Positions 1 through 64,000 of a stretch of DNA of 64,000 bases are shown here, in pieces. The stretch lies in NCBI RefSeq assembly GCF_026339735.1, contig NZ_JAPEQG010000002.1, positions 806,001-870,000 of the forward strand, written 5' to 3'. A program made the translations under genes and the position numbers. This stretch comes from Streptomyces sp. NBC_01669. GTDB lineage: Bacteria > Actinomycetota > Actinomycetes > Streptomycetales > Streptomycetaceae. How positions within the stretch are numbered: position 1 is the stretch's first letter; each line of letters begins with the position of its first letter. The notes under the pieces are model-generated. The model saw only the letters and a program-made list of their open reading frames with translations. It had not been told where the DNA came from and ran no database searches.

Positions 1-628
1 TCCAGCGTCACCGCGGGTCGGACAACATAGAGGAGCCGTCCGGGATTCCGGTCCGTGTTGTCGAATACGAAGTGACGAACCGCGAAGGTAGAGGAGAGAT
101 CTTCTGCCTGATCACCACCGTTATGGACCCGGACGAGGCTGGTGCCGCTGAACTCGCCGCTGCCTATGCCGAACGGTGGGAGTTCGAGTCCAGCCTTGAC
201 GAGATCAAGACCCACCAACGCGGCCGCGGCGGTGTATTGCGCTCGAAAACACCGGACATGGTCGAGCAGGAGATCTGGGCACTGCTCCTGACCCATTACG
301 CGGTCCGGCACCTGATGTGTGAGGCAGCCGAACAGGCCGACATCGACCCGGACCGCCTATCGTTCATGCGGTCACTTCGTATCATCCGCCGCCAGATCAC
401 AGGCCAGGCGGGTTTTTCCCCCTGACCGCCTCGCGAAGGCCCTTGAAGTCGCCCGCACGGAAATAATAGAAAGGCCCAATCCCCGTCGGAGACACCGCAC
501 CAGCCCACGAGCCGTAAAGCGTGTCCACGTCCACGCCTACAGAAAGAAGCAGCCCACCGAAACCATCATCCACCACCCCGACCCACCCCACATCAAAATC
601 CTCGCCGTTTCCTAACTAAGTGGCATTG
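1..628 (+). mobile_element. IS4-type insertion sequence, right part only (cut by window start)
   Basis: The right-hand part of an IS whose transposase C-terminus matches the complete element at 32831-34297. Its right terminal sequence (611-628, CTAACTAAGTGGCATTG) aligns with CTAACTGAACGGTATTG at the right end of that element. Immediately beyond it, from about 629, group II intron reverse transcriptase sequence begins on the other strand, so the IS sits inside that intron. The left end lies outside the window. Confidence 0.8.
3..615 (+). CDS. IS4-family transposase, C-terminal part, with +1 frameshift
   Basis: DDE transposase of an IS4-type element; the reading frame is already open at base 3 and the N-terminus is outside the window. 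The segment YAERWEFESSLDEIKTHQRG carries the YREK-like signature and final acidic residue of the IS4 catalytic core. The zero frame stops at TGA 423-425, directly after TTT TCC CCC. A +1 shift there enters a frame (424-615) with a basic tail (RRRHRTSPRAVKRVHVHAYR) ending in HIKILAVS at the terminal repeat. The same shift is needed in the related element at 32.9 kb, so this may be programmed rather than decay. Confidence 0.8.
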
Positions 629-1221
629 CCCTGAGGAGTCCCGCGGTCGCGCTGCTGCAAGGTCCCGTCGGGCAGTTGCAGCGGGGCATTGAGCCACCGT
701 CGCACGTACAGCACCACCCACGGGGGGTCAGTGTTCGCCTCTACCGCTTTGACGATCAGGTCCCACGGGACACTGTCGAAGAACTTCCGGATGTCGAGAT
801 CGATCACCCAGTCGGCTTTCCAACAACGTCGCCGGCAGACCTCGACTGCATCCAGCGCCGAGCGCCTCGGCCGGTAGCCATAGGAGTCAGGATGAAAGAT
901 CGGCTCGACCTTCTGCTCCAATACCTGGGCCACTACCGTTTGCGCAATCCGGTCGCCCACAGTCGGCACCCCGAGAATCCTGGTGCCACCACCATGCGCC
1001 TTGGCGATCTCCACCGCCTGCACCGGGGGCGGGAAGTACGAACCGGAGGACATCCTGTTCCAGATCTTGTACAGGTTTCCCTTGAGATCCTTCTCGAACT
1101 CCTCGATCGATACCCCGTCGACCCCCGGCGCCCCTTTGTTGGCCTTGACCTTCTTGTACGCCTCCCAGACAGCCCGTTTCGAAATTTCAAACGGCTTGCC
1201 TGACGATTTCAACTCGTCCAC
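629..1221 (-). pseudogene. ltrA: Group II intron reverse transcriptase/maturase, N-terminal fragment
   Basis: Intron-encoded protein for splicing and mobility of intron A. The start is taken as GTG 1221 because GGGAGGAG lies just upstream, and the same arrangement occurs in intron B. Visible RT blocks: KANKGAPGVDG (RT0/1 region), RIAQTVVAQVLE, SYGYRPRRSALDA, WVIDLDIRKFFDSVPW (first catalytic Asp block) and RDRGTPQG. The protein stops right after TPQG, where the IS4-type element joins. The YxDD block, maturase domain X and any endonuclease domain are therefore missing. It is inactive as present here. Confidence 0.85.
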
Positions 1222-1805
1222 GCGACTCCTCCCAGGCACTCAGCCCGGTTGATCGAACGAACAACAGCCACGAACAGCCCGGCCCCTTGGCTCCACTCCC
1301 ATTACAGGAGCTTCATCACTACTACGAACCGGTCCGCCAGCGGACCCCGACTCGGTACTCAGCCCCTTGTGGTTTCTGCCACTTGGGGCGCTCCCTTTCG
1401 CCCACCCGAGGGTTGACGGCATCGGGGCACGCCTTCTCCCGTTCCGTACGGAAGCGGCAGATCAGGATCACGTCGTCTACATGCCGGACACCACCTGGCC
1501 AATGAGCGGGTTCCCGCCAGACTTGTCCCGGGATAACTGCAACATCCCGGTTTTGATGTCAGCTGTTCGTGTTACGACACGTCAGCAACGATTCGCTTGC
1601 GCTCGTCTTCCTGATCCCTACCTGACGTCTCTTACGACGCCTTTTCCTCATCGCTCACCACGACGGTCTTCAATCCAACGCAGCATGAGGCGGTTTGAAG
1701 CCTCCCCCCGCAGGGCGACTTCGAAGGGCCTTCCTTCATCTTCCGCACAGCACCGCATCAAGTCGCTCTACCTACATAAAGCTTCCCTTCGCGTTCGGGA
1801 CACAC
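629..1805 (-). mobile_element. Group II intron A (5' part), inserted in intron B
   Basis: On the minus strand the intron begins GTGTG at 1805, matching the group II 5' consensus GUGYG. It runs through about 580 nt of domain I-type RNA sequence, closely similar to intron B (for example the shared stretches near 1700 and 3100), into a reverse transcriptase ORF. Its 5' junction interrupts the RT gene of intron B just after codons KTRIVYC. The IS4-type element cuts it at about 629. Domains V and VI are not in the window. Confidence 0.8.
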
Positions 1806-2622
1806 TGCAGTAGACGATCCGGGTCTTGGCCGGGTGCAGACGCAGCCCGACCTCCTCCATCCGGTTCCCGATCGCCTCCACCAGTTGCCTGGCCTGGCGC
1901 TCGCTGACGCAGTGCACGACCGCGTCATCCACATACCGCTCGAACGGGGCAGCGGGGAACTCCCGGGCCATCCACATGTCGAACGCGTAGTGCAGGAACA
2001 GGTTTGCCAGCACGGGCGATACCGCTGACCCCTGTGGGGTTCCCCGGTCTCGCTGCCGCAAGGTGCCGTCGGGCAGTTGGAGCGGCGCTCGGAGCCACCG
2101 CTCCACATACAACTTCACCCAAACGGCGTCGGTGTGAGCCTCCACCGCCTTGACGATGAGGTTCCAGGGGACGCTGTCGAAGAACTTCTGGATGTCCAGA
2201 TCGACAACCCAGTCTCTCTTCCACGCCCGCTCTCGGCATTTCTCCACCGCGTCCAGCGCGGACCGTCCAGGCCGATACCCGAAGGAATCGGAGTGGAAGA
2301 CTGGTTCCACCTCCCGCTCCAGCCGGGCGGCGACGACGGTTTGCGCGATCCTGTCCGCGATCGTGGGAACGCCTAGAATCCTGACCCCTCCACCATGCGA
2401 TTTCGGAATCTCCACCGCTCGCACCGGAGGTGGAAAGTAGCTGCCCGAGGACATCCGATTCCAGATCCTGTAGAGATTCCCCTTCAGGTTCTTCTCGAAT
2501 TCATCGATTGTGCAGCCGTCCACTCCCGGCGCGCCCTTGTTCGCCCTAACCTTCTCCCACGCCTCCCATACTTCCCACTTCGAGATTACGAACGACTTCT
2601 CCGACACTTTCAGCGCATCCAC
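1806..2622 (-). pseudogene. ltrA: Group II intron reverse transcriptase, interrupted by intron A
   Basis: Start taken at GTG 2622, preceded by GGGAGGAG. RT domain blocks are present: VRANKGAPGVDG, GVPTIADRIAQTVVA, DSFGYRPGRSALDA, WVVDLDIQKFFDSVPW, RDRGTPQGSAVSPVLANLFL and the catalytic FERYVDDAVVHC. The frame continues to RLHPAKTRIVYC and is then replaced by intron A's 5' end, giving a short out-of-family tail to a stop at 1768. Thumb and domain X are missing. It is about 75 percent identical by eye to the RT of intron A, so the two are distinct intron copies. Confidence 0.85.
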
Positions 2623-3212
2623 GCGACTCCTCCCAGGGAACTCCTGGTTGATCGAACGAATACAGCCACGGATGACCCGGCCCCTTCGCTCCACCTCCAT
2701 TACAGAGGCTTCGGCACTACTACGGGCCGGTCCGCCAGCGAGCCCCGCATCGGTACTCAGTCCCTCACGGTTTCCGCCGTTTCGGGACGCTCCCTGATTC
2801 AGCCCACACGGGAAGAACCACAGTGCTCGCCTTCCCACGTTCCACGCGAAAGCAGCAGACCAGGCTCGCGTCGCCTCCATGCCGGGCACCATCTGGCCAG
2901 TAGACGGGTGTCCGCCAGACTTGTCCTGGAGCCATATCTACACCCCCAGTTTCGATGCCGTCTGAATATGTTTTCGACACGTCGTCAGCGATTCGCTTGC
3001 GCTCGCCTTCCTGATCCCCACCTGACGCCTCACGGACGCCTTTTCCACATCGCTCACCACGACGGTCTTCAGCCAACGCGGCATGTGGTGGTTTGAAGCC
3101 TCCCCCCGCAGGGCGGCTCCGAAGGGCCTACCTTCATCTTTCACGCAGCACCACACTCTGAGAGGCACCTATCTCCGCATTTCCACGCCTCTTTCCTGTG
3201 TTCGTGGCACAC
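1806..3212 (-). mobile_element. Group II intron B (5' part), inserted in an IS3-type transposase gene
   Basis: Minus-strand intron starting GTGTGCCACGAAC at 3212, with a 5' RNA region (about 590 nt) homologous to intron A. It is inserted antisense into an IS3-type transposase gene whose codons resume at 3213. Its RT ORF is interrupted at 1806 by intron A, so it is an intron-in-intron arrangement. The 3' portion is not in the window. Confidence 0.8.
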
Positions 3213-3363
3213 GGACATCACGTATCTGCCGACGATCGAGGGCTGGTGGTATCTGGCCACGGTCATCGACCTGGCGACCCGCGAAGTCATCGGGTACGCG
3301 ATGGCCGGTCACCACCGTGCCGAGCTGGTCACCGACGCGTTGCGGATGGCCGCCGGCCGTTGA
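3211..3363 (+). pseudogene. IS3-family transposase (OrfB) fragment split by intron B
   Basis: The codons TDITYLPTIEGWWYLATVID followed by LATREVIGYAMAGHH are the first catalytic Asp block of the rve integrase core of IS3 OrfB proteins. The fragment begins exactly at the intron B 5' junction and ends at TGA 3361-3363 after about 50 residues. It lacks the other DDE residues. The upstream half would lie beyond the nested elements, outside the window. Confidence 0.8.
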
Positions 3364-3473
3364 ACTGCTCGTGCTCATCCATGCGTTCAACGGTGGAGCG
3401 AGCGGGCCACTACGCACAACGGGTTTGATCGCCTCCTGTCCTTTGACAGTGAAGTTAGTCGTCTTGGTGCGCT

Positions 3474-3601
3474 GGCATGGTGCTCGCCCGGTGGGCGCGC
3501 CGCTTGGACGTCCCGTACGAACACACCGAGACCGAGGGGGCATATCCCTTGGGCCGTTGGCTGTCCGACCACTGGCCGGCACGCTGCCGCGCTGACTCCG
3601 G
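3474..3601 (+). pseudogene. Possible helicase-associated domain remnant
   Basis: The short stretch RLDVPYEHTETEGAYPLGRW resembles one repeat of the helicase-associated (HA) domain of large actinobacterial helicases, with its typical G-x-LGRWL pattern. No start, ribosome site or flanking repeats are preserved. The remaining sequence from 3364 has no other recognisable coding content. This is a low-confidence remnant. Confidence 0.35.
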
Positions 3602-4369
3602 TTACCGCCCTTCGGCACGGGCCTTCAGGCGAGCAAGGATGCCATTTGTGCCGGCCATGTCGTCAACGGCGACGCTCTGCTGCACCTCTTCGCGGCGGGT
3701 GTGTTCGCAGGCCGGGCACAGCCCGCCCTCCGTGGGGCGGTACCCGGCCGGGCCCACGGTGCCCAGTTCGACATCGGTCTGGCAGGACGGACACTCCCAG
3801 GTGGCTTCCCACTGGGCCGGTTCCTCGCGCCGCCGCTGGTCCTCCATGGCACGGGCCGCTTCCTGCTCCTGGCGGCGCCGGTCCTCGCGGGCGCTGTATT
3901 CCTCTTCGGTCCCGGTGTTGGTGAGAGCCTCGGTGATCGGCTGCCAGTCGCTGTGGCCGAACCGCCACCAGACGGGTCCGTAGGGGCCATGGGTGCGGAG
4001 CTGGTCAAGGTGGGTGGCGATGACCGGGACAGTGCCGGTGAACTCCCACCAGCCGTCTTCCTCCGAGGCGTTGGGTGACCAGCCGTGCGGGTTCTGCCAG
4101 CGGGGCTGCCAGCACGTGCGGGACAGGTCGCGGATGGTCTTGATGCGGTTCATCCGCGCCTGCGCGCCAACGTCTTTCGTGAACACCAGGGCGACGGGCG
4201 GCAAGCCGCCCCGACTGAAGTCGTCCCACAGCGTCGACCACAACGGGACGTCATGGCCCCGGTCATTCTTCACCTGGCGGAGGAAGAACCGCCGGTACCG
4301 GTCGATCTTCGCGGCGACGACCGCGGCCGGTTCGGTGTGGTTGTCGACCTCCACGAACAAAACCGGCAC
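3602..4369 (-). pseudogene. Replication-relaxation-like protein, N-terminally truncated
   Basis: The reading frame is open upstream of the GTG at 4369 and reads APEDQVPVLFVEVDNHTE, continuous with the family's core, but it is closed by a TAG near 4436. The N-terminal winged-helix part is therefore missing. The segment FVEVDNHTEPAAVVAAKIDR and the following WSTLWDDF, LVFTKD and R-rich central region match plasmid and integrative-element replication-relaxation proteins of Streptomyces. The C-terminal CPSCQTD...CPACEH pairs form a zinc ribbon. It probably belonged to a mobile replicon. Function of the remnant is doubtful. Confidence 0.6.
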
Positions 4370-4584
4370 CTGGTCCTCGGGCGCGGTTATCCGGACTCCA
4401 GAGCGGACGGCCCGCGCAGAAGCCGCAATCCGCTACATGACGGCTGGTCGTTTCCAGGATGTCCGCCCCGAATCCTGTCGAAGCGTCACGCCGTAATACC
4501 TCCTAAAACCGGCGCTCCGGGAAGCTGTCCTATTTCCGTCCCCGTCGTGGTCTGGCCGTGCCCGTGAGGCAGGCACAGGTGTAG

Positions 4585-4968
4585 TCAGCCCCAGTCGCCG
4601 TTGATCCACGCGAGCAGGCGGGCGCGCTTCTTGTAGGAGCAAGGAGCGTAGACAGCGCCGGACGTGACGTACGTTTCGGACCCGCCCCGCAGGTCGTACC
4701 CGTAGTCGCTGGGGCCGTATTCGCCGTCGCGGTAGCCGTCCATGTCGTCGGCCCAGTCGAGGAGACCGAAGTCGAGGTTGAGGTTCTCGAGGTACCGGGC
4801 GGGGTCGGCCGGTTCTACCGGTGCGGGACGACCGTCCGCCCCGGCGGTGAGCCGGTCTTCGAGGCAGCCGTCGGAGCGCACCGGCTGGCCCAGCCACCAC
4901 CCGGCCAGGAACACGGCGTACAAAGTGGTGGCGGCGCCGAGGCGGCGCAGGGTTATCCAGGCAGGCAT
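4585..4968 (-). CDS. Small exported/anchored protein, paralogue of the next gene
   Basis: A 127-residue protein starting MPAWITLRRLGAATTLYAVF: a short basic stretch, then one hydrophobic segment (about residues 9-26), ending in WLGQPV. The remainder is acidic and tyrosine-rich with two cysteines, expected outside the membrane. The same N-terminal pattern (RRLGAA..Y.VF.AGW.LGQPV) occurs in the gene at 5036-5425, so the two arose by duplication. An in-frame extension upstream of ATG 4968 overlaps the neighbour and is not used. Function unknown. Confidence 0.65.
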   Translation of the reverse strand: MPAWITLRRLGAATTLYAVFLAGWWLGQPVRSDGCLEDRLTAGADGRPAPVEPADPARYLENLNLDFGLLDWADDMDGYRDGEYGPSDYGYDLRGGSETYVTSGAVYAPCSYKKRARLLAWINGDWG

Positions 4969-5035
4969 CCGGGGAGTGTCGCACGACACTAGGCCGGCGC
5001 CCGCGTCGGCGGACACCCCGGGCCACACCGCCTCT

Positions 5036-5425
5036 CTACCGCCAGTGGCCCTCGAACCACGCTCGCATGCGGGGGCGTTCGCTCGTGTCGTTGGTGCAGG
5101 CGACGGCGTAGGAGACGACCGTCTGGGACAGCCTGTCGTCGGCGCCCCCACGCGGGTTGTAGGGGGTTTTGTAGGCCGGGTCCGGCGTCGGGTCGAGCGG
5201 GAGGGGGGACTTCGAGTCGTACCGTGACGGGTACGCCGTCGGCGTCGGAGTGGGTGTGGGGGATGGTTCGGTTTCGTACTCCTCGGCGATCCGGTCGAGG
5301 GCGGCCTGGTCGACGTGGCATTCGGGGGTGACGGGCTGACCCAGGTACCAGCCCGCAACGAACACGCCGTAGATCGCGGCGGCGGCGCCGAGGCGGCGCG
5401 GGGTGACCCAGCGGGGGGTGTTCAC
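5036..5425 (-). CDS. Small exported/anchored protein with Pro-Thr linker
   Basis: A 129-residue protein with one N-terminal hydrophobic segment (residues about 10-27, LGAAAAIYGVFVAGWYLGQPV), a Pro-Thr repeat linker (PTPTPTPT near residue 58) and a C-terminal region ending MRAWFEGHWR, parallel to LLAWINGDWG in the paralogue downstream. The start overlaps the stop of 5422-5799 (ATGA), so the two are translationally coupled. Likely a surface protein. No family recognised. Confidence 0.7.
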   Translation of the reverse strand: MNTPRWVTPRRLGAAAAIYGVFVAGWYLGQPVTPECHVDQAALDRIAEEYETEPSPTPTPTPTAYPSRYDSKSPLPLDPTPDPAYKTPYNPRGGADDRLSQTVVSYAVACTNDTSERPRMRAWFEGHWR

Positions 5426-5799
5426 CGGCGGCCCCGTTCCAGAACACAGACGGCGCCCCGTAGCGCCTGGACAGCCGCTTCGGCGTCCTTGGCCCGGCTG
5501 TCACGGATGAACCGGCAGGCGGTCGAGAGCGACTCCTCCCGCATGGCGGCCTCATTCCCCATGGTCGCGGAACAGCCGGTGCACACGCCGGGCAACGGGT
5601 CCCCGGTCATGGACTGGTTCCCGGTGCCGTGGCGGGGGCCGACCAAGTGCTCGACGACGATGTTGTCCGGGTCCGCGCTGCCGCTCTGGTCGGCGGCGAG
5701 GGTGAACCCGGCGCCGAACGCGGCGGCGGTGAAGACCGCCCCGATTCCGAGGGTGGCGCGGAGGCTAACCCGGCGCATGTCGGGCGGTGTTGTGCTCAT
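5422..5799 (-). CDS. Small secreted protein, first gene of a three-gene operon
   Basis: A 125-residue protein with a signal-like N-terminus (RRVSLRATLGIGAVFTAAAFGAGFTLA) and a short mature domain with four cysteines, including CTGCSATMGNEAAMREE, and a C-terminal helix. It is the promoter-proximal gene, and its stop overlaps the start of the next gene by 4 bases. The CxxC could bind metal or form a disulfide. No known family recognised. Confidence 0.65.
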   Translation of the reverse strand: MSTTPPDMRRVSLRATLGIGAVFTAAAFGAGFTLAADQSGSADPDNIVVEHLVGPRHGTGNQSMTGDPLPGVCTGCSATMGNEAAMREESLSTACRFIRDSRAKDAEAAVQALRGAVCVLERGRR

Positions 5800-5877
5800 G
5801 CCGAAGGACCCTACCCGCAGGTGTAGACCTATCTGCCGGTATGTGTGCCCCTCGACATGCGGCCGGCGCGGGTGTCG

Positions 5878-6060
5878 CGGGGAACAGGCCGCGCGAGGCT
5901 GAACGGCAGGCGTTCGCGCTGAGCACGATTACGGAGGCGATGGCAGGCGCGGGCCGAGTCGAGGAAGCCGTAGCTCTACTGGATCGGACCGTGGAGCTGA
6001 CCCGCACCATCACCAACCCTGCGGATCAGGCGTTCGTACTCAGCACGGGCGTCGTAACTT
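5878..6060 (+). pseudogene. TPR-repeat protein remnant
   Basis: Residues FALSTITEAMAGAGRVEEAVALLDRTVELTRTI then FVLS show one and a half tetratricopeptide-like repeats. No start or ribosome site fits, and the frame runs on into out-of-family sequence. It is a relic of a large TPR regulator or NB-ARC protein of the type common in Streptomyces. Confidence 0.45.
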
Positions 6061-6087
6061 CCGTACTGCCGGTGCGTTGGGCCCCTC

Positions 6088-6537
6088 ATGCGACGGATCA
6101 TCCGTCTGGCCGCCGGGGCGGCCGCTCTGCTCGTATCCACTCCCCCGCCGGTGCTCGCGGCGCAGCCCGCCGCTGCGGCCCGGATGGTGGAAACCCACCG
6201 CTGCACACCGCGGGGCGACTACTGCATCGTGCTGCGGTACGACACCTCCTCCCGACGAGTGCCGCTGATCATCGCCCACAAGGTCTCCGGACGGGTAGGA
6301 CATACTTACTGGACCTACTGGGCCCGGTGGTCGTACAAGAGACCGGGACACGGCGCGAAGGCCAACAGGTGGAAGCGGTCCTCGTGGACGGGCGACAACG
6401 GGCGGGCGCCCGGCGTCGCGGTGGAAACCCTGTGGAGGCACCGCGGCCGGTCCGGCGGACCGAAGATGCCCAAAGAGACCATGATGTGCATTCAGTTCAA
6501 GGGATCGAATCACAAAGCCTGCTACCGCCTCGGCTGA
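6088..6537 (+). CDS. Secreted protein of unknown function
   Basis: A 149-residue protein starting MRRIIRLAAGAAALLVSTPP with a clear Sec signal peptide and probable cleavage after AQPAAAA (residues about 25-31). The mature part is basic and rich in Trp and Tyr (YWTYWARWSYKRPGHG), with four cysteines in two pairs (CTPRGDYC near the N-terminus, C...C at the end) likely forming disulfides. Small and exported. No family recognised. Confidence 0.65.
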   Translation: MRRIIRLAAGAAALLVSTPPPVLAAQPAAAARMVETHRCTPRGDYCIVLRYDTSSRRVPLIIAHKVSGRVGHTYWTYWARWSYKRPGHGAKANRWKRSSWTGDNGRAPGVAVETLWRHRGRSGGPKMPKETMMCIQFKGSNHKACYRLG

Positions 6538-6726
6538 CTGGTCTGGACTCCGCGTTCCGCCTTGGCGTCAGCAGCAGCCGCGTCGTGCCGGATCGGCCGG
6601 AGTATTCAGCCGGGCGGCAGCAGAGCTGGGCTTGTACGTTCGGCGTTGAGTGCTCTGACAGGACTGCACTCGCCCCTGGCCCCGCGGCTCATCACCCAGA
6701 CGCGGGATCAGGGGCCCGGCTGGGGC

Positions 6727-7071
6727 TCACCCTGGGCGTAGAGCATGGGTCGTCCCTCGCGCGGTGATCGAATGGTCGAGTCCGTCCATCGTGCGCAGGA
6801 ACGCGGCGTTCAGATCGACGTTGTACCGGTGCGCGAGGATCAGCACGGACCACAGGCAGTCCGCGAGTTCGTGCTCCAGAGCGGGACGGCCGCCCGGCAT
6901 GTCACGGGCGCCTTCCTGTGCCATGACGATCTTTGCCAGATCGCCGACGTCCCCGACGAAGCCGAGCATGAACTCCTCGCGCGTCCACACCCGGCCACGT
7001 TCCCTCAGGTTCAGCTCGTCGTAGAGATCATGAACCTGCAGGGCGCGGCGCTGAAGTTCGTTGAGGTCCAT
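6727..7071 (-). CDS. MazG-like nucleotide pyrophosphohydrolase
   Basis: A 114-residue all-alpha protein. The segment GFVGDVGDLAKIVMAQEG followed by LEHELADCLWSVLILAHRYNV matches the MazG-like fold that hydrolyses nucleoside triphosphates to monophosphate and pyrophosphate. The second metal motif E-x-x-x-D (EHELAD) is intact. The first, usually EExxE, reads GDVGD, so acidic residues are Asp rather than Glu. The ribosome site GGAAAGG lies upstream of ATG 7071. Likely a house-cleaning or phage-related enzyme. Confidence 0.7.
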   Translation of the reverse strand: MDLNELQRRALQVHDLYDELNLRERGRVWTREEFMLGFVGDVGDLAKIVMAQEGARDMPGGRPALEHELADCLWSVLILAHRYNVDLNAAFLRTMDGLDHSITARGTTHALRPG

Positions 7072-7523
7072 GTCTCAGCCTTTCCGTAGGCGCCCCACGT
7101 AACCTCTGGGCTGCGATCGTGCTGTCACGTAGCAGGCAGGGTCGATGGAGTGCGGGTCGGGAGCCATCCGTGATTGCGCAGGGTCGGGACGCGCACGTGG
7201 TCTCCCAGCCCCGCAGATGCCCCCCCCGTGGCCGGACCGGCAGCACCCGCTGAGGGGCGGGGCGTGTGGTGCCGCGGAGGACAAAGACCGGCAGAGCTCC
7301 GGTGCTGCTGAGATCCCGGACTCCTGTCCTGCGACGGTGAACTCTTCGTTCTGCAGCTCTACCTTTCGTCTGAGCTTGCGCAGTGCAGTTCGATCTTTCA
7401 TCTGGCCTGGTGCCGTTGGGCCGAGAAATGTCAGTGGGGTTGGACATCGGTTGTCACTGGGCTGGTCACCGGGGATGTCAGTGGGGCAGTGGCGGCGCGG
7501 AAGGGGTACGGGTGCTTTGTCCG
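7072..7523 (+). other. Non-coding interval with three phased direct repeats
   Basis: No convincing gene. At 7429, 7452 and 7476 there are three direct copies of TGTCA(G/C)TGGG spaced 23 and 24 bp apart. Multiple terminal repeats of this kind occur at the ends of IS21-family elements, so this could be an IS21 terminus relic. No istA or istB sequence lies next to it. Antisense frames here are low quality. Confidence 0.45.
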
Positions 7524-9431
7524 TCAGCGTGCGGCATCCCAGTTCATGCTGATCACGGCGTAGGTCTCCCCGTTTCCCGGCGGCCGCGTCCATGAGCGGG
7601 TGGTGAACGTGTGCAGCCGTCCGTTCGTGATCGCGTGGCGCGGCAGGTGGACACCGAACTCGCCGGTCACGGCCTCCAGCAGCGACCGTTCCGCCTCGGT
7701 GTCCTCCTCCCGGGAGCCGAAGAACCGGTCCGGGTCCAGTGCCGGTGGTATCTGTCCGGTTCGGTGTGTCTCTCCGTCCGCGTACGTGAAGGCGTACTGC
7801 TCGGTACCGTCCTGCGCTACGGAAAGGTGGAAGAACGGTTCCCCGCGCCAGGTCCTCAGACCGCTCCACACGACCACTGCGCGGGTGCCCGCGCTGGCGG
7901 CCGCGGCCGGGGAGACTAACCGCTGCGGGTCGAAATGCGCAGGGTCGCTGTCGAAGGCGAAGCTCCAACGGGTGCCGGCCTGTCCGACCGCCATGAGGGC
8001 TTTGTCGTCGTAGGACGAGAACTCCCTCTGTCCGCGGAGCAATCGGTGGCGCGCTTCGTGGGAAGTCATGGGATCGTCCAGCGCTGCTTCGTTCCCGTCC
8101 GCGAGGCGTCCGGGCAGGTCCTCCGGCTCTACACCTTCGACCAGGACGAACCGGTAGGACGTGAGGTTGTCGAGGGCGTCCGGGGCCGCGAGCCACGCCA
8201 GGTTGTCCGGGTCGAGGCCAGCCGGCTGGCTCGGTGCCTCACCCGCCTGTCCGCCCCTGGGGGTGGACAGCAGCTCGCGGCCCCGTTCCGGGGTCAGCAG
8301 GGGGCCGAGCAGGGGGTCTGCCACCCACCCCAGCGGCGCCAGGTGGTCGGGGCCCAGCGGCTGCCATACCGGCAGAGCGTCCATCAGCGTCCGCCATGCC
8401 CCGTCGGTGTCGCCCCACCGCGCCAGCTCCCGTGCCCGTTCGACCGCTTCCCCGAACGGTCCGGCCGCCGTGTACCGATACGTGCCGTTGCGCACCTGCT
8501 CCAGCGTCGCGTAGGCCAGCGACACCACGTCGTCACCGGCTCCCCGCAGGTGGAACATCAGCGTGGAGTCGTCCCTGTACGAGTGCGCCGCGTGCTCGGC
8601 GACCAGCGCTGGCAGCAGCTCGGGCGCATACCGCGGGTCGGTCACCACGTCCTCGAAGTACACCATGTAGGTCTGTCCGACCAGACGGCGTATCTGGTCA
8701 CCCAGCCCGACGGCCCGCGGCCTGCCGTACTCCTTCGCCTCGTCCAGCGCGTGCCCAGCCCGTTCCCAGCCGCCGCGCAGCGCCTCCAGTCGGGCCTGCT
8801 CCACCAGGGCGTCCAGCTCTCGCGTCGTGTCGTTGGCGAACTCCGACTCCCCGTCGGCCCGGCGTGCCCGCAGGCTGTGGAACTCCCGGAACATGTCCCG
8901 CATGAACTCACGAAAGTTTGCGTACCGCGCGGGCGGTGCGGCCCGCCAGCTCGCCCACGTGTAGACGGCCCACTCGCCCTCCTCGTCCGCGTCCTCGGGA
9001 TCCATGAGCACGCGGGTGGCGTCGGACTCCACTTCGAGCTGCAGCCCGCGCCGCCAGATGTCCGCATCCCGCCGCTCGTCGGGTCCGGCGTCCTCGTCCA
9101 AGTACTCCTCGAACATGTCCGCGAGCCCCGACTCGTTGTTGTGCCAGCGCGCGTCCGTGGCCCCAGCCAACAGCCAGACGAACCCGCCGGCGTGCTGCCA
9201 CCCGTCGCTGACCTTGAGAAACTCCCGGTACGACGGGGGCATCCGTCGGCCGAGGCGCTCCTCCATGGCTGCGATCCGCTCCTCGGACGCGGGCGGGAAC
9301 CCCAACCACCGAACCCGCCGGGCGGCTTCATCCTCCTCACTTCGCGTCTCATCATCGGGTAGGGAATCCGACCACTCCCCGCTCCATCTGAGCAGGAACG
9401 GCCGCCAGTCGAACGCTGTCGTATTCGTCAT
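7524..9431 (-). CDS. SUKH (SMI1/KNR4) domain protein, large
   Basis: A 635-residue protein using ATG 9431 (MTNTTAFDWRPF); the longer upstream frame lacks a ribosome site. Residues about 43-190 contain a SUKH fold: LGFPPASEERIAAMEERLGR, PSYREFLKVSDGW and a Trp-rich core. The central region has helical content; the C-terminal third (WSFAFDSDPAHFDPQRL, VVWSGLRTW) is a separate unnamed domain. SUKH proteins are typically immunity proteins against polymorphic or contact-dependent toxins, but no toxin gene is adjacent. Stand-alone Streptomyces SUKH fusions of this size are known only as hypothetical proteins. Confidence 0.7.
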   Translation of the reverse strand: MTNTTAFDWRPFLLRWSGEWSDSLPDDETRSEEDEAARRVRWLGFPPASEERIAAMEERLGRRMPPSYREFLKVSDGWQHAGGFVWLLAGATDARWHNNESGLADMFEEYLDEDAGPDERRDADIWRRGLQLEVESDATRVLMDPEDADEEGEWAVYTWASWRAAPPARYANFREFMRDMFREFHSLRARRADGESEFANDTTRELDALVEQARLEALRGGWERAGHALDEAKEYGRPRAVGLGDQIRRLVGQTYMVYFEDVVTDPRYAPELLPALVAEHAAHSYRDDSTLMFHLRGAGDDVVSLAYATLEQVRNGTYRYTAAGPFGEAVERARELARWGDTDGAWRTLMDALPVWQPLGPDHLAPLGWVADPLLGPLLTPERGRELLSTPRGGQAGEAPSQPAGLDPDNLAWLAAPDALDNLTSYRFVLVEGVEPEDLPGRLADGNEAALDDPMTSHEARHRLLRGQREFSSYDDKALMAVGQAGTRWSFAFDSDPAHFDPQRLVSPAAAASAGTRAVVVWSGLRTWRGEPFFHLSVAQDGTEQYAFTYADGETHRTGQIPPALDPDRFFGSREEDTEAERSLLEAVTGEFGVHLPRHAITNGRLHTFTTRSWTRPPGNGETYAVISMNWDAAR

Positions 9432-10172
9432 GCGTCCGCATGCTGCCATCCGCCGCTGACACTGCCCTGTAATGCCTGGCGGCATGGGGCGGCTACCGAC
9501 ACTGCTCATGGCCAACCCGATGACGTTCTCGCGTCCCACGACACCTGGACGGTCGAGCCGAAGGCCACAAGCGGTGCGGCCCCTGGTGAGGAAAACGAAA
9601 GGAAGGTCTGCACAACCTCGCCGTACGGCGTGAAGATTCACAGTTCGTCCCGCTGGTCACCCGCGCCCAGCGGCGCGGCCTTCAACTGCACGGGACAACC
9701 GACCAGACACCAGCAGACGAGCCGGCTGCGGGCCAACCAGGTGACGAACACCCCGCCCGCTCGCGGGTCACGGCCCGGGCACCCCACCCGGCACGGAGAG
9801 TGAGTCAGCGGCGCCCAGGCCGACCCTGAAGGGCGCCAGCGTCCTGAAGCTTCCGGGATGGCGCCGTGTCACCGCCCTCCCGGAAGCCACGGCACCCACG
9901 ACCGGCAGGCGGGCGACCTTCGCCAGCCGCACCGCCGACCGGCTGTGGTGAGTCCCCGAGAAACCCAACACAGCTCGGGTCTACACCCCGTGTCGGCGTT
10001 CGCGTGAAAGTACCCAGCTGGGTACACGGAAACGTCACCAGCAGGCTGGACGCCGGAGCGTCCGGCCCATCCGATGGCCAGCCGCCCCCGGGACAGCGGC
10101 TGCTGTCCCGCGGCCTGAAGATGCGGGTAGCCTCAGCGCCTCGCCGGCGCAGATCCGTGGTGGAGCGCACGG
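9432..10172. other. Interval without recognisable gene
   Basis: About 740 bases between two minus-strand genes. Reading frames on both strands look like composition artefacts, with no ribosome sites or family motifs. No strong hairpin or repeat was noticed. It may hold degraded sequence. Confidence 0.4.
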
Positions 10173-10709
10173 TCAGCGTGGGATCAGCGAGCCCTCTTCC
10201 GTGACCATCAGGCGTGCCTGATGGCCGGCCGGCGAGCAGTTGCGGCCGTTGGGATAGGTGGGCTGCGGGGTGGTGCTGATCTGTCGGTTGAGCACGGTGG
10301 CGCCGCGCTGGTTCTTGAGTACCAGCGTGACGTGTATGGGCTTTCCTGGCAGGTCACTTATGATCGCGAAGCCAGGCCAGATGGAGGGCTCGGGGGTTTG
10401 GGGGGTCCTGGCTGCCGGGCTTTCTGCGGCGGTAGCGGATTCCGTGGTCATCACGGGGTTCCCTGGGGTTGCCGGTTCGTCCGGCGAGGTCTTACGCAGC
10501 TGCAGCGTGCGCTTGTGGCAGGCGTCGTCCCAGCACACGGTGAGGGCCGCGTCGGCCACCCTGTTCGCCAGTTCCGGGTGAACCTCGACCCGGATCCCGG
10601 CGGGCGCGTCTATCAGGGTGCAGAGATGGGTGTCTCCCGCGAAAACCCCGCACCCGGTCAGCAGCATCAGAGCCGCCAGGGGTACTGCTAATCCGACTTT
10701 GTGTCGCAC
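10173..10709 (-). CDS. Putative lipoprotein
   Basis: GTG 10709 is chosen because GGGGAG lies 6 bases upstream. The product, about 178 residues, starts with a basic n-region, a hydrophobic stretch (VGLAVPLAALM) and a canonical lipobox LLTGC, giving an acylated Cys near residue 20. The mature domain has further cysteines (LCTLID, CWDDACHK) and a Thr/Pro/Ala-rich linker, then a beta-rich C-terminus. A surface-anchored protein of unknown role. Confidence 0.7.
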   Translation of the reverse strand: MRHKVGLAVPLAALMLLTGCGVFAGDTHLCTLIDAPAGIRVEVHPELANRVADAALTVCWDDACHKRTLQLRKTSPDEPATPGNPVMTTESATAAESPAARTPQTPEPSIWPGFAIISDLPGKPIHVTLVLKNQRGATVLNRQISTTPQPTYPNGRNCSPAGHQARLMVTEEGSLIPR

Positions 10710-11387
10710 GCTGGCTCCCCAGCAACCGTCTGCATTTTGATCAATGGCCACTCATGCTCGCACGGCAACTGCACCGTACCGCTCGGCTCGGACGGTCGCG
10801 TTCCATCCCCAGCCTGTTGCAGAGCCAGGGCCGCGTGAGCGTGGCCCTTTGGCGTGGCCGGAGCGAAGTGGAAGCCATAGCCCCGCGTGGCCGGGACGTG
10901 AGCCCGGCTCGGCCGCAGCCCGCGCGTCACCCGCCGAGGCTGGGTACGTAACCGTGTACCTGCCTGGGCACGTTCAAGTTCCACTCATCACGCCCATCCG
11001 GAGATGACCGGCGGGGAGGGCCTGGCGGTGGCATCGGCTTCGAGGGGACAACACCGCCAGGCACCAACCACCATCGCAGACCACACCCACTTTCTAGGAT
11101 CGCGCTGAATCCTTGACTGCCTTTGTCGAGCTGCTGCGAAGTCACTTCTCGACGGGTTCCGCGGAGTCTGCTCTGCGTCGACCACGGCGTCGACGAGTAA
11201 GGGAGGCGGTCCCCACCGAGGACCGGCGGGCGTGCGGGTGTCCTGTCCCAGGAAAACGGGTGGGCACCATACTCAGGCAGAGTCGCGGAGTGCTCCTGGG
11301 GCAATGACATGCGCACCTCCACGTGCGGTCGGAGCCGCACGTCATCGGCCCCGCACGCTCGGCATGGGGGCTGGTTCGAATCAAGGG
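10710..11387. other. Intergenic interval; hairpin 11321-11342
   Basis: No supported gene in about 680 bases. ACGTGCGG (11321-11328) pairs perfectly with CCGCACGT (11335-11342) and lies about 45 bases downstream of the minus-strand marR stop, so it could terminate that transcript. A minus-strand frame (10927-11340) has no family motif and is not called. Confidence 0.4.
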
Positions 11388-11828
11388 TCAGAGGCGTTGG
11401 GCCAGGCGTTCCAGCAGCGGAGCCGCAGCCGCCAGAGTGGCGACCTCGTCGTCGGTGAACGACTCGCCGAGCGCGACGGCCATGCGATCGGAGATCGCGT
11501 CGCGGCCGGAGTGGAGGACATCGCTGCCCGCGCCGCTCACCGTCAGCAGCGCCCGCCGCCGGTCGTTGGGATCCGAGGACCGTGTCACCAGCCCCTGCTT
11601 CTCCAGTGATGCGACGGTGGAGCCCATCGCCTGCGGGGTGATCTGCTGCAGGCGGGCGAGATCGGCGACGCTGCTCGGACCGCTGCGATCGATCTGCGCC
11701 AGCACGGACAGCTCCGGGGTCGTCAGCTGCCCGTCCGCCATGGCCTCGCGGGTGCGTCGCTTGAGCATCCCCAGCGCCACCCGGATCGCGGTGGCGGTGG
11801 ACCGGTTCAGAGCATCGCGAGCGTTCAT
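11388..11828 (-). CDS. MarR-family transcriptional regulator
   Basis: A 146-residue winged-helix protein starting at ATG 11828. It has the MarR layout: N-terminal dimerisation helix, LTTPELSVLAQIDRSGPSSVADLA, recognition helix ITPQAMGSTVASLEKQGLV, then the wing DPNDRRRALLTVSGAG with the conserved DxR(R). The inverted repeat at 11831-11879, immediately upstream of its start, suggests autorepression. The divergent neighbour on the plus strand is the polysaccharide locus, about 380 bases away, but control of it is not shown. Confidence 0.85.
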   Translation of the reverse strand: MNARDALNRSTATAIRVALGMLKRRTREAMADGQLTTPELSVLAQIDRSGPSSVADLARLQQITPQAMGSTVASLEKQGLVTRSSDPNDRRRALLTVSGAGSDVLHSGRDAISDRMAVALGESFTDDEVATLAAAAPLLERLAQRL

Positions 11829-11830
11829 GA

Positions 11831-11879
11831 TTAGAAGGTTAGACTTCGAAATTCCACATTGCAAGTCCAGCCTTCCTAA
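11831..11879. promoter_or_regulatory. Probable MarR operator
   Basis: TTAGAAGGTTAGACTT (11831-11846) and AAGTCCAGCCTTCCTAA (11863-11879) form an imperfect inverted repeat just before the marR start. MarR repressors typically bind such repeats over their own promoter. Binding is inferred. Confidence 0.65.
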
Positions 11880-12210
11880 TGCGGCGTACGGCGAGCCCGA
11901 CGCATGACTCACTGACCAGCATGTCCCGGCAACACACGAGGAACCCGCCACTGTCACACCATTCACTGATCGCACCTTGAGCCAACCTGCGCAGCTGTCC
12001 GAACGCAAGCTCCGGGACAATCGTTTCCGCACCGCGCCCGCGCGGATGGTCCCCGCTGCCGAGGCGGCCCGGGCCAACGCCGCGGCCGAGCGGGCCGCGC
12101 AGGCCGCCGAACAGGCCGCGGCCCTCGTCGAGGCACTCGCCGCCCGCGCCACCCTGCCCGCCGCCGACCCCTGGAATGGGGATGTCTTGTCGTCCGTTAG
12201 GGTGCACCGC
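11880..12210. other. Leader of the polysaccharide locus, no clear gene
   Basis: An Ala-rich plus-strand stretch (AEAARANAAAERAAQAAEQA) is open in the frame of the following gene, but it has no plausible start and disappears at the gene's natural ATG 12211. It may be a gene relic. Confidence 0.35.
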
Positions 12211-13467
12211 ATGTCGACAGAATTCGAACAAGGTGAAGGGCCTGGCAAAATCGGGCATTTCACCTCTCGTCGCAGGGTGCTGAGGGCGCTGTGGGCCGCC
12301 CCAGCCCTCGTCGCGATGGGCAGCGGATGCTCGGCGGGTACCAACACCGCCTCGCCCGAGGCCACGGACTCGTCCGAGTCGCCGTACGAACTGCCCTCGG
12401 CGGTCGCGCGGGCCGAGGCGACGCGTACGAAGCCCCTGGACTTCGGGCTCGCCTACAGCGACACCCTGCCGTGGATGACCGACGCGGATCTCGCCCAGGC
12501 GCTCGACGACGCCGTCGACCTGGGTGTCACCTGGATCCGCGCCGACCTGGCCTGGACGAACATCCAGCCCGACGGTGAGGCGCAGTACCTGTGGGAGCGT
12601 TTCGACCGGGTGGCCCGCGCCGCGCAGCAGCGGGACCTGAAGGTGCTCGCCACCGTCGGCTACACCCCTCAATGGGCCCGCGACCTCGCGTGCGCGTACA
12701 AGAACCAGACCTGTCCGCCCGCGAGCAACGCCCGCTTCGCCCAGTTCGTCACCGAGGCGGTGACGCGCTACGCGGCGATGGGCGTGCACACCTGGCAGAT
12801 CTGGAACGAGCCCAACATCAGCAGCTTCTGGCCGGGTGGCGCCGACCCCGAGCGCTACACGGAGATGGTGAAGGAGACCTCCAAGGCCATCCGCGCCGCC
12901 GACCCCGACTCCTTCGTCCTGCTGGGCGGACTCGCCAATGCCGCCACCAGCAACGGGAAACGCCAGTCCGCCGCCGATTTCCTGGACAACGTGCTGGAGC
13001 TCGGCGCCGGCGACCATGTGGACGGGATCAGCTTCCACGCGTTCTCTCATGGCGTGCTTCTCAGCACGAAGACCGGTGACAGCCCCTACGAGCAGGTCAC
13101 CGGCGTCCGCCGGAGCCTGACCGCGGTCCTCGCCCGGCACGAGCGGACCGATCTGGAGATCTGGCTGACGGAGACGGGCGCCCCCACCCATGGCAGGGGC
13201 GCGATCGCCGACAGTGAGCAGTCCGGCGTCGAGACCAGCCACGTCACCCCCGCCTACCAGGCGCGGATCGCCACCGACATGGTCAAGGCGGCGGACGAAC
13301 TCACTGCGGTCACCAAGGTGTTCTGGTACGCCCACCGCGACATCAAAACTCCCGAGGCGAACGCGGAAACCTGGGCCTACTACGGGCTCATCGACTACAC
13401 CGGCGCGCGTAAGCCGGCGTTCAACGCCTATCGTGACGCCATCGCGGCACATCGGGCCGCGGACTGA
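12211..13467 (+). CDS. Exported clan GH-A glycoside hydrolase (GH39/GH5-like)
   Basis: A 418-residue protein from ATG 12211. The N-terminus contains SRRRVLRALWAAPALVAMGSGC, a twin-arginine-type signal with a weak lipobox. The catalytic barrel shows WIRADLAWTNIQPDGE, HTWQIWNEPN (acid/base Glu) and LEIWLTETGAP (nucleophile Glu), the spacing expected for clan GH-A. Related Streptomyces proteins sit beside exopolysaccharide genes. It probably trims or cuts the polymer made by the genes that follow. Substrate unknown. Confidence 0.75.
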   Translation: MSTEFEQGEGPGKIGHFTSRRRVLRALWAAPALVAMGSGCSAGTNTASPEATDSSESPYELPSAVARAEATRTKPLDFGLAYSDTLPWMTDADLAQALDDAVDLGVTWIRADLAWTNIQPDGEAQYLWERFDRVARAAQQRDLKVLATVGYTPQWARDLACAYKNQTCPPASNARFAQFVTEAVTRYAAMGVHTWQIWNEPNISSFWPGGADPERYTEMVKETSKAIRAADPDSFVLLGGLANAATSNGKRQSAADFLDNVLELGAGDHVDGISFHAFSHGVLLSTKTGDSPYEQVTGVRRSLTAVLARHERTDLEIWLTETGAPTHGRGAIADSEQSGVETSHVTPAYQARIATDMVKAADELTAVTKVFWYAHRDIKTPEANAETWAYYGLIDYTGARKPAFNAYRDAIAAHRAAD

Positions 13468-13607
13468 CGGCCGATGATCCGGGCGGGGGGAAACCACCCG
13501 GGCGGGCGTTCACACCATCGCCGCCGCCGGTACCACCCGGCGGCTTCGGCGCTACCACCACGTGGGGGGAAACGTGAGCTTCGTGCTCCGCCATCGGCGG
13601 GACAGCC

Positions 13608-14948
13608 GTGCCGAGACATAGCCGTCCCAGAAAAGTGCACACGGTCTACCGCAACTCGCTCTTCGTGCTGGCCACCACGGCCACCACAGCCGCGCTCGGC
13701 TTCCTGTTCTGGGTCGTCGTAGCGCGCTTCTACACCCCGGCCCAGGTCGGCATCGCCACCTCGCTCATCTCCGCGATCAGCCTGATCTCGTATCTGAGCC
13801 AGTTCGGCCTCAACAGCACCCTCATACGCTTCCCCGCCGCCTCGCACGCCCGCAACGCCCAGCTGACGCTGGCGCTGTGCGCGGTCGCCGCGGCCGGCGG
13901 GCTGCTGGCGCTCGGCTATCTGGCGGGCCTGCCCTGGTACGGCGAGAAACTGCTCTTCGTCCGCGAGAACCCGTTCGCCGTCACGACGTTCGCCGTGCTG
14001 TGCTCCTTCGCCGCGCTGAACCAACTGGCGAAGTCGGTGTTCACCGGGGCGCGCGCCCCCGAGCTCAACGTCCTGTCGGACGGGCTGACCCAGGGGGTGG
14101 CCAAACTCGCTCTGCCGGCCTTCCTCACCGGACTCGGCATGTACGGGATCGTCGGATCGACCGGGGCCGGATTCGCCGCGGCCGTGCTGTGCGCGCTGTT
14201 CCTCATGCGGCGCCGTCTCGGTTTCCGCTTCGACCTGCGCGTCGGCGGCACTCGGCTGCGCGAGCAGTTCACCTACTCCCTGGCCAGCTACCTCTCCGGG
14301 TTGCTGAACCTGCTGCCGCAGCTGATCCTGCCGCTGATCGTGCTGCACCACCTGGGTGCCGAGGCGACCGGTTACTTCTACGTGGCCTTCCAGATCGCGG
14401 CCCTGCTCAACGCGATCGCCTTCTCCGTCGGCGAGGCGCTGTTCGCCGAAGGGTCGCACGATCCGACCCAGCTGCCCATGCTGCTGCGCCGCACCGCCGT
14501 GATCATCGCCGCCGCCCAGACCCCGGCCGCCGCCGTGATCGCGGGAGGCAGCGGGCTCATCCTGTGGGTGTTCGGGCCGGGTTACTCGGACGCGGCCGGG
14601 CCACTGCTGGTCGCCTTCGCCGTCGGCTCGCTGGCGGTCGCGCTCTCCGCCTGGGCGAACTTCGCCCTGAAGATCACCCGTCAGCTCCGCCAGCTCATCG
14701 TCAACAACGCAGTGTTCGCCCTGGTGACTGTCTCGCTGGCGCTGCTGTGGGCGCCCCGTGGCCTGGTCTGGATCGGCTGGGCCTGGGGCCTGGGCAACCT
14801 CGCCTCCGGTCTGGTCGCTCTGACTGCTCTGCGGCGCGGCCGGAAGACGCCGGGCAGCACTCCACCGCCCGCGCCCGTGCTCGTGCCCGAGCATCCGCAG
14901 ACTCCCGCTGACCGGCCGTACGGCCCCGGCACCCGGACACCGTCATGA
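13608..14948 (+). CDS. Wzx-type polysaccharide flippase
   Basis: A 446-residue protein from GTG 13608 (an alternative GTG at 13635 removes only nine residues). Twelve or so hydrophobic segments (FVLATTATTAALGFLFWVVV, VAAAGGLLALGYLAGL, and others) and the N-terminal ARFYTPAQVGIATSLISA signature of the MATE/MOP-type oligosaccharide exporters are visible. It would move lipid-linked repeat units across the membrane. Its stop overlaps the start of the following glycosyltransferase by ATGA, so the two are coupled. Confidence 0.85.
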   Translation: MPRHSRPRKVHTVYRNSLFVLATTATTAALGFLFWVVVARFYTPAQVGIATSLISAISLISYLSQFGLNSTLIRFPAASHARNAQLTLALCAVAAAGGLLALGYLAGLPWYGEKLLFVRENPFAVTTFAVLCSFAALNQLAKSVFTGARAPELNVLSDGLTQGVAKLALPAFLTGLGMYGIVGSTGAGFAAAVLCALFLMRRRLGFRFDLRVGGTRLREQFTYSLASYLSGLLNLLPQLILPLIVLHHLGAEATGYFYVAFQIAALLNAIAFSVGEALFAEGSHDPTQLPMLLRRTAVIIAAAQTPAAAVIAGGSGLILWVFGPGYSDAAGPLLVAFAVGSLAVALSAWANFALKITRQLRQLIVNNAVFALVTVSLALLWAPRGLVWIGWAWGLGNLASGLVALTALRRGRKTPGSTPPPAPVLVPEHPQTPADRPYGPGTRTPS

Positions 14949-16105
14949 AACTGCTGCACGTCATCAACATCGGCCACGAGGCGGGCGGCGCGGAACGCAG
15001 CGTGCGCCTCATCCAACAGGGCATGACCGCCCGCGGCCACCAGATGCGCACCGTCGCCACCACACTCGACTCCGAGGGGCATGAACTCTTCGCGGACGAC
15101 CTCGTCCCCGCCATCCAGGGCAGCGCACCCCAGCGCTTCCTCGGCTACTTCTGGCACCGGGACGCCCACCGCCGTCTGACCCGGATCATGGACGAGTTCC
15201 AGCCGGACGTCGTCCATCTGCACACCATCGGCGAGTTCAGTCCCGCGGCCCTCGCGGCGACGGACCGCTGCCCGCAGATCCTCACCCTGCACGGACCCGA
15301 GGACTGGACGCTGGAACTGCTGCGCTGGAACCTGCACTCCGCCACCCGCGGTGAGCGTCTCTCCCTGCCGGACCAGGCCCGCTACCTCTACCTGCGGTTC
15401 CTCCAGCGCCCGGCCTACCTCCCGCGGCTGCGCAGGCTCGACCGGGTCCTCGCGCCCAGCGCCTACTTCGCCGAGGTCGTCCGGCGGGACGTGGGCCGGG
15501 TCCCCGTCCACGTCCTGCCCAACGGAGTGCCCCGTACGGCACCGCCCCAGCCGGTGAAGGAGACCGGCAGTCTGCTGTACGTGGGGCGGCTGGAACGGGT
15601 GAAGGGCGTGCACATTCTCCTGGACGCCTTCCGGCTTCTGCTCGACGAGCACCCTGGGGCCACCCTCGACATCGTGGGCGACGGCGCCGACCGGACCGCG
15701 CTGGAGACCTCCGCGGCCGACCTCACGGCCGCCGGACGGGTGCGCTTCCGGGGTTGGGTCTCGCCCGACGCCGTGAGCGAGGCGCTCGCCGCCTCCTCGG
15801 TGGTGGTCGTCCCGTCGGTGTGGCCCGAGAACTTCCCCACCGTCGCCCTGGAGGCACTGCAGATCGGCCGGGCGCTGGTGGCGTCCCGGGTGGGCGGGCT
15901 GCCGGAGCTCGTCGGCGAGGACAACGGGATGCTCGTCCCCGCGGGCGACGTCCCGGCACTGGCCGAGGCCCTGCGCCCGCTCGTGGGCGACCTGGAACGG
16001 CTGCGCCGCCTCGGTGACGGCTCCGCCGCCCGCGCCGCCCGCTACGACGTCGAGCGCTTCCTCGACGCGTTGGAGAACCATTACAGAAAGGCCATCAGCC
16101 GGTGA
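14945..16105 (+). CDS. GT4-family glycosyltransferase
   Basis: A 386-residue GT-B enzyme. The N-terminal Rossmann half holds INIGHEAGGAERSVRLI (G-G-A acceptor loop), and the C-terminal half LYVGRLERVKGVHILLDAF and SVWPENFPTVALEALQIGRALVAS, the E-x7-E donor-binding motif of GT4. It transfers a sugar from a nucleotide-sugar donor to the growing polysaccharide unit on the cytoplasmic face. Overlaps genes on both sides by 4 bases. Confidence 0.88.
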   Translation: MKLLHVINIGHEAGGAERSVRLIQQGMTARGHQMRTVATTLDSEGHELFADDLVPAIQGSAPQRFLGYFWHRDAHRRLTRIMDEFQPDVVHLHTIGEFSPAALAATDRCPQILTLHGPEDWTLELLRWNLHSATRGERLSLPDQARYLYLRFLQRPAYLPRLRRLDRVLAPSAYFAEVVRRDVGRVPVHVLPNGVPRTAPPQPVKETGSLLYVGRLERVKGVHILLDAFRLLLDEHPGATLDIVGDGADRTALETSAADLTAAGRVRFRGWVSPDAVSEALAASSVVVVPSVWPENFPTVALEALQIGRALVASRVGGLPELVGEDNGMLVPAGDVPALAEALRPLVGDLERLRRLGDGSAARAARYDVERFLDALENHYRKAISR

Positions 16106-18510
16106 ACGTCGTCATCGTCAACGCTTTCGAGCGCGGCAACCGCGGCGACGCGGCGCTGCTCAGCGTCGCCATCGACCAGGTGCGGGCCGCCTACCCCGGC
16201 GCCCGGGTCCGGATCGCCGGCTTCGAGGAGCCCGAGGAGCACGCGGAGTTCGACGGCGCCGAGAACCTGGGCTCCATCCGGCGCTACGTCGGCAAGGAGG
16301 ACACCGCCCGTATCGCCCGCATCACCGGCAAGCTGCTCGCCACCCTGCTCGGTCTGCTCGCTGTGTTGCCGGGCAGCGCCCCGCTCATCAAGGCGCTCGC
16401 CCGTCTGATGCCGACGGAGATCAACCGCGAGGTCCGTGCCCTCGCCGAGGCCGACCTGGTGCTGTCGCTGGGCGGCGGTTACCTCCGCGGCACCAAGGAC
16501 TTCCCCTCCGACCTGAGCGTGGCGTTCCTGCTGCTGCCGCTGTGGCTGGCGGCGCGGTTCGGCACCCCGGTCGTCCTGGGCCCGCAGTCCTACGGCCCGT
16601 TCCCCACCCGCCTCCAGCGTATGTTGATGCGCCGGGTCCTGCGCCACGCCCGGCTGATCTCCGTGCGCGAGGACATCAGTGTGCGCAGGCTGTCGGAGAT
16701 CGGGGTGCCCGGGCGGAACACGGAGCGCGGAATCGACAGCGCCTTCGCCTTCCGGGGACAGTCCCACAGGCCCTGGCGCGAGGAACTCGGCATCCCCGCC
16801 AGTTCCCGGCTGGTCCTGGTCACCGCCCGACAGCACCTCCCCGAGGCCCAGCAGACGGCGTACGAGTCCGCGATGGCCGCGACCATCAGCCATCTGCTGG
16901 TCGGCGCCGACTGCGATGTGGTGCTCGTCCCCCAGGTGACCTGTGCCTTCCAGGCGGACGACGACCGCATCGTCAACCGCCGCATCGCGGCCCAGGTGGA
17001 CAGTGCGCGGCTGCACCTCGTCGACGACGCTTCCCTTTCCCACCATGACGTCTTCGCCCTGTACGGACAGGCCGACCTGATCCTCGGCACCCGCTTCCAC
17101 TCGGTGATCTTCGGGCTGCTCTCCGAGGTGCCGTGCGCGGCCATCGAGTACGACCACAAGACCCGCGGCATCATGGAGGACCTCGGCCTGGGCGAGTGGG
17201 TGCTCAGGATGGACGAGGTGCGCGCCGACAACCTGATCCCGATGGTGGACCTCCTCATCGAGGAGTCGGCCGGCTACCGCGCCCACCTGTGCTCCGTCCT
17301 GCCGCAGTACCGGGCCCGCGCCGAGGAGTTCACCGAGCGCCTGCGCTCCGTCGTGCCCGCGCCTCAAGGGGCCCGGACACCGGGTGAGCGCACCGTGGCC
17401 GTGGTCTCCTCGTACTACCCGCCGAAGATCGGCGGGGTGGAGAACTACGCGGCACGGATCGCCGAGGCCGTCGCCGCCGCGCCGGGGATGCGGGCGGTCG
17501 TGCTGACGACCAACACCGAGGGCCGACGCACCCGGGTGAGCGTCGAGAACGGCGTGACGGTGGTGCGGCTGGGCACGTGGCTGAAGCTGTCGAACAGCCC
17601 GATCAGCCCGCTCTGGCCGCTCCAGGTCCGCCGCCGGCTGCGCAGGGAGCGCGTCGACGTGGTCAACGCGCACGCCCCGGTGCCCGGCCTCGCGGACATC
17701 TCGGTGTTCGCGGCGAAGCGCCGGCCCACCGTGCTGACGTACCACGCGGGCACCATGCACAAGCAGGACGCCGAAGGAGGCCTGGCGAACCGGATCATCG
17801 CCGTCTACGAGCGTTCCGTCCTGCCCCGGCTGATGGCCCGGGCCACCGTTCCCGTCGCCGTGGCCCCCGGGTCGATGGCGTACGGCCGTCCCCGCGCGCA
17901 GGAGATTCCGCCCGGCGTCGACACCGAGCGCTGGATCCCTGGCCCGCCGCCCTCCGAGCGGCCGCCGGTCGTCGTCTATGTGGGCCGGATGGACAGCACG
18001 TCCCGCTGGAAGGGTGTCGACCAGCTGATCCGCGCCTTCGCGCTGCTGACCGACCTGCCCGAGGCGCAGCTGAAGCTGATCGGCGGCGGCGACGATGTGG
18101 AGAACCTGCTGAAGCTCGCCGCCGAACTGGGCGTCGCCGACCGCGTGATCGCGGCGGGTGAGCTGCGCGGCGAGGAACTCGTGGATGCCGTGCGCCACGC
18201 CCGGGCCGGGGTGCTGTCCTCGGTGAGCGACGCCGAGTGCTTCGGAACCGCTCTTGCCGAGGCACAGGCGTGCGGTACCCCGGCGGTCGGGACGGCCGTC
18301 GGCGGGCTGCCCTTCACGGTGGCCGACGGCGAGACCGGTCTCGTCGTACCGCCGCGCGACCCCGAGGCGCTCGCGGCGGCGCTGCGCACCCTGCTCACCG
18401 ACGGCGAACTGGCCGACCGCATGGGGCGGGCCGGACGCCGTCGGGTGGTCGAGAAGTACGACTGGCAGCTGCTGACAGAGCGGTACAACGAGCTGTTCCG
18501 CTCGCTGTGA
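16102..18510 (+). CDS. Fusion: polysaccharide pyruvyl transferase + GT4 glycosyltransferase
   Basis: An 802-residue two-domain protein. Residues 1 to about 420 match polysaccharide pyruvyl transferases (CsaB/WcaK type): FERGNRGDAALL, LVLSLGGGYLRG, LGPQSYGPF, LILGTRFHSVIFGLLSEVPC and YDHKTRGIMEDLGL. Residues about 430-802 are a full GT4: SSYYPPKIGGVENYAARI, VAPGSMAYG, VYVGRMDSTSRWKGVDQLI and VLSSVSDAECFGTALAEAQA. The join is a short Pro/Ala linker near residue 425 with no stop. The pyruvyl half would add ketal pyruvate and the GT half a sugar. The fusion suggests sequential steps on one repeat unit. Confidence 0.88.
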   Translation: MNVVIVNAFERGNRGDAALLSVAIDQVRAAYPGARVRIAGFEEPEEHAEFDGAENLGSIRRYVGKEDTARIARITGKLLATLLGLLAVLPGSAPLIKALARLMPTEINREVRALAEADLVLSLGGGYLRGTKDFPSDLSVAFLLLPLWLAARFGTPVVLGPQSYGPFPTRLQRMLMRRVLRHARLISVREDISVRRLSEIGVPGRNTERGIDSAFAFRGQSHRPWREELGIPASSRLVLVTARQHLPEAQQTAYESAMAATISHLLVGADCDVVLVPQVTCAFQADDDRIVNRRIAAQVDSARLHLVDDASLSHHDVFALYGQADLILGTRFHSVIFGLLSEVPCAAIEYDHKTRGIMEDLGLGEWVLRMDEVRADNLIPMVDLLIEESAGYRAHLCSVLPQYRARAEEFTERLRSVVPAPQGARTPGERTVAVVSSYYPPKIGGVENYAARIAEAVAAAPGMRAVVLTTNTEGRRTRVSVENGVTVVRLGTWLKLSNSPISPLWPLQVRRRLRRERVDVVNAHAPVPGLADISVFAAKRRPTVLTYHAGTMHKQDAEGGLANRIIAVYERSVLPRLMARATVPVAVAPGSMAYGRPRAQEIPPGVDTERWIPGPPPSERPPVVVYVGRMDSTSRWKGVDQLIRAFALLTDLPEAQLKLIGGGDDVENLLKLAAELGVADRVIAAGELRGEELVDAVRHARAGVLSSVSDAECFGTALAEAQACGTPAVGTAVGGLPFTVADGETGLVVPPRDPEALAAALRTLLTDGELADRMGRAGRRRVVEKYDWQLLTERYNELFRSL

Positions 18511-18550
18511 CAACTTGGGGGGCGGGACCTGAGTCCCGCCCCCCAAGTTG
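18511..18550. terminator. Perfect hairpin, bidirectional terminator
   Basis: CAACTTGGGGGGCGGGAC (18511-18528) and its exact complement (18533-18550) enclose a 4-base loop. It starts one base after the stop of the upstream gene and lies 13 bases from the stop of the convergent one, so it can end transcription of both operons. Confidence 0.9.
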
Positions 18551-18562
18551 CCGTAGAACCCC

Positions 18563-19708
18563 TTAGCTGCAGGCCTCTTCGTAGGCCGCGACGAGCGCCT
18601 CCGCGTGGGCGTCCCAGGAGAAGGCGGTCCGCGCGTACCGCACCGAGTACTTGGCCATCTCGGTGCGCAGCGAGGCGTCCGCGGCCAGCCGCGACAGCTC
18701 CGCGGCGACCGCCTGGGGATTCCGCTCGGCGAACACGAACCGGTCCGTGTCGAGTCCGTACGGGGCATAGCCGGGGTCGGGCGTGGTCACCACCGGCAGA
18801 CCCGCCGCCATCGCCTCCTGCACCGACAGGGGGAAACCCTCTGCCACCGAGGGCAGCACGAACATGTCACAGGCCCGGTAGAGGCGGGCCAGCCGGTCGG
18901 GCGGCAGCGCACCGACGTAGTGCACGCCCTGTCCGCCGTCCAGTGCCGAGGCATCGCCACCGCCGGCGAGGACGAGGTCGAAGCCGGTGCCACGCTCCCG
19001 CGCCGCGAGTGCGATGTCGTACCCCTTCTTCGGGACGAGCCGTCCCGCGAACAGGGCCAGCGGCCGGTCGAGCGGGAGCCCGAACTCGGCCCGGATCTCG
19101 CGTTGTTCGATGACGTCCTGGCACGGCCGGTACAGCGTGGTGTCCACCCCGTTGGGCAGATGCCGCATCCGCTCCGCGGCCCCGCCGTGGCCGCGGACGA
19201 AGTTGGCGACGCGGGCGTTGAGGGTGAACACGGTGCGCGCGCCCCGCCAGATCCGTGCCCCCGCCAGCCGGTACACGGCCCGCTGCACCGTTGTGACCAG
19301 CGTCGAGGGATGGTCGACCAGTTCCACGTGCTGGGTGACGAGCCAAGGGCGGCGCGCGCGCCGGGCCGCGCCGGCCGCCGCCCAGGAGGTCAGATAGAAG
19401 GTGTCGTGGATGTGCACGACGTCCGCCCACCGTGCCCAGCGCCGCACCTGCCGCGGCAGCCCGGGCCCGAACAACGGGAAGGGCACCCCGAAACGGGACT
19501 CCAGCCCGTTCCAGGCCCGCACACGCACGACCCGGACCCCGTCGTCCTCGACCGTCTCGGCCGTCCGCTCGCCCGAGGTCACCACCGTGACCTCCAGTCC
19601 GAGAGCGGCCAGGCGGCGCGCCTCGGCCTGGACGACCCGCTCGATCCCGCCCATGTGCGGCGGGTAGAAGTGGCAGACGAGCAACACCCGCCGCACGGAA
19701 CCGGTCAC
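18563..19708 (-). CDS. GT4-family glycosyltransferase
   Basis: A 381-residue GT-B enzyme, last gene of the minus-strand operon. Motifs: CHFYPPHMGGIERVVQAEA, DVVHIHDTFY, RHLPNGVDTTLY, LFAGRLVPKKGYDIAL and VLPSVAEGFPLSVQEAMAAGLPVV (E-x7-E). Its start overlaps the stop of the large membrane protein gene by 4 bases (ATGA), so expression is coupled. Confidence 0.88.
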   Translation of the reverse strand: MTGSVRRVLLVCHFYPPHMGGIERVVQAEARRLAALGLEVTVVTSGERTAETVEDDGVRVVRVRAWNGLESRFGVPFPLFGPGLPRQVRRWARWADVVHIHDTFYLTSWAAAGAARRARRPWLVTQHVELVDHPSTLVTTVQRAVYRLAGARIWRGARTVFTLNARVANFVRGHGGAAERMRHLPNGVDTTLYRPCQDVIEQREIRAEFGLPLDRPLALFAGRLVPKKGYDIALAARERGTGFDLVLAGGGDASALDGGQGVHYVGALPPDRLARLYRACDMFVLPSVAEGFPLSVQEAMAAGLPVVTTPDPGYAPYGLDTDRFVFAERNPQAVAAELSRLAADASLRTEMAKYSVRYARTAFSWDAHAEALVAAYEEACS

Positions 19709-22161
19709 CTCAGCACCACCGAACCACCGTTGTTGTACACCAGGTCCTTCTTCTTCTCCACGAGCTCCCGCGGGAACTCGTACGTGATCCGGTCACCCCG
19801 ATAGAAGATCGACACCCGTCCGGTCTTGGCGGGCGTTGTGCCCAGCAGCAGGTACGCGTCCTTGTCCAGCCACACCGGGGTGCTCACGCCGGCAGCGTCG
19901 GATGCCATGTACGGCTTCAGCCGGGTGTACGAGAAGCTGTCCATCTGGATGGGCGTCGCGTCCTCGCGCGCCCGCTTCCAGGCGTCGAGCCACAGCGCGG
20001 CCTTTACCTCCTGCGACTGGGTGTAGTAGATGTCGTAGTAGTCACCGCTGTTGGACAGCTGGATCTGCGCCGGGTAGCCGCCGAGCACCTTCGGCATGAC
20101 TCCCACGAGATTCAGCAGCAGGCAGAACGTCAGCACCGCGCCGAGCACTTCCTTGCGGTGCCCCGCCCAGCGCAGCACCCACAGGGTTCCGGCGGCCAGG
20201 AACGGGGCGAAGAAGAACAGCCCCTGCTGGAACGCCCGCAGCACGCCGTAGTCCACGGACAGCTGCGGTACGACGGTGAACAGCGCGACAGTGCTCAGGG
20301 CGGCCAGGGCCATGGTCGTCTGGTCCCGGACGGCACGGAATGCCGAGCGGCGGGCCCTGAGCACCACCCATACGCCGAGCACGGTCATCAGCTGGAAGAA
20401 GTAGGCGACCGCGGCACGCACGGCGCCGTTGAGCGACTGGACCGGTACTCCGATCAGGTCCAGGATCCGGCCGAGCGGCGTGAGCGGCATGTCCGCGGTG
20501 GACACGGCCGTCCAGTCGATGGTGTCGAGCTCCTTCTGCGTCAGCAGCAGATGCGCGCGTTCCTTCGCGGAGTCGGCCTCCGACTCCTTCACGTACTGCT
20601 CCAGGCGCTGCTGCGGCGACAGTTGGTCCCCGCCGAGCAGGCTGTAGCCGGTGTCGGAGGAACCGGCCTGGTCCTTGGGCGACACCAGGTCCGAGATCGT
20701 CTGGGCCACCGTCACGTGCAACTGGCCGCCGGTGTGGGTGACCGGACCAGCCCAGACCACCGCCGCCACTGCCGGAATGAGCACCATCCACCACTGGATG
20801 AAGGTCAGCATCCGGTCCTCGCGCCGTTTGCGGCGCAACCGCTCCCGGCTCCGGCGGGACACCAGCCGCCACACCTTGTCGTAACCGAGCGCGAGCGTCA
20901 GCGTCGCGATCACCACGTACGCGGTCGAGTAGTGCGAGAGGACCACGCCGACCAGCAGCACCACGAACAGCACCCGCCGGGCCGTCCGCGGGCCCCGGCT
21001 GTCGGTGAGCACCACGATCGCGCTGCCCAGCAGGACGAAGGCGATGGCCTGCCGGCCGAGGAACACCATGTCCGTCAGGAAGGTTGGGAAGGCGACGAAG
21101 AAGACTGCCGCGAGCAGCGCCACGGAACGCGGGGCCACGTTCCGCACGGAGCGGAACAGCATGACCGGGGTGAGAGCGAACAGCGCCGGGATGATCGCCT
21201 TGAAGATGTAGATGTCGTTGATGCCGGTCAGCTGACGGATGCTCACCGGAAGCAGGGTGATGCTCAGACAGGCGTTGTAGGCGTGCCGGTAGGTGGACAC
21301 GTCCCAGTACTCGCCGCCCAGCGCCATCCGGTAGAAGAGGTACTCGGTCTGGACGTCGTGCCCGGTGATGAACCAGCCGCGCAGCGAGGCCAGGAGCAGC
21401 AGAGCGAGCGCCGCCGCGTACAGTCCCGTCTCCAGAGCGGTCAGGTGGTACTTGCGTCGCCTGACGGACAGCAGCAACAGCAGCAGGCCGCCCAGCACAC
21501 TCGCGACGATGCTCACCGCCCCGCCGTATCCGTTGTTCAGGCGGATCGTTCCGGCTACCGCGCACAGCACGGTGACGGCCCCCGCGGCGGTCGCCATGCC
21601 AAGCCCGGGGGTGGCGCGGGCGAGAGCCCACAGCCGCACCGGCCCGGTGTCGGCGGACGGCGCGTATCGCCGGCGGAACCACCACAGGACGCCGATGCCT
21701 AGCGCGGTGGCCGAGGTCAGGCACCCGCGGGTCAGCGGCCGGTCCACGCCCACCCAGGGCAGCACCGTGTTGACCACGAGTGCCAGCAGCATGTCCCCGA
21801 TGATGACCAGGCCGACCGAGACCAGCGTGCGGCCGCTGCCCGTCGGCACGATCCGCCCGGCGAGCGGACGCCACAGCTGCAGCGGGGCGCCGAAGAGCAG
21901 ATACAGCCCGGCCGCGAGACGTACTAGAGGTGGCGTGACGGGCACGAGCACCGCGAGGGTGCACAACGCCGAGGCGATCAGCACCGCGCTGTCGGGCACC
22001 GCGAACCGCTTCTTCCGCCGGCGGCGGGCGGTCCGCGTGCCGGTCCGCGTGTTGGTCCGCGTGTTGGTCCCCGTGCCGGTTCCCGCGTCGGTCTCCGTCC
22101 GTTGCCCTCGGCCGTGCGCCACGGTGGTCAACGCAAGAGTTTCGTCCGTCTCGAGTGTCAT
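19705..22161 (-). CDS. Large polytopic membrane protein of the polysaccharide locus
   Basis: An 818-residue protein starting at ATG 22161, which overlaps the stop of the upstream gene (ATGA). After a cytoplasmic Gly/Thr/Arg repeat tract (about residues 22-45, GTGTNTRTNTRT) and a basic patch come roughly 14 hydrophobic segments, one large extracellular loop (about residues 470-560) and a C-terminal soluble domain. The layout resembles a Wzy-type polymerase or a GT-C enzyme, but no signature residue is decisive. Likely partner of the surrounding glycosyltransferases. Confidence 0.75.
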   Translation of the reverse strand: MTLETDETLALTTVAHGRGQRTETDAGTGTGTNTRTNTRTGTRTARRRRKKRFAVPDSAVLIASALCTLAVLVPVTPPLVRLAAGLYLLFGAPLQLWRPLAGRIVPTGSGRTLVSVGLVIIGDMLLALVVNTVLPWVGVDRPLTRGCLTSATALGIGVLWWFRRRYAPSADTGPVRLWALARATPGLGMATAAGAVTVLCAVAGTIRLNNGYGGAVSIVASVLGGLLLLLLSVRRRKYHLTALETGLYAAALALLLLASLRGWFITGHDVQTEYLFYRMALGGEYWDVSTYRHAYNACLSITLLPVSIRQLTGINDIYIFKAIIPALFALTPVMLFRSVRNVAPRSVALLAAVFFVAFPTFLTDMVFLGRQAIAFVLLGSAIVVLTDSRGPRTARRVLFVVLLVGVVLSHYSTAYVVIATLTLALGYDKVWRLVSRRSRERLRRKRREDRMLTFIQWWMVLIPAVAAVVWAGPVTHTGGQLHVTVAQTISDLVSPKDQAGSSDTGYSLLGGDQLSPQQRLEQYVKESEADSAKERAHLLLTQKELDTIDWTAVSTADMPLTPLGRILDLIGVPVQSLNGAVRAAVAYFFQLMTVLGVWVVLRARRSAFRAVRDQTTMALAALSTVALFTVVPQLSVDYGVLRAFQQGLFFFAPFLAAGTLWVLRWAGHRKEVLGAVLTFCLLLNLVGVMPKVLGGYPAQIQLSNSGDYYDIYYTQSQEVKAALWLDAWKRAREDATPIQMDSFSYTRLKPYMASDAAGVSTPVWLDKDAYLLLGTTPAKTGRVSIFYRGDRITYEFPRELVEKKKDLVYNNGGSVVLR
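22030..22085 (-). repeat. Short tandem repeat encoding (Gly/Asn)-Thr-(Arg/Gly)-Thr tract
   Basis: A 12-bp unit close to GTGTTGGTCCGC is repeated about four to five times with small changes, encoding the T-R-T-N/G tract near the N-terminus of the membrane protein. The unit is a multiple of 3, so copy-number change would keep the frame. Confidence 0.7.
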
Positions 22162-23279
22162 GACAACGCCTCGGTGTAGACCTGCTCGACGCGCTCGGCC
22201 ACCCGGGACCACGACAGTCCCGCCGCGGCGTGAGCGCTGCGCTCGGCCAGACTCCGCCACAGCTCCGCGTCAGCGGCCAGTTGGTCGATCCGCTGCGCCA
22301 GCGCGGCCGGGTCGGGCGCCGCGAGCAGTCCGGTGCCGTCGACCAGTTCACGGTTGCCGGGCACATCGGTGGCGATGACGGGAAGACCCGAGGCCATCGC
22401 CTCCAGCAGCACGAGCGGCATCCCCTCCTTGTCGGACGGCAGGACGAACGCGTCGCTGTCCGCGTACGCCTTCACCAGGTCGTCCGCGTACAGCGCCCCC
22501 GCGAACTCGACATTCCGCAGCCCGAGCCGGGCCGCCTGCGCTGTGAGCTGCTCGCGCAGTTCGCCGTCGCCGACGATCCGCAGCCGTACGTCCTCCTGGA
22601 CCTGGGCTATCGTGTCCAGCAGCCGGGCCACGTTCTTCTGGATCTGCAGGCGCCCGACGAAGAGCAGGCGCAGGGGCCGGGCCGGCGCGGTCCGGGGCGG
22701 CAGGTAGTACGCGTCCGACACGCCGTTCGGCACGATGTGCAGCCGCTGCCGGGACACCCCGTACCGCTCGACCAGGAAGTCCGCCATCTCCTCGGTGAGC
22801 GCGACCACCGCGGCGGCCCGGCGCAGCACTCGGCCCAGGAAGTGCTGCTTGTACCAGGGCAGCAGCCGCCCCAGCGGGCCGCTGGCGTCCACGTCGAGAT
22901 GGAAGTGGGCGACATACGGAACCTGCCGCAGCGCGGCGACCGCGGAGACGAGTTCGGGGACGAGGGCGTGTGCGATGTGCAGATGTACGACGTCCCCGGG
23001 CCGTGCCTTGGCGAGTTGAACGGGCAGCAGCGCGGAGATGGCGGTGTTGGCCACCTCGACCGCCGGAAGCCGGTGCACGTGTACGCCGTCCTCGACGCTG
23101 TGCCGCGGCAGGCCTGACGTCCGCAGCCCCGTGGTCACCACATGTACTTCGTGCCGGTGTGCCAGCTCCTGGGACAGATGCGCCACCACACGCTCGAGCC
23201 CGCCGAGGGCCGGCGGGTAGTAGGGGGTGACCTGAATGACTCTGCGCCCCATGAGGCCCGCCTCTTTCTCCGCGCTCAT
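22158..23279 (-). CDS. GT4-family glycosyltransferase
   Basis: A 373-residue enzyme from ATG 23279 (MSAEKEAGLMGRRVIQ), whose ATG overlaps the preceding stop. Motifs: VTPYYPPALGGLERVVAHLS, DVVHLHIAHALVPELV, HIVPNGVSDAYYLP, LFVGRLQIQKNVARLL and LPSDKEGMPLVLLEAMASGL (E-x7-E). Expected to add a sugar during repeat-unit assembly. Confidence 0.88.
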   Translation of the reverse strand: MSAEKEAGLMGRRVIQVTPYYPPALGGLERVVAHLSQELAHRHEVHVVTTGLRTSGLPRHSVEDGVHVHRLPAVEVANTAISALLPVQLAKARPGDVVHLHIAHALVPELVSAVAALRQVPYVAHFHLDVDASGPLGRLLPWYKQHFLGRVLRRAAAVVALTEEMADFLVERYGVSRQRLHIVPNGVSDAYYLPPRTAPARPLRLLFVGRLQIQKNVARLLDTIAQVQEDVRLRIVGDGELREQLTAQAARLGLRNVEFAGALYADDLVKAYADSDAFVLPSDKEGMPLVLLEAMASGLPVIATDVPGNRELVDGTGLLAAPDPAALAQRIDQLAADAELWRSLAERSAHAAAGLSWSRVAERVEQVYTEALS

Positions 23280-23806
23280 CCGGCGGTCTCCAGATGTCCG
23301 ACTACGTACTCGGACCGGCCCGCCACCGAGACGCGCAGCGCGTCGGCGTCCTCGCCCTTCGGCAGGGCCACGTCCACGTTCACGACTTTCGCCTGCCCGT
23401 CGACGGCACGCACGGTGGCCCACCCGGTGCCCAGGAGCTCACCGTCCCGGTCCGCTTCGGCCTTCAGCACGAAGGTGTCCGACGCGGGCCGGGGCGCGCC
23501 CTCGGCCCGCTCCTTCGCCGACGGCCCCGCGGACCGTACGCCGCCGTGCGGAGTGAAGGCGACCTTGGCCTCGACCTGGTCGCCCACATAGGACGGCAAC
23601 TCGATGAAGTACAGCTCCAGATAAGGGCGGTCCTGGCGGGTGAAGGACTTCGCCAGTTCCTCGCGGACCGCCGGGGTGGACCAGGCGGCGACCACCGCGG
23701 CGATCACCGCGATGGCCACCAGGGCACGCCGGATCACCGGGCCGCGCCCGCCGGCCGTCCCGTCGGCCCTTCCGCGCTGCCCGTCGCGCGCTGTCTCAGT
23801 CCGCAT
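23276..23806 (-). CDS. Single-pass membrane-anchored protein of the polysaccharide operon
   Basis: A 176-residue protein: basic N-terminus, one transmembrane segment (about residues 26-44, ALVAIAVIAAVVAAW), then an extracytoplasmic beta-rich domain (YLELYFIELPSYVGDQVEAK). It is the gene just before a GT4 and is coupled to it by a 4-base overlap. It could be an accessory factor of polymer assembly or chain-length control. No family assigned. Confidence 0.7.
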   Translation of the reverse strand: MRTETARDGQRGRADGTAGGRGPVIRRALVAIAVIAAVVAAWSTPAVREELAKSFTRQDRPYLELYFIELPSYVGDQVEAKVAFTPHGGVRSAGPSAKERAEGAPRPASDTFVLKAEADRDGELLGTGWATVRAVDGQAKVVNVDVALPKGEDADALRVSVAGRSEYVVGHLETAG

Positions 23807-23831
23807 CGTGCCCTTTCAGAAGCCCTGCTCG

Positions 23832-24665
23832 TCACACGCCATGGTGCCCGGTCCTCACCTTCTCCTGCGCCGCGTGGTCCGCGGTGGCGGACGCCGCACC
23901 CCGCTGCACCGGCATCAGCGGTGCCGGGACGGGCCGGGTGGAACGGTCGCGCCACTGGGACCGGGTGTCGGTGCGCAGCGCGTTGTCCTTGAGCCTGTGG
24001 CGGAACAGCTGGGCCAGATTGGACACGCCGTCTGAGACGGCGTTGAGCTTCACCTCACCGCCGCGGGGCCGGTACTCGATGGGTACCTCCAGGCAGCGGA
24101 AGCCTTCCCGGACGGCGGCGTTCTTGATCTCCTGGGAGAAGCCCATGCCGTCGGAAGTGACCTTGAGGGTCTCCCAGATGTAGCGACGGAACACCCACAT
24201 CCCGCTCTGGGAGTCGCGCATCTCGCTCTTGAAGAGCTTGCGGCTGATCAGACTGAGGGCGTGATTGGCCACGGTGTGCGAGGGCTTCATGGCCTCGCGG
24301 TTCTCCCGGCCGAGTCTGTTGGTGTTGAGAAACTCGACCCGCTTCTCGTCGACGATGCGCAGCAGTCTGGGCAGGTCGTCGAAGGGATATGTGCAGTCGG
24401 CGTCGCCGGTGGCGATCACCTCGCCGCGCGCGGCGGCGATTCCGGCCTTGTAGGCGTTGCCGTAGCCGCGCAACGGCTGGTGGACCACCCGCGCCCCGTA
24501 AGAGGCGGCGATCTCGGCGGTCCCGTCCGTGGAGCCGTTGTCAGTAATGATCACCTCGACTCCCCAGCCTTCCTCGGTGAGTTCGTCGAGCGGGATTGTC
24601 GCGAAGACGTGAGGCAGGTTTTCGGCTTCGTTCAACGCAGGTATGACGATGGACAAAGTGGACAC
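23832..24665 (-). CDS. GT2-family glycosyltransferase (DPM/dolichol-phosphate sugar synthase-like)
   Basis: GTG 24665 is chosen because AGGGGGGAG lies just upstream; an in-frame ATG at 24695 has no ribosome site. The product, 277 residues, shows STLSIVIPALNEAENLP, ITDNGSTDGTAEIAASYG, GYGNAYKAGIAAARG and the metal-binding ATGDADCTYPFDDLP, typical of GT2 enzymes that charge a polyprenyl-phosphate or prime a repeat unit. It is the first gene of the minus-strand operon ending at 18563. Confidence 0.88.
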   Translation of the reverse strand: MSTLSIVIPALNEAENLPHVFATIPLDELTEEGWGVEVIITDNGSTDGTAEIAASYGARVVHQPLRGYGNAYKAGIAAARGEVIATGDADCTYPFDDLPRLLRIVDEKRVEFLNTNRLGRENREAMKPSHTVANHALSLISRKLFKSEMRDSQSGMWVFRRYIWETLKVTSDGMGFSQEIKNAAVREGFRCLEVPIEYRPRGGEVKLNAVSDGVSNLAQLFRHRLKDNALRTDTRSQWRDRSTRPVPAPLMPVQRGAASATADHAAQEKVRTGHHGV

Positions 24666-24960
24666 AGTGGGCTCCCCCCTACTGGTTATGCACACAAGCG
24701 CTCGGGAATCAAGACCGGCGCCCGTGTTCCCACAGCCCCCACCGAACCCCCCCGATAGCGGCTCTTACTTTAAGCTCACAAAACTTTTAATTACGCTTTC
24801 GCCGCAGAATCGTGACCTGTGAAGTCTCGTCCCGCGAGGCAGTTCGGGTGTACGAAACCTCTCCGTGCTCAGGCGTTAACTTTCCTCTCGCCTGCTCATG
24901 GTCAGCATCAGGGGTTCACGTGGTCGCGGACGGCGAGGAGGCGAGGAGGCGAGGAGGACC
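24666..24960. promoter_or_regulatory. Low-GC promoter interval of the minus-strand polysaccharide operon
   Basis: The stretch around 24765-24800 (CTTACTTTAAGC, AAACTTTTAATTACG) is strikingly AT-rich compared with its surroundings and lies between the GT2 gene and the divergent Tat-signal pseudogene. It is the natural place for divergent promoters. No unambiguous -10/-35 pair can be fixed. Confidence 0.5.
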
Positions 24961-25868
24961 GTGACCACTACAAGACGCTCCGTGCTTCGATCCGCAGCCG
25001 GGGTCGGAGGCGTAGCCCTGGCCGCCACAGCCACAGCCGCGGGCACGGGCACGCCGCGGCGCCCACGACCGGAGTTTCGTGGCTGAACGTCCGCGATTAC
25101 GGGGCCGTCGGCGACGGCGGCACCGATGACTTCGGTGCCATCCAGACCGCGATCAATGCCGCCAGTGATGCGGGCGGAGGCACGGTCTACCTGCCTCTGG
25201 GGAATTACGCCTGCTCCAACTCGCTGACGCGCCGGTCGAATGTCACGCTCTCCGGGGACGCCGGCATCACTCTCCACCACACGGCCGACAGCACCATCGT
25301 CTACGGGTCCGCCGTCGCCTTCACCGACTTCGCCATCGAAGGCATCACCTTCCTTGGCCCCGTCGACGAGTCTCCCGCCATGCCGAAGCGAGGACGTAGC
25401 GGCCTTCGGCGCTGGCCCGCAGACCGCCGTCTTCCTCTCCGGCGACCTCGACACCACGGGCAGCGGTCAGGCGCGGCTCGCGAACTTCGCCATGCGCGAC
25501 TGCACCGTACGGAACATGACCGCGCTGCCCATCCGAACCGGTGGGGTCCGGGGCAGGGTCTCGGTGACCGGCTGCGAGTTCACCAACAACCAGGACGCCG
25601 GGTTCCTCTTCTGCGAGGAAGTGATCTTCCAGGGCAATCACGTCCGCCAGTCCGCAGACAACGCGTCAAGATCAGCTGTGTCGGCAACACGTTCGAGAAC
25701 TGCGCCTTCAACGGCATCTGGGTCGCCGGATTCCTCACCGACAAAGGCCCGGCCAACTTCACGGTCACGGGCAACGTCGTCCGCGATGTCGGCCACAACG
25801 GCATCCCCGTCGACTACGCCTCCAAGTACGGCGCGATCACGGGCAACGAGATCCAGCACCTTGAGGGT
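24961..25868 (+). pseudogene. Tat-exported parallel beta-helix protein, frameshifted and truncated
   Basis: A GTG at 24961 (after a GGCGAGGAGG-rich stretch) begins TTTRRSVLRSAAGVGGVALA, a twin-arginine signal. The mature domain continues in another frame (WLNVRDYGAVGDGGTDDFGA), the pectate-lyase/polygalacturonase-like start. It then shifts near 25385 (DLDTTGSGQARLANFAMRDC) and again near 25655 (ISCVGNTFENCAFNGIWVAG). At least three frameshifts are needed. The right end is lost at about 25868, where an unrelated minus-strand fragment begins. It may once have cut the locus polymer. Confidence 0.8.
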
Positions 25869-26132
25869 GGAGCCGGTGCCCTGATCGTGGTGCCCGGCAG
25901 CGCTCCACCGCCCCTGGAGGGCGGTGATGCCCACCAGGTCCCGGGGAGAGGCCGGGTCGTGGTACGCGTCGATGGCGCGCCACTCAGCCGCCGGACGGCT
26001 GTCCCAGTTGCCCTGGGCCTTCGCCTTGCGCTGGGAGGCCTCCCGCTCCTGGTCCTCATCGAAGATCGTCTTCAAGTAGAACTGCTGGCGGGGGTTCAGC
26101 TCGTTCCAGATCGCGGCGTAGTCGACAGCCAT
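25865..26132 (-). pseudogene. N-terminal fragment of a mobile-element-associated protein
   Basis: From ATG 26132 (ribosome site AGAGGAAG) the product reads AVDYAAIWNELNPRQQFYLK and later REASQRKAKAQGNWDSRPAAEWRA, up to GHHDQGTGSTLKVL, where it runs into the beta-helix pseudogene. The layout is that of a small Streptomyces integrative-element protein with a predicted winged helix. The C-terminus is missing. Confidence 0.55.
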
Positions 26133-26432
26133 GGAACTTCCTCTCTGTCGTCTGGCTTCAGGCTCGGCCCCGGGAAACAACGGAACAGCGGTTGGTGAGA
26201 AATGATGGATGCCCCACCTTGGTTCGGTTGAACTGGCTCTGTCCACGAGTTGCGGGTCGTCGTGGGAAGTCTTCGCGCTCCAGGACCAGCAGAAGATCAG
26301 CCGGGCCCGCGTGCTGCGCTTCGCGTCCGTGTACCGGGCGTTCGACACACTTGAAGACTTCGAGGCCGCCCACCGCTGCCCGGAATCGCTGAATTCGCCG
26401 AAGAAATCCTCGGACGGACCTTGTGAGGCTCG
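26133..26432. other. Interval without recognisable gene
   Basis: A plus-strand frame (26209-26484) and minus-strand frames overlap here, but none shows a ribosome site or family motif. It leads into the putative promoter of the small-ORF unit. Confidence 0.35.
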
Positions 26433-26455
26433 TTGTCAGTGGCGGCCCGTAGAGT
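26433..26455 (+). promoter_or_regulatory. Conserved TTGTC-N11-GTAGAGT block, promoter candidate, copy 1
   Basis: TTGTC (26433-26437) and GTAGAGT (26449-26455) recur with identical spacing at 35244-35266, in each case just upstream of the same RNA hairpin. TAGAGT is a good -10 for the main sigma factor; the -35-like TTGTC is closer than usual. Transcription would begin near 26462, shortly before the hairpin. Confidence 0.45.
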
Positions 26456-26492
26456 GGGCGCCGCCGACAGGCTCCGCTTCGTGAACGACGAA

Positions 26493-26547
26493 GGGAGACC
26501 CATTGCAAGGCCCATGCTTTGGACGGCTGGCCTTGCCTGGATCTCCC
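26493..26547 (+). ncRNA. Conserved leader stem-loop, copy 1
   Basis: Outer stem GGGAGA/TCTCCC (26493-26498 with 26542-26547), then CCA/TGG, inner stem GCAAGGCC/GGCCTTGC (26505-26512 with 26529-26536), and a 16-nt loop (26513-26528) containing TGCTTTG. The same architecture, loop length and TGCTTTG core recur at 35289-35345 and 27779-27832 with compensatory stem changes. It lies 51 nt before the GTG of the following small ORF, so it is probably a cis-acting leader. Confidence 0.7.
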
Positions 26548-26598
26548 TCTCGTTTCACGTCGTGGGCTGCCCATCCACTGCGAGGAGAACGGAACCCT

Positions 26599-26823
26599 GT
26601 GACGCCCTCTGACGGTACCCCAAGCCTCGGACACCGACACCGCCGCATCGCCTGGCTGCCCTGGACCATCGTGCTCGCGGCCCTCGGAACCGCAACCACC
26701 CTGACTCTGACCGGTCAGGCGCCGGCCGCCGTCCCAATCTTCGCGGCGCTCGCAGCACCAGCAGCGAGCTACCTCTTTGCTCGCAAGAGCAGTCCAGCCT
26801 GCAGCACGAACTTGCGCAGCTAA
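26599..26823 (+). CDS. Small membrane protein A (74 aa)
   Basis: From GTG 26599 (upstream GGAGAACGG) it encodes 74 residues: a polar N-terminus, transmembrane segment 1 (WTIVLAALGTATTLTL), a turn GQAPAAVPI and segment 2 (FAALAAPAASYLFA), then a basic tail ARKSS. The turn motif x-A-(V/I)-P is shared with three other small proteins nearby. It follows the leader hairpin and is followed by a terminator. Function unknown. Confidence 0.6.
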   Translation: MTPSDGTPSLGHRHRRIAWLPWTIVLAALGTATTLTLTGQAPAAVPIFAALAAPAASYLFARKSSPACSTNLRS

Positions 26824-26837
26824 GGGGCGATGCATGT

Positions 26838-26885
26838 AGCGGCAACCCATTCAAGGGCTGCCGCTCACGCGCGGGAAGTTTTTTT
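26838..26885 (+). terminator. Rho-independent terminator after small ORF A
   Basis: AGCGGCA (26838-26844) pairs with TGCCGCT (26859-26865), with an inner CCC/GGG, followed after a short spacer by seven Ts (26879-26885). Confidence 0.7.
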
Positions 26886-27035
26886 GTGTCCTCGGCGTCA
26901 CATCGGCCCCTCTCCACCCCATAACTAGGGCGCGGGGAAGCCCTTGCGCTCCAGGGCCATCAGCAACTTGCGTCGCTAGCCCGGTGCCGCTGTCTATTGA
27001 ATGCGGCCCCCGCATCTGATGGTCTGGCACCAGAC

Positions 27036-27070
27036 AACGCCCCGCCCATCAGCGGGGCGTTTGCGTTTCC
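27036..27070 (+). terminator. GC-rich hairpin with T-rich tail
   Basis: AACGCCCCG (27036-27044) pairs with CGGGGCGTT (27053-27061), followed by TGCGTTT. It looks like a rho-independent terminator that separates the small-ORF A unit from the next one. Confidence 0.7.
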
Positions 27071-27151
27071 TCACCACACCGGACCTCTGGTTCCGTGCGC
27101 TCAAAACCGAAACGACCAACGACGTGCCGTCGTAGGGGCCATGCCGCATCA

Positions 27152-27179
27152 GGCGGGGGTTGCGGAGCTAACCCCCGCC
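27152..27179 (+). promoter_or_regulatory. Perfect hairpin upstream of small ORF B
   Basis: GGCGGGGGTT (27152-27161) pairs perfectly with AACCCCCGCC (27170-27179) around an 8-nt loop, ending 47 bases before ATG 27227. It has no T-tract, so it may be an attenuator or mRNA-stabilising structure. Confidence 0.5.
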
Positions 27180-27226
27180 GCCCCCACCGTCCGGGTAGGA
27201 CCACTTTTTCTAACCAGGAGACCTCT

Positions 27227-27373
27227 ATGCCCACCGACCGCAGCAACATCGCTCTCGCCCTCATGGGCGCCGCGTTCCTGACCTACGTCGCCATCTCCAG
27301 CCCGGCCCTGATTCCCGCGATCGGGGTGGGGCTCAGCGCCTTCCTGGCGGCGCTGGCGTTCCTCAAGATGTGA
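27227..27373 (+). CDS. Small membrane protein B (48 aa)
   Basis: ATG 27227 has a good ribosome site (CCAGGAG). The 48-residue product has two hydrophobic segments (IALALMGAAFLTYVAI and IGVGLSAFLAALAFL) joined by SSPALIPA. It aligns without gaps with the 48-residue protein at 35523 (14 identities including P2, D4, AAF 15-17, Y20, P26, P30-A31, G33, L46-K47). The two are clearly homologous. Confidence 0.7.
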   Translation: MPTDRSNIALALMGAAFLTYVAISSPALIPAIGVGLSAFLAALAFLKM

Positions 27374-27503
27374 CGGCCGACAACCCCCAGCAGAACCAGG
27401 ACCAGGACAACGACGCCGTCAAAGTGGGTACCTCCCTGGAGCGGCATCCTATTCATCCCCTAATGTGGCTTTCTTCTCCAAGGCTTGTTGGGGAAGGGAC
27501 TTG

Positions 27504-27677
27504 ATGGACTCCATGGAGCGCACCGTCGTCCGCTGTGCCGAAGGGCACGTTTTCGCTACCACTTCGTTCCCGCTGCAGCAGCTCGGAGCCGGTCGGATCG
27601 GTCCCGGGAGGCTTATCCGCTGTCCGCGTTGTACCCGGTTGCGGCATGCCGTTCCTGTGGTGTTCGAGCAGCGGTAG
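27504..27677 (+). CDS. Small zinc-ribbon protein (57 aa)
   Basis: From ATG 27504 (GGGAAGGG upstream): MDSMERTVVRCAEGHVFATT...RLIRCPRCTRLRHAVPV. The C-x3-H...C-x2-C set fits a single zinc ribbon. Nearly the same small protein is widespread in Streptomyces as a hypothetical gene. Possible nucleic-acid or protein adaptor. It ends before the terminator at 27701. Confidence 0.7.
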   Translation: MDSMERTVVRCAEGHVFATTSFPLQQLGAGRIGPGRLIRCPRCTRLRHAVPVVFEQR

Positions 27678-27700
27678 AGGCGTCGGCAGACGGTTGCGCC

Positions 27701-27743
27701 AGAACGCGCGGGGCGGTCCGGTTGGGGCGGGCCCGCGCGTTCT
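27701..27743 (+). terminator. Strong hairpin after the zinc-ribbon gene
   Basis: AGAACGCGCGGG (27701-27712) pairs with its complement (27732-27743) over 12 bp. It lies 23 bases after the stop and just before RNA leader copy 3. Confidence 0.75.
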
Positions 27744-27778
27744 GCGTACTCTCAATGGGCGGACCCCAGTACGACTTT

Positions 27779-27832
27779 GGGGAGTCCTCGTGCTGCACCG
27801 ATGCTTTGCGGGCCAGGTGCTGAGGACTCCCC
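27779..27832 (+). ncRNA. Conserved leader stem-loop, copy 3
   Basis: Perfect 11-bp outer stem GGGGAGTCCTC/GAGGACTCCCC (27779-27789 with 27822-27832), small internal loop, inner stem GCACC/GGTGC, and a 16-nt loop (27800-27815) with TGCTTTG at 27802-27808. The stem sequences differ from copies 1 and 2 but pairing is kept, while the loop core is identical. It lies 56 nt before ATG 27889. Confidence 0.7.
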
Positions 27833-27888
27833 GGGTGGTCGTGGTTGGTCCTGTGTCCTTGCCGAACACTGAACTCACGGGAGCACGA

Positions 27889-28128
27889 ATGACTACCGCG
27901 ACCAATCACGACGGTACAGCAGGTGCAGAACCGCAGCAGAGCAGGCTGTCGGCGGCCGTCAAAGCCGTCGGCGCGCTAACGGCGATGCTGTCCGCTGGCG
28001 GAGCCTTGGTGCTCGCCGTCACTGGCCACACGGAGGCCATTCCTGCTGTGGCGGCGCTCGGGGCGGCTGGCTTTGTAGGAGGAGCCGCCCCCATCACGAT
28101 CAACATCATTAAGAGCACCAGGCACTGA
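27889..28128 (+). CDS. Small membrane protein C (79 aa)
   Basis: From ATG 27889 (GGGAGCACGA upstream), 79 residues: a polar N-terminus, transmembrane segment 1 (VGALTAMLSAGGALVLAV), the turn GHTEAIPA, segment 2 (VAALGAAGFVGGAAPITI) and a short basic tail. It shares the x-A-(V/I)-P-A turn with small proteins A, B and D. Preceded by leader copy 3. Function unknown. Confidence 0.65.
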   Translation: MTTATNHDGTAGAEPQQSRLSAAVKAVGALTAMLSAGGALVLAVTGHTEAIPAVAALGAAGFVGGAAPITINIIKSTRH

Positions 28129-28338
28129 AGGATCCGCCGCCGGGTACGCGTGCGGATCGATCGCGGATCGATCATGCCCTCGCGGCCGGTCCCTGGTAGG
28201 GGTTCCGGTAGCGGCGGCCGTGCTCAGGGCGAACCGCGTTTCACGAGTCGTTGCAAACGCCCGGACGGTTTGAAACCACCCACGAAACAGCGGCCGTGGC
28301 ACGTTCCGCTCGTATTCCGGTCCCACCCCATCAACACC

Positions 28339-28376
28339 CGCGCGACCCAATCATCACGTGACGATTGGGTCGCGCG
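28339..28376. promoter_or_regulatory. Palindromic operator 1 and promoter of the zinc-finger gene
   Basis: CGCGCGACCCAATC (28339-28352) and its complement (28363-28376) flank a centre containing TCACGTGA (28354-28361). A plausible promoter overlaps it: -35 GTGACG (28358-28363), 17-bp spacer, -10 TACGGT (28381-28386). The gene's own product may repress it; this is inference. Confidence 0.65.
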
Positions 28377-28395
28377 CCGGTACGGTGACAGCATC

Positions 28396-28413
28396 AATCA
28401 TCACGTGACGATT
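28396..28413. promoter_or_regulatory. Palindromic operator 2 of the zinc-finger gene
   Basis: AATCATCACGTGACGATT (28396-28413) is a second copy of the operator core, centred 47 bp from operator 1, between the -10 and ATG 28423. A third TCACGTGA lies inside the gene (28873-28880). Confidence 0.6.
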
Positions 28414-28422
28414 GGAGGCCTC

Positions 28423-29214
28423 ATGGCGACGTGCCCGGTCTGCCACCAGGACCTGCCCGCCCAGCGTGGCCCCCGTGCCCGCCGGTACTGCTCCCGCGCC
28501 TGCCAGGCCAAGGCATACCGGGCCCGGCAACAACAGCACTCCGGGCATCGGACCGCCGCGGCCGACGAACCCGAGCTGCTGCGGGAGTACGACAGCACGC
28601 CCTCACTCCAGCTTGCCGACCAACTGGCGCTCGCTGCCCGCAGGCTCGCCGGCGCCCTGACCGCCGGGCAGCCTGCCGACGACTTCGACATGGGCGTGGT
28701 GGCCCGCATCCCGGTCGTACTGGCCGCCCGCGCCCGACAGGCCGCCCCTGCCGCCCAGGCGGTGCACGGTCGCCCGGACAGCACTCCCGCCCCGAGCGTG
28801 ACCGTCGTCAACCTGGACGAGCAGCCGGTCAGCACCAGTACGACCGCAGACGCCCCCTCACCCGCTCAACCCTCACGTGACGAACCGAAGAAGGCGAAGC
28901 CCGCGCGCGCCCCGGCCCGACCACCGAAACTCTCCGAGAAAGCCGCCATGGCCGTCGTCGACGCGGCCCAGCTCAAACAGGACAAGGGAAGCGGACGCTG
29001 GGTCCTCCGCAGCAGTGACACCGTCCTCGGCTACGTGGAGCCGTCCTACGGCGGCACCTCCCGCTCCGGGCACAACGGATGGGTCGGCATGCTCTCAGAC
29101 TCCCTCAGCCCCGGCCAACGCTGCCCCACCCGCGAAGCCGCAGCCGTCGACCTCGCCGGGAGCTGGGTCCGCGTCGTCACCGCCACGCCCCGACGCACCC
29201 TCACCGGCGACTAG
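28423..29214 (+). CDS. Zinc-finger protein, copy 1 (263 aa)
   Basis: ATG 28423 follows GGAGGCC. The N-terminus MATCPVCHQDLPAQRG with RRYCSRACQAKAYRARQQQ is a CxxC...CxxxC zinc finger with an adjacent basic helix, common in Streptomyces plasmid-type proteins. A helical middle, a Pro/Ala/Thr linker (about residues 125-175) and a C-terminal compact domain follow. A second copy (44971-45762) differs in only two residues (Q/H and T/S near the C-terminus), and a stub lies at 36601. Two operator palindromes precede each full copy, suggesting an autoregulated DNA-binding protein. Confidence 0.65.
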   Translation: MATCPVCHQDLPAQRGPRARRYCSRACQAKAYRARQQQHSGHRTAAADEPELLREYDSTPSLQLADQLALAARRLAGALTAGQPADDFDMGVVARIPVVLAARARQAAPAAQAVHGRPDSTPAPSVTVVNLDEQPVSTSTTADAPSPAQPSRDEPKKAKPARAPARPPKLSEKAAMAVVDAAQLKQDKGSGRWVLRSSDTVLGYVEPSYGGTSRSGHNGWVGMLSDSLSPGQRCPTREAAAVDLAGSWVRVVTATPRRTLTGD

Positions 29215-29219
29215 GACCT

Positions 29220-30754
29220 CAACACCGTTGCGTTAGCGCCGTGAGCGGCTATTGAGGCCGTGGTCGAAGAACGCGACGGTGGTGCGGACGGTGTAGTTCT
29301 GGCTGGTCGTGGGGTGTTGTCCGGCGTTCGGTCCGTACTTGCTGGTGGGGTTCTTGCGGGTGCGGGCCTTCACTCGTTGCCGTCGGTGGGCGGGCAGGAG
29401 GGCGTCCAGGGCCGCGTGGCCGATCGTGCCGACCAGGTCGACGAGGGTGTTGGGGAAGATTCCATGGCCGGCGGTGACGGTGTCGGTTGCGGCGGCCAGC
29501 AGGACGGTGAAACTGATCCGTTCCATGGGTACTTCCGGCCGACCGGTCAGGGCGTCGTCGCCGGCGCGGATCAGAGCCTGGTAGGCGGTGAGCAGGGCGT
29601 AGACCTCCTGGTCGAGACCATCGATGCTGCGGGAGCGCAGGACGCGGCCGTCGAGCATCGTGGCCTTGATCGAAAAATACGTAGTTTCCGCCTGCCACCT
29701 GCGGTGATAGAGATCAACGAGCTCGGCGGCCGGATAGCGGACGGGGTCCAGCAGGTTGGTGATCAGCCGCCACTGCTCGGTGCGGACGGTGCCATCGGTC
29801 AAGGTGACGGTGAGGGTTGCCTCGATCACGCGTACCGGCAGCAGTACCCGCAGGACGCCGTAGCCGATGCGGGCGATGTAGGAGCCGTCGCCCAGGTGCT
29901 CGGCGGGGGTGGGGACACGGCGGGCCCCGGAGCGCACCAGGAACCGCGCCCCGCTCTGATGGACGGCATCAAGGAACTCGTTGCCGTCGAAGGCCGCGTC
30001 GGCCAGCAGGAGCATCGTCTTGTCCAGGGCGGCCAGAAGCCGCTTGGCATAGGGGAGTTCACCCTCGGACTCCGGTCCGAAGGCGGCGGCTATGAGCGCG
30101 CGGGTGCCGCACTCGACCAGGGTCAGCAGCCGTAGGAGCGGATAGCCGAACTCCAGACCCTCCCCGGCCCGTTTGGGGTAGCGCCAGGTGAGCGTCTCGT
30201 CGTCGGGGGTGTGCAGCAGGGTCCCGTCGACGGCCACCGTGCGCAGGCCCCGGTAGAAGGACCCGTCCTGACCGGGGCGGGCGACGGGCCCGGCCAGTGT
30301 CTCGAACAGGCGCCGCAGAGGTGCGGCCCCCACCCTGCGCCTGGCCCGCGTCAGCGAGGAGACCGCGGGACGCACCAGGGCCAGCGGGGTCAGGGCGGCG
30401 GTCAGTTTGGACCACACCGTGCGGTACGAGCGGTGCTCGAACAGTGCGAGAGCGAGCACGAAGTACACCACCACCCGCGAAGGCAGCAGTCGCAGGCGCT
30501 TCTCGCGCCGGCCGGTCTCCTCCAGCACCGCGTCCACCAGCGCAAAGTCCACGACCTGGGTCAACTCCCCCAGATGACCCGGCGCGAACACACCCCGGGC
30601 TGTCTCGATCGTGGACGTGATGACAGACTTCTCCTGCAACGGGATCCCTGACCTTGATCGACTTTCTTCGCCGATCGTTGATCTATCAGGTGGTCCCGTT
30701 GCGCTGTTCAGCAGGGCTTGACGTACAGCTCAGAGGTCAAACGCAACGGTGTTG
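29220..30754 (-). mobile_element. Complete IS4-family element with 10-bp target duplication
   Basis: Terminal inverted repeats CAACACCGTTGCGTT (29220-29234) and AACGCAACGGTGTTG (30740-30754). ACTAGGACCT occurs at 29210-29219 and again at 30755-30764, a 10-bp direct duplication typical of IS4-family insertion. The duplicated target includes the stop codon of the zinc-finger gene, so that gene is left intact. Confidence 0.92.
29233..30639 (-). CDS. IS4-family transposase, intact
   Basis: A 468-residue DDE transposase. Visible blocks: the N-terminal region of IS4 proteins (SSLTRARRRVGAAPLRRLFE), RTVAVDGTLLHTPD (first Asp), LLLADAAFDGNEFLDAV (second Asp), and LVDLYHRRWQAETTYFSIKATM (Y-x2-RW-x2-E...K, YREK signature with catalytic Glu). 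The apparent start is TTG 30639, so the exact start is uncertain. It encodes the enzyme that moves the element above. Confidence 0.92.
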   Translation of the reverse strand: MQEKSVITSTIETARGVFAPGHLGELTQVVDFALVDAVLEETGRREKRLRLLPSRVVVYFVLALALFEHRSYRTVWSKLTAALTPLALVRPAVSSLTRARRRVGAAPLRRLFETLAGPVARPGQDGSFYRGLRTVAVDGTLLHTPDDETLTWRYPKRAGEGLEFGYPLLRLLTLVECGTRALIAAAFGPESEGELPYAKRLLAALDKTMLLLADAAFDGNEFLDAVHQSGARFLVRSGARRVPTPAEHLGDGSYIARIGYGVLRVLLPVRVIEATLTVTLTDGTVRTEQWRLITNLLDPVRYPAAELVDLYHRRWQAETTYFSIKATMLDGRVLRSRSIDGLDQEVYALLTAYQALIRAGDDALTGRPEVPMERISFTVLLAAATDTVTAGHGIFPNTLVDLVGTIGHAALDALLPAHRRQRVKARTRKNPTSKYGPNAGQHPTTSQNYTVRTTVAFFDHGLNSRSRR

Positions 30755-30755
30755 A

Positions 30756-30930
30756 CTAGGACCTGTCCGGCCGATCTTGAAACTCCAGAAGAGCGGACGC
30801 CGACCCCGCCGCCACAGCAGCCCGGTAGCTCTCATCCACCAGGCGAACGAACTTCGCGAGTAGACCGGGGGTAGCGCCGAGGTAAGTCCAAAAGCCGCCA
30901 GTACTTGATCTTGGCGGGTGTGGTGCTCGG
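30756..30930 (-). pseudogene. C-terminal fragment of an unknown protein
   Basis: The codons FWTYLGATPGLLAKFVRLVD and ESYRAAVAAGSASALLEF end in a TAG contained in the IS4 target duplication. No start is convincing. Upstream to 31138 nothing else is recognised. Before the IS arrived it would have converged on the zinc-finger gene. Confidence 0.4.
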
Positions 30931-31138
30931 TCCGGCATCCACTGCCGCGGCCTCATCGCCTGAGCCCGGCCTGCTCCGCTGTACGATGCGCGGGCAGGCA
31001 AGTCGCGTACGCCTCCCGCCGTCACCCGCGCCCACGCCGCCAGATGATTGATCGGCCAAGGTCCTCCGGGGCCCGCTTCCCTTCCGGCATGTCCTTTGTC
31101 CGGCGGGAGCGTGGGAGACCGTCAGGAACGAGCAGCAG

Positions 31139-31603
31139 ATGCCGAAGAGGCAGTCCACCGCGGCGCAGAAGGCGCGCCTGCGTCAGTCCCTTACGGGCGA
31201 GAGCTACACGGAAGCGCTGCGGGTTGTGCAAGCCGCCTCATCGGGGCGGGAGCACGAGGAGCCCGAGGAGTACGCCATGCCCGTCTGTTGCCTGGCGGAA
31301 GAGGTTGTGGCCTCGGACGTGCGCGCGCGGTTCGACCAGGGCGGGGTGTCGGGGCTGCTGGCAATCCTGGAGGAGCTGCGCAAATCGATGTGGTTGCGTA
31401 GTCCGCACCACGACATCTTCAGCGGTCACGGGGTGCTGTTGGCCGTGAATCAGGTGTGCGATCCGTTGCTGCATCGGGTGTGGCTGGCAGGCGTCGTGTC
31501 GGAGCCACTGGCGTCCCAGGTGGAGCGGCGGCAGATCGCGCAGGCCGTGGACCGCTTGTGGAAGGCGCTCCACAGAGGGGAAGACGAAGAGCTCCGCGAC
31601 TGA
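31139..31603 (+). CDS. Mobile-element-associated protein with TGxSYTxALR motif
   Basis: A 154-residue protein starting MPKRQSTAAQKARLRQSLTGESYTEALR. This basic N-terminal motif recurs in many actinobacterial plasmid and integrative-element proteins and is probably DNA-binding. The rest is helical with no known domain. It is followed by the hairpin 31621-31658. Function unknown. Confidence 0.6.
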   Translation: MPKRQSTAAQKARLRQSLTGESYTEALRVVQAASSGREHEEPEEYAMPVCCLAEEVVASDVRARFDQGGVSGLLAILEELRKSMWLRSPHHDIFSGHGVLLAVNQVCDPLLHRVWLAGVVSEPLASQVERRQIAQAVDRLWKALHRGEDEELRD

Positions 31604-31620
31604 CACCTGCTCACCGCTCG

Positions 31621-31658
31621 GCGTCGACAGCGGAAGCGCATTCCACCGCTGTCGACGC
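31621..31658 (+). terminator. Perfect 13-bp stem terminator
   Basis: GCGTCGACAGCGG (31621-31633) pairs exactly with CCGCTGTCGACGC (31646-31658) around a 12-nt loop, 17 bases after the stop of the preceding gene. Confidence 0.8.
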
Positions 31659-31736
31659 GTTCTCCGGCTCCGCCGGTGCTCAACCCGCACCGGATTTACG
31701 GTATGGCTGACCGACGTCCGGCGCGTTCCGAGTCAG

Positions 31737-32363
31737 TCATGACGGCTGCCCGGCGAGCGCAGCCAGGCGCTCCACCTCGTCCCGACCGTTGTTACAGCAC
31801 CGCCCACACACGAGGCGGAGCCAGTTCGGCTTCTCGGGCAGCGGGATGACGAACGGCGCCCGATCCTCGTCGACGCGCTGGCGCAGGTCGTAGTCGCACT
31901 CCGCGCACATCAGCCTCGCCCGCCGGGCCTGCTTGACCGTCCAGGCCGGCCAGTCCGCCGCCAGGGCCAATCCCCTGACCGCCACGCCCTCGGCCCGCGG
32001 GTGAAAGACGGGGAAGCCGAAGCCCGGAAGGTCGTCCGGGATCTGCTCGATCGACTCCTTCAGTGAAGGCATCCACCGCACCAGGTGCATCAGGTCCTTC
32101 CCGGCGATCCGGACTTCCTCCCCGTACCGCATCTGCTGGCTGCGCGAGTTGGCCAGCGGGTAGCGGGCGGCTTTCACGATCACGTACGGCACCTCCAACA
32201 CGTCCAGGTCCCTGCCGATCTCCGCGGCGGTGGCCTTGAACTCGCCACAGTCGGCCTCCCGCCACAGCCCGAGCCCCTCGCCGTTGAGCACGCCGGAAAC
32301 CCTGACCGTGGGCACGATCCGCCGCTGCGCGGCCCGCGCCTCCGGAGACACTGCTGCTGTCAT
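31737..32363 (-). CDS. Hypothetical protein with C-terminal zinc-ribbon cysteines
   Basis: A 208-residue protein from ATG 32363 (MTAAVSPEARAAQRRI). It is mixed alpha/beta with no recognised domain until the C-terminus, where CAECDYDLRQ...LVCGRCCNN supplies two CxxC pairs for a zinc ribbon. Similar lone proteins occur in Streptomyces mobile regions. Convergent with the gene ending at 31603. Confidence 0.55.
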   Translation of the reverse strand: MTAAVSPEARAAQRRIVPTVRVSGVLNGEGLGLWREADCGEFKATAAEIGRDLDVLEVPYVIVKAARYPLANSRSQQMRYGEEVRIAGKDLMHLVRWMPSLKESIEQIPDDLPGFGFPVFHPRAEGVAVRGLALAADWPAWTVKQARRARLMCAECDYDLRQRVDEDRAPFVIPLPEKPNWLRLVCGRCCNNGRDEVERLAALAGQPS

Positions 32364-32594
32364 CGGCCTACCTCGTCTCGTTGCGGTGCCCCGGGAGGGC
32401 GCCATCCGTGCTGGTCGGCTCGTCAGCACTCAGCATCGCTGCGACGCTACCAACCCGCCCGCATCAACTCACACCCGTGTAACGCCTGGGCGCCCCGCTC
32501 CGTCTATGTAGTGACGCGCCCCCCGGCGCACCACCGCAGCAGGCCTCATCACCCGGGCTGCGGGCGCCGGCGGGCGCCGACTACTTCCGGGGCC

Positions 32595-32823
32595 CAGCCG
32601 AGATATGCGTCAAAGGGGCAACGGGGTGATCTTGGAAGTCGAACCGTCACAGTAAATACCGGATTTACTGCGACGGAGCCCCGGCCGTGATCACCGCGAC
32701 CTGCGGCGGGCCGTTCCGGCCGCCGGGGCGAGGTGTACGCATTTACTGCGGCGCCACCGTGCTGACCATGCGCTAAGCCGATTCAAGATCCACTCATTGC
32801 CCCGTTGACGCGTATCTCGGCTG
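32595..32823. repeat. MITE-like element with long terminal inverted repeats
   Basis: About 229 bp bounded by imperfect inverted repeats of roughly 40 bp, each beginning CAGCCGAGATA(T/C)GCGTCAA, then ..GGGGCAA...GATCTTG. It has no coding capacity. The inside includes the palindrome at 32650-32670. It lies 7 bp from the IS4-type element that follows. Confidence 0.65.
32650..32670. promoter_or_regulatory. Operator-like palindrome inside the MITE
   Basis: CAGTAAAT (32650-32657) and ATTTACTG (32663-32670) enclose a 5-bp centre; a further half-site ATTTACTG occurs near 32738. Such AT-rich palindromes in GC-rich DNA often bind regulators. Confidence 0.45.
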
Positions 32824-32830
32824 AACCCCC

Positions 32831-34297
32831 TTAGCCTCAATACCGTTCAGTTAAGTGCTTCTGGGTTATTGTTGGGGGATGCCGCGTTCTGGTTGGGTGA
32901 AGCCGTCTTCTGATGTCCGGTTGTCGGATTTGGTGTCTGTGGGGTTGCTGACGCGGGTGTTTCCCGCAGATGTGGTTGACGCGGTGATCGAGGAGGCGGG
33001 GCGTACTGAGCGGCGTCACCGGTCCTTGCCCGCGCGGGTGATGGCGTACTTCTCGATGGGGATGGCGCTGTATTCGGATGGCTCCTACGAGGATGTGTTC
33101 GCGCAGCTCACGGATGGGCTGTCGTGGGCGTCGGGGTGGTCGGAGTCGTTCACGCCGCCCTCGAAGTCGGCGATCTTCCAGGCCAGGGCTCGCCTGGGGT
33201 TCGAGCCGGTGCGGGATCTCTTCGCGCGGGTCGCGCGTCCGCTGGCGGGGCCGGACACGCCGGGGTCGTGGCTGGCCGGGCGTCGTCTGGTGGCGATCGA
33301 CGGGACGTGCCTGGACGTGGCAGACACGGCAGCCAACGCAGAATTCTTCGGGCGGCCCGCTTCCGGCCGGGGGGAGCAGTCCGCGTTTCCGCAGGCCCGC
33401 CTGGTGGCATTGGCGGAATGCGGCACCCATGCCGTCTTCGACGCTGTCACCGGCCCGTGCAGCGTGTCGGAGATCGAGTTGTCCCGGCAGCTCGTCGGTC
33501 GGCTGGAGCTGGGCCAACTGGTCCTGGCCGACCGGGGCTTCTACGGGTTCCGTCTGTGGCAGCAGGCCGCCGCCACGGGCGCGGATCTTCTCTGGCGAGT
33601 GAAAACGAACCTGCGGCCCCGGCATCTGGAAACACTGGCCGATGGGTCCTGGCTGGCCCGGATCGTCCCGACGTCGGGCACGAACCGGGCCACGACGCAG
33701 CCGCTCACAGTCAGAGTGATCGACTACACGGTCGATGACGGCCGGGACAACCCCGAGGAATACCGGCTGCTGACCACGATCCTCGACCCGGCCGACGTCG
33801 GCGCCGAGGACCTCGCAGCCGTCTATGCCCAACGATGGGAGATCGAGACAACCTTCGACGAACTGAAGACCCATCAACGCGGGCCCCGCGCGGTACTGCG
33901 CTCGAAAGCCCCCGACCTTGTCCAGCAAGAAATCTGGGGACACCTGTGCTGCCACTACGCCATCCGCACCCTGATGGCCGACACCGCCGCGCACACCGGC
34001 CAGGATCCCGACAGAGTCTCCTTCGTCAAGGCCCTCCGCATCGCCCGCCGTTCAGTCGCGCAGGGCGCATTTTCCCCCTCCGGGCACTGACACGGCCGAC
34101 GCGGCATGGTGTCACGCCATCCGATGGCTCACCCAACACCTCAACCCACCCCGCCGAAAACGCTCACACCCGCGAGTCGTCAAACGCAAGGTCCTGAAAT
34201 GGGCCGCGAAACGCTCCCACCACGCACACTGGCCCCAGCCCAAACACAGCCCCCACATCACCATCCGAGTCCACTAACTGAACGGTATTGAGGCTAA
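32831..34297 (+). mobile_element. Complete IS4-type element (relative of the window-start IS)
   Basis: Both ends carry the same inverted repeat (TTAGCCTCAATACC plus GTTCAGTTA, 32831-32853; complement at 34275-34297). Length 1467 bp. No clear direct target duplication is visible. The right end supplies the last residues and stop codon of the HEAT-repeat gene beyond it. Confidence 0.88.
32879..34277 (+). CDS. IS4-family transposase requiring +1 frameshift
   Basis: From ATG 32879 the zero frame encodes about 403 residues: RRLVAIDGTCLDVAD (first Asp), LVLADRGFYGFRLW (second Asp) and YAQRWEIETTFDELKTHQRG (YREK block with Glu), stopping at TGA 34088-34090. A +1 shift at TTT TCC CCC T (34070-34079) continues into PRRKRSHPRVVKRKVLKWAA and ends HITIRVH at 34277, just at the terminal repeat. 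The sister element shows the same shift and the same kind of basic tail, so the full product is probably the shifted one. Confidence 0.8.
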
Positions 34298-34720
34298 GCC
34301 TCTCCCGGCTGCCGAGGCTCGGCGAACGGCAGCGCGGAGTTCTTCGTCGGGCTCGTTCCGCCTGAGTACGGCTTTGAGACAAACTTGCGCTGCCGCCCGC
34401 ACATCGGGATCCGGGTCGGAGAGCGCGGCGGCGATGATCGGCGCGTGCGCCACGGCGTCGGGGCCGAAGATGCCGAGGCCCTCGATCCCTGCGCGCCGCA
34501 ACATCGCATCCTGTGCCGCAGTAGCCGCGACAAGTAGTTCCAGGGCCTCAACAGGTGCCTCCGCGCACAGCAGCGCCAGGCCAAACAGCGCCTGCTCGAA
34601 CTCTGCGGTGTCCTGGCGGGTGGCCGCGGCGAGCCGCTTGAGCGCCTCGCTCACCGCCGGCGGACAGACCGCACGAAGGCTGACCTCGTCGACCCGGGTT
34701 GGGGCGGTGTCGTCGTCCAT
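34298..34720 (-). pseudogene. HEAT-repeat protein, C-terminus truncated by the IS
   Basis: ATG 34720 begins MDDDTAPTRVDEVSLRAVCP. Helical repeats such as QDAMLRRAGIEGLGIFGPDA and SDPDPDVRAAAQVCLKAVL are HEAT-like. After residue about 141 the codons (LASIPFS, stop at 34274) come from the inverted repeat of the IS. The natural C-terminus is lost or shortened. Confidence 0.65.
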
Positions 34721-35229
34721 CCGGCCATCCTGCCAGCAACCGAAACCCGATTCCCAAAGCTGGGGAGCGGCCGGCCTGGCCGCAGCGAGCGACCTGCTGG
34801 GCCTTCAGGCTGCGGACAACGCGGCTCCGCGAGCCAGCCAGATGATCATTTGTCAGACACGGCCTAGCCCAACAAGGCGGCGTTGTTGCCCTCCAGGAGG
34901 ATGTTGTACGGCCACTTCGATGCCGCGGCGGCCGACGACGTCCTTGACCCGGTACGAGTCGGGCCACCCAAGCTGGCTCGCGACAGCGTTCTCCAAACAG
35001 CTGTCGAACGTGGCGAGCACCTTGTAGCGCGTGAGCTCGGAGATTTGGTCGTTGGCGCAAGACGACTTGGCCATCAAGGGCGCCAGGGGCGCCAAGCTCC
35101 TGATGCCGAAGTTCGAGATCGATCCCAACCCCGACGGCGATCTAGACAACCGCGTCGCCATGTCATTGACCGTACTAAGCGGGCATTTCGTACGGGCGTC
35201 TCCGTCCCCTCAACGCGCGACGGTACCCG
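34721..35229. other. Unexplained interval upstream of RNA leader copy 2
   Basis: No gene recognised. A minus-strand frame (34853-35161) includes WPDSYRVKDVVGRRGIEVAV but no family could be assigned. A 22-nt sequence at 35099-35120 is repeated exactly in the dnaE fragment (36279-36300). Confidence 0.35.
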
Positions 35230-35243
35230 GGAGTGCCCCTCGG

Positions 35244-35266
35244 TTGTCCGCCCTGGTCCGTAGAGT
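35244..35266 (+). promoter_or_regulatory. Conserved TTGTC-N11-GTAGAGT block, promoter candidate, copy 2
   Basis: Identical spacing and core to 26433-26455, again just before the leader hairpin. Predicted transcription start near 35273. Confidence 0.45.
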
Positions 35267-35288
35267 AATGCGGGCACGAAAGAACGAA

Positions 35289-35345
35289 GAGAGACCCACT
35301 GCAAGGCCGTTGCTTTGGCGGGCTGGCCTTCACCGCGGATCTCTC
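35289..35345 (+). ncRNA. Conserved leader stem-loop, copy 2
   Basis: Outer stem GAGAGA/TCTCTC (35289-35294 with 35340-35345), inner stem AAGGCC/GGCCTT, and a 16-nt loop (35309-35324) with TGCTTTG at 35311-35317. Against copy 1 the outer stem shows paired G-C to A-T changes. It is followed after 51 nt by GTG 35397, the same distance as in copy 1. Confidence 0.7.
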
Positions 35346-35396
35346 TCACGTTTCGCGTCCTGCTGATCCCCGCCCCCTGTGACAGAACGGAGAGTC

Positions 35397-35429
35397 GTGA
35401 CGCTCTACGAAGTTATCTCACTGGTCTGA
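35397..35429 (+). CDS. Possible 10-residue leader peptide
   Basis: GTG 35397 is preceded by CGGAGAG and encodes VTLYEVISLV. It occupies exactly the position of the GTG-ACG start of small protein A in copy 1. It may be a remnant of that protein or a leader peptide upstream of small protein D. Confidence 0.35.
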   Translation: MTLYEVISLV

Positions 35430-35522
35430 CGCCAGCGCCCTTACGGCTCTGATCCGCAGGGTCTGGTTTCCATTCGATGCGCTCGGCCCGTGGTTCCGTG
35501 CGCCCAAAATCTGGAGTAGTCA

Positions 35523-35669
35523 GTGCCCAGTGACAAGCATGGTGGCATTCTATCTGCGCTGGTCGCAGCCTTCGCCTGCTACATCGGTTACGTCCATCCG
35601 AGCGCGGTGCCGGCACTCGGCCTCGCGGCCGCGGTGTGGGTGGGGATGTACATGTACCTGAAGCAATAA
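35523..35669 (+). CDS. Small membrane protein D (48 aa)
   Basis: GTG 35523 begins PSDKHGGILSALVAAFACYI. Two hydrophobic segments are joined by VHPSAVPA and the protein ends YMYLKQ. It has the same length as small protein B with 14 gap-free identities. A shared 19-nt element of the form TGGTTCCGTGCGC(T/C)CAAAA lies upstream of both genes (27088-27106 and 35491-35509). A terminator follows at 35741. Confidence 0.65.
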   Translation: MPSDKHGGILSALVAAFACYIGYVHPSAVPALGLAAAVWVGMYMYLKQ

Positions 35670-35740
35670 CCCCATCCACGAACCTGGTGGCGGACGTCAT
35701 CAACCGCATGAAGTTCCCATCTTCCTCGGCCTTAACGCAG

Positions 35741-35767
35741 AAGGGCCCGTCTTCCCGACGGGCCCTT
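35741..35767 (+). terminator. Terminator after small ORF D
   Basis: AAGGGCCCGTC (35741-35751) pairs exactly with GACGGGCCCTT (35757-35767) around a 5-nt loop. Confidence 0.75.
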
Positions 35768-35865
35768 CGTCGCGTCCCCCTACGTCTTCACCTACTTCGG
35801 GAACGAGAAGGACAAGCTCGCGATCCGAAGCAGATGCAGGCCGAAATCAAGATCGACATGCTCGG

Positions 35866-36495
35866 CTGCGGCTCGGTCAGTTCGACGAGGCGGTCCAGGC
35901 GGCCTCCGACTACAAGGACATCTTCGGCGAGGGCAAGTACTTCCTGGAGCTGATGGACCACGGCATCGAGATCGAGCGCCGGGTCCGTGACGGACTCCTC
36001 GAAATCGGCAAGAAGCTCAACATCCCGCCGCTCGTGACGAACGACTCGCACTACACGTACGCCAGCGAGGCCACCGCACACGACGCGCTGCTCTGTATCC
36101 AGACCGGCAAGAACCTCTCCGACCCCGACCGTTTCCGGTTCGACGGCACGGGCTACTACCTCAAGACGACGGACGAGATGTACGCCGTCGACTCCTCCGA
36201 CGCCTGGCAGCAGGGGTGCGCCAACACCCTGCTGGTCGCCGAGCAGATCGACACCAGCGGGATGTTCGAGAAGCGCGACCTGATGCCGAAGTTCGAGATC
36301 CCGGACGGCTTCACCGAGGTCACCTGGTTCCAGGAGGAGGTCCGGGTCGGCATGAACCGGCGCTTCCCGGGCGGCGTCCCCGAGGACCGGCAGAAGCAGG
36401 CCGAGTACGAGATGGACGTCATCATCCAGATGGGGTTCCCGGGGTACTTCCTCGTCGTCGCCGACTTCATCATGTGGGCCAAGAACAGCGGCTGG
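35866..36495 (+). pseudogene. dnaE: Internal fragment of DNA polymerase III alpha subunit (dnaE)
   Basis: The frame reads QFDEAVQAASDYKDIFGEGK, FLELMDHGIEIERRV, PPLVTNDSHYTYASEATAHD, ALLCIQTGKNLSDPDRF and MGFPGYFLVVADFIMWAKN, unmistakably the PHP/polymerase junction region of bacterial DnaE. Only about 210 of some 1,180 residues are present, with no start or stop, and it ends at the zinc-finger operator region. It is a stray duplication of a housekeeping gene or came with a horizontally acquired dnaE copy. Confidence 0.9.
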
Positions 36496-36520
36496 CATCT
36501 CAGGACCGGTGGGGCCCGCG

Positions 36521-36600
36521 CGGCCCGATCATCACGTGACGATTGGGTCGCGCGCCGGTACGGTGACAGCATCAATCATCACGTGACGATTGGAGGCCCC
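36521..36600. promoter_or_regulatory. Third copy of the zinc-finger operator/promoter region
   Basis: Both TCACGTGA operator cores with the intervening promoter (GTGACG, TACGGT) are nearly identical to 28339-28422. Upstream the sequence diverges: here CGCGCGGCCCGATC replaces the perfect left arm. Confidence 0.7.
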
Positions 36601-36669
36601 ATGGCGACGTGCCCGGTCTGCCACCGACCGTGGGGACCAGCGGTACAGCCGTTGGCGCTAAGGACTTGA
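36601..36669 (+). pseudogene. Zinc-finger gene, truncated third copy
   Basis: The first eight codons, MATCPVCH, match the full copies. After that the sequence diverges at 36625 and stops at 36669 after 22 residues. It is a relic left by recombination. Confidence 0.75.
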
Positions 36670-36678
36670 TCACGGCTA

Positions 36679-37689
36679 TCAGCTGCTGGTCTCGGCGTTC
36701 GGGTTGGATTGGGCCTGGAGTCGTTCGCGCAGGTCGATCTCCTCGGTGGTGAGCGGTTCCCCGGGCCGGCGGATGCGGACGGGCTTGGGCCGCAGCCGCA
36801 GGCCGTCGTCCACTGCGGTGGCTTCGGCTTCGGCGAGCGCCCGGTAGAGCGAGGCGACCGAGGGCGACTTACCCGCGTTCTTCCCGACCTTGATGGTGAG
36901 CTTCTTCGCGATCTCGGGGACAGGGACTCCCTTGTCCTTCAGCGCGACGGCGAAGATCAGCATGTCGTCGTCGATGACCTTCGGGCGTCCGCCGTGGTTG
37001 CCCTTGGACGCGGCGATGACCTGGCCTTCGAGGGTCTTCTCCCGGATGTAGTTTCGCTCGATCTGTCCGGCTACGGCGAGCACGGCGAAGAACATTGCGC
37101 CCATGCCGTTGGGGTCGTAGATCCCGGTCAGAGGGCCGGTGAGGAGTTCGAGCTGGATGCCGCCGGCCTGGAGCTCGGCGGACAGCGTCATCAGCTCGGC
37201 CGCGTTCCTGGCCAGACGCTTGAGCTCGTGCACCGTGAGGATGACGGGTGTCTCGGGGGCGGCCTCCTTGAACTGGTGGGCCAGCCCGAGCGCCTTCTCC
37301 AGTTCCGGCCGGACCTTGACGCGGGTGCTGATCTGCTCCTTAAAGACCTTGTGGCACTCGGCGCGGTGGAGGGCTTCGAGCTGGCTCGCCAGCTCCTGCC
37401 GGGCGGTCGACGTCCGGGCGTACCCGATGCGGACCGGTCGCTCGGTGCGGGGTACGGGCACAACGGCAAGCGCCGGGCCCTGCTTCCACGCGCGGCCGGG
37501 GAGCCGGTCGGCGGGGACGGGGATCTCCAGTTCCTCGCGGAGCGCGGGGACGAGGACGAAGCGCGGGGTGTGGTACTTCGCGGCGGTCTTCCCGCCTCGG
37601 GTGCGGCAGGCGCTGCCAGCGGGCGCGTCACAGTTCGGGCAGTTGTGGCGTTCTACCGCCAATGCGGCCTGATCGGGCGTGAGATCCAT
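36679..37689 (-). CDS. Serine recombinase with N-terminal zinc finger
   Basis: A 336-residue protein. Residues 17-50 (CPNCDAPAGSACRTRGGKTA) look like a zinc-binding domain, then from about residue 87 the resolvase fold: RIGYARTSTARQELASQLEAL (catalytic Ser in ARTSTARQ region), LTVHELKRLARNAAEL and MGAMFFAVLAVAGQIERNYIREKTLEGQVIA. The C-terminal helix-turn-helix includes VPEIAKKLTIKVGKNAGKSP. It is a resolvase/invertase-type enzyme. The repeats at 37741-37820 upstream may be its site. Confidence 0.82.
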   Translation of the reverse strand: MDLTPDQAALAVERHNCPNCDAPAGSACRTRGGKTAAKYHTPRFVLVPALREELEIPVPADRLPGRAWKQGPALAVVPVPRTERPVRIGYARTSTARQELASQLEALHRAECHKVFKEQISTRVKVRPELEKALGLAHQFKEAAPETPVILTVHELKRLARNAAELMTLSAELQAGGIQLELLTGPLTGIYDPNGMGAMFFAVLAVAGQIERNYIREKTLEGQVIAASKGNHGGRPKVIDDDMLIFAVALKDKGVPVPEIAKKLTIKVGKNAGKSPSVASLYRALAEAEATAVDDGLRLRPKPVRIRRPGEPLTTEEIDLRERLQAQSNPNAETSS

Positions 37690-37740
37690 GACGGCAGCCT
37701 CTCAGAAGTGCCTCGCACAACACGCCGGTTTCGAGAGGAC

Positions 37741-37820
37741 TTCTGCGAACGGCGACCTGCGGAAATGTGATCATTCCGGGGCCTGTCGCAGAACTCTCAC
37801 AGATGAACGTTTCTGCGACG
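37741..37820. promoter_or_regulatory. Possible resolvase site / operator upstream of the recombinase
   Basis: TTCTGCGAAC (37741-37750), the inverted GTCGCAGAA (37785-37793) and TTCTGCGAC (37811-37819) form one direct and one perfect inverted pair within 80 bp just upstream of the recombinase start. This resembles a res site with subsites. Confidence 0.45.
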
Positions 37821-37880
37821 TGCGAATCGGAATCACCGCTACCGCTATCCGCTGCCCCGCTGGTCCCCAACGCCGAGGAC

Positions 37881-37910
37881 AGCCGGATGATGGAACGCCG
37901 TCATCCGGCT
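37881..37910 (-). terminator. Hairpin terminator
   Basis: AGCCGGATGA (37881-37890) pairs perfectly with TCATCCGGCT (37901-37910). It lies 40 bases beyond the stop of the minus-strand gene starting at 38822. Confidence 0.65.
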
Positions 37911-37949
37911 GCCGGTGTGTTCAAGAAGCGCATGCATCCTGGCTTCGGA

Positions 37950-38822
37950 TCAGGGAGTACGGATGACGACGCCGGACGAGAACCACTGCACGAGGGTGGC
38001 GGCGAGGTGGATACCGGCCCGCGCGGCCTCCAAAGTCTCTGGCACGGTCGGGGTCTGCTTGCCATGCCGTGAGGTCTGCCCGTCCCATAGAACGCGCATC
38101 ATGGCTTCCGCCGGGGCGATCGCATCGTTCGAGGACTGCGTGGAGAGCGCGGTCGTGAACTTGGCCCGGGCGTTGCCCTTGAACTCCCCGAGCATCGTGC
38201 CGAGTGTGGCCCTGGCGTGGTTCGGCTGGACGACCGAGTGCGCCGCGCATTCGACTGCCTTGATCGCCTCGCTGTAGGCCCGCACCGGATCGGGATGCAG
38301 TCCGTACGCAGCCCGCCAAGCGGAGGCCAGGTGCTCGGCCGCCGACCCGGCGCTGGGTTCGGCTTCTGCGTCGGCGACGGCCTGGCTCACGGCGTCGCGC
38401 ACCGCCGGGGTGATGCGTTCCTCCAGGCCGTCCCCACCCTGGTTGACCCGGTACGCCGATCCGCCGGCGTCGAGCAGGTCTTCCAGGGTCTCCCAGTCCT
38501 CGTTGCCGAACCAGTTGTCCTCTTCGTCCGAGAAGCCGAGGACAGTGTCGATGACATCGAGCAGAGCCCAGCCGTCTTGGGAGATAAGCGCGGCGAGTGG
38601 GGTTGCCTGCTTGGGCGGGACTATCCGCAAGTGCAGACCGATGAGGACGGCGTTGCTGTCGATTTCACTGGTGAAGCACCTGCGGACCCACTGGCGAAGC
38701 GGCGCACGAAGGTGTGCGGGGACGCCGAGGTGCGGCGTTTCCTCAATGGCCTCGGCGATTCCGAGTCGGACGGAGAAGCGGGGCCGGGGCGTGATGGTCA
38801 TGACGGGGAGCGTACCGGCCAT
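37950..38822 (-). CDS. Possible abortive-infection (Abi C-terminal-like) protein
   Basis: A 290-residue soluble protein. The C-terminal half (AYSEAIKAVECAAHSVVQPN, ATLGTMLGEFKGNARAKFTT, MMRVLWDGQTSRHGKQ, AARAGIHLAATLVQWF) has the helical spacing and late R/H residues of the Abi_C domain of HEPN-like abortive-infection proteins. The match is by eye only. The N-terminal half has no assignment. An alternative start is ATG 38801. If correct, it is a phage-defence gene. Confidence 0.5.
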   Translation of the reverse strand: MAGTLPVMTITPRPRFSVRLGIAEAIEETPHLGVPAHLRAPLRQWVRRCFTSEIDSNAVLIGLHLRIVPPKQATPLAALISQDGWALLDVIDTVLGFSDEEDNWFGNEDWETLEDLLDAGGSAYRVNQGGDGLEERITPAVRDAVSQAVADAEAEPSAGSAAEHLASAWRAAYGLHPDPVRAYSEAIKAVECAAHSVVQPNHARATLGTMLGEFKGNARAKFTTALSTQSSNDAIAPAEAMMRVLWDGQTSRHGKQTPTVPETLEAARAGIHLAATLVQWFSSGVVIRTP

Positions 38823-38930
38823 GAAACCGCTTCGGAAAATATGCCATATCCGAGGTATTCGGGCGCGAGATGCGGAGCGCGTATCTCGGTCGCACCCCTT
38901 CTCAGCCCTGAGGCCGCTTGGGTTGAGCTA

Positions 38931-40351
38931 GTGTGATGCGCCAGAAAAGCCAGTCTTAAGTCTGCTGCTGATTTTTGGTGCTGGGTGGGCTGATTTTGGT
39001 GAGGTAGTCGGCGAGGGACTTGAGGATCTCGTCGGCGGTCTTGGTCCAGGTGAACGGCTTCGGGTTCTCGTTCCAGGTGTCGATCCAGGCGGTGATGTCC
39101 TTCTCCAGGGCTTTCACGGAAGTGTGGACGCCGCGGCGGATGAGTTTGTCGGTCAGCAGGCCGAACCACCGCTCGACTTGGTTCATCCAGGAAGAGCCGG
39201 TCGGGGTGAAGTGGACGTGAAAGCGGGGGTGTTTACGCAGCCACGTCTTGATCTCGGCGGTGTTGTGGGTGGCGTAATTGTCACAGACCAGGTGGACGTC
39301 GAGTCCGGTGGGCACGGCCTTGTCGATCTGGATCAGGAACTTCTTGAACTCGATGGCGCGGTGGCGGCGATGCAGTTCCGATATGACGGTGCCGTCGGCG
39401 ATGTTGAACGCGGCGAACAGGCTGGTGATGCCGTGGCGCAGGTAGTCGTGGGTGCGGCGCTCGGGCATGCCCGGCATCATCGGCAGCACTGGCTGGGACC
39501 GGTCCAGCGCCTGGATTTGGCTCTTCTCATCGACACACAGCACCACCGCCTTCTCGGGCGGGTTGTGGTAGAGGCCGACGACGTCGACGACCTTATCGAC
39601 GAACTGCGGGTCGGTGGACAGCTTGAAAGCATCCTGCAGGTGCGGCTTGAGGTCGAACTTCTTCCAGATCCGCCCGATGGTGGACTTCGACAATCCGGTG
39701 CGCTTCGCCATCGAGGCGCGCGACCAGTGGGTGTCCTCGCCCGGAGTGGACTCCAGCGTCGCGACGATCACGTCCTCGACCCGGTCAAGCAGGATCGAGG
39801 GCGGCCGGCCCGGGCGCGGCTCGTCCGCGAGCCCGTCCAGACGACCCGCGATGAACCGCGACCGCCAGCGGTTGACCGTCGCCTGCGCGATGCCGAGTTC
39901 GGTGGCGACCTGCTTGTTCGTCCCGCCCTCCGCGCAGCGCAGCACGATCTTCGCGCGCAGCGCCAGGAACTGCGCGGTCTTCGCCCGCCGCGCCCAGCGC
40001 GTCAACTGTGCATGCTCGGCCTCGGTGAGGACCAGGTCCGGCTTGCGCCGGCCCGGCCGTGGCTCGTCGGCCAGGCCCGCCAGCCGGTGAGCCGCGAACC
40101 GGGAGCGCCACTTGCGCACCGTCGCGACGTTCACGCCCAAGTCGGCCGCCACCTGGGCACTTGACGCACCATCCGCACACGACAGGACGATCCGCGCGCG
40201 CTCGGCCGGACGAGATCCCGCCCCACCACCCGCCCAACGCGACAACTCGGCGCGCTCCTCCTCGGACAGCACGACCTCGACAGCACGTGGACCCCGATGC
40301 GACATGAAAACAGCCTACAGACTTACAGCCGTAATTTCTGGCGCATCACAC
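38931..40351 (-). mobile_element. Complete IS630-family element with TA target duplication
   Basis: Inverted repeats GTGTGATGCGCCAGAAA (38931-38947) and its complement (40335-40351) are each flanked by TA (38929-38930 and 40352-40353), the hallmark of IS630/Tc1 insertion. Confidence 0.92.
38956..40305 (-). CDS. IS630-family transposase
   Basis: A 449-residue protein with two helix-turn-helix units ([19 protein letters not shown] and [19 protein letters not shown]), then a DDE core: [19 protein letters not shown] (D), [14 protein letters not shown] (D) and [20 protein letters not shown] (E). Appears full length and intact. Confidence 0.93.
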
Positions 40352-40354
40352 TAG

Positions 40355-40607
40355 AGGTACGGAGTTCCGGCCGGGAAGTCCGGTCGAGCGGTCCAGCTCG
40401 GCGGCGCGGAGGAAGTCGGCGTTGCCCTGGACGAGAGGGAGCGCCCAGCCAGTGTGCTAGCCGACCATGAACCGATGTCCCCCGAGGCCGTTGTACGCCC
40501 AACTGGCTACGTAGGTGAGACGTAGGAACGAATGTCGGTGAGTGCTGGCAGCGGTTCTGGCCTGAGAGGCTCGGGAATGTCGGCCAGAAGTAGAAACGGC
40601 TGGGCGG
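40355..40607. other. Short interval without clear gene
   Basis: A minus-strand frame ending YVASWAYNGLGGHRFMVG near 40457 may be a C-terminal remnant. Nothing else recognised. Confidence 0.3.
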
Positions 40608-41030
40608 TCAGACATCGATTCGACGCATCCACCATGGCAGACCTGTGGCTGCGAAGGGATTGTTGAGTGTGCGCCGGAGGTTGCTGTCGTCTGCGGGGCC
40701 GATGGCTGCGGCAAGTTCACGTCGTGCCTTGGTCCTCAGCGCATGGAGCGTGATCTCCAGCAGGGTGCGGACGTGGTAGATGCCGTTGCGGAGGTCGATG
40801 TCATCGCATTCGTAGAACCGATCCGCGTTCTCGCGTGGCCGTCGGGCAACGTCACTCCACCGGCGAAACGCGTGTGCGACCTCGCCCGCGGGAAGACCGT
40901 GGCAGCGCTCGAATACGGCGATCTGCCTGTTGGCCGAGGCGGACAGCCCGTGGATCACGGGTGTCCGCCGGTGGTGCGTGTGGCGCGGCAGCAGCTGCGC
41001 TCTGATCTCGCCCGGTGACCGGCGAGGCAT
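40608..41030 (-). CDS. Hypothetical protein
   Basis: A 140-residue protein from ATG 41030, with CTGGAAG as ribosome site. Helical, containing ARRPRENADRFYECDDIDLR, LLEITLHALRTKARRELAAA and the C-terminal NNPFAATGLPWWMRRIDV. No domain recognised. It lies between an IS630 element and IS21/IS256 fragments, so it may be a stranded gene. Confidence 0.5.
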   Translation of the reverse strand: MPRRSPGEIRAQLLPRHTHHRRTPVIHGLSASANRQIAVFERCHGLPAGEVAHAFRRWSDVARRPRENADRFYECDDIDLRNGIYHVRTLLEITLHALRTKARRELAAAIGPADDSNLRRTLNNPFAATGLPWWMRRIDV

Positions 41031-41108
41031 GAACACTTCCAGGGGAAGACGTCGGGTCGCCCGACCCTAGATCTCGCTGGCGGCAGAGATCAAGTCTTCG
41101 GGATGGGC

Positions 41109-41420
41109 TCAGCTGGTCGGCTGCTGCTCGGCGCGGGCGCGGGTGGTGGCGAGGCGGTATGAGTCGGTGCCGGTCTCGATGATGTTGCCGCCGAAGGTGA
41201 GGCGGTCGACGATGGCCGCGCAAAGGCGGGGGTCGGTGAACGTCTTTGTCCAGCCAGAGAAGGATTCGTTCGAGGCGATCGCCACACTGTTCTTTTCCTC
41301 CCGCTCGGTCAAAACCTGGAAGAGGAGTTCGGCGCCGCGGCGGTCGAGTTCCATGTAGCCGAGCTCGTCGATGCAGAGGAGATCGACGCGGCCGTAACGG
41401 GCGATGGTCTTGGTCAGCTT
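41109..41420 (-). pseudogene. istB: IstB (IS21 helper ATPase) C-terminal fragment
   Basis: Residues RYGRVDLLCIDELGYMELDR (Walker B with sensor), FQVLTEREEKNSVAIASNES and IVDRLTFGGNIIETGTDSYR match IstB. The Walker A half is missing. It abuts an IS256 fragment near 41420, so two IS elements recombined here. Confidence 0.85.
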
Positions 41421-41424
41421 GGAG

Positions 41425-41632
41425 CACGCGGTCAAAGCCGTCCGCGACTTCGCGCGGGCCTACGGGGCGAAGTACCCCAAGGTCGTCAAGCGGATCACGG
41501 ACGACGAGGACGAGCTGCTGGCGTTCTTCGACTTCCCCGCCGAGCACTGGATCCACCTGCGGACCACGAACCCCATCGAGTCGACGTTCGCGACCGTACG
41601 CCTGCGGACCAAGGTCACCAAGGGCGCGGGAC
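41425..41632 (+). pseudogene. IS256 (mutator) transposase C-terminal fragment
   Basis: The frame reads AVKAVRDFARAYGAKYPKVV then ELLAFFDFPAEHWIHLRTTN and PIESTFATVRLRTKVTKGAG, the final catalytic Glu block of mutator transposases. Both ends are cut; the sequence after 41632 is out of family. Confidence 0.85.
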
Positions 41633-41698
41633 GAGCGTCTACGCGAGGTGGTCGCCCGGGCAAACGTCGCCTGAGCTGCCATTGTGTGCGGGGCGAGG

Positions 41699-41995
41699 TC
41701 ACTCCTCGGCACTCGGCTCGACCGGGCGGACGTACCACTCCGAGGAGAAGTCCGCTTGCAGCACGACTTCGTCCTGCCTGAGGTACTCCGCGTCATGAAG
41801 TACAACTCCGCTTACCACAAAGTGGCTGCCACCCGAGTCGACCGAGTCGCGCATCTCACCTGACCTGGGACGCAGCGGCACGTCGATCCGCACCGGAGTC
41901 TCGGCCGGCAATCCGTTGAGAGCTTCGCGTAGTTCCCCCACTGTCAGCTCCACGGTCTCATGCCGGTAGCGCTCTACCCCCACGTCATCAGCCAT
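41699..41995 (-). CDS. Small protein, DUF6225-like
   Basis: A 98-residue protein: MADDVGVERYRHETVELTVGELREALNGLPAETPVRIDVPLRP, then FVVSGVVL and YVRPVEPSAEE. The T-V-G-E-L-R-x-A-L-x-G-L-P-x-x-x-P layout matches a small Streptomyces family often annotated DUF6225. Role unknown. Assignment from memory, moderate confidence. Confidence 0.55.
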   Translation of the reverse strand: MADDVGVERYRHETVELTVGELREALNGLPAETPVRIDVPLRPRSGEMRDSVDSGGSHFVVSGVVLHDAEYLRQDEVVLQADFSSEWYVRPVEPSAEE

Positions 41996-42091
41996 GCCGC
42001 ACAGGATAGAAGCAAGCGTCTTTGATCAACCACGTTGATCACCTTGCGCCCAGCCGCCGCGTAAACAGGGCGAACGTTGCCTGATGCGGCA

Positions 42092-43091
42092 CTAGATGAT
42101 CGATTCCAAGGGATCGCCTGCGCGCATAGAAGGAGGGAGTCCAACGTCAGTGTGTGAAGACAGAGTTGGACTCCCTCGCGACCGCACTCTATGTGAAGAC
42201 CGACGACCTGTTGAAGGATTCGCCGCAGTTTGCCCCGTGGCGGCCGGCCGTGGGCATTGCGCCGCAGCTCAGCGATGCCGAGCTGGTGACTTTGGCGATG
42301 ATGCAGGCCATGCTCGGCTTCACCTCCGAGGCCCGGTGGCTGCGGCACGCCCGCGCCCACCTGCGGCACCTGTTCCCCTACCTGCCCCAGCAGCCCGGCT
42401 ACAACAAGCGGCTGCGCAAGGCCGCCGAGCTCATCCGGTACGTCACCCGCGCGCTGGCGGTCGACACCACGTTGTGGACCGACGATGTGTGGGTGGTGGA
42501 CTCCACGCCCGTCGAGTGCGGACGCTCCCGCGAGACCGTCAAACGCTCCGACCTGGCCGGATGGGCCCAGTACGGCTACTGCGCCAGCCACAGCCGGTTC
42601 TTTTGGGGACTACGGCTGCACCTGGTGTGCACCCTGCGCGGCCTGCCCGTCGCCTTCGCCCTGACCGGCGCCAAGGCCGACGAACGCGAGACCCTGCTGG
42701 ACCTGCTCACCGTCGAGCCGCAGCTCATCGACGAGCGTCCCGGCCAGACACTGATCGGCGACAAGAACTACTTCGGCCGCGAGTTCGAGCAGCAGCTGGC
42801 CGAGCTGGACATCCGGCTGCTGCGGCCAGCCCGCAAGGGCGAAGGCGAGCGGGCCGGATCGCAGCTGTTCAAGCCGCTGCGGCAAGTCATCGAGTCGATC
42901 AACGAGACCTTCAAGGGGCAACTCGACCTCGAACGCCACCGCGGTCGCACACCCGCAGGCGTGGCGGTCCGCGTCCTGCAGCGCATACTCGCGCTCACGG
43001 CCGCCATCTGGCACAACGACCACACAGGCCAGCCGGTCATGCGCGCACTGACCGCATACGACCACTAAAGCCCTTGGAATCGATCATCTAG
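42092..43091 (+). mobile_element. Complete IS982-family element
   Basis: Left end CTAGATGATCGATTCCAAGG (42092-42111) and right end its complement (43072-43091). The last bases CTAG (43088-43091) are shared with the adjacent IS1182 target duplication. Confidence 0.9.
42154..43068 (+). CDS. IS982-family transposase
   Basis: A 304-residue protein beginning MKTELDSLATALYVKTDDLL. Core motifs: DDVWVVDSTPVECGRSRETV, GLRLHLVCTLRGLPVAFALT, TLIGDKNYFGREFEQQL and the late Glu region VIESINETFKGQLDLERHRG. Full length and apparently functional. Confidence 0.92.
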   Translation: MKTELDSLATALYVKTDDLLKDSPQFAPWRPAVGIAPQLSDAELVTLAMMQAMLGFTSEARWLRHARAHLRHLFPYLPQQPGYNKRLRKAAELIRYVTRALAVDTTLWTDDVWVVDSTPVECGRSRETVKRSDLAGWAQYGYCASHSRFFWGLRLHLVCTLRGLPVAFALTGAKADERETLLDLLTVEPQLIDERPGQTLIGDKNYFGREFEQQLAELDIRLLRPARKGEGERAGSQLFKPLRQVIESINETFKGQLDLERHRGRTPAGVAVRVLQRILALTAAIWHNDHTGQPVMRALTAYDH

Positions 43092-44810
43092 AAGACTGCT
43101 GAAAATCTTTTGCGTTCTGGCCCCGGACCGGCAGGTCCGGGGCCAGTCTTGTGAGCATGCAGGGGGAATGGGCCGGGGAGATGGTCGGGCCGGATGTGTG
43201 GGAGACCTGCCGGGAGTTGATCCCGGCAGGGAGTGTGTTCGCTTTCCTGGCCGAGCATCGTGAGGTGCTGTTCCCGCCGGAGTTCTTCGCGGACATGTAT
43301 CCGTCGGCCAACGGACGGCCGTCGTTGCCGCCGCAGGTGCTGGCCGCGACGGTGGTACTGCAGAGCCTGCAGGGGCTGTCGGACTTCGAGACAGTCCAGG
43401 AACTGCGATGTGACCTGCGCTGGAAGGCCGCCTGCGGGCTGGGCCTGTACGACACCGCCTTCGATCCCTCGCTGCTGACCTATTTCCGGCGCCGGCTCGC
43501 CCGCTCGGCCGACCCGACGCGGATTTTCACCAAGGTCAAAGAGGTGGTGACTGCCACCGGTGTCCTCAGAGGAAAGCAGCGCCGGGCGCTGGACTCCACC
43601 GTCCTGGACGATGCGGTGGCCACTCAGGACACCGTCACCCAGATCGTGGCCGCGATCCGCCGCGTGATCCGTGAGGTCCCCGGCGCCGGCGAGGTCGCCG
43701 GCCGGTGGTGTACTGCTCACGACTACACCGACCCCGGCAAACCCAGGATCGCCTGGAATGACGAAGCCGCCCGCGAGGCGCTGGTCGACGCCCTGGTGAC
43801 CGACGCGCTCAACATGCTCGGCCGTCTGCCCGAGCGTGAGCTGGGCGAGCGGGCCGCGAACGCGGTGGGCCTTCTCGCTCTCGTCGCAGGCCAGGACGTG
43901 GAGCCGGCCGAGGACTCCGACGGCCGCGACGGACGCTGGCGTATCGCCAGGCGCACCGTGCCCGACCGGACGGTGTCCACCGTCGACCCCGATGCCCGGC
44001 ACATCCACAAGAACCGAACCCGCCACCAGGAGGGCTTCAAAGGACACGTGTCCTTCGAGCCAGAGGCCGGACTGTTCACTGCCGTCGCGTTAACCAGCGG
44101 CTACGGGCCGGACAACCACGAGGCCGCCGTCGCGCTGGACCTGCTGGCCGACAAAGACCACAGCGAGGGCGAGACGCTGACCGTGCTCGGCGATTCCGCC
44201 TACGGCACCGGCGACCTGCGTGAACAACTGACCGCCCAGGGCCACGTCCTGGTGGTCAAGCCGCCGCCGTTGCGGCAGGCCGTCCCAGGAGGCTTCACCA
44301 TCGACGACTTCCACGTCGACACCGACGCCGCCACCGTGACCTGCCCGGCCGGACAGACCGCGAACCTGGGCTGCACCAAGGCCGACGGGGGCCGCACCGC
44401 CCAGTTCAAACGGCTGTGCACCGGCTGCCCACTGCGGGAACGCTGCACAACCTCCAAGACCGGACGGGTTATCAACGTCCACCCTCAGCACGAACTGCTG
44501 ACCGCAGCCCGCGTCCAGGCCGCCACCGACACCGCCTGGCAGGACGAATACCGCCGATGGCGGCCCCCGGTCGAACGCGCCATCGCCTGGCTCGTCGCCC
44601 ACGGCAACCGCAGAGTCCGCTACCGAGGCGTCATCGCCAACAACATCGCACTCCACCACCGCGCCGCCGCCCTCAACCTCCGCCGACTGATCAACCTCGG
44701 ACTCACCCGCACCAACACCACCTGGCACCTCGCCCCGGCCACCCCATGACGAAGAAGGGGCCGCCCGGCCTACGGCCGAACAGCCCCTCAACAAGATTTT
44801 CAGCAGTCTT
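43092..44810 (+). mobile_element. Complete IS1182-family element with CTAG duplication
   Basis: Inverted repeats GAAGACTGCTGAAAATCTT (43092-43110) and its complement (44792-44810), flanked on both sides by CTAG (43088-43091 and 44811-44814). The left CTAG is the terminus of the IS982 element, so IS1182 landed exactly at that boundary. Confidence 0.9.
43151..44749 (+). CDS. IS1182-family transposase
   Basis: A 532-residue protein. N-terminal domain: HREVLFPPEFFADMYPSANG and PPQVLAATVVLQSLQGLSDF; catalytic core: RRALDSTVLDDAVAT (D), TLTVLGDSAYGTGDLREQL (D) and RRWRPPVERAIAWLVAHGNR (E); a zinc-binding insertion (CPAGQT...CTGCPLRERC). Complete. Confidence 0.93.
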   Translation: MSMQGEWAGEMVGPDVWETCRELIPAGSVFAFLAEHREVLFPPEFFADMYPSANGRPSLPPQVLAATVVLQSLQGLSDFETVQELRCDLRWKAACGLGLYDTAFDPSLLTYFRRRLARSADPTRIFTKVKEVVTATGVLRGKQRRALDSTVLDDAVATQDTVTQIVAAIRRVIREVPGAGEVAGRWCTAHDYTDPGKPRIAWNDEAAREALVDALVTDALNMLGRLPERELGERAANAVGLLALVAGQDVEPAEDSDGRDGRWRIARRTVPDRTVSTVDPDARHIHKNRTRHQEGFKGHVSFEPEAGLFTAVALTSGYGPDNHEAAVALDLLADKDHSEGETLTVLGDSAYGTGDLREQLTAQGHVLVVKPPPLRQAVPGGFTIDDFHVDTDAATVTCPAGQTANLGCTKADGGRTAQFKRLCTGCPLRERCTTSKTGRVINVHPQHELLTAARVQAATDTAWQDEYRRWRPPVERAIAWLVAHGNRRVRYRGVIANNIALHHRAAALNLRRLINLGLTRTNTTWHLAPATP

Positions 44811-44886
44811 CTAGTAACCCCGCGAGGCAGCCATCGTGCGGCCGTGGCACGTTCCGCTCGTATTCCGGTCCCACCCCATCAACACC

Positions 44887-44961
44887 CGCGCGACCCAATC
44901 ATCACGTGACGATTGGGTCGCGCGCCGGTACGGTGACAGCATCAATCATCACGTGACGATT
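44887..44961. promoter_or_regulatory. Operators 1 and 2 and promoter of zinc-finger gene copy 2
   Basis: Same palindromes as copy 1: the 38-bp operator 1 at 44887-44924 and AATCATCACGTGACGATT at 44944-44961, with the GTGACG/TACGGT promoter between. Confidence 0.65.
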
Positions 44962-44970
44962 GGAGGCCTC

Positions 44971-45762
44971 ATGGCGACGTGCCCGGTCTGCCACCAGGAC
45001 CTGCCCGCCCAGCGTGGCCCCCGTGCCCGCCGGTACTGCTCCCGCGCCTGCCAGGCCAAGGCATACCGGGCCCGGCAACAACAGCACTCCGGGCATCGGA
45101 CCGCCGCGGCCGACGAACCCGAGCTGCTGCGGGAGTACGACAGCACGCCCTCACTCCAGCTTGCCGACCAACTGGCGCTCGCTGCCCGCAGGCTCGCCGG
45201 CGCCCTGACCGCCGGGCAGCCTGCCGACGACTTCGACATGGGCGTGGTGGCCCGCATCCCGGTCGTACTGGCCGCCCGCGCCCGACAGGCCGCCCCTGCC
45301 GCCCAGGCGGTGCACGGTCGCCCGGACAGCACTCCCGCCCCGAGCGTGACCGTCGTCAACCTGGACGAGCAGCCGGTCAGCACCAGTACGACCGCAGACG
45401 CCCCCTCACCCGCTCAACCCTCACGTGACGAACCGAAGAAGGCGAAGCCCGCGCGCGCCCCGGCCCGACCACCGAAACTCTCCGAGAAAGCCGCCATGGC
45501 CGTCGTCGACGCGGCCCAGCTCAAACAGGACAAGGGAAGCGGACGCTGGGTCCTCCGCAGCAGTGACACCGTCCTCGGCTACGTGGAGCCGTCCTACGGC
45601 GGCACCTCCCGCTCCGGGCACAACGGATGGGTCGGCATGCTCTCAGACTCCCTCAGCCCCGGCCACCGCTGCCCCACCCGCGAAGCCGCAGCCGTCGACC
45701 TCGCCGGGAGCTGGGTCCGCGTCGTCACCGCCACGCCCCGACGCTCCCTCACCGGCGACTAG
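44971..45762 (+). CDS. Zinc-finger protein, copy 2 (263 aa)
   Basis: Identical to the copy at 28423-29214 except for two residues near the C-terminus (SPGHRCP versus SPGQRCP, and RRSLTGD versus RRTLTGD). This copy has its original downstream sequence, since no IS lies at its stop. An inverted repeat GTGTCAGG/CCTGACAC (45798-45818) follows and may terminate it. Confidence 0.65.
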   Translation: MATCPVCHQDLPAQRGPRARRYCSRACQAKAYRARQQQHSGHRTAAADEPELLREYDSTPSLQLADQLALAARRLAGALTAGQPADDFDMGVVARIPVVLAARARQAAPAAQAVHGRPDSTPAPSVTVVNLDEQPVSTSTTADAPSPAQPSRDEPKKAKPARAPARPPKLSEKAAMAVVDAAQLKQDKGSGRWVLRSSDTVLGYVEPSYGGTSRSGHNGWVGMLSDSLSPGHRCPTREAAAVDLAGSWVRVVTATPRRSLTGD

Positions 45763-45797
45763 GCCCTGGCCTCTGCCTCTTCTCGGGCGCCCCAGCT

Positions 45798-45818
45798 GTG
45801 TCAGGTTTTCCCTGACAC
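45798..45818 (+). terminator. Small hairpin after zinc-finger gene copy 2
   Basis: GTGTCAGG (45798-45805) pairs with CCTGACAC (45811-45818) around TTTTC. Confidence 0.5.
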
Positions 45819-45853
45819 TCCGGCCCCGGATTCATTCGTCCGGACGATCCGAA

Positions 45854-45891
45854 GCAACCCACAGGATAATTACGGTTATCCTGTGGGTTGC
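45854..45891. promoter_or_regulatory. Perfect 16-bp palindrome upstream of the HEPN gene
   Basis: GCAACCCACAGGATAA (45854-45869) and its exact complement (45876-45891) enclose TTACGG. The core is GGATAATTACGGTTATCC. It lies about 100 bases before the GTG at 45995. It could be an operator or a terminator; the AT-rich centre favours an operator. Confidence 0.5.
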
Positions 45892-45994
45892 CTGAGCGGT
45901 TGTCAGGATATCCAGAATCCGGGGGATTTGGAACGACACGCCCCGGATGTCCTTGCCGCGGTCCGCGGCCCGCCCCTTCCTGAAGGAGACCCGG

Positions 45995-46937
45995 GTGCCC
46001 GAGTCCGACGCACGCCTTTCCGACACCGTCCCGGCCGCCCGCCTCGCTGGGCCCGCCCCGGCCCGACGTCGACTTCACCCCGGTCCGCAACGGGATGGAC
46101 TACCTCCGCAGCGCCGTCCAGCACCTCGCCGGGCCGGAGGGGACCGAGCCGGATGACCGCGCGCTCAAGTACGCCGTGCTGCACCTGCAGGCCGCGACCG
46201 AGGTCCTGCTCAAGGCCCGCCTCACGCACGAACACTGGAGCCTGGTCTTCACAGAGCCCGGAGCCGCCAGCTGGCAGAAGTTCACCGCCGGCGACTTCGA
46301 TAGCTGCTCGCTCACCACGACCCTCGACCGGCTGGAGAAGATCGCCCGGATCAGCCTCACGCAGAGGGAGCGCACGGCGATCAGCAGCCTTGCCAAGACC
46401 CGCAACGCCCTGACCCACTACGGGCACTCGGCCTCGGCCTACCAGGTGGAGGCGCAAGCCGCGCGCGTGCTGGGCCTGCTGCTCACCTTCGTCAGCGAGC
46501 ACCTGCGCCCGCCCCAGGCCACGGAGGCCGCCTACGTCGACTGGGTCATGGAGGAGGTGCGCGGCCGTCTCGGCGCCATCAACGCCCTGGTGGCGGACCG
46601 TATGAAACAGATCTCCGGCCAGCTGACGGAGCACGCCGACTACACGGTGATCTGCCCCGGCTGCCGCCAATTGGCCCTGGTGGTGGGCGAGTGGCCGGAA
46701 TGGCCGATCTGCCTGTTCTGCCTGCAGAAGTTCGCCGCTTCCCAGGAGGCAGCCCTGCGGTGGGGCTGGGAGGTCCTGGGCGACCCGGAGCATGTCGACT
46801 GGTACGTGGACGACTGCGACTGCACGGAGGGAGCCGGGTCCTTGCTGTGGCCGGTCAATACAGTCGCCTCCCCGGTCGAGGACGTGGCCCTGTGCTTCAA
46901 CTGCCGGGCCGTGTACGTCGAGGTGAAGGACCGGTGA
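45995..46937 (+). CDS. HEPN-domain protein with C-terminal zinc ribbon (N-terminal frameshift)
   Basis: The core from ATG 46095 (280 residues) has a HEPN-like helical domain: ALKYAVLHLQAATEVLLKAR and then ISSLAKTRNALTHYGHSA, where R-N-x3-H is the HEPN RNase motif. The C-terminus has CPGCRQLAL...CLFCLQKF and CFNCRAVYVEV, zinc-ribbon pairs. Upstream codons in the same frame (PDVDFTPVRNG) continue the protein, but the best start is GTG 45995 (AAGGAGA ribosome site) in another frame, so a frameshift near 46050 or a sequence error is likely. Its stop overlaps the recombinase start. Possible toxin or defence effector. Confidence 0.6.
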
Positions 46938-48022
46938 CCGCCCCCGTCCTGCGGCCTGGGGCCGGGGCTCCGGCGACAGGCCACCGAGACCCCCGCGCGC
47001 TGTGGCCCGAGCACGCCCGCCGGCTCTACGACCACCTGGTGGCGCTGTACGGCGAGGACGACGTGCTGCCCACCCTCGCCGCAGCCTGGATCGCCCACCA
47101 GCGCAGCGTCAACACGCAGAAGACCTACGGCCGCGGCTTCCGCATCTTCGAGGAGTTCGCCCGGGAGCACGGCGTCCACCCGATGGCCGTGACCTTCCCG
47201 CTCGCCGACACCTTCCGCCTCCACCTGGAGACCGCGCCCACCTGGCAGCGGGTCAAGGGCGGGGCACGCGGCGAGATGGCCCGCACCGGCATGCCGTACT
47301 CGGACGCCTCCCGCGCGAACGCCCTGTCGTCGGCCAGCTCGTTCTTCGCGTACCTGGACGTCGTCAGCGACGACGGGGTGAAGAACCCCTTCGACGCAGT
47401 GCAGCGCCCGTACATCGACCCCGACTACTCACCCACCCCCGGCTACACCGAGGCCGAGTTCGCACGACTGCTGGCCGTCGCCCGGGACCACCATCGCGTC
47501 GCCGCGTACCGCACACGCGCCTACGCCCTGCTGCTCGTGCTCTACACCTGCTGTCTGCGCATCGACTCCCTGCTCAACGCCCGCGTCGAAGACCTCGGTT
47601 ACGACAAGGGACACCGCGTTCTGCACCTGGAGAAGGTCAAGGGCGGTGGCCGCAAGAAGAAGCCGATCCCGCCCGTGGCGTGGGACGCGCTCCAGGACTA
47701 CCTCGACGGCCGGACCGAAGGCTGGCTGTTCCAGACAGCCGGTGGCGGTCAGCTCGACGAACCGGCCGTCTGGCGCCTGCTCCAGTCCCTCGCCAAGCGT
47801 GCAGGCCTCCCGCTGCGCGGCCCGCACGGCACCAAGGTTGACGCCATCACGCACGCCCTGGCGAAGAAGGATGCCCGCCCGGACAAGGTGCAGCGCTGGG
47901 CCGACCACAACGACTCCCGCACCACCCAGCGCTACAACCGACGGAAGGAGCTGCTGGACGACAGTCCCGGCTACAGCCTCGCCGCCGACGTCGCCGGCGC
48001 CCTGGCGCACAGCGTCGACTGA
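46934..48022 (+). CDS. Tyrosine recombinase/integrase
   Basis: A 362-residue protein whose GTG overlaps the HEPN stop. SAM-like core-binding domain: SVNTQKTYGRGFRIFEEFAR. Catalytic domain: CCLRIDSLLNARVEDL (Arg I), LEKVKGGGRKKKPIPP (Lys), RGPHGTKVDAITHAL (the HxxR box reads HGTK, Lys in place of Arg II), VQRWADHNDSRTTQRYNR (His and catalytic Tyr). It is the integrase of an element. The variant HxxK box is tolerated in some families. Confidence 0.82.
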   Translation: MTAPVLRPGAGAPATGHRDPRALWPEHARRLYDHLVALYGEDDVLPTLAAAWIAHQRSVNTQKTYGRGFRIFEEFAREHGVHPMAVTFPLADTFRLHLETAPTWQRVKGGARGEMARTGMPYSDASRANALSSASSFFAYLDVVSDDGVKNPFDAVQRPYIDPDYSPTPGYTEAEFARLLAVARDHHRVAAYRTRAYALLLVLYTCCLRIDSLLNARVEDLGYDKGHRVLHLEKVKGGGRKKKPIPPVAWDALQDYLDGRTEGWLFQTAGGGQLDEPAVWRLLQSLAKRAGLPLRGPHGTKVDAITHALAKKDARPDKVQRWADHNDSRTTQRYNRRKELLDDSPGYSLAADVAGALAHSVD

Positions 48023-48151
48023 GTCGGCCGGAGTCTCCAGGCGGGCGGTTCTGCGCTCGTCCTTCCGCCCGTCCCGGCGTAACGGAAAATCAACTCCGCC
48101 CGTCGGCCACCGCGAACAAGAATGATCAACGCCGTCTGGAAGGAAAGTCGC

Positions 48152-48460
48152 ATGTCCGGATCAAATGGAATCTCCATCACCCACCAGCTGGAACCGCACG
48201 AGTGGTCCAACGAGGAGACCGCCGCCTACGAGGCCGCAATCGAGGCCGTCAACGGGACCGTCGGCGCCTACAGCGCCCTCATCGCCGCCGAAGAGGCCAA
48301 ACCGGAGCCGGACCCGGCCGTCATCGAGGACGCACGCGCAGCGCAGACCCGGCTCGCCCGCGAGCGCGAGGCCCTGCGCTCCAGTGACCGTGAGCAGATC
48401 GCGGCCGCGCGTCAGCACTACGCCCAGCTCGCACGCCAGATCCGGGAAGGCATCGCGTGA
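48152..48460 (+). CDS. Zeta-toxin antitoxin (epsilon-like)
   Basis: A 102-residue helical, acidic protein from ATG 48152 (GGAAGGAAA upstream): ITHQLEPHEWSNEETAAYEA and AAQTRLAREREALRSSDREQ. Its stop overlaps the zeta GTG (48457), the usual antitoxin-toxin order. No sequence identity to classical epsilon is claimed; the role follows from position. Confidence 0.65.
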   Translation: MSGSNGISITHQLEPHEWSNEETAAYEAAIEAVNGTVGAYSALIAAEEAKPEPDPAVIEDARAAQTRLAREREALRSSDREQIAAARQHYAQLARQIREGIA

Positions 48461-49512
48461 TCGACCCGAATGAGGTGGAGCGCTACCGCTTACCAGAGGC
48501 GGAGAATCAGCGGATCTTCAGTGAGCAGATCGTCCCCGACCTCCTGCAAGGACGCACACCGCATGAGACGCCCACCGTGGTGTTCCTCATCGGACAGCCC
48601 GGCGCCGGCAAGAGCCGCGTCACCGAGCTGGTCGCCAACATCCTCAACCAGCACGGCGGCTTCGTCGACGTCGACAGCGACCTCTACAAGCCCTACCACC
48701 CGGCCTACGATGCCCTGATGGCCCAGGACGACACCCTCATGGCCGCCTACACCCGCGCCGACGGCCGCGCGTGGATGGCCCAGGCCGAGGAGTACGTCCG
48801 CGCTCACGGTCTCCACGCGATCATCCAAGAGACCTCGCAGAACGCGCAGGCCGTCGAAGACAAGATGCGCGACTACCGGCAGGCCGGAGCCCGCATCGAG
48901 GGGCTTTTCATGGGCGTGCCCCAGGCGATGAGCAACCAGGGCATCATCAATCGCTACTTCGAGCAGCTCGCCGACCGCGGCCAGGGACGGCTCACCGTCC
49001 AGACCAACGCCGACGAGTCCTACCGGGGCATCCTCGAACTCGCCGACCGCGTCGACAGCCGAGCCCTGGTGGACCTGGCCAGCATCTACCGCCGCGGCGA
49101 GAGCAAGCCCCGCTACAGCAACACCGTGAACGCTTCCGGAAGCTGGACGAGCCCACCGGCCCTGCGTCAGGCGCTGGAAGAGGAGCGCAGCCGCCCCTGG
49201 ACCGAGGCCGAGAGCACGGGCTTCGTCACCACACAGCTCCGTCTCCGGGAAGCCGCGCGCGGGCTCACCTCCGAATGGCCCGATCGTCTCGCCAGGATCG
49301 AGCGCGAAGCGGCTCCCCTGCTCCAGCCGGTCGACGCCCGGCGCCTCGCGCCGACCCGGCCGTCGACATCGGCCGCGCGCTCGCGCAGCACCACCGTCTC
49401 CAAGAAGCCGGGCCAGTCCGGCCCCGCGGCGGGCCCGGGAACCGCCGGGGGCCGATCCAGCCCGCAGTACCGGCCCGAGGGGCCGGAAGCAGGCCGCGGG
49501 CGAACCCTGTAG
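48457..49512 (+). CDS. Zeta toxin-type kinase
   Basis: A 351-residue protein. Walker A GQPGAGKS at residues 46-53, then VDVDSDLYKPYHPAYDALM, the substrate-binding region of zeta toxins that phosphorylate UDP-N-acetylglucosamine, and RAHGLHAIIQETSQNAQAV. The C-terminal 60 residues are low-complexity Ser/Pro/Gly. Coupled to the antitoxin by a 4-base overlap. The pair stabilises elements by post-segregational killing. Confidence 0.82.
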   Translation: MIDPNEVERYRLPEAENQRIFSEQIVPDLLQGRTPHETPTVVFLIGQPGAGKSRVTELVANILNQHGGFVDVDSDLYKPYHPAYDALMAQDDTLMAAYTRADGRAWMAQAEEYVRAHGLHAIIQETSQNAQAVEDKMRDYRQAGARIEGLFMGVPQAMSNQGIINRYFEQLADRGQGRLTVQTNADESYRGILELADRVDSRALVDLASIYRRGESKPRYSNTVNASGSWTSPPALRQALEEERSRPWTEAESTGFVTTQLRLREAARGLTSEWPDRLARIEREAAPLLQPVDARRLAPTRPSTSAARSRSTTVSKKPGQSGPAAGPGTAGGRSSPQYRPEGPEAGRGRTL

Positions 49513-49665
49513 CTCGCCTGTCTCGTCGCGGCTGTGGGGCTCCATGGACCCTCTGCCGCCGCGACAGACGGCCCGCTCCCGGCGCCTCTCGGGGCACTTC
49601 TGGTTCCAGCGCGTCCGTGCCAACCTGACGGTCGGTGACTTGACCGGCTAGCAGACGGGGGAAGC

Positions 49666-50094
49666 GTGGGAGACGTTGCGGTGCAGGTGGACAGTGTCTT
49701 CGACGGCCGGCTGAAGTGGCGCTCTCGCTACCTCATCCGCAGGGCCCGCCGGCGAGGCCGGACCGGCCTGCTGATCCAGGTGGACCTGCGCGACCCTCCC
49801 CGCAGCATGTCACCCAAGTGGTGCCTGGTGTCCGTCACGGAAGGCGAGCGCCAGTTCTGCAGCGTGGATCGGAGCACCATCAGAACGGTTCGCTTCGTCC
49901 CTCTTCTTCCAGGCCGGCACTCACTACGGCTCGAGGTTCTTCGAACCAGCAGGCGACGTTCCACACGAGCCGAGCGGACGGTTGTGCTCGGCCAGGGAGA
50001 CATTCTGCTGGCGACCTGCGACCCGGTTCAGCCGAACGTCTTCTACCGGCGCAGTCCCGAGGCGGACACATGGAGTCTGCAGATCCTTAAGTAG
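49666..50094 (+). CDS. Hypothetical beta-rich protein
   Basis: A 142-residue protein from GTG 49666 with GGGGAAG upstream. Basic patch RYLIRRARRRGRTGLLIQ, then beta-rich PKWCLVSVTEGERQFCSVDR and LRLEVLRTSRRRSTRAERTV. No family recognised. Followed by terminator 50140-50173. Confidence 0.5.
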   Translation: MGDVAVQVDSVFDGRLKWRSRYLIRRARRRGRTGLLIQVDLRDPPRSMSPKWCLVSVTEGERQFCSVDRSTIRTVRFVPLLPGRHSLRLEVLRTSRRRSTRAERTVVLGQGDILLATCDPVQPNVFYRRSPEADTWSLQILK

Positions 50095-50139
50095 CACCAC
50101 ATCGGCCGCATATGTCTCACACCTGCCGCTACCTGCTTC

Positions 50140-50173
50140 GACGGCCCACTGCCCTGACGGGTAGTGGGCCGTC
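50140..50173 (+). terminator. Strong 11-bp hairpin terminator
   Basis: GACGGCCCACT (50140-50150) pairs exactly with AGTGGGCCGTC (50163-50173). Confidence 0.75.
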
Positions 50174-50199
50174 CCGCGTTCGCGGACTCGACAGTGCCG

Positions 50200-50412
50200 T
50201 CATTTCTCGTCGACATTCACGAGCTGGCAGATCGACAACTGACTCCGGAACCGGGCGAGAATCGCTGTTCCTTGAGATGAACGAAGCCACTTGGAGGTGT
50301 CTGCGCGGATCGTTCCGGCGCTGATGCCGGCCAGCTCGGCGATTTCGCGGGCGGTGTAGAGCCGGCGGGGCTCGAAGGCCGTGGTCTCGCGTGCGAAGTG
50401 TTCGGCGATCAC
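50200..50412 (-). pseudogene. HTH protein remnant (plasmid-type), N-terminal part
   Basis: Reads IAEHFARETTAFEPRRLYTA then REIAELAGISAGTIRADTSK, a helix-turn-helix found in actinobacterial plasmid/integrative-element proteins. The C-terminus after TSKW is out of family. A C-terminal fragment of the same family is at 52594-52745, but the order (N-terminal fragment on the left, both minus) excludes one split gene, so these are two remnants. Confidence 0.5.
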
Positions 50413-50643
50413 GGCATCAATGACGGTGGGCCCCTGCGTGTGGAGCAGCGAGTGCGGACGTCATCAAGACCCACACTCGCATGACTGTTCGATACCAAGT
50501 GTGGGGGTCCCTCTCGTGTCCGGTGTCACCGGTAGGATCGTCATCGCTGAACGGATTCCTCCCTGAACTACACGCTGAGTGCGTCGAGTTCGCGAGCTCC
50601 GGCGTGCTTGGCGCCGGTCTGGAGGATGATGGGAGGCGATGTG

Positions 50644-50757
50644 ATGAGTTCAGATCTGGAGAAGCCCCGTAGGGCCTGGACCGGTGCCGAAAAGGCGCAG
50701 GTATGGCTTGGCGCCGCGGGCATTCTGGTGGCGATCATCATCGCGCTGGTGGGGTAG
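50644..50757 (+). CDS. Tiny membrane protein (37 aa)
   Basis: ATG 50644 with GGGAGG seven bases upstream: MSSDLEKPRRAWTGAEKAQV followed by one transmembrane helix (WLGAAGILVAIIIALVG). Small single-pass peptide of unknown role. A terminator hairpin follows at 50819. Confidence 0.5.
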   Translation: MSSDLEKPRRAWTGAEKAQVWLGAAGILVAIIIALVG

Positions 50758-50818
50758 TTCGCTCAGCACCTGGGGCGCCCACACACGAGACGGTCGGGAT
50801 CGGCAGCTGCACGTGCAG

Positions 50819-50851
50819 CGAGCCCGGTCTCCTGTTACGCGACCGGGCTCG
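50819..50851 (+). terminator. Hairpin terminator
   Basis: CGAGCCCGGTC (50819-50829) pairs with its complement (50841-50851) after the 37-residue ORF. Confidence 0.7.
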
Positions 50852-51218
50852 TGAACTGCGGCGGAGGGCTTGGCTCTGGCAGGAGCTGGGTCCTTCGCTG
50901 TTTTGCTGCGCCAGGCAAAGTTGCTTCGCCTTGCGCTTTCAGCCTACTGGAAATTCGTGTGCTTCCACGCCCCGAAAGGGGTTGTTTTTGGTTCCAGAAC
51001 GTGTGGTTTTGTACGTGGGAGCTGACACCACTTGTCGCTCAGAGCGGGGAACGCCCGGTTCTCCCGGAGGGCAATGTTGCTGAGTTCTGGCAACACCCGG
51101 GGCCTTGCGGTGGGAGCCTGGGGGTGCTCTGCGGGATGAGGGTGCCACGAGCTGACCACGGACCCTACAGAGGAGGAGTTAGTCGGCCAGGTCTTCCCCC
51201 GTGCAGCGGGCCCCTCGG
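50852..51218. other. Interval without recognised gene
   Basis: Contains short inverted repeats (CCCCGAAAGGGG near 50971; TGTTGC...GCAACA near 51074-51095) and relatively AT-rich DNA, but no supported gene or repeat array. Confidence 0.35.
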
Positions 51219-52385
51219 TCACGGCATGGACCGCAGGGGCGGGTGCTGCGTCGTTATCCCTGAGGGCTGGAGCAGTGGCGGAGGTTCGGGGCCGGGATCC
51301 TCGGTAACAACGACGCCGGCGGCCGCGTGGTCGAAACCGGCTGGCCAGCGAGTGTGCTCGCTGGCCAGCGCGCCGGTCAGACGTGCCTGGAGAAGGTCGG
51401 CCGTGCTCAGGTCGGAGCCACGCAAGTCGGCCAGGCGCAGGTCAGCGCTGCGGAAGACAGTGCCGCCTGCGTCGGCCTTGCGCAGGTTCGCCTCGCGCAG
51501 GTCGGCCTCGGTGAAGTCCGCGTCACGCAAGTCGGTTTCGACCAGCCGGGCGCCCCGCAGGTCAGCCAGAACGCAGCGGGCCCGGCGCAGGATCGCGGTC
51601 TTGAGGTCGGCGTGACGCAGGTTGACCGAGACGAGAGACGCCTGCGTCAGGTTGGCGTGGTACAGGCCCGCCGCCTCCATACAGGACCGGTCGAGGTTGA
51701 CCTCATGCAGCCACAGCCCGTCGCAGTCGGCCCGGCGCAGGTCCGTGACGCTGAGGTTGACCCAGGATTGCTCCCGGGGTTGCAGCAACAACACGCCGAG
51801 CCCAGTCAGCGCCACCTGGGCGTCGGCGGCACGGACCTCCAGCGGCACAACGTCGTTGATAGGCACGTCCGCCGCTGGAGCTGACGGTCCGGCGGGCGGC
51901 CACGGCAGGTGTGTCCGCAGGTAAGCGGCCTGAATGGAGATGACGGCCTCACGGTCGCGGGCGGAGTGCTCCGCGATCCGCCACAGCGCGTGGAGCCCGC
52001 CGATGCGCGTTTCCAGCTTGTCACTGCCGAGCTGATCGACGGCCGTGCTGAACCGGTCGGTGACATAGCCTTCCTGGGTGGCGCGCAAGCCGTCCTGGCT
52101 GACGCGCAGTTGCCGCCATGTGGCGTACGCGCCGAACAGCACGACCATGCCGCCCACGGCCTGCAGAAGTGTCGTACGGACGTCGTTCACCGCTTTGAGC
52201 CGGTCCTGCGCAGCGACGCTCGCCCCGGCGAGATCGTGGTCGACCACCACACCCGGCAGGACGACAAGCACCGTGCCGAGAAGGGCCAGCCCCGCTGTCC
52301 CGGCCAGCAGGGCCGCGATCGCACGATGCCTGACCAGCCGGTCACGCCACGGCCTGCGACCGCGGCCCGGCTCCCCCATCTCCAT
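51219..52385 (-). CDS. Membrane-anchored pentapeptide-repeat protein
   Basis: A 388-residue protein from ATG 52385 (MEMGEPGRG). Two hydrophobic segments (IAALLAGTAGLALLGTVLVV and TLLQAVGGMVVLFGAYATW), a helical region (YVTDRFSTAVDQLGSDKLET), then about 20 pentapeptide units A(D/N)LxX (ADLKTAILRRARCVLADLRG, ADFTEADLREANLRKADAGG). The C-terminus is Pro-rich. Membrane pentapeptide proteins of this layout are common in Streptomyces. Function unknown. Confidence 0.75.
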   Translation of the reverse strand: MEMGEPGRGRRPWRDRLVRHRAIAALLAGTAGLALLGTVLVVLPGVVVDHDLAGASVAAQDRLKAVNDVRTTLLQAVGGMVVLFGAYATWRQLRVSQDGLRATQEGYVTDRFSTAVDQLGSDKLETRIGGLHALWRIAEHSARDREAVISIQAAYLRTHLPWPPAGPSAPAADVPINDVVPLEVRAADAQVALTGLGVLLLQPREQSWVNLSVTDLRRADCDGLWLHEVNLDRSCMEAAGLYHANLTQASLVSVNLRHADLKTAILRRARCVLADLRGARLVETDLRDADFTEADLREANLRKADAGGTVFRSADLRLADLRGSDLSTADLLQARLTGALASEHTRWPAGFDHAAAGVVVTEDPGPEPPPLLQPSGITTQHPPLRSMP

Positions 52386-52593
52386 GAGCATGGGAGCCTA
52401 GGCGCCGCTCAAAAAACGATCAAGTGCACGACTTCGAGCCGCGGCGCTCAACTGCCACTGGCCCGACGGGCAATCACAGGGCGACGCAGGGCGTTGCCAG
52501 TTCTCATCGACATTTGGGAGCCCTGTGATCGCTAAGTGCTGCCCGAAACCGTCGATAAACGTTGCCCACTCTCGCCTACAGAACCAAACGTGG

Positions 52594-52745
52594 TTACGGC
52601 GTGGCGCGTCGGTAGCCGCAGCGTCCTGTCAGGGCGGCGGTGATGGTGTTGCTGCCGTACCAGCGGTTCGCGGGGCCGTTGGTGTCGTCGGGGGCAGGCC
52701 AGCGGCCCTTGGAGACGTCGGCGCGGATCGTGGCGGCGCTGATGT
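52594..52745 (-). pseudogene. HTH protein remnant, C-terminal part
   Basis: Reads ISAATIRADVSKGRWPAPDD then TNGPANRWYGSNTITAALTG and ends RCGYRRATP. It is the second half of the family represented at 50200-50412. The N-terminus is missing. Confidence 0.5.
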
Positions 52746-52858
52746 GAGTGCAGAAATCCGCCAAGAATCTCCGGGGCCTAGACGGAGAGGGGGCCGACGG
52801 GCCACACTCGCCATGTAGAACCCGGAGAACCGGGCAAGTATCCGACGGAAGGATCGAC

Positions 52859-53011
52859 ATGGCCGATGCACGAGAAGCGGTAGAGCTTGCGGCGGCAGTG
52901 ATCCGCGAGGCGATCACCTGCGAGCGCACGGAATGCACGCCCGAAGACCACCAGCGGTTCGTCTCCGAGAACATGCAGATCGCCTCCGAGCAGACCATCC
53001 GCCACACCTGA
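52859..53011 (+). CDS. Small helical protein (50 aa)
   Basis: ATG 52859 with CGGAAGGA upstream encodes ADAREAVELAAAVIREAITC and ERTECTPEDHQRFVSENMQI. First gene of a same-strand run of seven genes. No family recognised. Confidence 0.5.
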   Translation: MADAREAVELAAAVIREAITCERTECTPEDHQRFVSENMQIASEQTIRHT

Positions 53012-53030
53012 GCCGAGGTAAGGCCCCCTC

Positions 53031-53555
53031 ATGAAGATCACGATCGAAGGCGCGAGCGAGGATTTCGCCGAGAAGGTGCTCACCCTCGCCGCGCAGCAAG
53101 GCGCGAACCTCACCATCAACACCGTCGAAACCGGGTGGACGGTCGAGCGCGCCGAACGCTATCTCCGCTCGCTCCCCGCCGGCGCCCGCACGTTCGCTCA
53201 GCTCGTGGTCGACGGTGACGGCCGCGCCGAGGCGGAGACGCTGCGTGCACAGGTCGGCAAGCTCAACGGCCCCACCGTCGCCCTGTCCCGCGCGGTGCCG
53301 CGCGGGGTGCGCGAGGGCTGGTGGCCCGAGGGCACCCCGGCGCCCATCGAGAAAGTGGACGACCCCGACCACCCGTCCTGGCAGAAGGTCGAGGCCTACG
53401 TGATGACCAGCGACAACGTCCCCATCTTTCGGCAGGCCCTCGTCCGGATCACGACCGCCAAGCAGGCGGCCGAAGCCGCAGGGTTGGCCCCCGGCGGCCC
53501 AGGTAAGACCGCCGCCACCTCGCACCTCGACCTGTTCGAGGAGGAAGCGACGTGA
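53031..53555 (+). CDS. Hypothetical protein
   Basis: A 174-residue protein from ATG 53031, 19 bases after the previous stop. KITIEGASEDFAEKVLTLAA, TGWTVERAERYLRSLPAGAR and a conserved-looking VPRGVREGWWPEGTPAPIEK. Mobile-element accessory protein of unknown role. Its stop overlaps the next start. Confidence 0.5.
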   Translation: MKITIEGASEDFAEKVLTLAAQQGANLTINTVETGWTVERAERYLRSLPAGARTFAQLVVDGDGRAEAETLRAQVGKLNGPTVALSRAVPRGVREGWWPEGTPAPIEKVDDPDHPSWQKVEAYVMTSDNVPIFRQALVRITTAKQAAEAAGLAPGGPGKTAATSHLDLFEEEAT

Positions 53556-54013
53556 CCACTCCTCTCCCCCCGTTAGAGGCCGCCCGGTCGGCGGCCGCGA
53601 CGGACCCCGACCCGGCCCCGGGAAGCTGGGCGGCTCACCTGCACACCGCGCTCTCCGAGGTCGACCGGCTGACCGAGCGCCTCGCCCGCTTCGGCACCCC
53701 CGTGACGAGCTACCCGCCGCTGCCGCCGCCGGACCCCGGCTACGCCAAGATCGCACGGCAGCGTGCCGAGATGGAGACCGGGTTCATCGACCAGGAATGG
53801 GCTGTCGGTTGGGTGATCTGCCCGGCCCGCGAGAAGTGCACCAGCGGACGTCTGAACTCCGTCTTCCAGCCGCTGAAGAACGGGCGTCTGCCCATGCACC
53901 GGGATTCCCTCGGGCGGGCCTGCGACGGCGCGAACAAGAAGCCCACCACCCCGCCGTTGAAGCTGCGCACCGCCGACACCGCCGCCGTTACCGAGGGAGA
54001 GGGAACGTCATGA
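53552..54013 (+). CDS. Hypothetical protein
   Basis: A 153-residue protein from GTG 53552 (GTGA overlap). N-terminal helix (ARSAAATDPDPAPGSWAAHL...LHTALSEVDRLTERLARF), then a basic C-terminal region with two Cys (VICPAREKCTSGRL). No domain recognised. Overlaps the next gene by ATGA. Confidence 0.5.
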   Translation: MTTPLPPLEAARSAAATDPDPAPGSWAAHLHTALSEVDRLTERLARFGTPVTSYPPLPPPDPGYAKIARQRAEMETGFIDQEWAVGWVICPAREKCTSGRLNSVFQPLKNGRLPMHRDSLGRACDGANKKPTTPPLKLRTADTAAVTEGEGTS

Positions 54014-54201
54014 CGTCGCCCGCCATCACGGAGAGCGGCACCGTCAGCGAGACCGTCTCGGAGCCCGCGTGCACCCTCTGCGGGATGACGGACATCAACT
54101 TCGTCCGCGCGGCCGCCGCCGGGTGGCGCCGCGTGCTGGGGCGCCTCGCCTGCTCCCACTGCGCGGGCCGCTTCCCGGCCTGGATGCACAGCCGGTTCTG
54201 A
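54010..54201 (+). CDS. Small zinc-ribbon protein (63 aa)
   Basis: ATG 54010 overlaps the preceding stop. CTLCGMTDINF and LACSHCAGRFPAW provide two CxxC pairs, a probable zinc ribbon. Part of the same transcription unit. Confidence 0.5.
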   Translation: MTSPAITESGTVSETVSEPACTLCGMTDINFVRAAAAGWRRVLGRLACSHCAGRFPAWMHSRF

Positions 54202-54240
54202 CCGACCCCTGACACCACAAACCAGTAGGGAGAACTCTCC

Positions 54241-54993
54241 ATGTCCAACCAGCAGTTACGCACCCCTGAGCAACGTCTCGTCACCGCGAAGCGGGACCTC
54301 GGACTCCCGGTCGTCGTCGCCATCTGCGGGTCCACCCGCTTCATGGCGCAGATGGCCGAGGCGGACCGGCACGAGACCGCCGCCGGGCGGATCGTCGTCA
54401 AGCCCGGCTGCAACCTCAAGGAACCCCACCCGCTGTGGGCGGACCCCGCCCGGGCCGAACGTCTCAAGGACGAGCTGGACGAGCTGCACCGCGCGAAGCT
54501 CCGCCTCGCTGACGAGGTCCTGGTCGTCGGCGACTACATCGGGGACTCCACCCGCTCCGAGATCCGCTACGCCCGCACCCTGGGCAAGCCGGTTCGCTTC
54601 ACGCACCCCGAGGTGGACCCGGACCCCGCCCCGCTGCCGGTCGCCTCGTACGCGATGTCGCTCACCGGGTCCGGCGGGACGGTCGCGCTGCCGGCCGTGG
54701 AGCCGGTGCCCGGCCTGCATGTCTACGAACTGCCGGTGGAGCACTGCGAGGAGGGCGACGGCGTCGCCAACCCGTGGCGGCTCGGCCACCACTCCGGCAA
54801 GGCGCTGGCCGCGTTCCCCTCCCAGGACGACGCGCTCCGCGCCGCCCGCGAGGTGGCCGACCTGACCGACTGGACCCGCCCGGCCGAGGATCTCCGCACG
54901 GACGCGGACCTCGACCTGGAGGAGTACGTCGACCGCATGGAGACGCGCACGAACGGCCTGTTCATCACCCCGCAGAAGGAGTTGGCGCTGTGA
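54241..54993 (+). CDS. Nucleoside deoxyribosyltransferase-like / phage-type protein
   Basis: A 250-residue protein from ATG 54241 (GGGAGAAC upstream). Residues about 24-120 (VVVAICGSTRFMAQMAEADR, LRLADEVLVVGDYIGDSTRS, EIRYARTLGKPVRF) match the fold of phage and mobile-element nucleoside 2-deoxyribosyltransferase-like proteins. The rest is unassigned (C-terminal DLDLEEYVDRMETRTNGLFI). Possible role in nucleotide modification or salvage; substrate unknown. Confidence 0.55.
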   Translation: MSNQQLRTPEQRLVTAKRDLGLPVVVAICGSTRFMAQMAEADRHETAAGRIVVKPGCNLKEPHPLWADPARAERLKDELDELHRAKLRLADEVLVVGDYIGDSTRSEIRYARTLGKPVRFTHPEVDPDPAPLPVASYAMSLTGSGGTVALPAVEPVPGLHVYELPVEHCEEGDGVANPWRLGHHSGKALAAFPSQDDALRAAREVADLTDWTRPAEDLRTDADLDLEEYVDRMETRTNGLFITPQKELAL

Positions 54994-55388
54994 CGCTGCA
55001 CGATCCCGTCCGGGCCGCGGACGACCTGTGGAAGCGGCTCATCGAGCACCAGCCCGGGATGGCGGCCGCGCTCGCCATGCAGGTGCGGGAGCTGCCCTCG
55101 GACTGGCCGCTGCGCGTGCTCGGCGTCGGCCGCCCCGAGGCCGCGCTCGCGCTGCCCTCCTCCAGCTCCGAGCAGCGGGTGGAGGTGGAGCCGTACGACG
55201 CAGACATGGAGGACTGCTCCGCCTGCCTGGAGGCCGAAGACGACCCCTGCCGCTACCACGCGGGCGTCTCGGTCGGGTACCAGATGCTGGGCCAGTCGCT
55301 GCTCGACGCGGTCAAGCTCGACAAGGACGTCACGGTCCGGGTGGTGCTCCAGCGGCTCTCCGACGCGGAGGACGAGGAGACCCGCTGA
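54990..55388 (+). CDS. Hypothetical protein
   Basis: A 132-residue protein from GTG 54990 (GTGA overlap). VTLHDPVRAADDLWKRLIEH, acidic middle with DMEDCSACLEAEDDPCRYHA (three Cys and a His, possible metal site), and a C-terminal helix. Its stop TGA overlaps the next ATG. Confidence 0.5.
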   Translation: MTLHDPVRAADDLWKRLIEHQPGMAAALAMQVRELPSDWPLRVLGVGRPEAALALPSSSSEQRVEVEPYDADMEDCSACLEAEDDPCRYHAGVSVGYQMLGQSLLDAVKLDKDVTVRVVLQRLSDAEDEETR

Positions 55389-55510
55389 TGACCACCGCCA
55401 CGAACCCGCCGCGAGGCGAGTGCCGCCAGTGTTGGTTCCACGCCTACGCCTCCCGTGAGGCCCACGCGCACCTCGGTCCGCGTGAGAAGCCGTTGTCCTA
55501 TCGATCTTGA
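55388..55510 (+). pseudogene. Small Cys-containing protein, truncated by an IS5 element
   Basis: ATG 55388: TTATNPPRGECRQCWFHAYA then SREAHAHLGPREKPLS, followed by foreign sequence and TGA 55508-55510. CRQC suggests a zinc ribbon. The next 120 bases belong to the IS5-like element. Confidence 0.45.
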
Positions 55511-55595
55511 GTGCGGTGTGATCGAAAGTGGCCGGTGGGTCGGGTGATTTCGTCGTGGCCGTGCATGAAGACAGGGCCCCTGGTGCAGTTCGGAG

Positions 55596-56561
55596 TTGCT
55601 GAGACCACGAACGCGCCCGGAGGCCCTGTTGTCCTTGTTGTACGCGGTCGACAACGACGAGTTCAACTCATCCGGCGGTGCGTGCGATTGCCTCGCGCAC
55701 CGGTTCGGGAACGCCGCCGACCAGCCCGACCGCGCCCGCGCCTACGACACCGACATGACGGAAGAGCAGTGGGCGGCACTCAGGCCGCTGCTGCCGGTAC
55801 CTGCCTGGCTGGAGGGCAGGGGCGGCCAACCGGAGGGCTACTGCCACCGGCAGATGCTGGACGCGGTCTTCTACGTCGTCGACAACGGCATCAAGTGGCG
55901 GGCGATGCCCGCAGATTTCCCCGTGTGGGACCGGGTCTACGCCTTCTGGCGCCGCTGGCGCCAGAACGGGCTGATCGCCGAGCTCCACGACCGGCTGCGC
56001 GGGAAGGTCCGCGAGGCGGCGGGACGTGATCCGGAGCCGACAGCCGGGGCCATCGACTCGCAGTCGGTGAAGGCGGACTCGGTGGTGGGCGCCGGCAGCC
56101 GCGGCTGGGACGGCGGCAAGAAGATCAACGGCAGGCGCCGACACCTGATCTGCGACACGATCGGCCTGCTGTTGCAGATCAGGGTGCTGTCCGCCGACAT
56201 CACCGACCGCGAGGCCGCGGTGGAGATGCTGCCCGCACTACGGACACGGTTCCCCACCATCACCAAGCTGTGGGCTGACGGCGGCTACACCGGAGTGCTG
56301 ATCACCTGGGCCCTGGCCGTGCTGCACCTGGTCGTCACCGTGGTCAAGCGCAGTGACGACGTGAAGGGGTTCGTGGTGCTGCCGAGGCGGTGGGTGGTGG
56401 AGAGAACATTCGGGTGGCTGATGCGGTCGAGGCGCCTGGCCCGTGACTACGAGCGCCGGTGCGACTCCAGCGAGGCGATGATCATGTGGTCGATGACGAT
56501 GCTCATGACCCGCCGCCTGGCACCGCGGCGGCCAGCGCGAAGCGCCCCGTCGGCTCCTTGA
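55596..56561 (+). CDS. IS5-family transposase
   Basis: The domain starts at MTEEQWAALRPLLPVPAWLE (55758). AGAIDSQSVKADSVVGAGSR (D), TKLWADGGYTGVLITWALA (D) and RRWVVERTFGWLMRSRRLAR (E) form the IS5/IS1182-type DDE core. Several upstream GTG/TTG codons could start it. The tail after RRLA overlaps the minus-strand gene at 56503, so the right end of the IS was lost there. It is close to complete. Confidence 0.85.
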   Translation: MLRPRTRPEALLSLLYAVDNDEFNSSGGACDCLAHRFGNAADQPDRARAYDTDMTEEQWAALRPLLPVPAWLEGRGGQPEGYCHRQMLDAVFYVVDNGIKWRAMPADFPVWDRVYAFWRRWRQNGLIAELHDRLRGKVREAAGRDPEPTAGAIDSQSVKADSVVGAGSRGWDGGKKINGRRRHLICDTIGLLLQIRVLSADITDREAAVEMLPALRTRFPTITKLWADGGYTGVLITWALAVLHLVVTVVKRSDDVKGFVVLPRRWVVERTFGWLMRSRRLARDYERRCDSSEAMIMWSMTMLMTRRLAPRRPARSAPSAP

Positions 56562-57012
56562 CCAGCCAGCCCCGCCGCACCAGCCGGTTCGCCTTCGACC
56601 GCACCCCCTCCAGCTTCGCCGCCACCGGCTCCACCCCCAGCCTCTCGGCAACCTCCTTACAAGCCAGCGGCGTTGACGAAGACGCCAAGACCTCCACGAT
56701 CCGCTGATACTCCGCGGACAGCACCGTCACCTGACGCCCCTCACTGAACGCCGGAACCACCGCGCCCTTCGACGGCGACGGCGACGGGGCAGCGTTCTCC
56801 GCGACCGGCACCGCGGCTTCTTCCGCCCGGGCGCCTGCGTCCGGATCAGCGAGAACCTCCACCACTGCCTCCCGCGCGATCACGAACCGCTCCCAGAAAC
56901 GCTCCGCATCCCGCAACTCGGCCAGAACCCGGTCGGCTTCCTCGCGCAGCACCTCCACCCGCTGCCGAGCCCCGCGCTCCCGTTCCTCCAGCAAACCGAC
57001 GACCGACGCCAT
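56503..57012 (-). CDS. Coiled-coil and winged-helix hypothetical protein
   Basis: A 169-residue protein from ATG 57012. Residues 1-55 (VGLLEERERGARQRVEVLRE, EADRVLAELRDAERFWERF) form a coiled coil. A variable linker precedes a winged helix (YQRIVEVLASSSTPLACKEV, AERLGVEPVAAKLEGVRSKA). This architecture recurs many times in Streptomyces plasmids and near IS elements. Its stop lies within the transposase end, so the last few residues may be altered. Confidence 0.6.
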   Translation of the reverse strand: MASVVGLLEERERGARQRVEVLREEADRVLAELRDAERFWERFVIAREAVVEVLADPDAGARAEEAAVPVAENAAPSPSPSKGAVVPAFSEGRQVTVLSAEYQRIVEVLASSSTPLACKEVAERLGVEPVAAKLEGVRSKANRLVRRGWLVKEPTGRFALAAAVPGGGS

Positions 57013-57114
57013 CGAGCACCTCCACAACCAGGACGACACGATGCGTCCTGTCTGCCACAGAACCCACCACACCATGCCTGACCAGCGGAAAGTCAGCGAT
57101 CAAGTACGGAAAGA

Positions 57115-57270
57115 CAACAGCTTCTCATGCGAGACGACGACACCGCGCTCGAGCATCAGCTCCTCCACCTCACGGAAGGACAGCGGAAACCGGAAGTACA
57201 GCCACACACAGTGGGAGATCACCTCGACCGGGTACCGATGGCCCTTGTACGACGGCGACACGTCCCCCAC
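57115..57270 (-). pseudogene. IS6-family transposase N-terminal fragment
   Basis: From GTG 57270: GDVSPSYKGHRYPVEVISHC, VWLYFRFPLSFREVEELMLE and RGVVVSHEKL, the N-terminus of IS6-family transposases. It ends after about 52 residues; the DDE core is absent. The interval 57271-57439 holds nothing recognised. Confidence 0.75.
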
Positions 57271-57439
57271 GGACAACCCTCTCCAGCATGATCAACCCGA
57301 AGATCATCCCACTCAGCCAGCCAACGTGACAGCGCCGCGGGCGGAAATGCCCAGCCGCGTACGCGTGAATGTGCCCACTCCGGCGTACTGCACAGCGCCG
57401 GGCCGTTCGAGAGGAGACCGCCCGGGGCCGATGCTGTCC

Positions 57440-58258
57440 CTACGAAGATTCCCGTTGACCGGTGTCCGCCGCGGAGTCGGGCGTGGCACTCAGGGGCAGG
57501 AGCTGGGGGCGTTTCGCGGCGCGGCCGTCGCCGGAGGACTGACCACGCAAACGGCGTCCGAGCCAGGGGCCGAGGAATGCGGCCGCCCAGCGCAGTTCGG
57601 CTCCTGCGGCTTGCCAGCCCGTGGGGACCCTCTGTGGCGGCAGGGGGAGCGTCCAGGCGTCGTCGCTTCCGGGCAGGTGGATGGCGTGGGCGACGGCTGC
57701 GGCGATCCGCTCGTGGCCGAGGGGGCTGGCGTGGAGTCGGTCCGCACTCCACAGCCGTGGATCGGTGGCGACGGCCTGTCGGCCGGTCTCGGCGACCGCG
57801 ACCCCGTGACGGGCGGCCGCAGCGCGGATGCGGGTATTGAGGTCGAACACGCGGGACCTGATCGGCCGGGCAAGGGGCACGATCTTCCCTACGTCGGGGA
57901 AGGTCAGCGTCACCACGTGGGCCCCGGCTGCCGTGAGCGCGGCGAACATCTCTTCCAGGTGCCCGGCCACCTCTGCGGCGTCGAACCGGGGCCGAAGCAG
58001 GTCGTTGACCCCGGTGACAACGGTGGCCAGGTCGGGCCCCAGGGCCAGGGCGGGCCCCAGCTGTTCAGCGCGGACCTGGCCGGCGACACGGCCTCGTACG
58101 GCAAGGTTGGCGTACCGAAGCCCCGAGTTAACGGCCGCGAGGTGCTCGGCGAGCCGGTCGGCAAAGCCCCGTAGGCCGACGGCGTCGTCCCCGTCGCCGA
58201 GCCCTTCGGTCTGGCTGTCGCCCAAGGCGACGTAGCGCAGGTATTCACCGTTCGGCAT
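57440..58258 (-). CDS. SGNH/GDSL-family hydrolase
   Basis: A 272-residue protein from ATG 58258. YLRYVALGDSQTEGLGDGDD holds the catalytic Ser in GDSQ, TVVTGVNDLLRP the GxND block, and SADRLHASPLGHERIAAAVA the Asp-His pair. No signal peptide, so probably cytoplasmic esterase or lipase. It overlaps the padR gene by 14 bases, so they form one operon. Confidence 0.85.
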   Translation of the reverse strand: MPNGEYLRYVALGDSQTEGLGDGDDAVGLRGFADRLAEHLAAVNSGLRYANLAVRGRVAGQVRAEQLGPALALGPDLATVVTGVNDLLRPRFDAAEVAGHLEEMFAALTAAGAHVVTLTFPDVGKIVPLARPIRSRVFDLNTRIRAAAARHGVAVAETGRQAVATDPRLWSADRLHASPLGHERIAAAVAHAIHLPGSDDAWTLPLPPQRVPTGWQAAGAELRWAAAFLGPWLGRRLRGQSSGDGRAAKRPQLLPLSATPDSAADTGQRESS

Positions 58259-58814
58259 GAGTCGACTGCCTTTCCTTGAGGACGACTGCGATCCGCAGGC
58301 ACCAGTCCCGGTGCTCCTGCTCAAAGGCCAGGCCGCGCAGGCAGGTCAGGTACGGCCCGATCCGCTCGCCCCGGCGGAGGAACTCCTCCTCATCCGCATC
58401 GCCGCGCAGTTGCCGCAGCAGCTTGCCGAGAAGTTCGATCTTGGCCTCGGCCGCGGACGCTCGCTCTTCGAGCTGTTCGATCACCGGCGCCGTGCCGATG
58501 CGGTCGGCGGTGTGGACTTTGACGAGCAGATCGTCGCGGATGAACGAGGGCTTCGATACGGCTGCGGCGAACCTCTCCAGCTCGGCGCGACCGGCGTCGG
58601 TGACCCGGAACAGACGTTTGTTGGGCCGGGTCTCCTGGACCACCTGCCGACCCGCGACCAGCCCTTCCTTCTCCAGCTTGGTCAGCTCGGCGTACAGCTG
58701 CTGCGGCAGGGCGTGCCAGAAGTTCGCGACGCCGACGTCGAACGCCTTCGCCAGCTGGTATCCGCTGTACTCGCCGTCCAGCAGCGCCGCCAGCACCGCA
58801 TGCCGCAAGGCCAT
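58245..58814 (-). CDS. PadR-family transcriptional regulator
   Basis: A 189-residue protein from ATG 58814 (GAAGGGGCT upstream). Winged helix: LRHAVLAALLDGEYSGYQLA, PQQLYAELTKLEKEGLVAGR, KRLFRVTDAGRAELERF; C-terminal Vir-type helical dimerisation region. The perfect palindrome just upstream (58854-58889) is its likely operator. It would control itself, the GDSL gene and the divergent gene that starts at 58901. Confidence 0.85.
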   Translation of the reverse strand: MALRHAVLAALLDGEYSGYQLAKAFDVGVANFWHALPQQLYAELTKLEKEGLVAGRQVVQETRPNKRLFRVTDAGRAELERFAAAVSKPSFIRDDLLVKVHTADRIGTAPVIEQLEERASAAEAKIELLGKLLRQLRGDADEEEFLRRGERIGPYLTCLRGLAFEQEHRDWCLRIAVVLKERQSTHAER

Positions 58815-58853
58815 CGAAGCAGCCCCTTCCCTTTCCTTGTCCGCCGCTGCATC

Positions 58854-58889
58854 ATACTCAAGAAAATGACTAGTCATATCCTTGAGTAT
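58854..58889. promoter_or_regulatory. 36-bp palindromic operator for PadR
   Basis: Outer arms ATACTCAAG (58854-58862) and CTTGAGTAT (58881-58889), and an inner palindrome ATGACTAGTCAT (58866-58877), share one centre of symmetry. It lies between the divergent padR and SnoaL/NTF2-like genes. PadR operators of this kind are known; binding here is inferred. Confidence 0.75.
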
Positions 58890-58900
58890 CGGGAGAGGTC

Positions 58901-58955
58901 ATGGAGACTGCTGAACGCTTCCGCTCTGCCGCGGAGAAGGGTGAACTCGCCGCTG
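58901..58955 (+). pseudogene. NTF2/SnoaL-like gene, truncated after about 18 codons
   Basis: ATG 58901 (GGGAGAGG upstream) starts METAERFRSAAEKGELAA, like the N-terminus of SnoaL-like proteins, then enters the terminal repeat of the integrase-core IS. It was the divergent target of the PadR operator. Confidence 0.6.
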
Positions 58956-60195
58956 TGGGTGCCGATTATTCCATCCGGGCAGGTGGGAGGCCCTGCGGCG
59001 GCTGTGTACCCGTGGGCCGCCCCCCGGCCGGTGACCGTGGTGAGGGCTGCGGCAGCATGATCATCTGTGCTGCTTCGACTCGCCTACCTCACCGTCACGA
59101 ACACGTTCGCCGCGCTGCGGCTGCTGCCGATGAGCGACCGCGACAAGGACGCGGAAATCCTGGCCCTGCGCCATCAGGTCACCGTTCTCGAACGGCAGCT
59201 CGGGGACCGCCGCATGCGGTTCACGCCGTCCGACCGGGCCCTGCTCGCTGCGCTGCTCCACCCGTTGCCGCGCGACGTGCTGCGCCGCATGCGGCTGACC
59301 GTGCGCCCGGACACCGTGCTGCGCTGGCACCGCGACCTGGTCCGGCGCCGCCACGCAGCGGCGTCCCGCCCGAAAAGCCCCGGACGGCCGCGCACCGTCC
59401 GCTCCATCCGCATCCTCGTGCTGCGCTTCGCCCGTGAGAATCCGACCTGGGGATACCGCCGCATCCACGGCGAACTCGCCGTGCTCGGGATCCGCATCGC
59501 CGCGTCCACGGTCTGGGAGATCCTCAAGGACGCGGGCATCGACCCCGCGCCCGAGCGCGGAACGACGACCTGGGCCGACTTCCTGCGCGCCCAGGCCGAG
59601 GCCATCCTCTCCTGCGACTTCATGGAAACCGTCACCTTGACCGGGCAGCGGCAGTACGTGCTCGCGGTCATCGAGCACGCCTCCCGGCGCGTGCGCGTCC
59701 TCGGCGCCACCGCGCACCCCACCGCCGCGTGGACGGCCCAAATGGCCCGGAACCTGGTCATGGACCTCGAAGACGCAGGCATCAAAGCCACGTTCCTCAT
59801 CCGCGACCGGGACGGCAAATTTCCCAGGCTGTTCGACGAGATCCTCACCGACGCCGGCATCCGCACCGTCCTCACGGCCGTTCGCACACCCCGGATGAAC
59901 GCGGTCATGGAACGCTGGGTCCGCACCTGCCGCCACGAACTCCTCGACCGCACCCTCGTCTGGAACCAACGGCATCTGCTCCATGCGCTACACGAGTTCG
60001 AACAGCACTACAACGAGCACCGGCCGCACCGGATGCTCCACCAAGCCGCCCCGCTGCGGCCGGCACCCGAGCCGATCACCGACCCCGACGGACTCCAACG
60101 GCTGCGCATACGCCGACACGACCGACTCGGCGGCACCCTCCACGAATACCGACATGCCGTCTGACCTGCACGGACGTAATAATCGGCACCCACAG
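58953..60195 (+). mobile_element. Integrase-core insertion sequence
   Basis: Ends CTGTGGGTGCCGATTATT (58953-58970) and its complement (60178-60195) are perfect 18-bp inverted repeats. It interrupts the NTF2/SnoaL-like gene. Confidence 0.85.
59067..60164 (+). CDS. Integrase-core (rve) transposase
   Basis: A 365-residue protein from GTG 59067: N-terminal helical region (DAEILALRHQVTVLERQLGD), HTH-like NPTWGYRRIHGELAVLGIRI, then the DDE core AILSCDFMETVTLTGQRQYV (D), TFLIRDRDGKFPRLFDEIL (D) and NAVMERWVRTCRHELLDRTL (E). The single-ORF layout is like IS481 or Mu-type actinobacterial IS. Intact. Confidence 0.88.
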   Translation: MLLRLAYLTVTNTFAALRLLPMSDRDKDAEILALRHQVTVLERQLGDRRMRFTPSDRALLAALLHPLPRDVLRRMRLTVRPDTVLRWHRDLVRRRHAAASRPKSPGRPRTVRSIRILVLRFARENPTWGYRRIHGELAVLGIRIAASTVWEILKDAGIDPAPERGTTTWADFLRAQAEAILSCDFMETVTLTGQRQYVLAVIEHASRRVRVLGATAHPTAAWTAQMARNLVMDLEDAGIKATFLIRDRDGKFPRLFDEILTDAGIRTVLTAVRTPRMNAVMERWVRTCRHELLDRTLVWNQRHLLHALHEFEQHYNEHRPHRMLHQAAPLRPAPEPITDPDGLQRLRIRRHDRLGGTLHEYRHAV

Positions 60196-60237
60196 GGTCC
60201 GGAGCGTGGTCGGCTGCTGGCGAGACCGGACGCCTGG

Positions 60238-60819
60238 TCAGGCTTCGTGGACTCGTGCGTGCAGATGCATGTCGTGCCAACCGTCGGCATGGAGCAACGC
60301 CTGACGCCGTACGCCTTCCAGAGCGAAGCCTGTCTTTTCGGCGATGCGGCAGGATGCAACATTGGCCGTTGAGTGGCCTAGTTCGAGTCGGTTGAAGCCG
60401 GCCTCTTCCAGTGCCCAGCTCGCCACTCGGGCCACAGCGCGGGAGCAGACGCCCTTGCCACGGGACTCCGGGGTCGTCCAGTAGGAGATCTCTGCTTGGC
60501 CTCCGACCAAGATGATGGACTGGAGGGAGACCCGTCCGAGAACCCTGTCGCCGTCGATATCGACCACGGCCCAATGGCAGGCGGATTCGCTCTCCCAGCC
60601 ACTTCGCCACTGTTCGATCCACTCCTGGGCTTCGTCTTCGGAATCCGCCTTGCGCAGGTGCCAGAACTGGATCGCCCGGTCCTGGAACACTCGCGCGACG
60701 GCGCCTGCGTCGGAAGACAGCCACGGCCGCAGCAGCAAGTCGTCGTCGATCGGCAGCGACGGCTGGGAAGAGGAGTTGATGCTGCCAGGCGACATGACAG
60801 GAGTAACCAGGGAAGGCAT
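60238..60819 (-). CDS. GNAT-family N-acetyltransferase (RimJ/RimL-like)
   Basis: A 193-residue protein. LLLRPWLSSDAGAVARVFQD, VDIDGDRVLGRVSLQSI, EISYWTTPESRGKGVCSRAV (acetyl-CoA loop R-G-x-G-x-C/A) and NVASCRIAEKTGFALEGVRR. Modifies an amine on a protein or small molecule; target unknown. An alternative start is ATG 60795. Confidence 0.82.
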   Translation of the reverse strand: MPSLVTPVMSPGSINSSSQPSLPIDDDLLLRPWLSSDAGAVARVFQDRAIQFWHLRKADSEDEAQEWIEQWRSGWESESACHWAVVDIDGDRVLGRVSLQSIILVGGQAEISYWTTPESRGKGVCSRAVARVASWALEEAGFNRLELGHSTANVASCRIAEKTGFALEGVRRQALLHADGWHDMHLHARVHEA

Positions 60820-60886
60820 GGTTCACATCATGGCAAGCCCGCCGCTGACCCCGCGGGCAATCGCCAAGATGCATGGATCGGGAGTG

Positions 60887-61243
60887 TCAGGGAGTGCTCC
60901 GGCGGTAGGTCCACATCTCGGCCATCCGGCCGTCGAGGAGTCGGATCAGCCAGATCAGATGACTGTCGATGGTGCCGGGGCGGCTTTCGTGGCCGACGCT
61001 GCCGATCACTGACAGCAAATCGTCGGTGCCGAGGATCGTGTCGATGTGGAAGCGGAGTCCTGGTCGACTGGCATGGATATGCGTGACAGCGCGTTGAACA
61101 TCGGCGGGCCCGGATACCTCCGGGTGTGCATGATCGGCCCAGTGGGGACTCAGCACCTCCGGAGCGATCGAGGTGTCGCCCGTGTTCCACATCTGGAAGT
61201 ACCGCTGCACGACGTGGTGTGAAGGGTCCGCGTGCGCGTCCAT
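60887..61243 (-). CDS. SnoaL-like / NTF2-fold protein
   Basis: A 118-residue protein from ATG 61243 (AAGGAGAA upstream). HHVVQRYFQMWNTGDTSIAP, HWADHAHPEVSGPADVQRAV and WLIRLLDGRMAEMWTYRR are the SnoaL-like pattern. Fold functions as polyketide cyclase, isomerase or binding protein; no partner visible. Confidence 0.75.
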   Translation of the reverse strand: MDAHADPSHHVVQRYFQMWNTGDTSIAPEVLSPHWADHAHPEVSGPADVQRAVTHIHASRPGLRFHIDTILGTDDLLSVIGSVGHESRPGTIDSHLIWLIRLLDGRMAEMWTYRRSTP

Positions 61244-61295
61244 CGTGTTCTCCTTCGTTCCGGCGGGCATCTCTCGCACAGCATCGTTTTCCAGA

Positions 61296-61334
61296 GCTAC
61301 CTACATAAAGCCCCTTTCAACGTTCGTGGCGCAC
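61296..61334 (-). mobile_element. Group II intron 5' end relic
   Basis: Minus strand from 61334: GTGCGCCACGAACG, then GGCTTTATGTAGGTAGC. It matches the 5' ends of introns A and B (ACGAAC; GCTTTATGTAGGTAG in intron A). About 39 nt of a third intron copy remain, adjoining 61335. No RT sequence nearby. Confidence 0.6.
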
Positions 61335-61491
61335 CGTGTGTTCGATTTTCTTGTCATGTCGAGACACGCCGCCAGCCTCCGGGGTGGGCAAACTGTCCCG
61401 TGACAGCGAACCTTGAGCGTGTGTCATCGAACCTTGAGCAGCATTGCCCCCAGGGCTTTCCTTAAGGGCTGGCCGTTGTCATGATCCAGCC

Positions 61492-62034
61492 ATGGCTCAC
61501 AACAGCTCACCCGTCTACCAGGCGCGCTACGGCTGGGACCTCAGGACCGCTGGAGTCGTAGCGCTTTCCGCCGTCTTCACAGCAGTCCTGCTGCTCCCGG
61601 GCGTGCCGCTGTTCGCGCAGATACTGGGCCTGCCGCTCTTCGGCGGGGGCGGGCTGTTCATGTCGTACGTGGCACTGAGCCGCAAGGTCGCGTTCCGGGT
61701 GGACGAGACAGGGGTGCTTCTTGGAGGGAGCCCCGCCCGGTACAGAGCCACCACCAGCCATGTGCCCTGGGATGACATCACAGGTTTCGTGCTCTGGCGC
61801 CAGGCCGCGGGCGGCGCTTCCCTGCCCTATGTCGGGGTCACCCGGCGGGAAGGCGCTCCGGCCCTCCCGGGAGATGGCCCAAAGGCCCGTGCTGCCCTCA
61901 AGTACCTCGTTCCGGTGCCGGCGGACGTCGCGCTGGCCTCACGGGCGGTGACCGGGTGGCGCTTGGACAAGGACCGACTAGTCACTACCGTCGCCCACTT
62001 TGCGCCCGAGATCCCCGTGCGTGACCTCTCGTAG
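61492..62034 (+). CDS. Small membrane protein with PH-like domain
   Basis: A 180-residue protein from ATG 61492. Two hydrophobic segments (residues about 20-58: VVALSAVFTAVLLLPGVPLF and LPLFGGGGLFMSYVAL), then VAFRVDETGVLLGG...VPWDDITGFVLWRQ, a bacterial PH-like fold. Common in Streptomyces; function unknown. Confidence 0.65.
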   Translation: MAHNSSPVYQARYGWDLRTAGVVALSAVFTAVLLLPGVPLFAQILGLPLFGGGGLFMSYVALSRKVAFRVDETGVLLGGSPARYRATTSHVPWDDITGFVLWRQAAGGASLPYVGVTRREGAPALPGDGPKARAALKYLVPVPADVALASRAVTGWRLDKDRLVTTVAHFAPEIPVRDLS

Positions 62035-62495
62035 TCGACGTACGCCTTGTGCGCGCACCCTACGCGCGGTCGATCAAGATTCGTTGGCACGAAGCTCAAC
62101 GTTGGATGGCACAGGACACAGCGGCCCCTCCCCCGTGGTGCGCGCCCCTCGGCCCGACGGTGCACGTTTCGCTCCCCTACTTCGCCCAGCTCCGACAGTC
62201 CAGTACTAACGTCGCGTCCTGGCCGCCGGCCTCCGGGGCTGGGCAAGCCTGCCGCAGGGTGAGCTTGCCCAGGGTCCTCTTGGGCTTGCCCAGCACTCGT
62301 GACCGGTCACATGTCCGCGGCCGTGACCGGTGACCGGCCGTGTGACCGATCCGATCGCGCCCATCGGCCAAACCGCACGTCAGCGGCGTGACCGATCCAT
62401 GCAACCCGGGTGCCCGGATCGGCCTGCCGGTCGGCAGCCAGATCCCCCGGCCCAACGGAACTCCAGCGCCCCAGCGGTGCAGTGCCCGGGTGTGA
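62035..62495. repeat. Iteron-like GTGACCG repeats and CTGGGCAAGC hairpins
   Basis: Between 62236 and 62395: CTGGGCAAGC (62239-62248) pairs perfectly with GCTTGCCCAG (62263-62272) and GCTTGCCCAG recurs near 62284. Then GTGACCGGTCAC, GTGACCGGTGACCGG, GTGTGACCGATCC and GTGACCGATCC follow within about 110 bp. No gene lies here. The pattern fits a regulator-binding cluster or a replication origin. Confidence 0.5.
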
Positions 62496-62903
62496 CTACT
62501 CGTCGGTGCGGTCGGGGTCGGGGAGCTCCGGCGGGAAGTGCCGGTCCAGGATCTCCGCCCAGCGGTGCAGGACGACGAAGCCGGTGGTGTCGGCCTGCGC
62601 CTGGACCAGCTCGCTCAGGGCATCGACGAAGGGCTGCGCAACGGTGCCGGCAGGCATCGCGGCAGCAGCCTTCCTGAGCCGCTCGTGCGCGGCAGGGAAG
62701 ACGCCCCGAGCCCACGCGTCCTGCTCTCGGACCCGCTTGCTTCCCTCCTCCATGTTGATCTGCCTGATCGCGAGCGCCGGGCAGTCCGAGGCGTGCCAGG
62801 TCTCGCTGATCCCGCCGCCGGTCTTCACATACGCGATGCGGGTGTTGTCGGGGCCCGGCAGGGCGAAGCAGCCGGTGCAGTCGACGCGTTCCGTCTCGGT
62901 CAT
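62496..62903 (-). CDS. Hypothetical protein
   Basis: A 135-residue protein from ATG 62903 with GAAGGGAG upstream. Starts TETERVDCTGCFALPGPDNT, then helical DAWARGVFPAAHERLRKAAA and ends ILDRHFPPELPDPDRTDE. No domain recognised. Confidence 0.5.
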   Translation of the reverse strand: MTETERVDCTGCFALPGPDNTRIAYVKTGGGISETWHASDCPALAIRQINMEEGSKRVREQDAWARGVFPAAHERLRKAAAAMPAGTVAQPFVDALSELVQAQADTTGFVVLHRWAEILDRHFPPELPDPDRTDE

Positions 62904-63240
62904 CGCGGAGCTCCCTTCGAGTGGAGGCAGAGCCTGCCATCCCGATCAACCGGCGACCAGGGATTTCCTCCGCCGCAACCCGCCGGCCCCGGGCTCGAAG
63001 CAGACCTCTTCCCCTCGGCTATCGCGTGGGAAAGAGGTGTCCGCGCACGGGACCGGCTTGCCCACAAGGGGTGACCTGCAGAAATGGGCGTTGTCCGATT
63101 TGAGGGGTCCACACCTGCGGCAGTACCTCCGGTCCCCCGCTGAAAGCAACCGTCCAGCCCACTGTCCAACCGCCCTTGGGTGCAACCCCCTCCCGGCCGC
63201 ACGGCACCAATCCGTCAGGGCCGGGCAAGCCCCTGGCAGT
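62904..63240. other. Interval without recognised gene
   Basis: About 340 bases; no ribosome site or motif in either direction was convincing. Confidence 0.35.
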
Positions 63241-63666
63241 TCAGACAGCCAGGATCGCGGGCGCGGCCTCCAGGCGATCCAGTCGTTCGTAGAGGGCTCG
63301 GACGAGGCGGGCGCGGTTCTGGACGCAGCACACGGTGCCCTCCAGCGTGGTGGACAGCCGCCCTTCCGCCTCACGGAGAACAAGGTCGGCGAGCGCTTTG
63401 GGGCCGCTGTCCTTCGGCAGCTGGTCGGCGCGGCGCCGTACGTCGGTGGCGACTGCGCGGGCGTGGCCGGTCAGCTGGAGGGCGATCTGCTCGTAGTCGC
63501 GTTCGGCCAGCGCGTCCGGGCCGGTCCACGCCAGGACGGCCTTGACGAGGCACTCGTACGGTTCGCGGTCGAGCGGGAGTTCCGCTTCGAGTCGTCCCAC
63601 ACGAACAGGGACAACTACTCCCCGGTCCGGTGCCTCCAGGTCCACGCCCGCGGTCACCATGCCCAT
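63241..63666 (-). CDS. Possible DUF6415-like protein
   Basis: A 141-residue protein if started at ATG 63666; a longer frame begins at ATG 63750 but its first codons lie within the probable ISL3 end. Contains LALQLTGHARAVATDVRRRADQLP-like helical text, KALADLVLREAEGRLS and RARLVRALYERLDRLE, resembling the small helical Streptomyces family DUF6415. Role unknown. Confidence 0.5.
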   Translation of the reverse strand: MGMVTAGVDLEAPDRGVVVPVRVGRLEAELPLDREPYECLVKAVLAWTGPDALAERDYEQIALQLTGHARAVATDVRRRADQLPKDSGPKALADLVLREAEGRLSTTLEGTVCCVQNRARLVRALYERLDRLEAAPAILAV

Positions 63667-63697
63667 GGGGAATCGTGACTGCGGAGGTGGGGAATTA

Positions 63698-64000
63698 CGG
63701 GCTCTGTCGCTGATCTTGTGATCGGGGCTGGTGTCGGTGGTGCCTGCCATCGTGTCCCTGGTGTACTTCGCAGAGTTTCGAGGCGCTTGTTCCTCATCTA
63801 TCTGGTGTCGTGGTGGAGTTGGTCGAGCGAACGGCGAACGGGATCACGATGCATGCCCGTGTCCGTAGCGCCGATGCGCCGTGCTCACGCTGTCAGAGCA
63901 CCTCGGCGCGGGTGCACGGCCGGTACCTGCGACGCCTGTCCGACGCGGCGGTCAGCGGCACCCGGGTGGTCATCGAGCTGCTGGTACGCCGGTTCCGCTG
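63698..64000 (+). mobile_element. ISL3-family element, left end (cut by window end)
   Basis: GGGCTCTGTCGCTGATCTTG at about 63698 looks like an ISL3 terminal repeat, followed within 100 bases by a transposase frame in the same direction. Confidence 0.55.
63769..64000 (+). CDS. ISL3-family transposase, N-terminal fragment
   Basis: The frame reads SFEALVPHLSGVVVELVERT, TMHARVRSADAPCSRCQSTS and ARVHGRYLRRLSDAAVSGTR, the zinc-finger N-terminus of ISL3 transposases (C-x2-C followed by ARVHGRY). The start codon is uncertain; the DDE core lies beyond the window. Confidence 0.8.

Follow-up and report, generated by a model that had tools for sequence, protein, structure and literature searches.

A covarying RNA hairpin ahead of small hydrophobic-protein genes in Streptomyces, a probable leader element absent from Rfam

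Three hairpins and the small ORFs behind them

The window (the whole stretch of 64,000 nucleotides of Streptomyces sp. NBC_01669 that was analysed) contains three stem-loops, which we number by position as copies 1, 2 and 3 (the hairpins starting at 26493, 27779 and 35289). Their features are given below; fold z-scores use dinucleotide shuffles as background, and scores out of 9 refer to the damage motif TTGTCRGTG-N8-TANNNT, for which at least 7/9 counts as good.

26433–26455, forward strand: putative promoter of copy 1, TTGTCAGTG-N8-TAGAGT; 9/9, an exact fit to the published recA-type promoter
26493–26547, forward strand: hairpin copy 1, group A; fold z -6.4; 71.5 bits with covariance model R1, seed member
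26599–26823, forward strand: 74-aa hydrophobic ORF of copy 1, predicted two-helix, GTG start; aligned with plasmid homologues
26611–26618, forward strand: coding-region motif GACGGTAC, copy 1, conserved; reverse strand TACCGT
27227–27373, forward strand: 48-aa hydrophobic ORF MPTDRSNIALALMG..., companion gene; upstream GGTTCCGTGCGCTC at 27089, a shared motif
27747–27752, forward strand: -10-like box TACTCT, copy 2; damage motif absent (4/9)
27779–27832, forward strand: hairpin copy 2, group B; fold z -4.5; 49 bits with R1, outside the seed
27889–28128, forward strand: 79-aa hydrophobic ORF of copy 2, predicted two-helix, ATG start; aligned with plasmid homologues
27910–27917, forward strand: coding-region motif GACGGTAC, copy 2, conserved
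35244–35266, forward strand: promoter block of copy 3, TTGTCCGCC-N8-TAGAGT; 6/9; repeat D19
35289–35345, forward strand: hairpin copy 3, group A, c3/L052 subtype; fold z -2.3; 62.7 bits with R1, seed member
35397–35429, forward strand: 10-residue ORF of copy 3; plasmid locus L052 likewise has a 10-residue ORF behind its hairpin
35409–35416, forward strand: coding-region motif GAAGTTAT, copy 3, with T and A retained
35523–35669, forward strand: 48-aa hydrophobic ORF MPSDKHGGILSALV..., past copy 3; upstream GGTTCCGTGCGCCC at 35492

The sequences and coordinates of the three hairpins agree with the original prediction, as do the 16-nt apical loop with TGCTTTG at the same place in each (loop positions 3–9), stems that differ yet stay paired (GGGAGA/TCTCCC versus GAGAGA/TCTCTC outside, AAGGCC/GGCCTT versus GCACC/GGTGC inside) and the distance to the start codon (51, 51 and 56–57 nt). 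The loop, described there as invariant, carries TGCTTTG in all three window copies but is not invariant across the family, where TGCTTTG occurs in 12 of 46 distinct homologues and the shorter GCTT in 39 of 46. A 3-bp mini-stem, GCU/GGC, also lies inside the apical loop, and the fold of copy 3 is weak in isolation (5 of 200 shuffles were equally stable). Two assignments had to be exchanged: the block TTGTC-N11-GTAGAGT, said to precede the first two copies, does precede two, at 26493 and 35289, but not that at 27779, so the predicted 'copy 2' is the hairpin at 35289; the 10-residue ORF exists and follows this hairpin, and the predicted 'copy 3' must be 27779.

The encoded proteins are small and hydrophobic, and are predicted to be two-helix membrane proteins; the AlphaFold2 model of the 79-residue copy 2 product, of low confidence, places helices at residues 16–45 and 48–66. 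Searches that covered the ORFs other than the 48-aa ORF at 27227–27373 brought none over the Pfam or NCBIfam cut-offs (best NCBIfam model TraA, E 0.0021, 18.2 bits against a cut-off of 76.55), no clear match in PHROGs (best E 0.031) and none in PADLOC. A start codon lies 44–64 nt past the hairpin, in fixed orientation, in 45 of 46 distinct copies (the reading frame was chosen with help of the coding-region nucleotide motif), and a short CDS is annotated behind the hairpin in 13 plasmid loci, two of them with a different start. In the five ORF pairs that could be compared, dN (0.05–0.13) is below dS (0.18–0.33).

Homologues, covariation and distribution

We used 11 hairpins (the A4 seed, picked for clean alignment from 22) to build a covariance model, which gave 49 matches at E<3e-6, forming 41 distinct rows; few homologues would have told against the original prediction. 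Covariation, whose absence would likewise have told against it, scored 0.333, compared with 0.122 +/- 0.010 in shuffles and 0.03–0.06 in controls with the alignment slid. Paired cells make up 91.9% of the covariance-model alignment (A6, in which the identical L071 and L097 form one of the 41 rows, read on the wrong strand) compared with 36–57% in slid controls; two-sided changes occur at 12 of 20 pairs (none of 500 shuffles as good), and double-change cells number 114 against 43.4 +/- 6.1 (again 0/500). One of the five covariation measures, further pair types, was not raised (322/500 shuffles). The homologues come from a single genus and are mutually non-independent; judged against both kinds of control, the element is a covarying structured RNA. 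We can thus dismiss almost entirely the idea that three GC-rich inverted repeats resemble one another by chance: the pattern was derived from the three copies themselves, and loose matches do arise by chance in relatives, but the model also matches copy 2, which was not in its seed, and the covariation controls refute it. We judge the three window hairpins to be real members of an uncatalogued element, the strongest and independent support being the homologues elsewhere with compensatory changes.

For counting, we used 46 distinct copies, obtained from 61 matches picked by hand after removing nine (the low-scoring, coding-like L080–L083 and L085–L088, and the reversed L071) and then duplicates; L084, L091, L097 and a weak additional site in each of L101 and L111 were left out. 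L081, one of those removed, was later recognised as real (it equals L125) and stands outside the 46. L100, L102 and L110 were retained on sequence likeness, R1 having scored only their opposite strand at that threshold, and L061 (22 bits) was retained though it lacks the ORF motif. Bases adjoining the hairpin are the only basis for the split into group A (27 copies) and group B (19 copies); L073 and L076 fall in group B by that rule, yet their proteins resemble those of group A. Consensus folds made for each group back the core but give little support beyond it. Two further candidates, L113 and L114, were inspected and rejected. Searching with the proteins brought up divergent copies as well (L121, L125–L127, L129 and L131).

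No Rfam release 15 family (4227 covariance models) reached its gathering score on the window copies or on 19 plasmid loci, in keeping with the claim that no named RNA family has this loop; the element is of the same class of object as those families, a conserved RNA secondary structure. All convincing copies lie within Streptomyces, and at least 39 plasmid records are among the blastn matches listed. With the 196-base copy 1 region as query, every one of 199 genomes gave a match at E<=1; the strong matches mostly cover query positions 7–41, which is the damage-type promoter block, and the hairpin proper was matched in five (G186, G202, G094, G027 and G211). A loose pattern allowing at most one mismatch hit 13 of 61 relatives' genomes, the element's own included, and folding left no convincing copy outside its own genome. 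Phage genomes gave no match with the queries used, of which the tblastn part was weak (a 69-aa query whose own copy scored only 45 bits). FtsK/TraB-like matches all fall on contig C3 and none on C4, so the reading of C4 as a plasmid gains no help from them.

The distribution bears on whether the hairpin acts as DNA, with a plasmid protein of transfer, replication or partition binding it in cruciform or single-stranded form and the ORF a mere neighbour. Confinement to one genus, frequent carriage on plasmids and the nearness of some copies to genes for a MobF relaxase, partition or ATP/GTP-binding proteins would suit such an element, as would folding energies that favour neither strand consistently (sense is better in 8 of 27 group A and 11 of 19 group B hairpins). 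It sits poorly, however, with the fixed orientation and near-fixed ORF distance in all but one of the 46 copies, a -10-like box directly upstream, the presence of multiple copies on some replicons and the lower dN than dS of the ORF pairs compared, and we consider it quite improbable; the damage-promoter results described below lower it further.

Damage-type promoters and a motif in the first codons

A TANNNT box lies upstream of the hairpin in 43 of 46 distinct copies. The UV-inducible recA promoter of Streptomyces, RecA-NDp, reads TTGTCAGTGGC-N6-TAGggT in the sections of PMC2375139, PMC5087735 and PMC5656591 that give it, and the TTGTC-N11-GTAGAGT block of copy 1 fits it exactly; by motif, then, the copy 1 promoter would be of the damage-inducible recA type. 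The block was predicted as a companion of the hairpin, and it is present there, but it proves to be a widespread promoter motif that is not hairpin-specific: in the same genome it also stands ahead of recA and further repair genes, and 19 of the 29 loci found as promoter-block matches (L020–L048) carry the exact damage motif. The 41 bases at 26425–26465 of the window recur unchanged on contig C3, ahead of a gene for thymidylate synthase (Thy1); this second block was considered as the recA promoter and ruled out, since the Thy1 gene follows it and recA has its own site (L152). According to PMC9380542, a first search did not show the PafBC motif of M. smegmatis to be conserved in S. venezuelae.

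Across the family, a good damage motif does not precede most copies: it is found before 8 of 46. Seven of these are among the 27 group A copies (control mean 0.22, maximum 2) and one among the 19 of group B (control mean 0.27), so that, set against RecA-NDp, most hairpin copies lack the motif, including all of group B but one. The gene behind the leader is probably damage-inducible in some copies.

A second nucleotide motif, GA[AC]NGTA, lies within the start of the ORF. On the reverse strand it reads TANNNT in all 45 motif-bearing copies, bases which the search itself required. Less dependent on that search is the rare third-position T of the middle codon, present in 20 of 20 independently annotated plasmid CDSs that have the peptide motif (21 were examined; the annotated start of L060 falls past the motif). 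In our own ORF calls, whose frame was partly motif-selected, that codon ends in T in 45 of 45, compared with 142 of 1036 other Gly, Arg, Ser and Val codons. Moreover, L120, a homologue without the hairpin, spells the same DRT as GACCGCACT and has lost the box.

The motif would also suit a type I toxin-antitoxin-like module resembling tisB/istR, in which a reverse promoter within the ORF would produce an antisense RNA reaching from the start codon over the ribosome-binding site and across the hairpin. The complementary hairpins would pair and keep a membrane-active peptide from being translated until damage occurs. Both the reverse-strand box and the codon bias would follow, as would the loss of the box in hairpin-less L120; the damage-type promoter at copy 1 and seven further copies, the small hydrophobic proteins, the ability of a single plasmid to bear different copies, and an antisense hairpin about as stable as the sense one are also in its favour. 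Yet no conserved -35 was found upstream of the reverse box, the motif could instead act in the sense RNA or as the site of a DNA-binding protein, and different plasmids share the loop core, whereas antisense pairs tend to diverge. The hydrophilic N-terminus is a further difference from classic type I toxins. We regard antisense control as a serious rival, though less likely than not. Bolder still, and correspondingly more doubtful, is the proposal that the hairpin and GA[AC]NGTA are the two ends of one sense/antisense switch, these loci being damage-triggered, tisB-like plasmid modules with several different copies per plasmid, all sharing one loop that a host factor would recognise. The damage-promoter results raise both of these readings.

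A candidate leader controlling tiny membrane proteins

Promoter box, hairpin, ribosome-binding site and ORF follow one another in a fixed order, and the hairpin thus lies where a cis-acting leader element would, between the predicted promoter and ribosome-binding site at a set distance. A compact hairpin straight after a promoter box could also be a separate trans-acting small RNA, its promoter upstream of the ORF by coincidence, but no T run of an intrinsic terminator follows the hairpin (by terminator scan in copies 1 and 2, by sequence in copy 3), and both the link to the ORF and the motif inside it would be left unexplained; this strikes us as very unlikely. Based on the covariation, the fixed layout, the exact damage-promoter match of copy 1 and the link to the first-codon motif, we favour, with somewhat more belief than doubt, a 5' leader element that controls in cis a small two-helix membrane protein and is damage-inducible in a subset of copies.

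Under this leader model, the mRNA of a plasmid-borne gene would carry the hairpin in its 5' untranslated region, and the hairpin would set protein output in cis. In a subset that includes copy 1, the transcript would begin at a damage-inducible recA-type promoter, so that transcription would be switched by a DNA-damage signal and translation controlled by the leader. The predicted transcription start lies some 25 nt ahead of the hairpin. In most of group A the first bases, CCCTTC, may pair with GAAGGG and thereby compete with the outer stem's 5' strand; the 3' strand (TCTCCC), once released, could then mask the ribosome-binding site GAGGAGA, which the full hairpin would leave open. A shared factor binding the largely conserved GCTT...GGC loop might choose between the states. 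In group A, 21 of 27 copies have CCCTT[CT] immediately 5' of the hairpin, and deleting the hairpin's 5' half makes the ribosome-binding site less open, by prediction, in 22 of 26. Group B shows no such effect (10 of 19); there only mean start-codon openness falls, from 0.51 to 0.39. The 5'-arm pairing showed no covariation (permutations were as good in 627/2000 for A and 753/2000 for B, with four B copies misfiled as A), and pairing tests P1, P2, loop–ORF and ORF–leader gave no consistent support; two low values (P1 in A, 14/2000; outer strand–ribosome site, 24/2000) come from the grouping with the four misfiled copies and are not relied on. Against the damage part of the model counts the absence of the motif from most copies (20 of 27 in group A fall short of 7/9).

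Several known systems offer comparisons. Type I toxin-antitoxin modules, including hok/sok and tisB/istR, combine a small hydrophobic protein with a structured leader. The loci described here resemble those two (compare PMC6563280 and PMC3919570) in the hydrophobic protein, the structured leader, the damage-type promoter of some copies and a possible convergent antisense promoter. They differ from type I modules in having two helices and a hydrophilic N-terminus and in a loop core conserved across replicons. Riboswitches and attenuators are leaders with two states, like the 5' leader of group A with its possible competing hairpin and ribosome-site pairing; here, in contrast, there is no evident ligand-binding core and no terminator, and the competing pairing lacks covariation. 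The Spd spread proteins are likewise small, hydrophobic and encoded on Streptomyces plasmids; their genes, however, cluster with tra genes, whereas the hairpin-led genes have a leader of their own. ANTAR-target RNAs consist of paired short stem-loops with six-base loops, unlike the single long two-tier hairpin found here, whose loop is of about 16 bases. Both count as hairpin leader RNAs of actinobacteria, the present one by prediction (for ANTAR-target RNAs, see PMC8164766).

Streptomyces plasmids carry many tiny genes annotated as 'hypothetical protein', and the element joins a set of these into one family by a common RNA leader, with the covariance model as a means to find further members and with some members linked to the DNA-damage response. 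Were antisense control to be demonstrated, the mobile elements of the main antibiotic-producing genus would carry a type I-like system linked to DNA damage. As it stands, the sequence comparisons point to a conserved leader element, absent from Rfam, that probably controls when tiny membrane proteins are made.

Three hairpins and their homologues

The original prediction had described three related stem-loops in the window, and all three are present where it placed them, with the claimed stems and loops (checked in the sequence):

26493-26547, forward strand: hairpin copy 1
27779-27832, forward strand: hairpin copy 2
35289-35345, forward strand: hairpin copy 3

Its text took the copies in an order that differs from that of their coordinates; its remaining facts are correct, including a TTGTC-N11-GTAGAGT block upstream of two copies (those at 26493 and 35289). 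These two are near relatives (a 64-base ungapped repeat, 78%), and copy 2 is more distant from both and lacks the block. Folding z-scores relative to dinucleotide shuffles are -6.4, -4.5 and -2.3 for copies 1, 2 and 3, respectively.

The predicted family is borne out by a covariance model of the hairpin (R1; 55 positions and 20 pairs, built from 11 hairpins), which found homologues in 49 matches and 41 distinct rows (44 loci, E < 3e-6; one row is read on the wrong strand). Covariation is above chance (score 0.333 versus 0.122 +/- 0.010 in shuffles), as are paired cells over the 20 pairs (91.9% versus 78.6 +/- 0.8), pairs changing on both sides (12 versus 8.2 +/- 1.0) and double-change cells (114 versus 43.4 +/- 6.1), all figures biased toward the structure, because the alignment was fitted to R1 and the sequences are related. 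None of 500 shuffles reached any of these four values; the number of further pair types was not above shuffles (322/500). In slid controls, which preserve the relatedness of the sequences, pairing is 36-57% and the score 0.03-0.06.

Comparison of window 26200-28420 with 72,556 plasmid records (blastn) matched 41 of them, 38 from Streptomyces and 3 from [Kitasatospora] papulosa (lineage recorded as Streptomyces). Among the matches listed (20 rows), 18 are to a hairpin region and 2 to 26895-27061. The latter segment is intergenic, contains a terminator-like hairpin (27043-27059) and shows conservation on two plasmids, NZ_CP109563 and NZ_CP108024. When several blastn searches are pooled, 39 plasmid records have a hairpin-region match among the matches listed; R1 matched 26 of the 28 of these that were fetched (E < 3e-6), and CP133228, CP109353 and CP109180 carry two copies apiece. 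Phage records gave no match, and two hairpin patterns found nothing in viral contigs. In a collection of 84,980 genome species, the pattern of group A (one of two groups of copies split by the bases flanking the hairpin) occurs on 11 contigs, all titled Streptomyces. R1 matched 19 of 295 genomes across the genus at E <= 0.1 (10 of these at E < 1e-4), including three matches in the window's own genome, every one inside the window. Across the class it matched 5 of 296 at E <= 0.01: the own genome, one solid Streptomyces, one weak, coding-like Streptomyces, and two from other families that were rejected on inspection.

Layout of box, hairpin and small ORF

Among 46 distinct copies (27 in group A, 19 in group B), a TANNNT box lies 28-43 nt upstream of the hairpin in 43 (shuffles, 4.6/27 and 3.6/19), and a start codon follows 44-64 nt downstream in 45 (at 45-52 nt in 25 of 26 group A copies). 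The ORF has at least 66 residues in 41 of 45 cases (one runs off its stretch), the others having 10 (two), 28 and 34. In most products a hydrophobic helix is linked by a short turn to another hydrophobic stretch, and the C-terminus is often basic; AlphaFold2 predicts a pair of helices with low confidence (mean pLDDT 62), and searches of Pfam, NCBIfam, PHROGs and PADLOC gave no convincing family match. In all five ORF pairs that could be compared, dN < dS. At L077, a repeat (SSSFTRHHGSPQQGDDPGPLTS) occurs several times in tandem at the ORF N-terminus, ahead of the hydrophobic part.

In copy 3 and plasmid locus L052 the hairpin is followed by a 10-residue ORF and then a 48-residue hydrophobic ORF. 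A second small gene family, of 48-residue hydrophobic proteins with GGTTCCGTGCGCYC upstream, lies close to hairpin genes:

window 27089-27373: family member, with GGTTCCGTGCGCYC at 27089
window 35492-35669: family member
loci L052, L079 and L103: family members

The first codons of the hairpin-led ORF hold a short conserved nucleotide motif (GA[AC]NGTA). Within the N-terminal peptide [DE]-[GRSV]-[TI], the Gly/Arg/Ser/Val codon has T as its last base in all 45 predicted ORFs, a count partly favored by the choice of reading frame; such codons end in T in 142 of 1036 cases elsewhere in the same ORFs (12/113 within the first 14 codons). Of 21 independently annotated CDSs examined, the 20 bearing the peptide motif all have the third-position T. 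The codon after the motif Thr often ends in A (33/45 ORFs; for example, window 26611-26618 and 27910-27917).

A protein-profile search matched 32 of 246 genomes (E <= 0.01). The full model was rescanned on 18 of 30 fetched protein-match loci (matches at E <= 1e-4); 12 have a sense-strand hairpin at E <= 0.012 (L115-L119, L124-L127, L129, L131, L132), the hairpin of L121 is divergent (sense E 0.12), and L120, L122, L123, L128 and L130 have no match. Six divergent copies (L121, L125-L127, L129, L131) retain NGTA or AGTA among their first codons, and L120, which lacks the hairpin, encodes DRT as GACCGCACT; judged by this one informative exception, the motif therefore appears to track the hairpin and not the peptide.

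Damage-type promoters and the replicon

The block of copy 1 can be written TTGTCAGTGGC-GGCCCG-TAGAGT. It fits both the UV-inducible Streptomyces rimosus recA promoter, TTGTCAGTGGC-N6-TAGggT (PMC2375139), and the mycobacterial RecA-independent damage motif, tTGTCRgtg-8 nt-TannnT (PMC5656591). For S. coelicolor, such RecA-NDp promoters are reported ahead of genes of the damage response and of one UV-inducible gene (PMC5087735). A simple PafBC reading is counted against by PMC9380542, which states that conservation of the M. smegmatis PafBC motif was not seen in S. venezuelae on an initial search.

The own genome has 35 sites for TTGTCAGTG-N8-TANNNT and none for the reversed control pattern. The next ORF, scanned at 20 of these, belongs to DNA metabolism in six cases (recA, DNA polymerase beta clamp, O6-methylguanine methyltransferase, a UvrB-interaction-domain helicase, a DEAD helicase and Thy1), to other families in eight and to no family in six. 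The 35 sites apparently form a damage regulon. Two of them are as follows:

contig C3, 2700775-2700797: damage-motif site of recA
contig C3, 2741690-2741712: damage-motif site of Thy1, with 41 identical bases in common with copy 1

The motif also precedes genes without known function and an IS605-type OrfB gene (L161). TTGTCAGTGGCGCCAGCTATGTT recurs at the motif sites C4:68283, C4:304512 and C3:8890938, which perhaps lie within a mobile element. Beside the box, the nine-base damage part (at least seven matching) occurs in 7 of 27 group A copies and 1 of 19 group B copies (control means, 0.22 and 0.27; maximum 2 in each), so damage control would fit only a subset of copies. The divergent L121, not among the 46, has the exact motif.

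The window lies on contig C4 (1.24 Mb of a 10.8 Mb genome), which may be a megaplasmid or plasmid-rich replicon. All five 16S rRNA genes are on C3; C4 has five of six TrwC-relaxase matches and three of 14 ParA-like matches, but none of 11 FtsK/TraB-like matches. ORFs scanned near hairpins include transposases, resolvase, integrase and reverse transcriptase. Other features of the window are listed here:

1620-1737 and 3020-3135, reverse strand: two group II intron D1-D4-2 matches separated by about 1.4 kb, which may represent tandem or nested introns
1768-2892, reverse strand: reverse-transcriptase ORF between them
28337-28447 and 36515-36625: 111-base direct repeat (97%), about 8.2 kb apart, with CAATCATCACGTGACGATTG-like palindromes, flanking two IS4-type transposase genes and copy 3
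35953-36669: DNA polymerase III alpha fragment within the mobile region

Proposed mode of action

The order of the elements, their spacing and the covariation all favor an RNA leader that would act in cis. CCCTT[CT], upstream of the hairpin in 21 of 27 group A copies, could pair with GAAGGG. When the 5' half of the hairpin is removed, predicted ribosome-binding-site openness falls in 22 of 26 group A copies (mean 0.49 to 0.36), an effect that is thermodynamic and gives a hint of such control, the pairing being without covariation support; group B shows no such effect (10/19), and there only start-codon openness falls, from 0.51 to 0.39. The in-ORF motif reads TANNNT on the reverse strand, a possible antisense promoter; no conserved -35 accompanies it, and folding energies favor neither strand of the hairpin. 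A damage-type promoter combined with a structured leader and a small hydrophobic protein is reminiscent of tisB/istR of E. coli.

No Rfam family covers the hairpin, and literature searches, mostly outside subscription journals, listed no paper whose title or abstract opening describes the element. We regard it as a new family of a known kind, structured mRNA leaders; it would gain in rank if the antisense reading were true.
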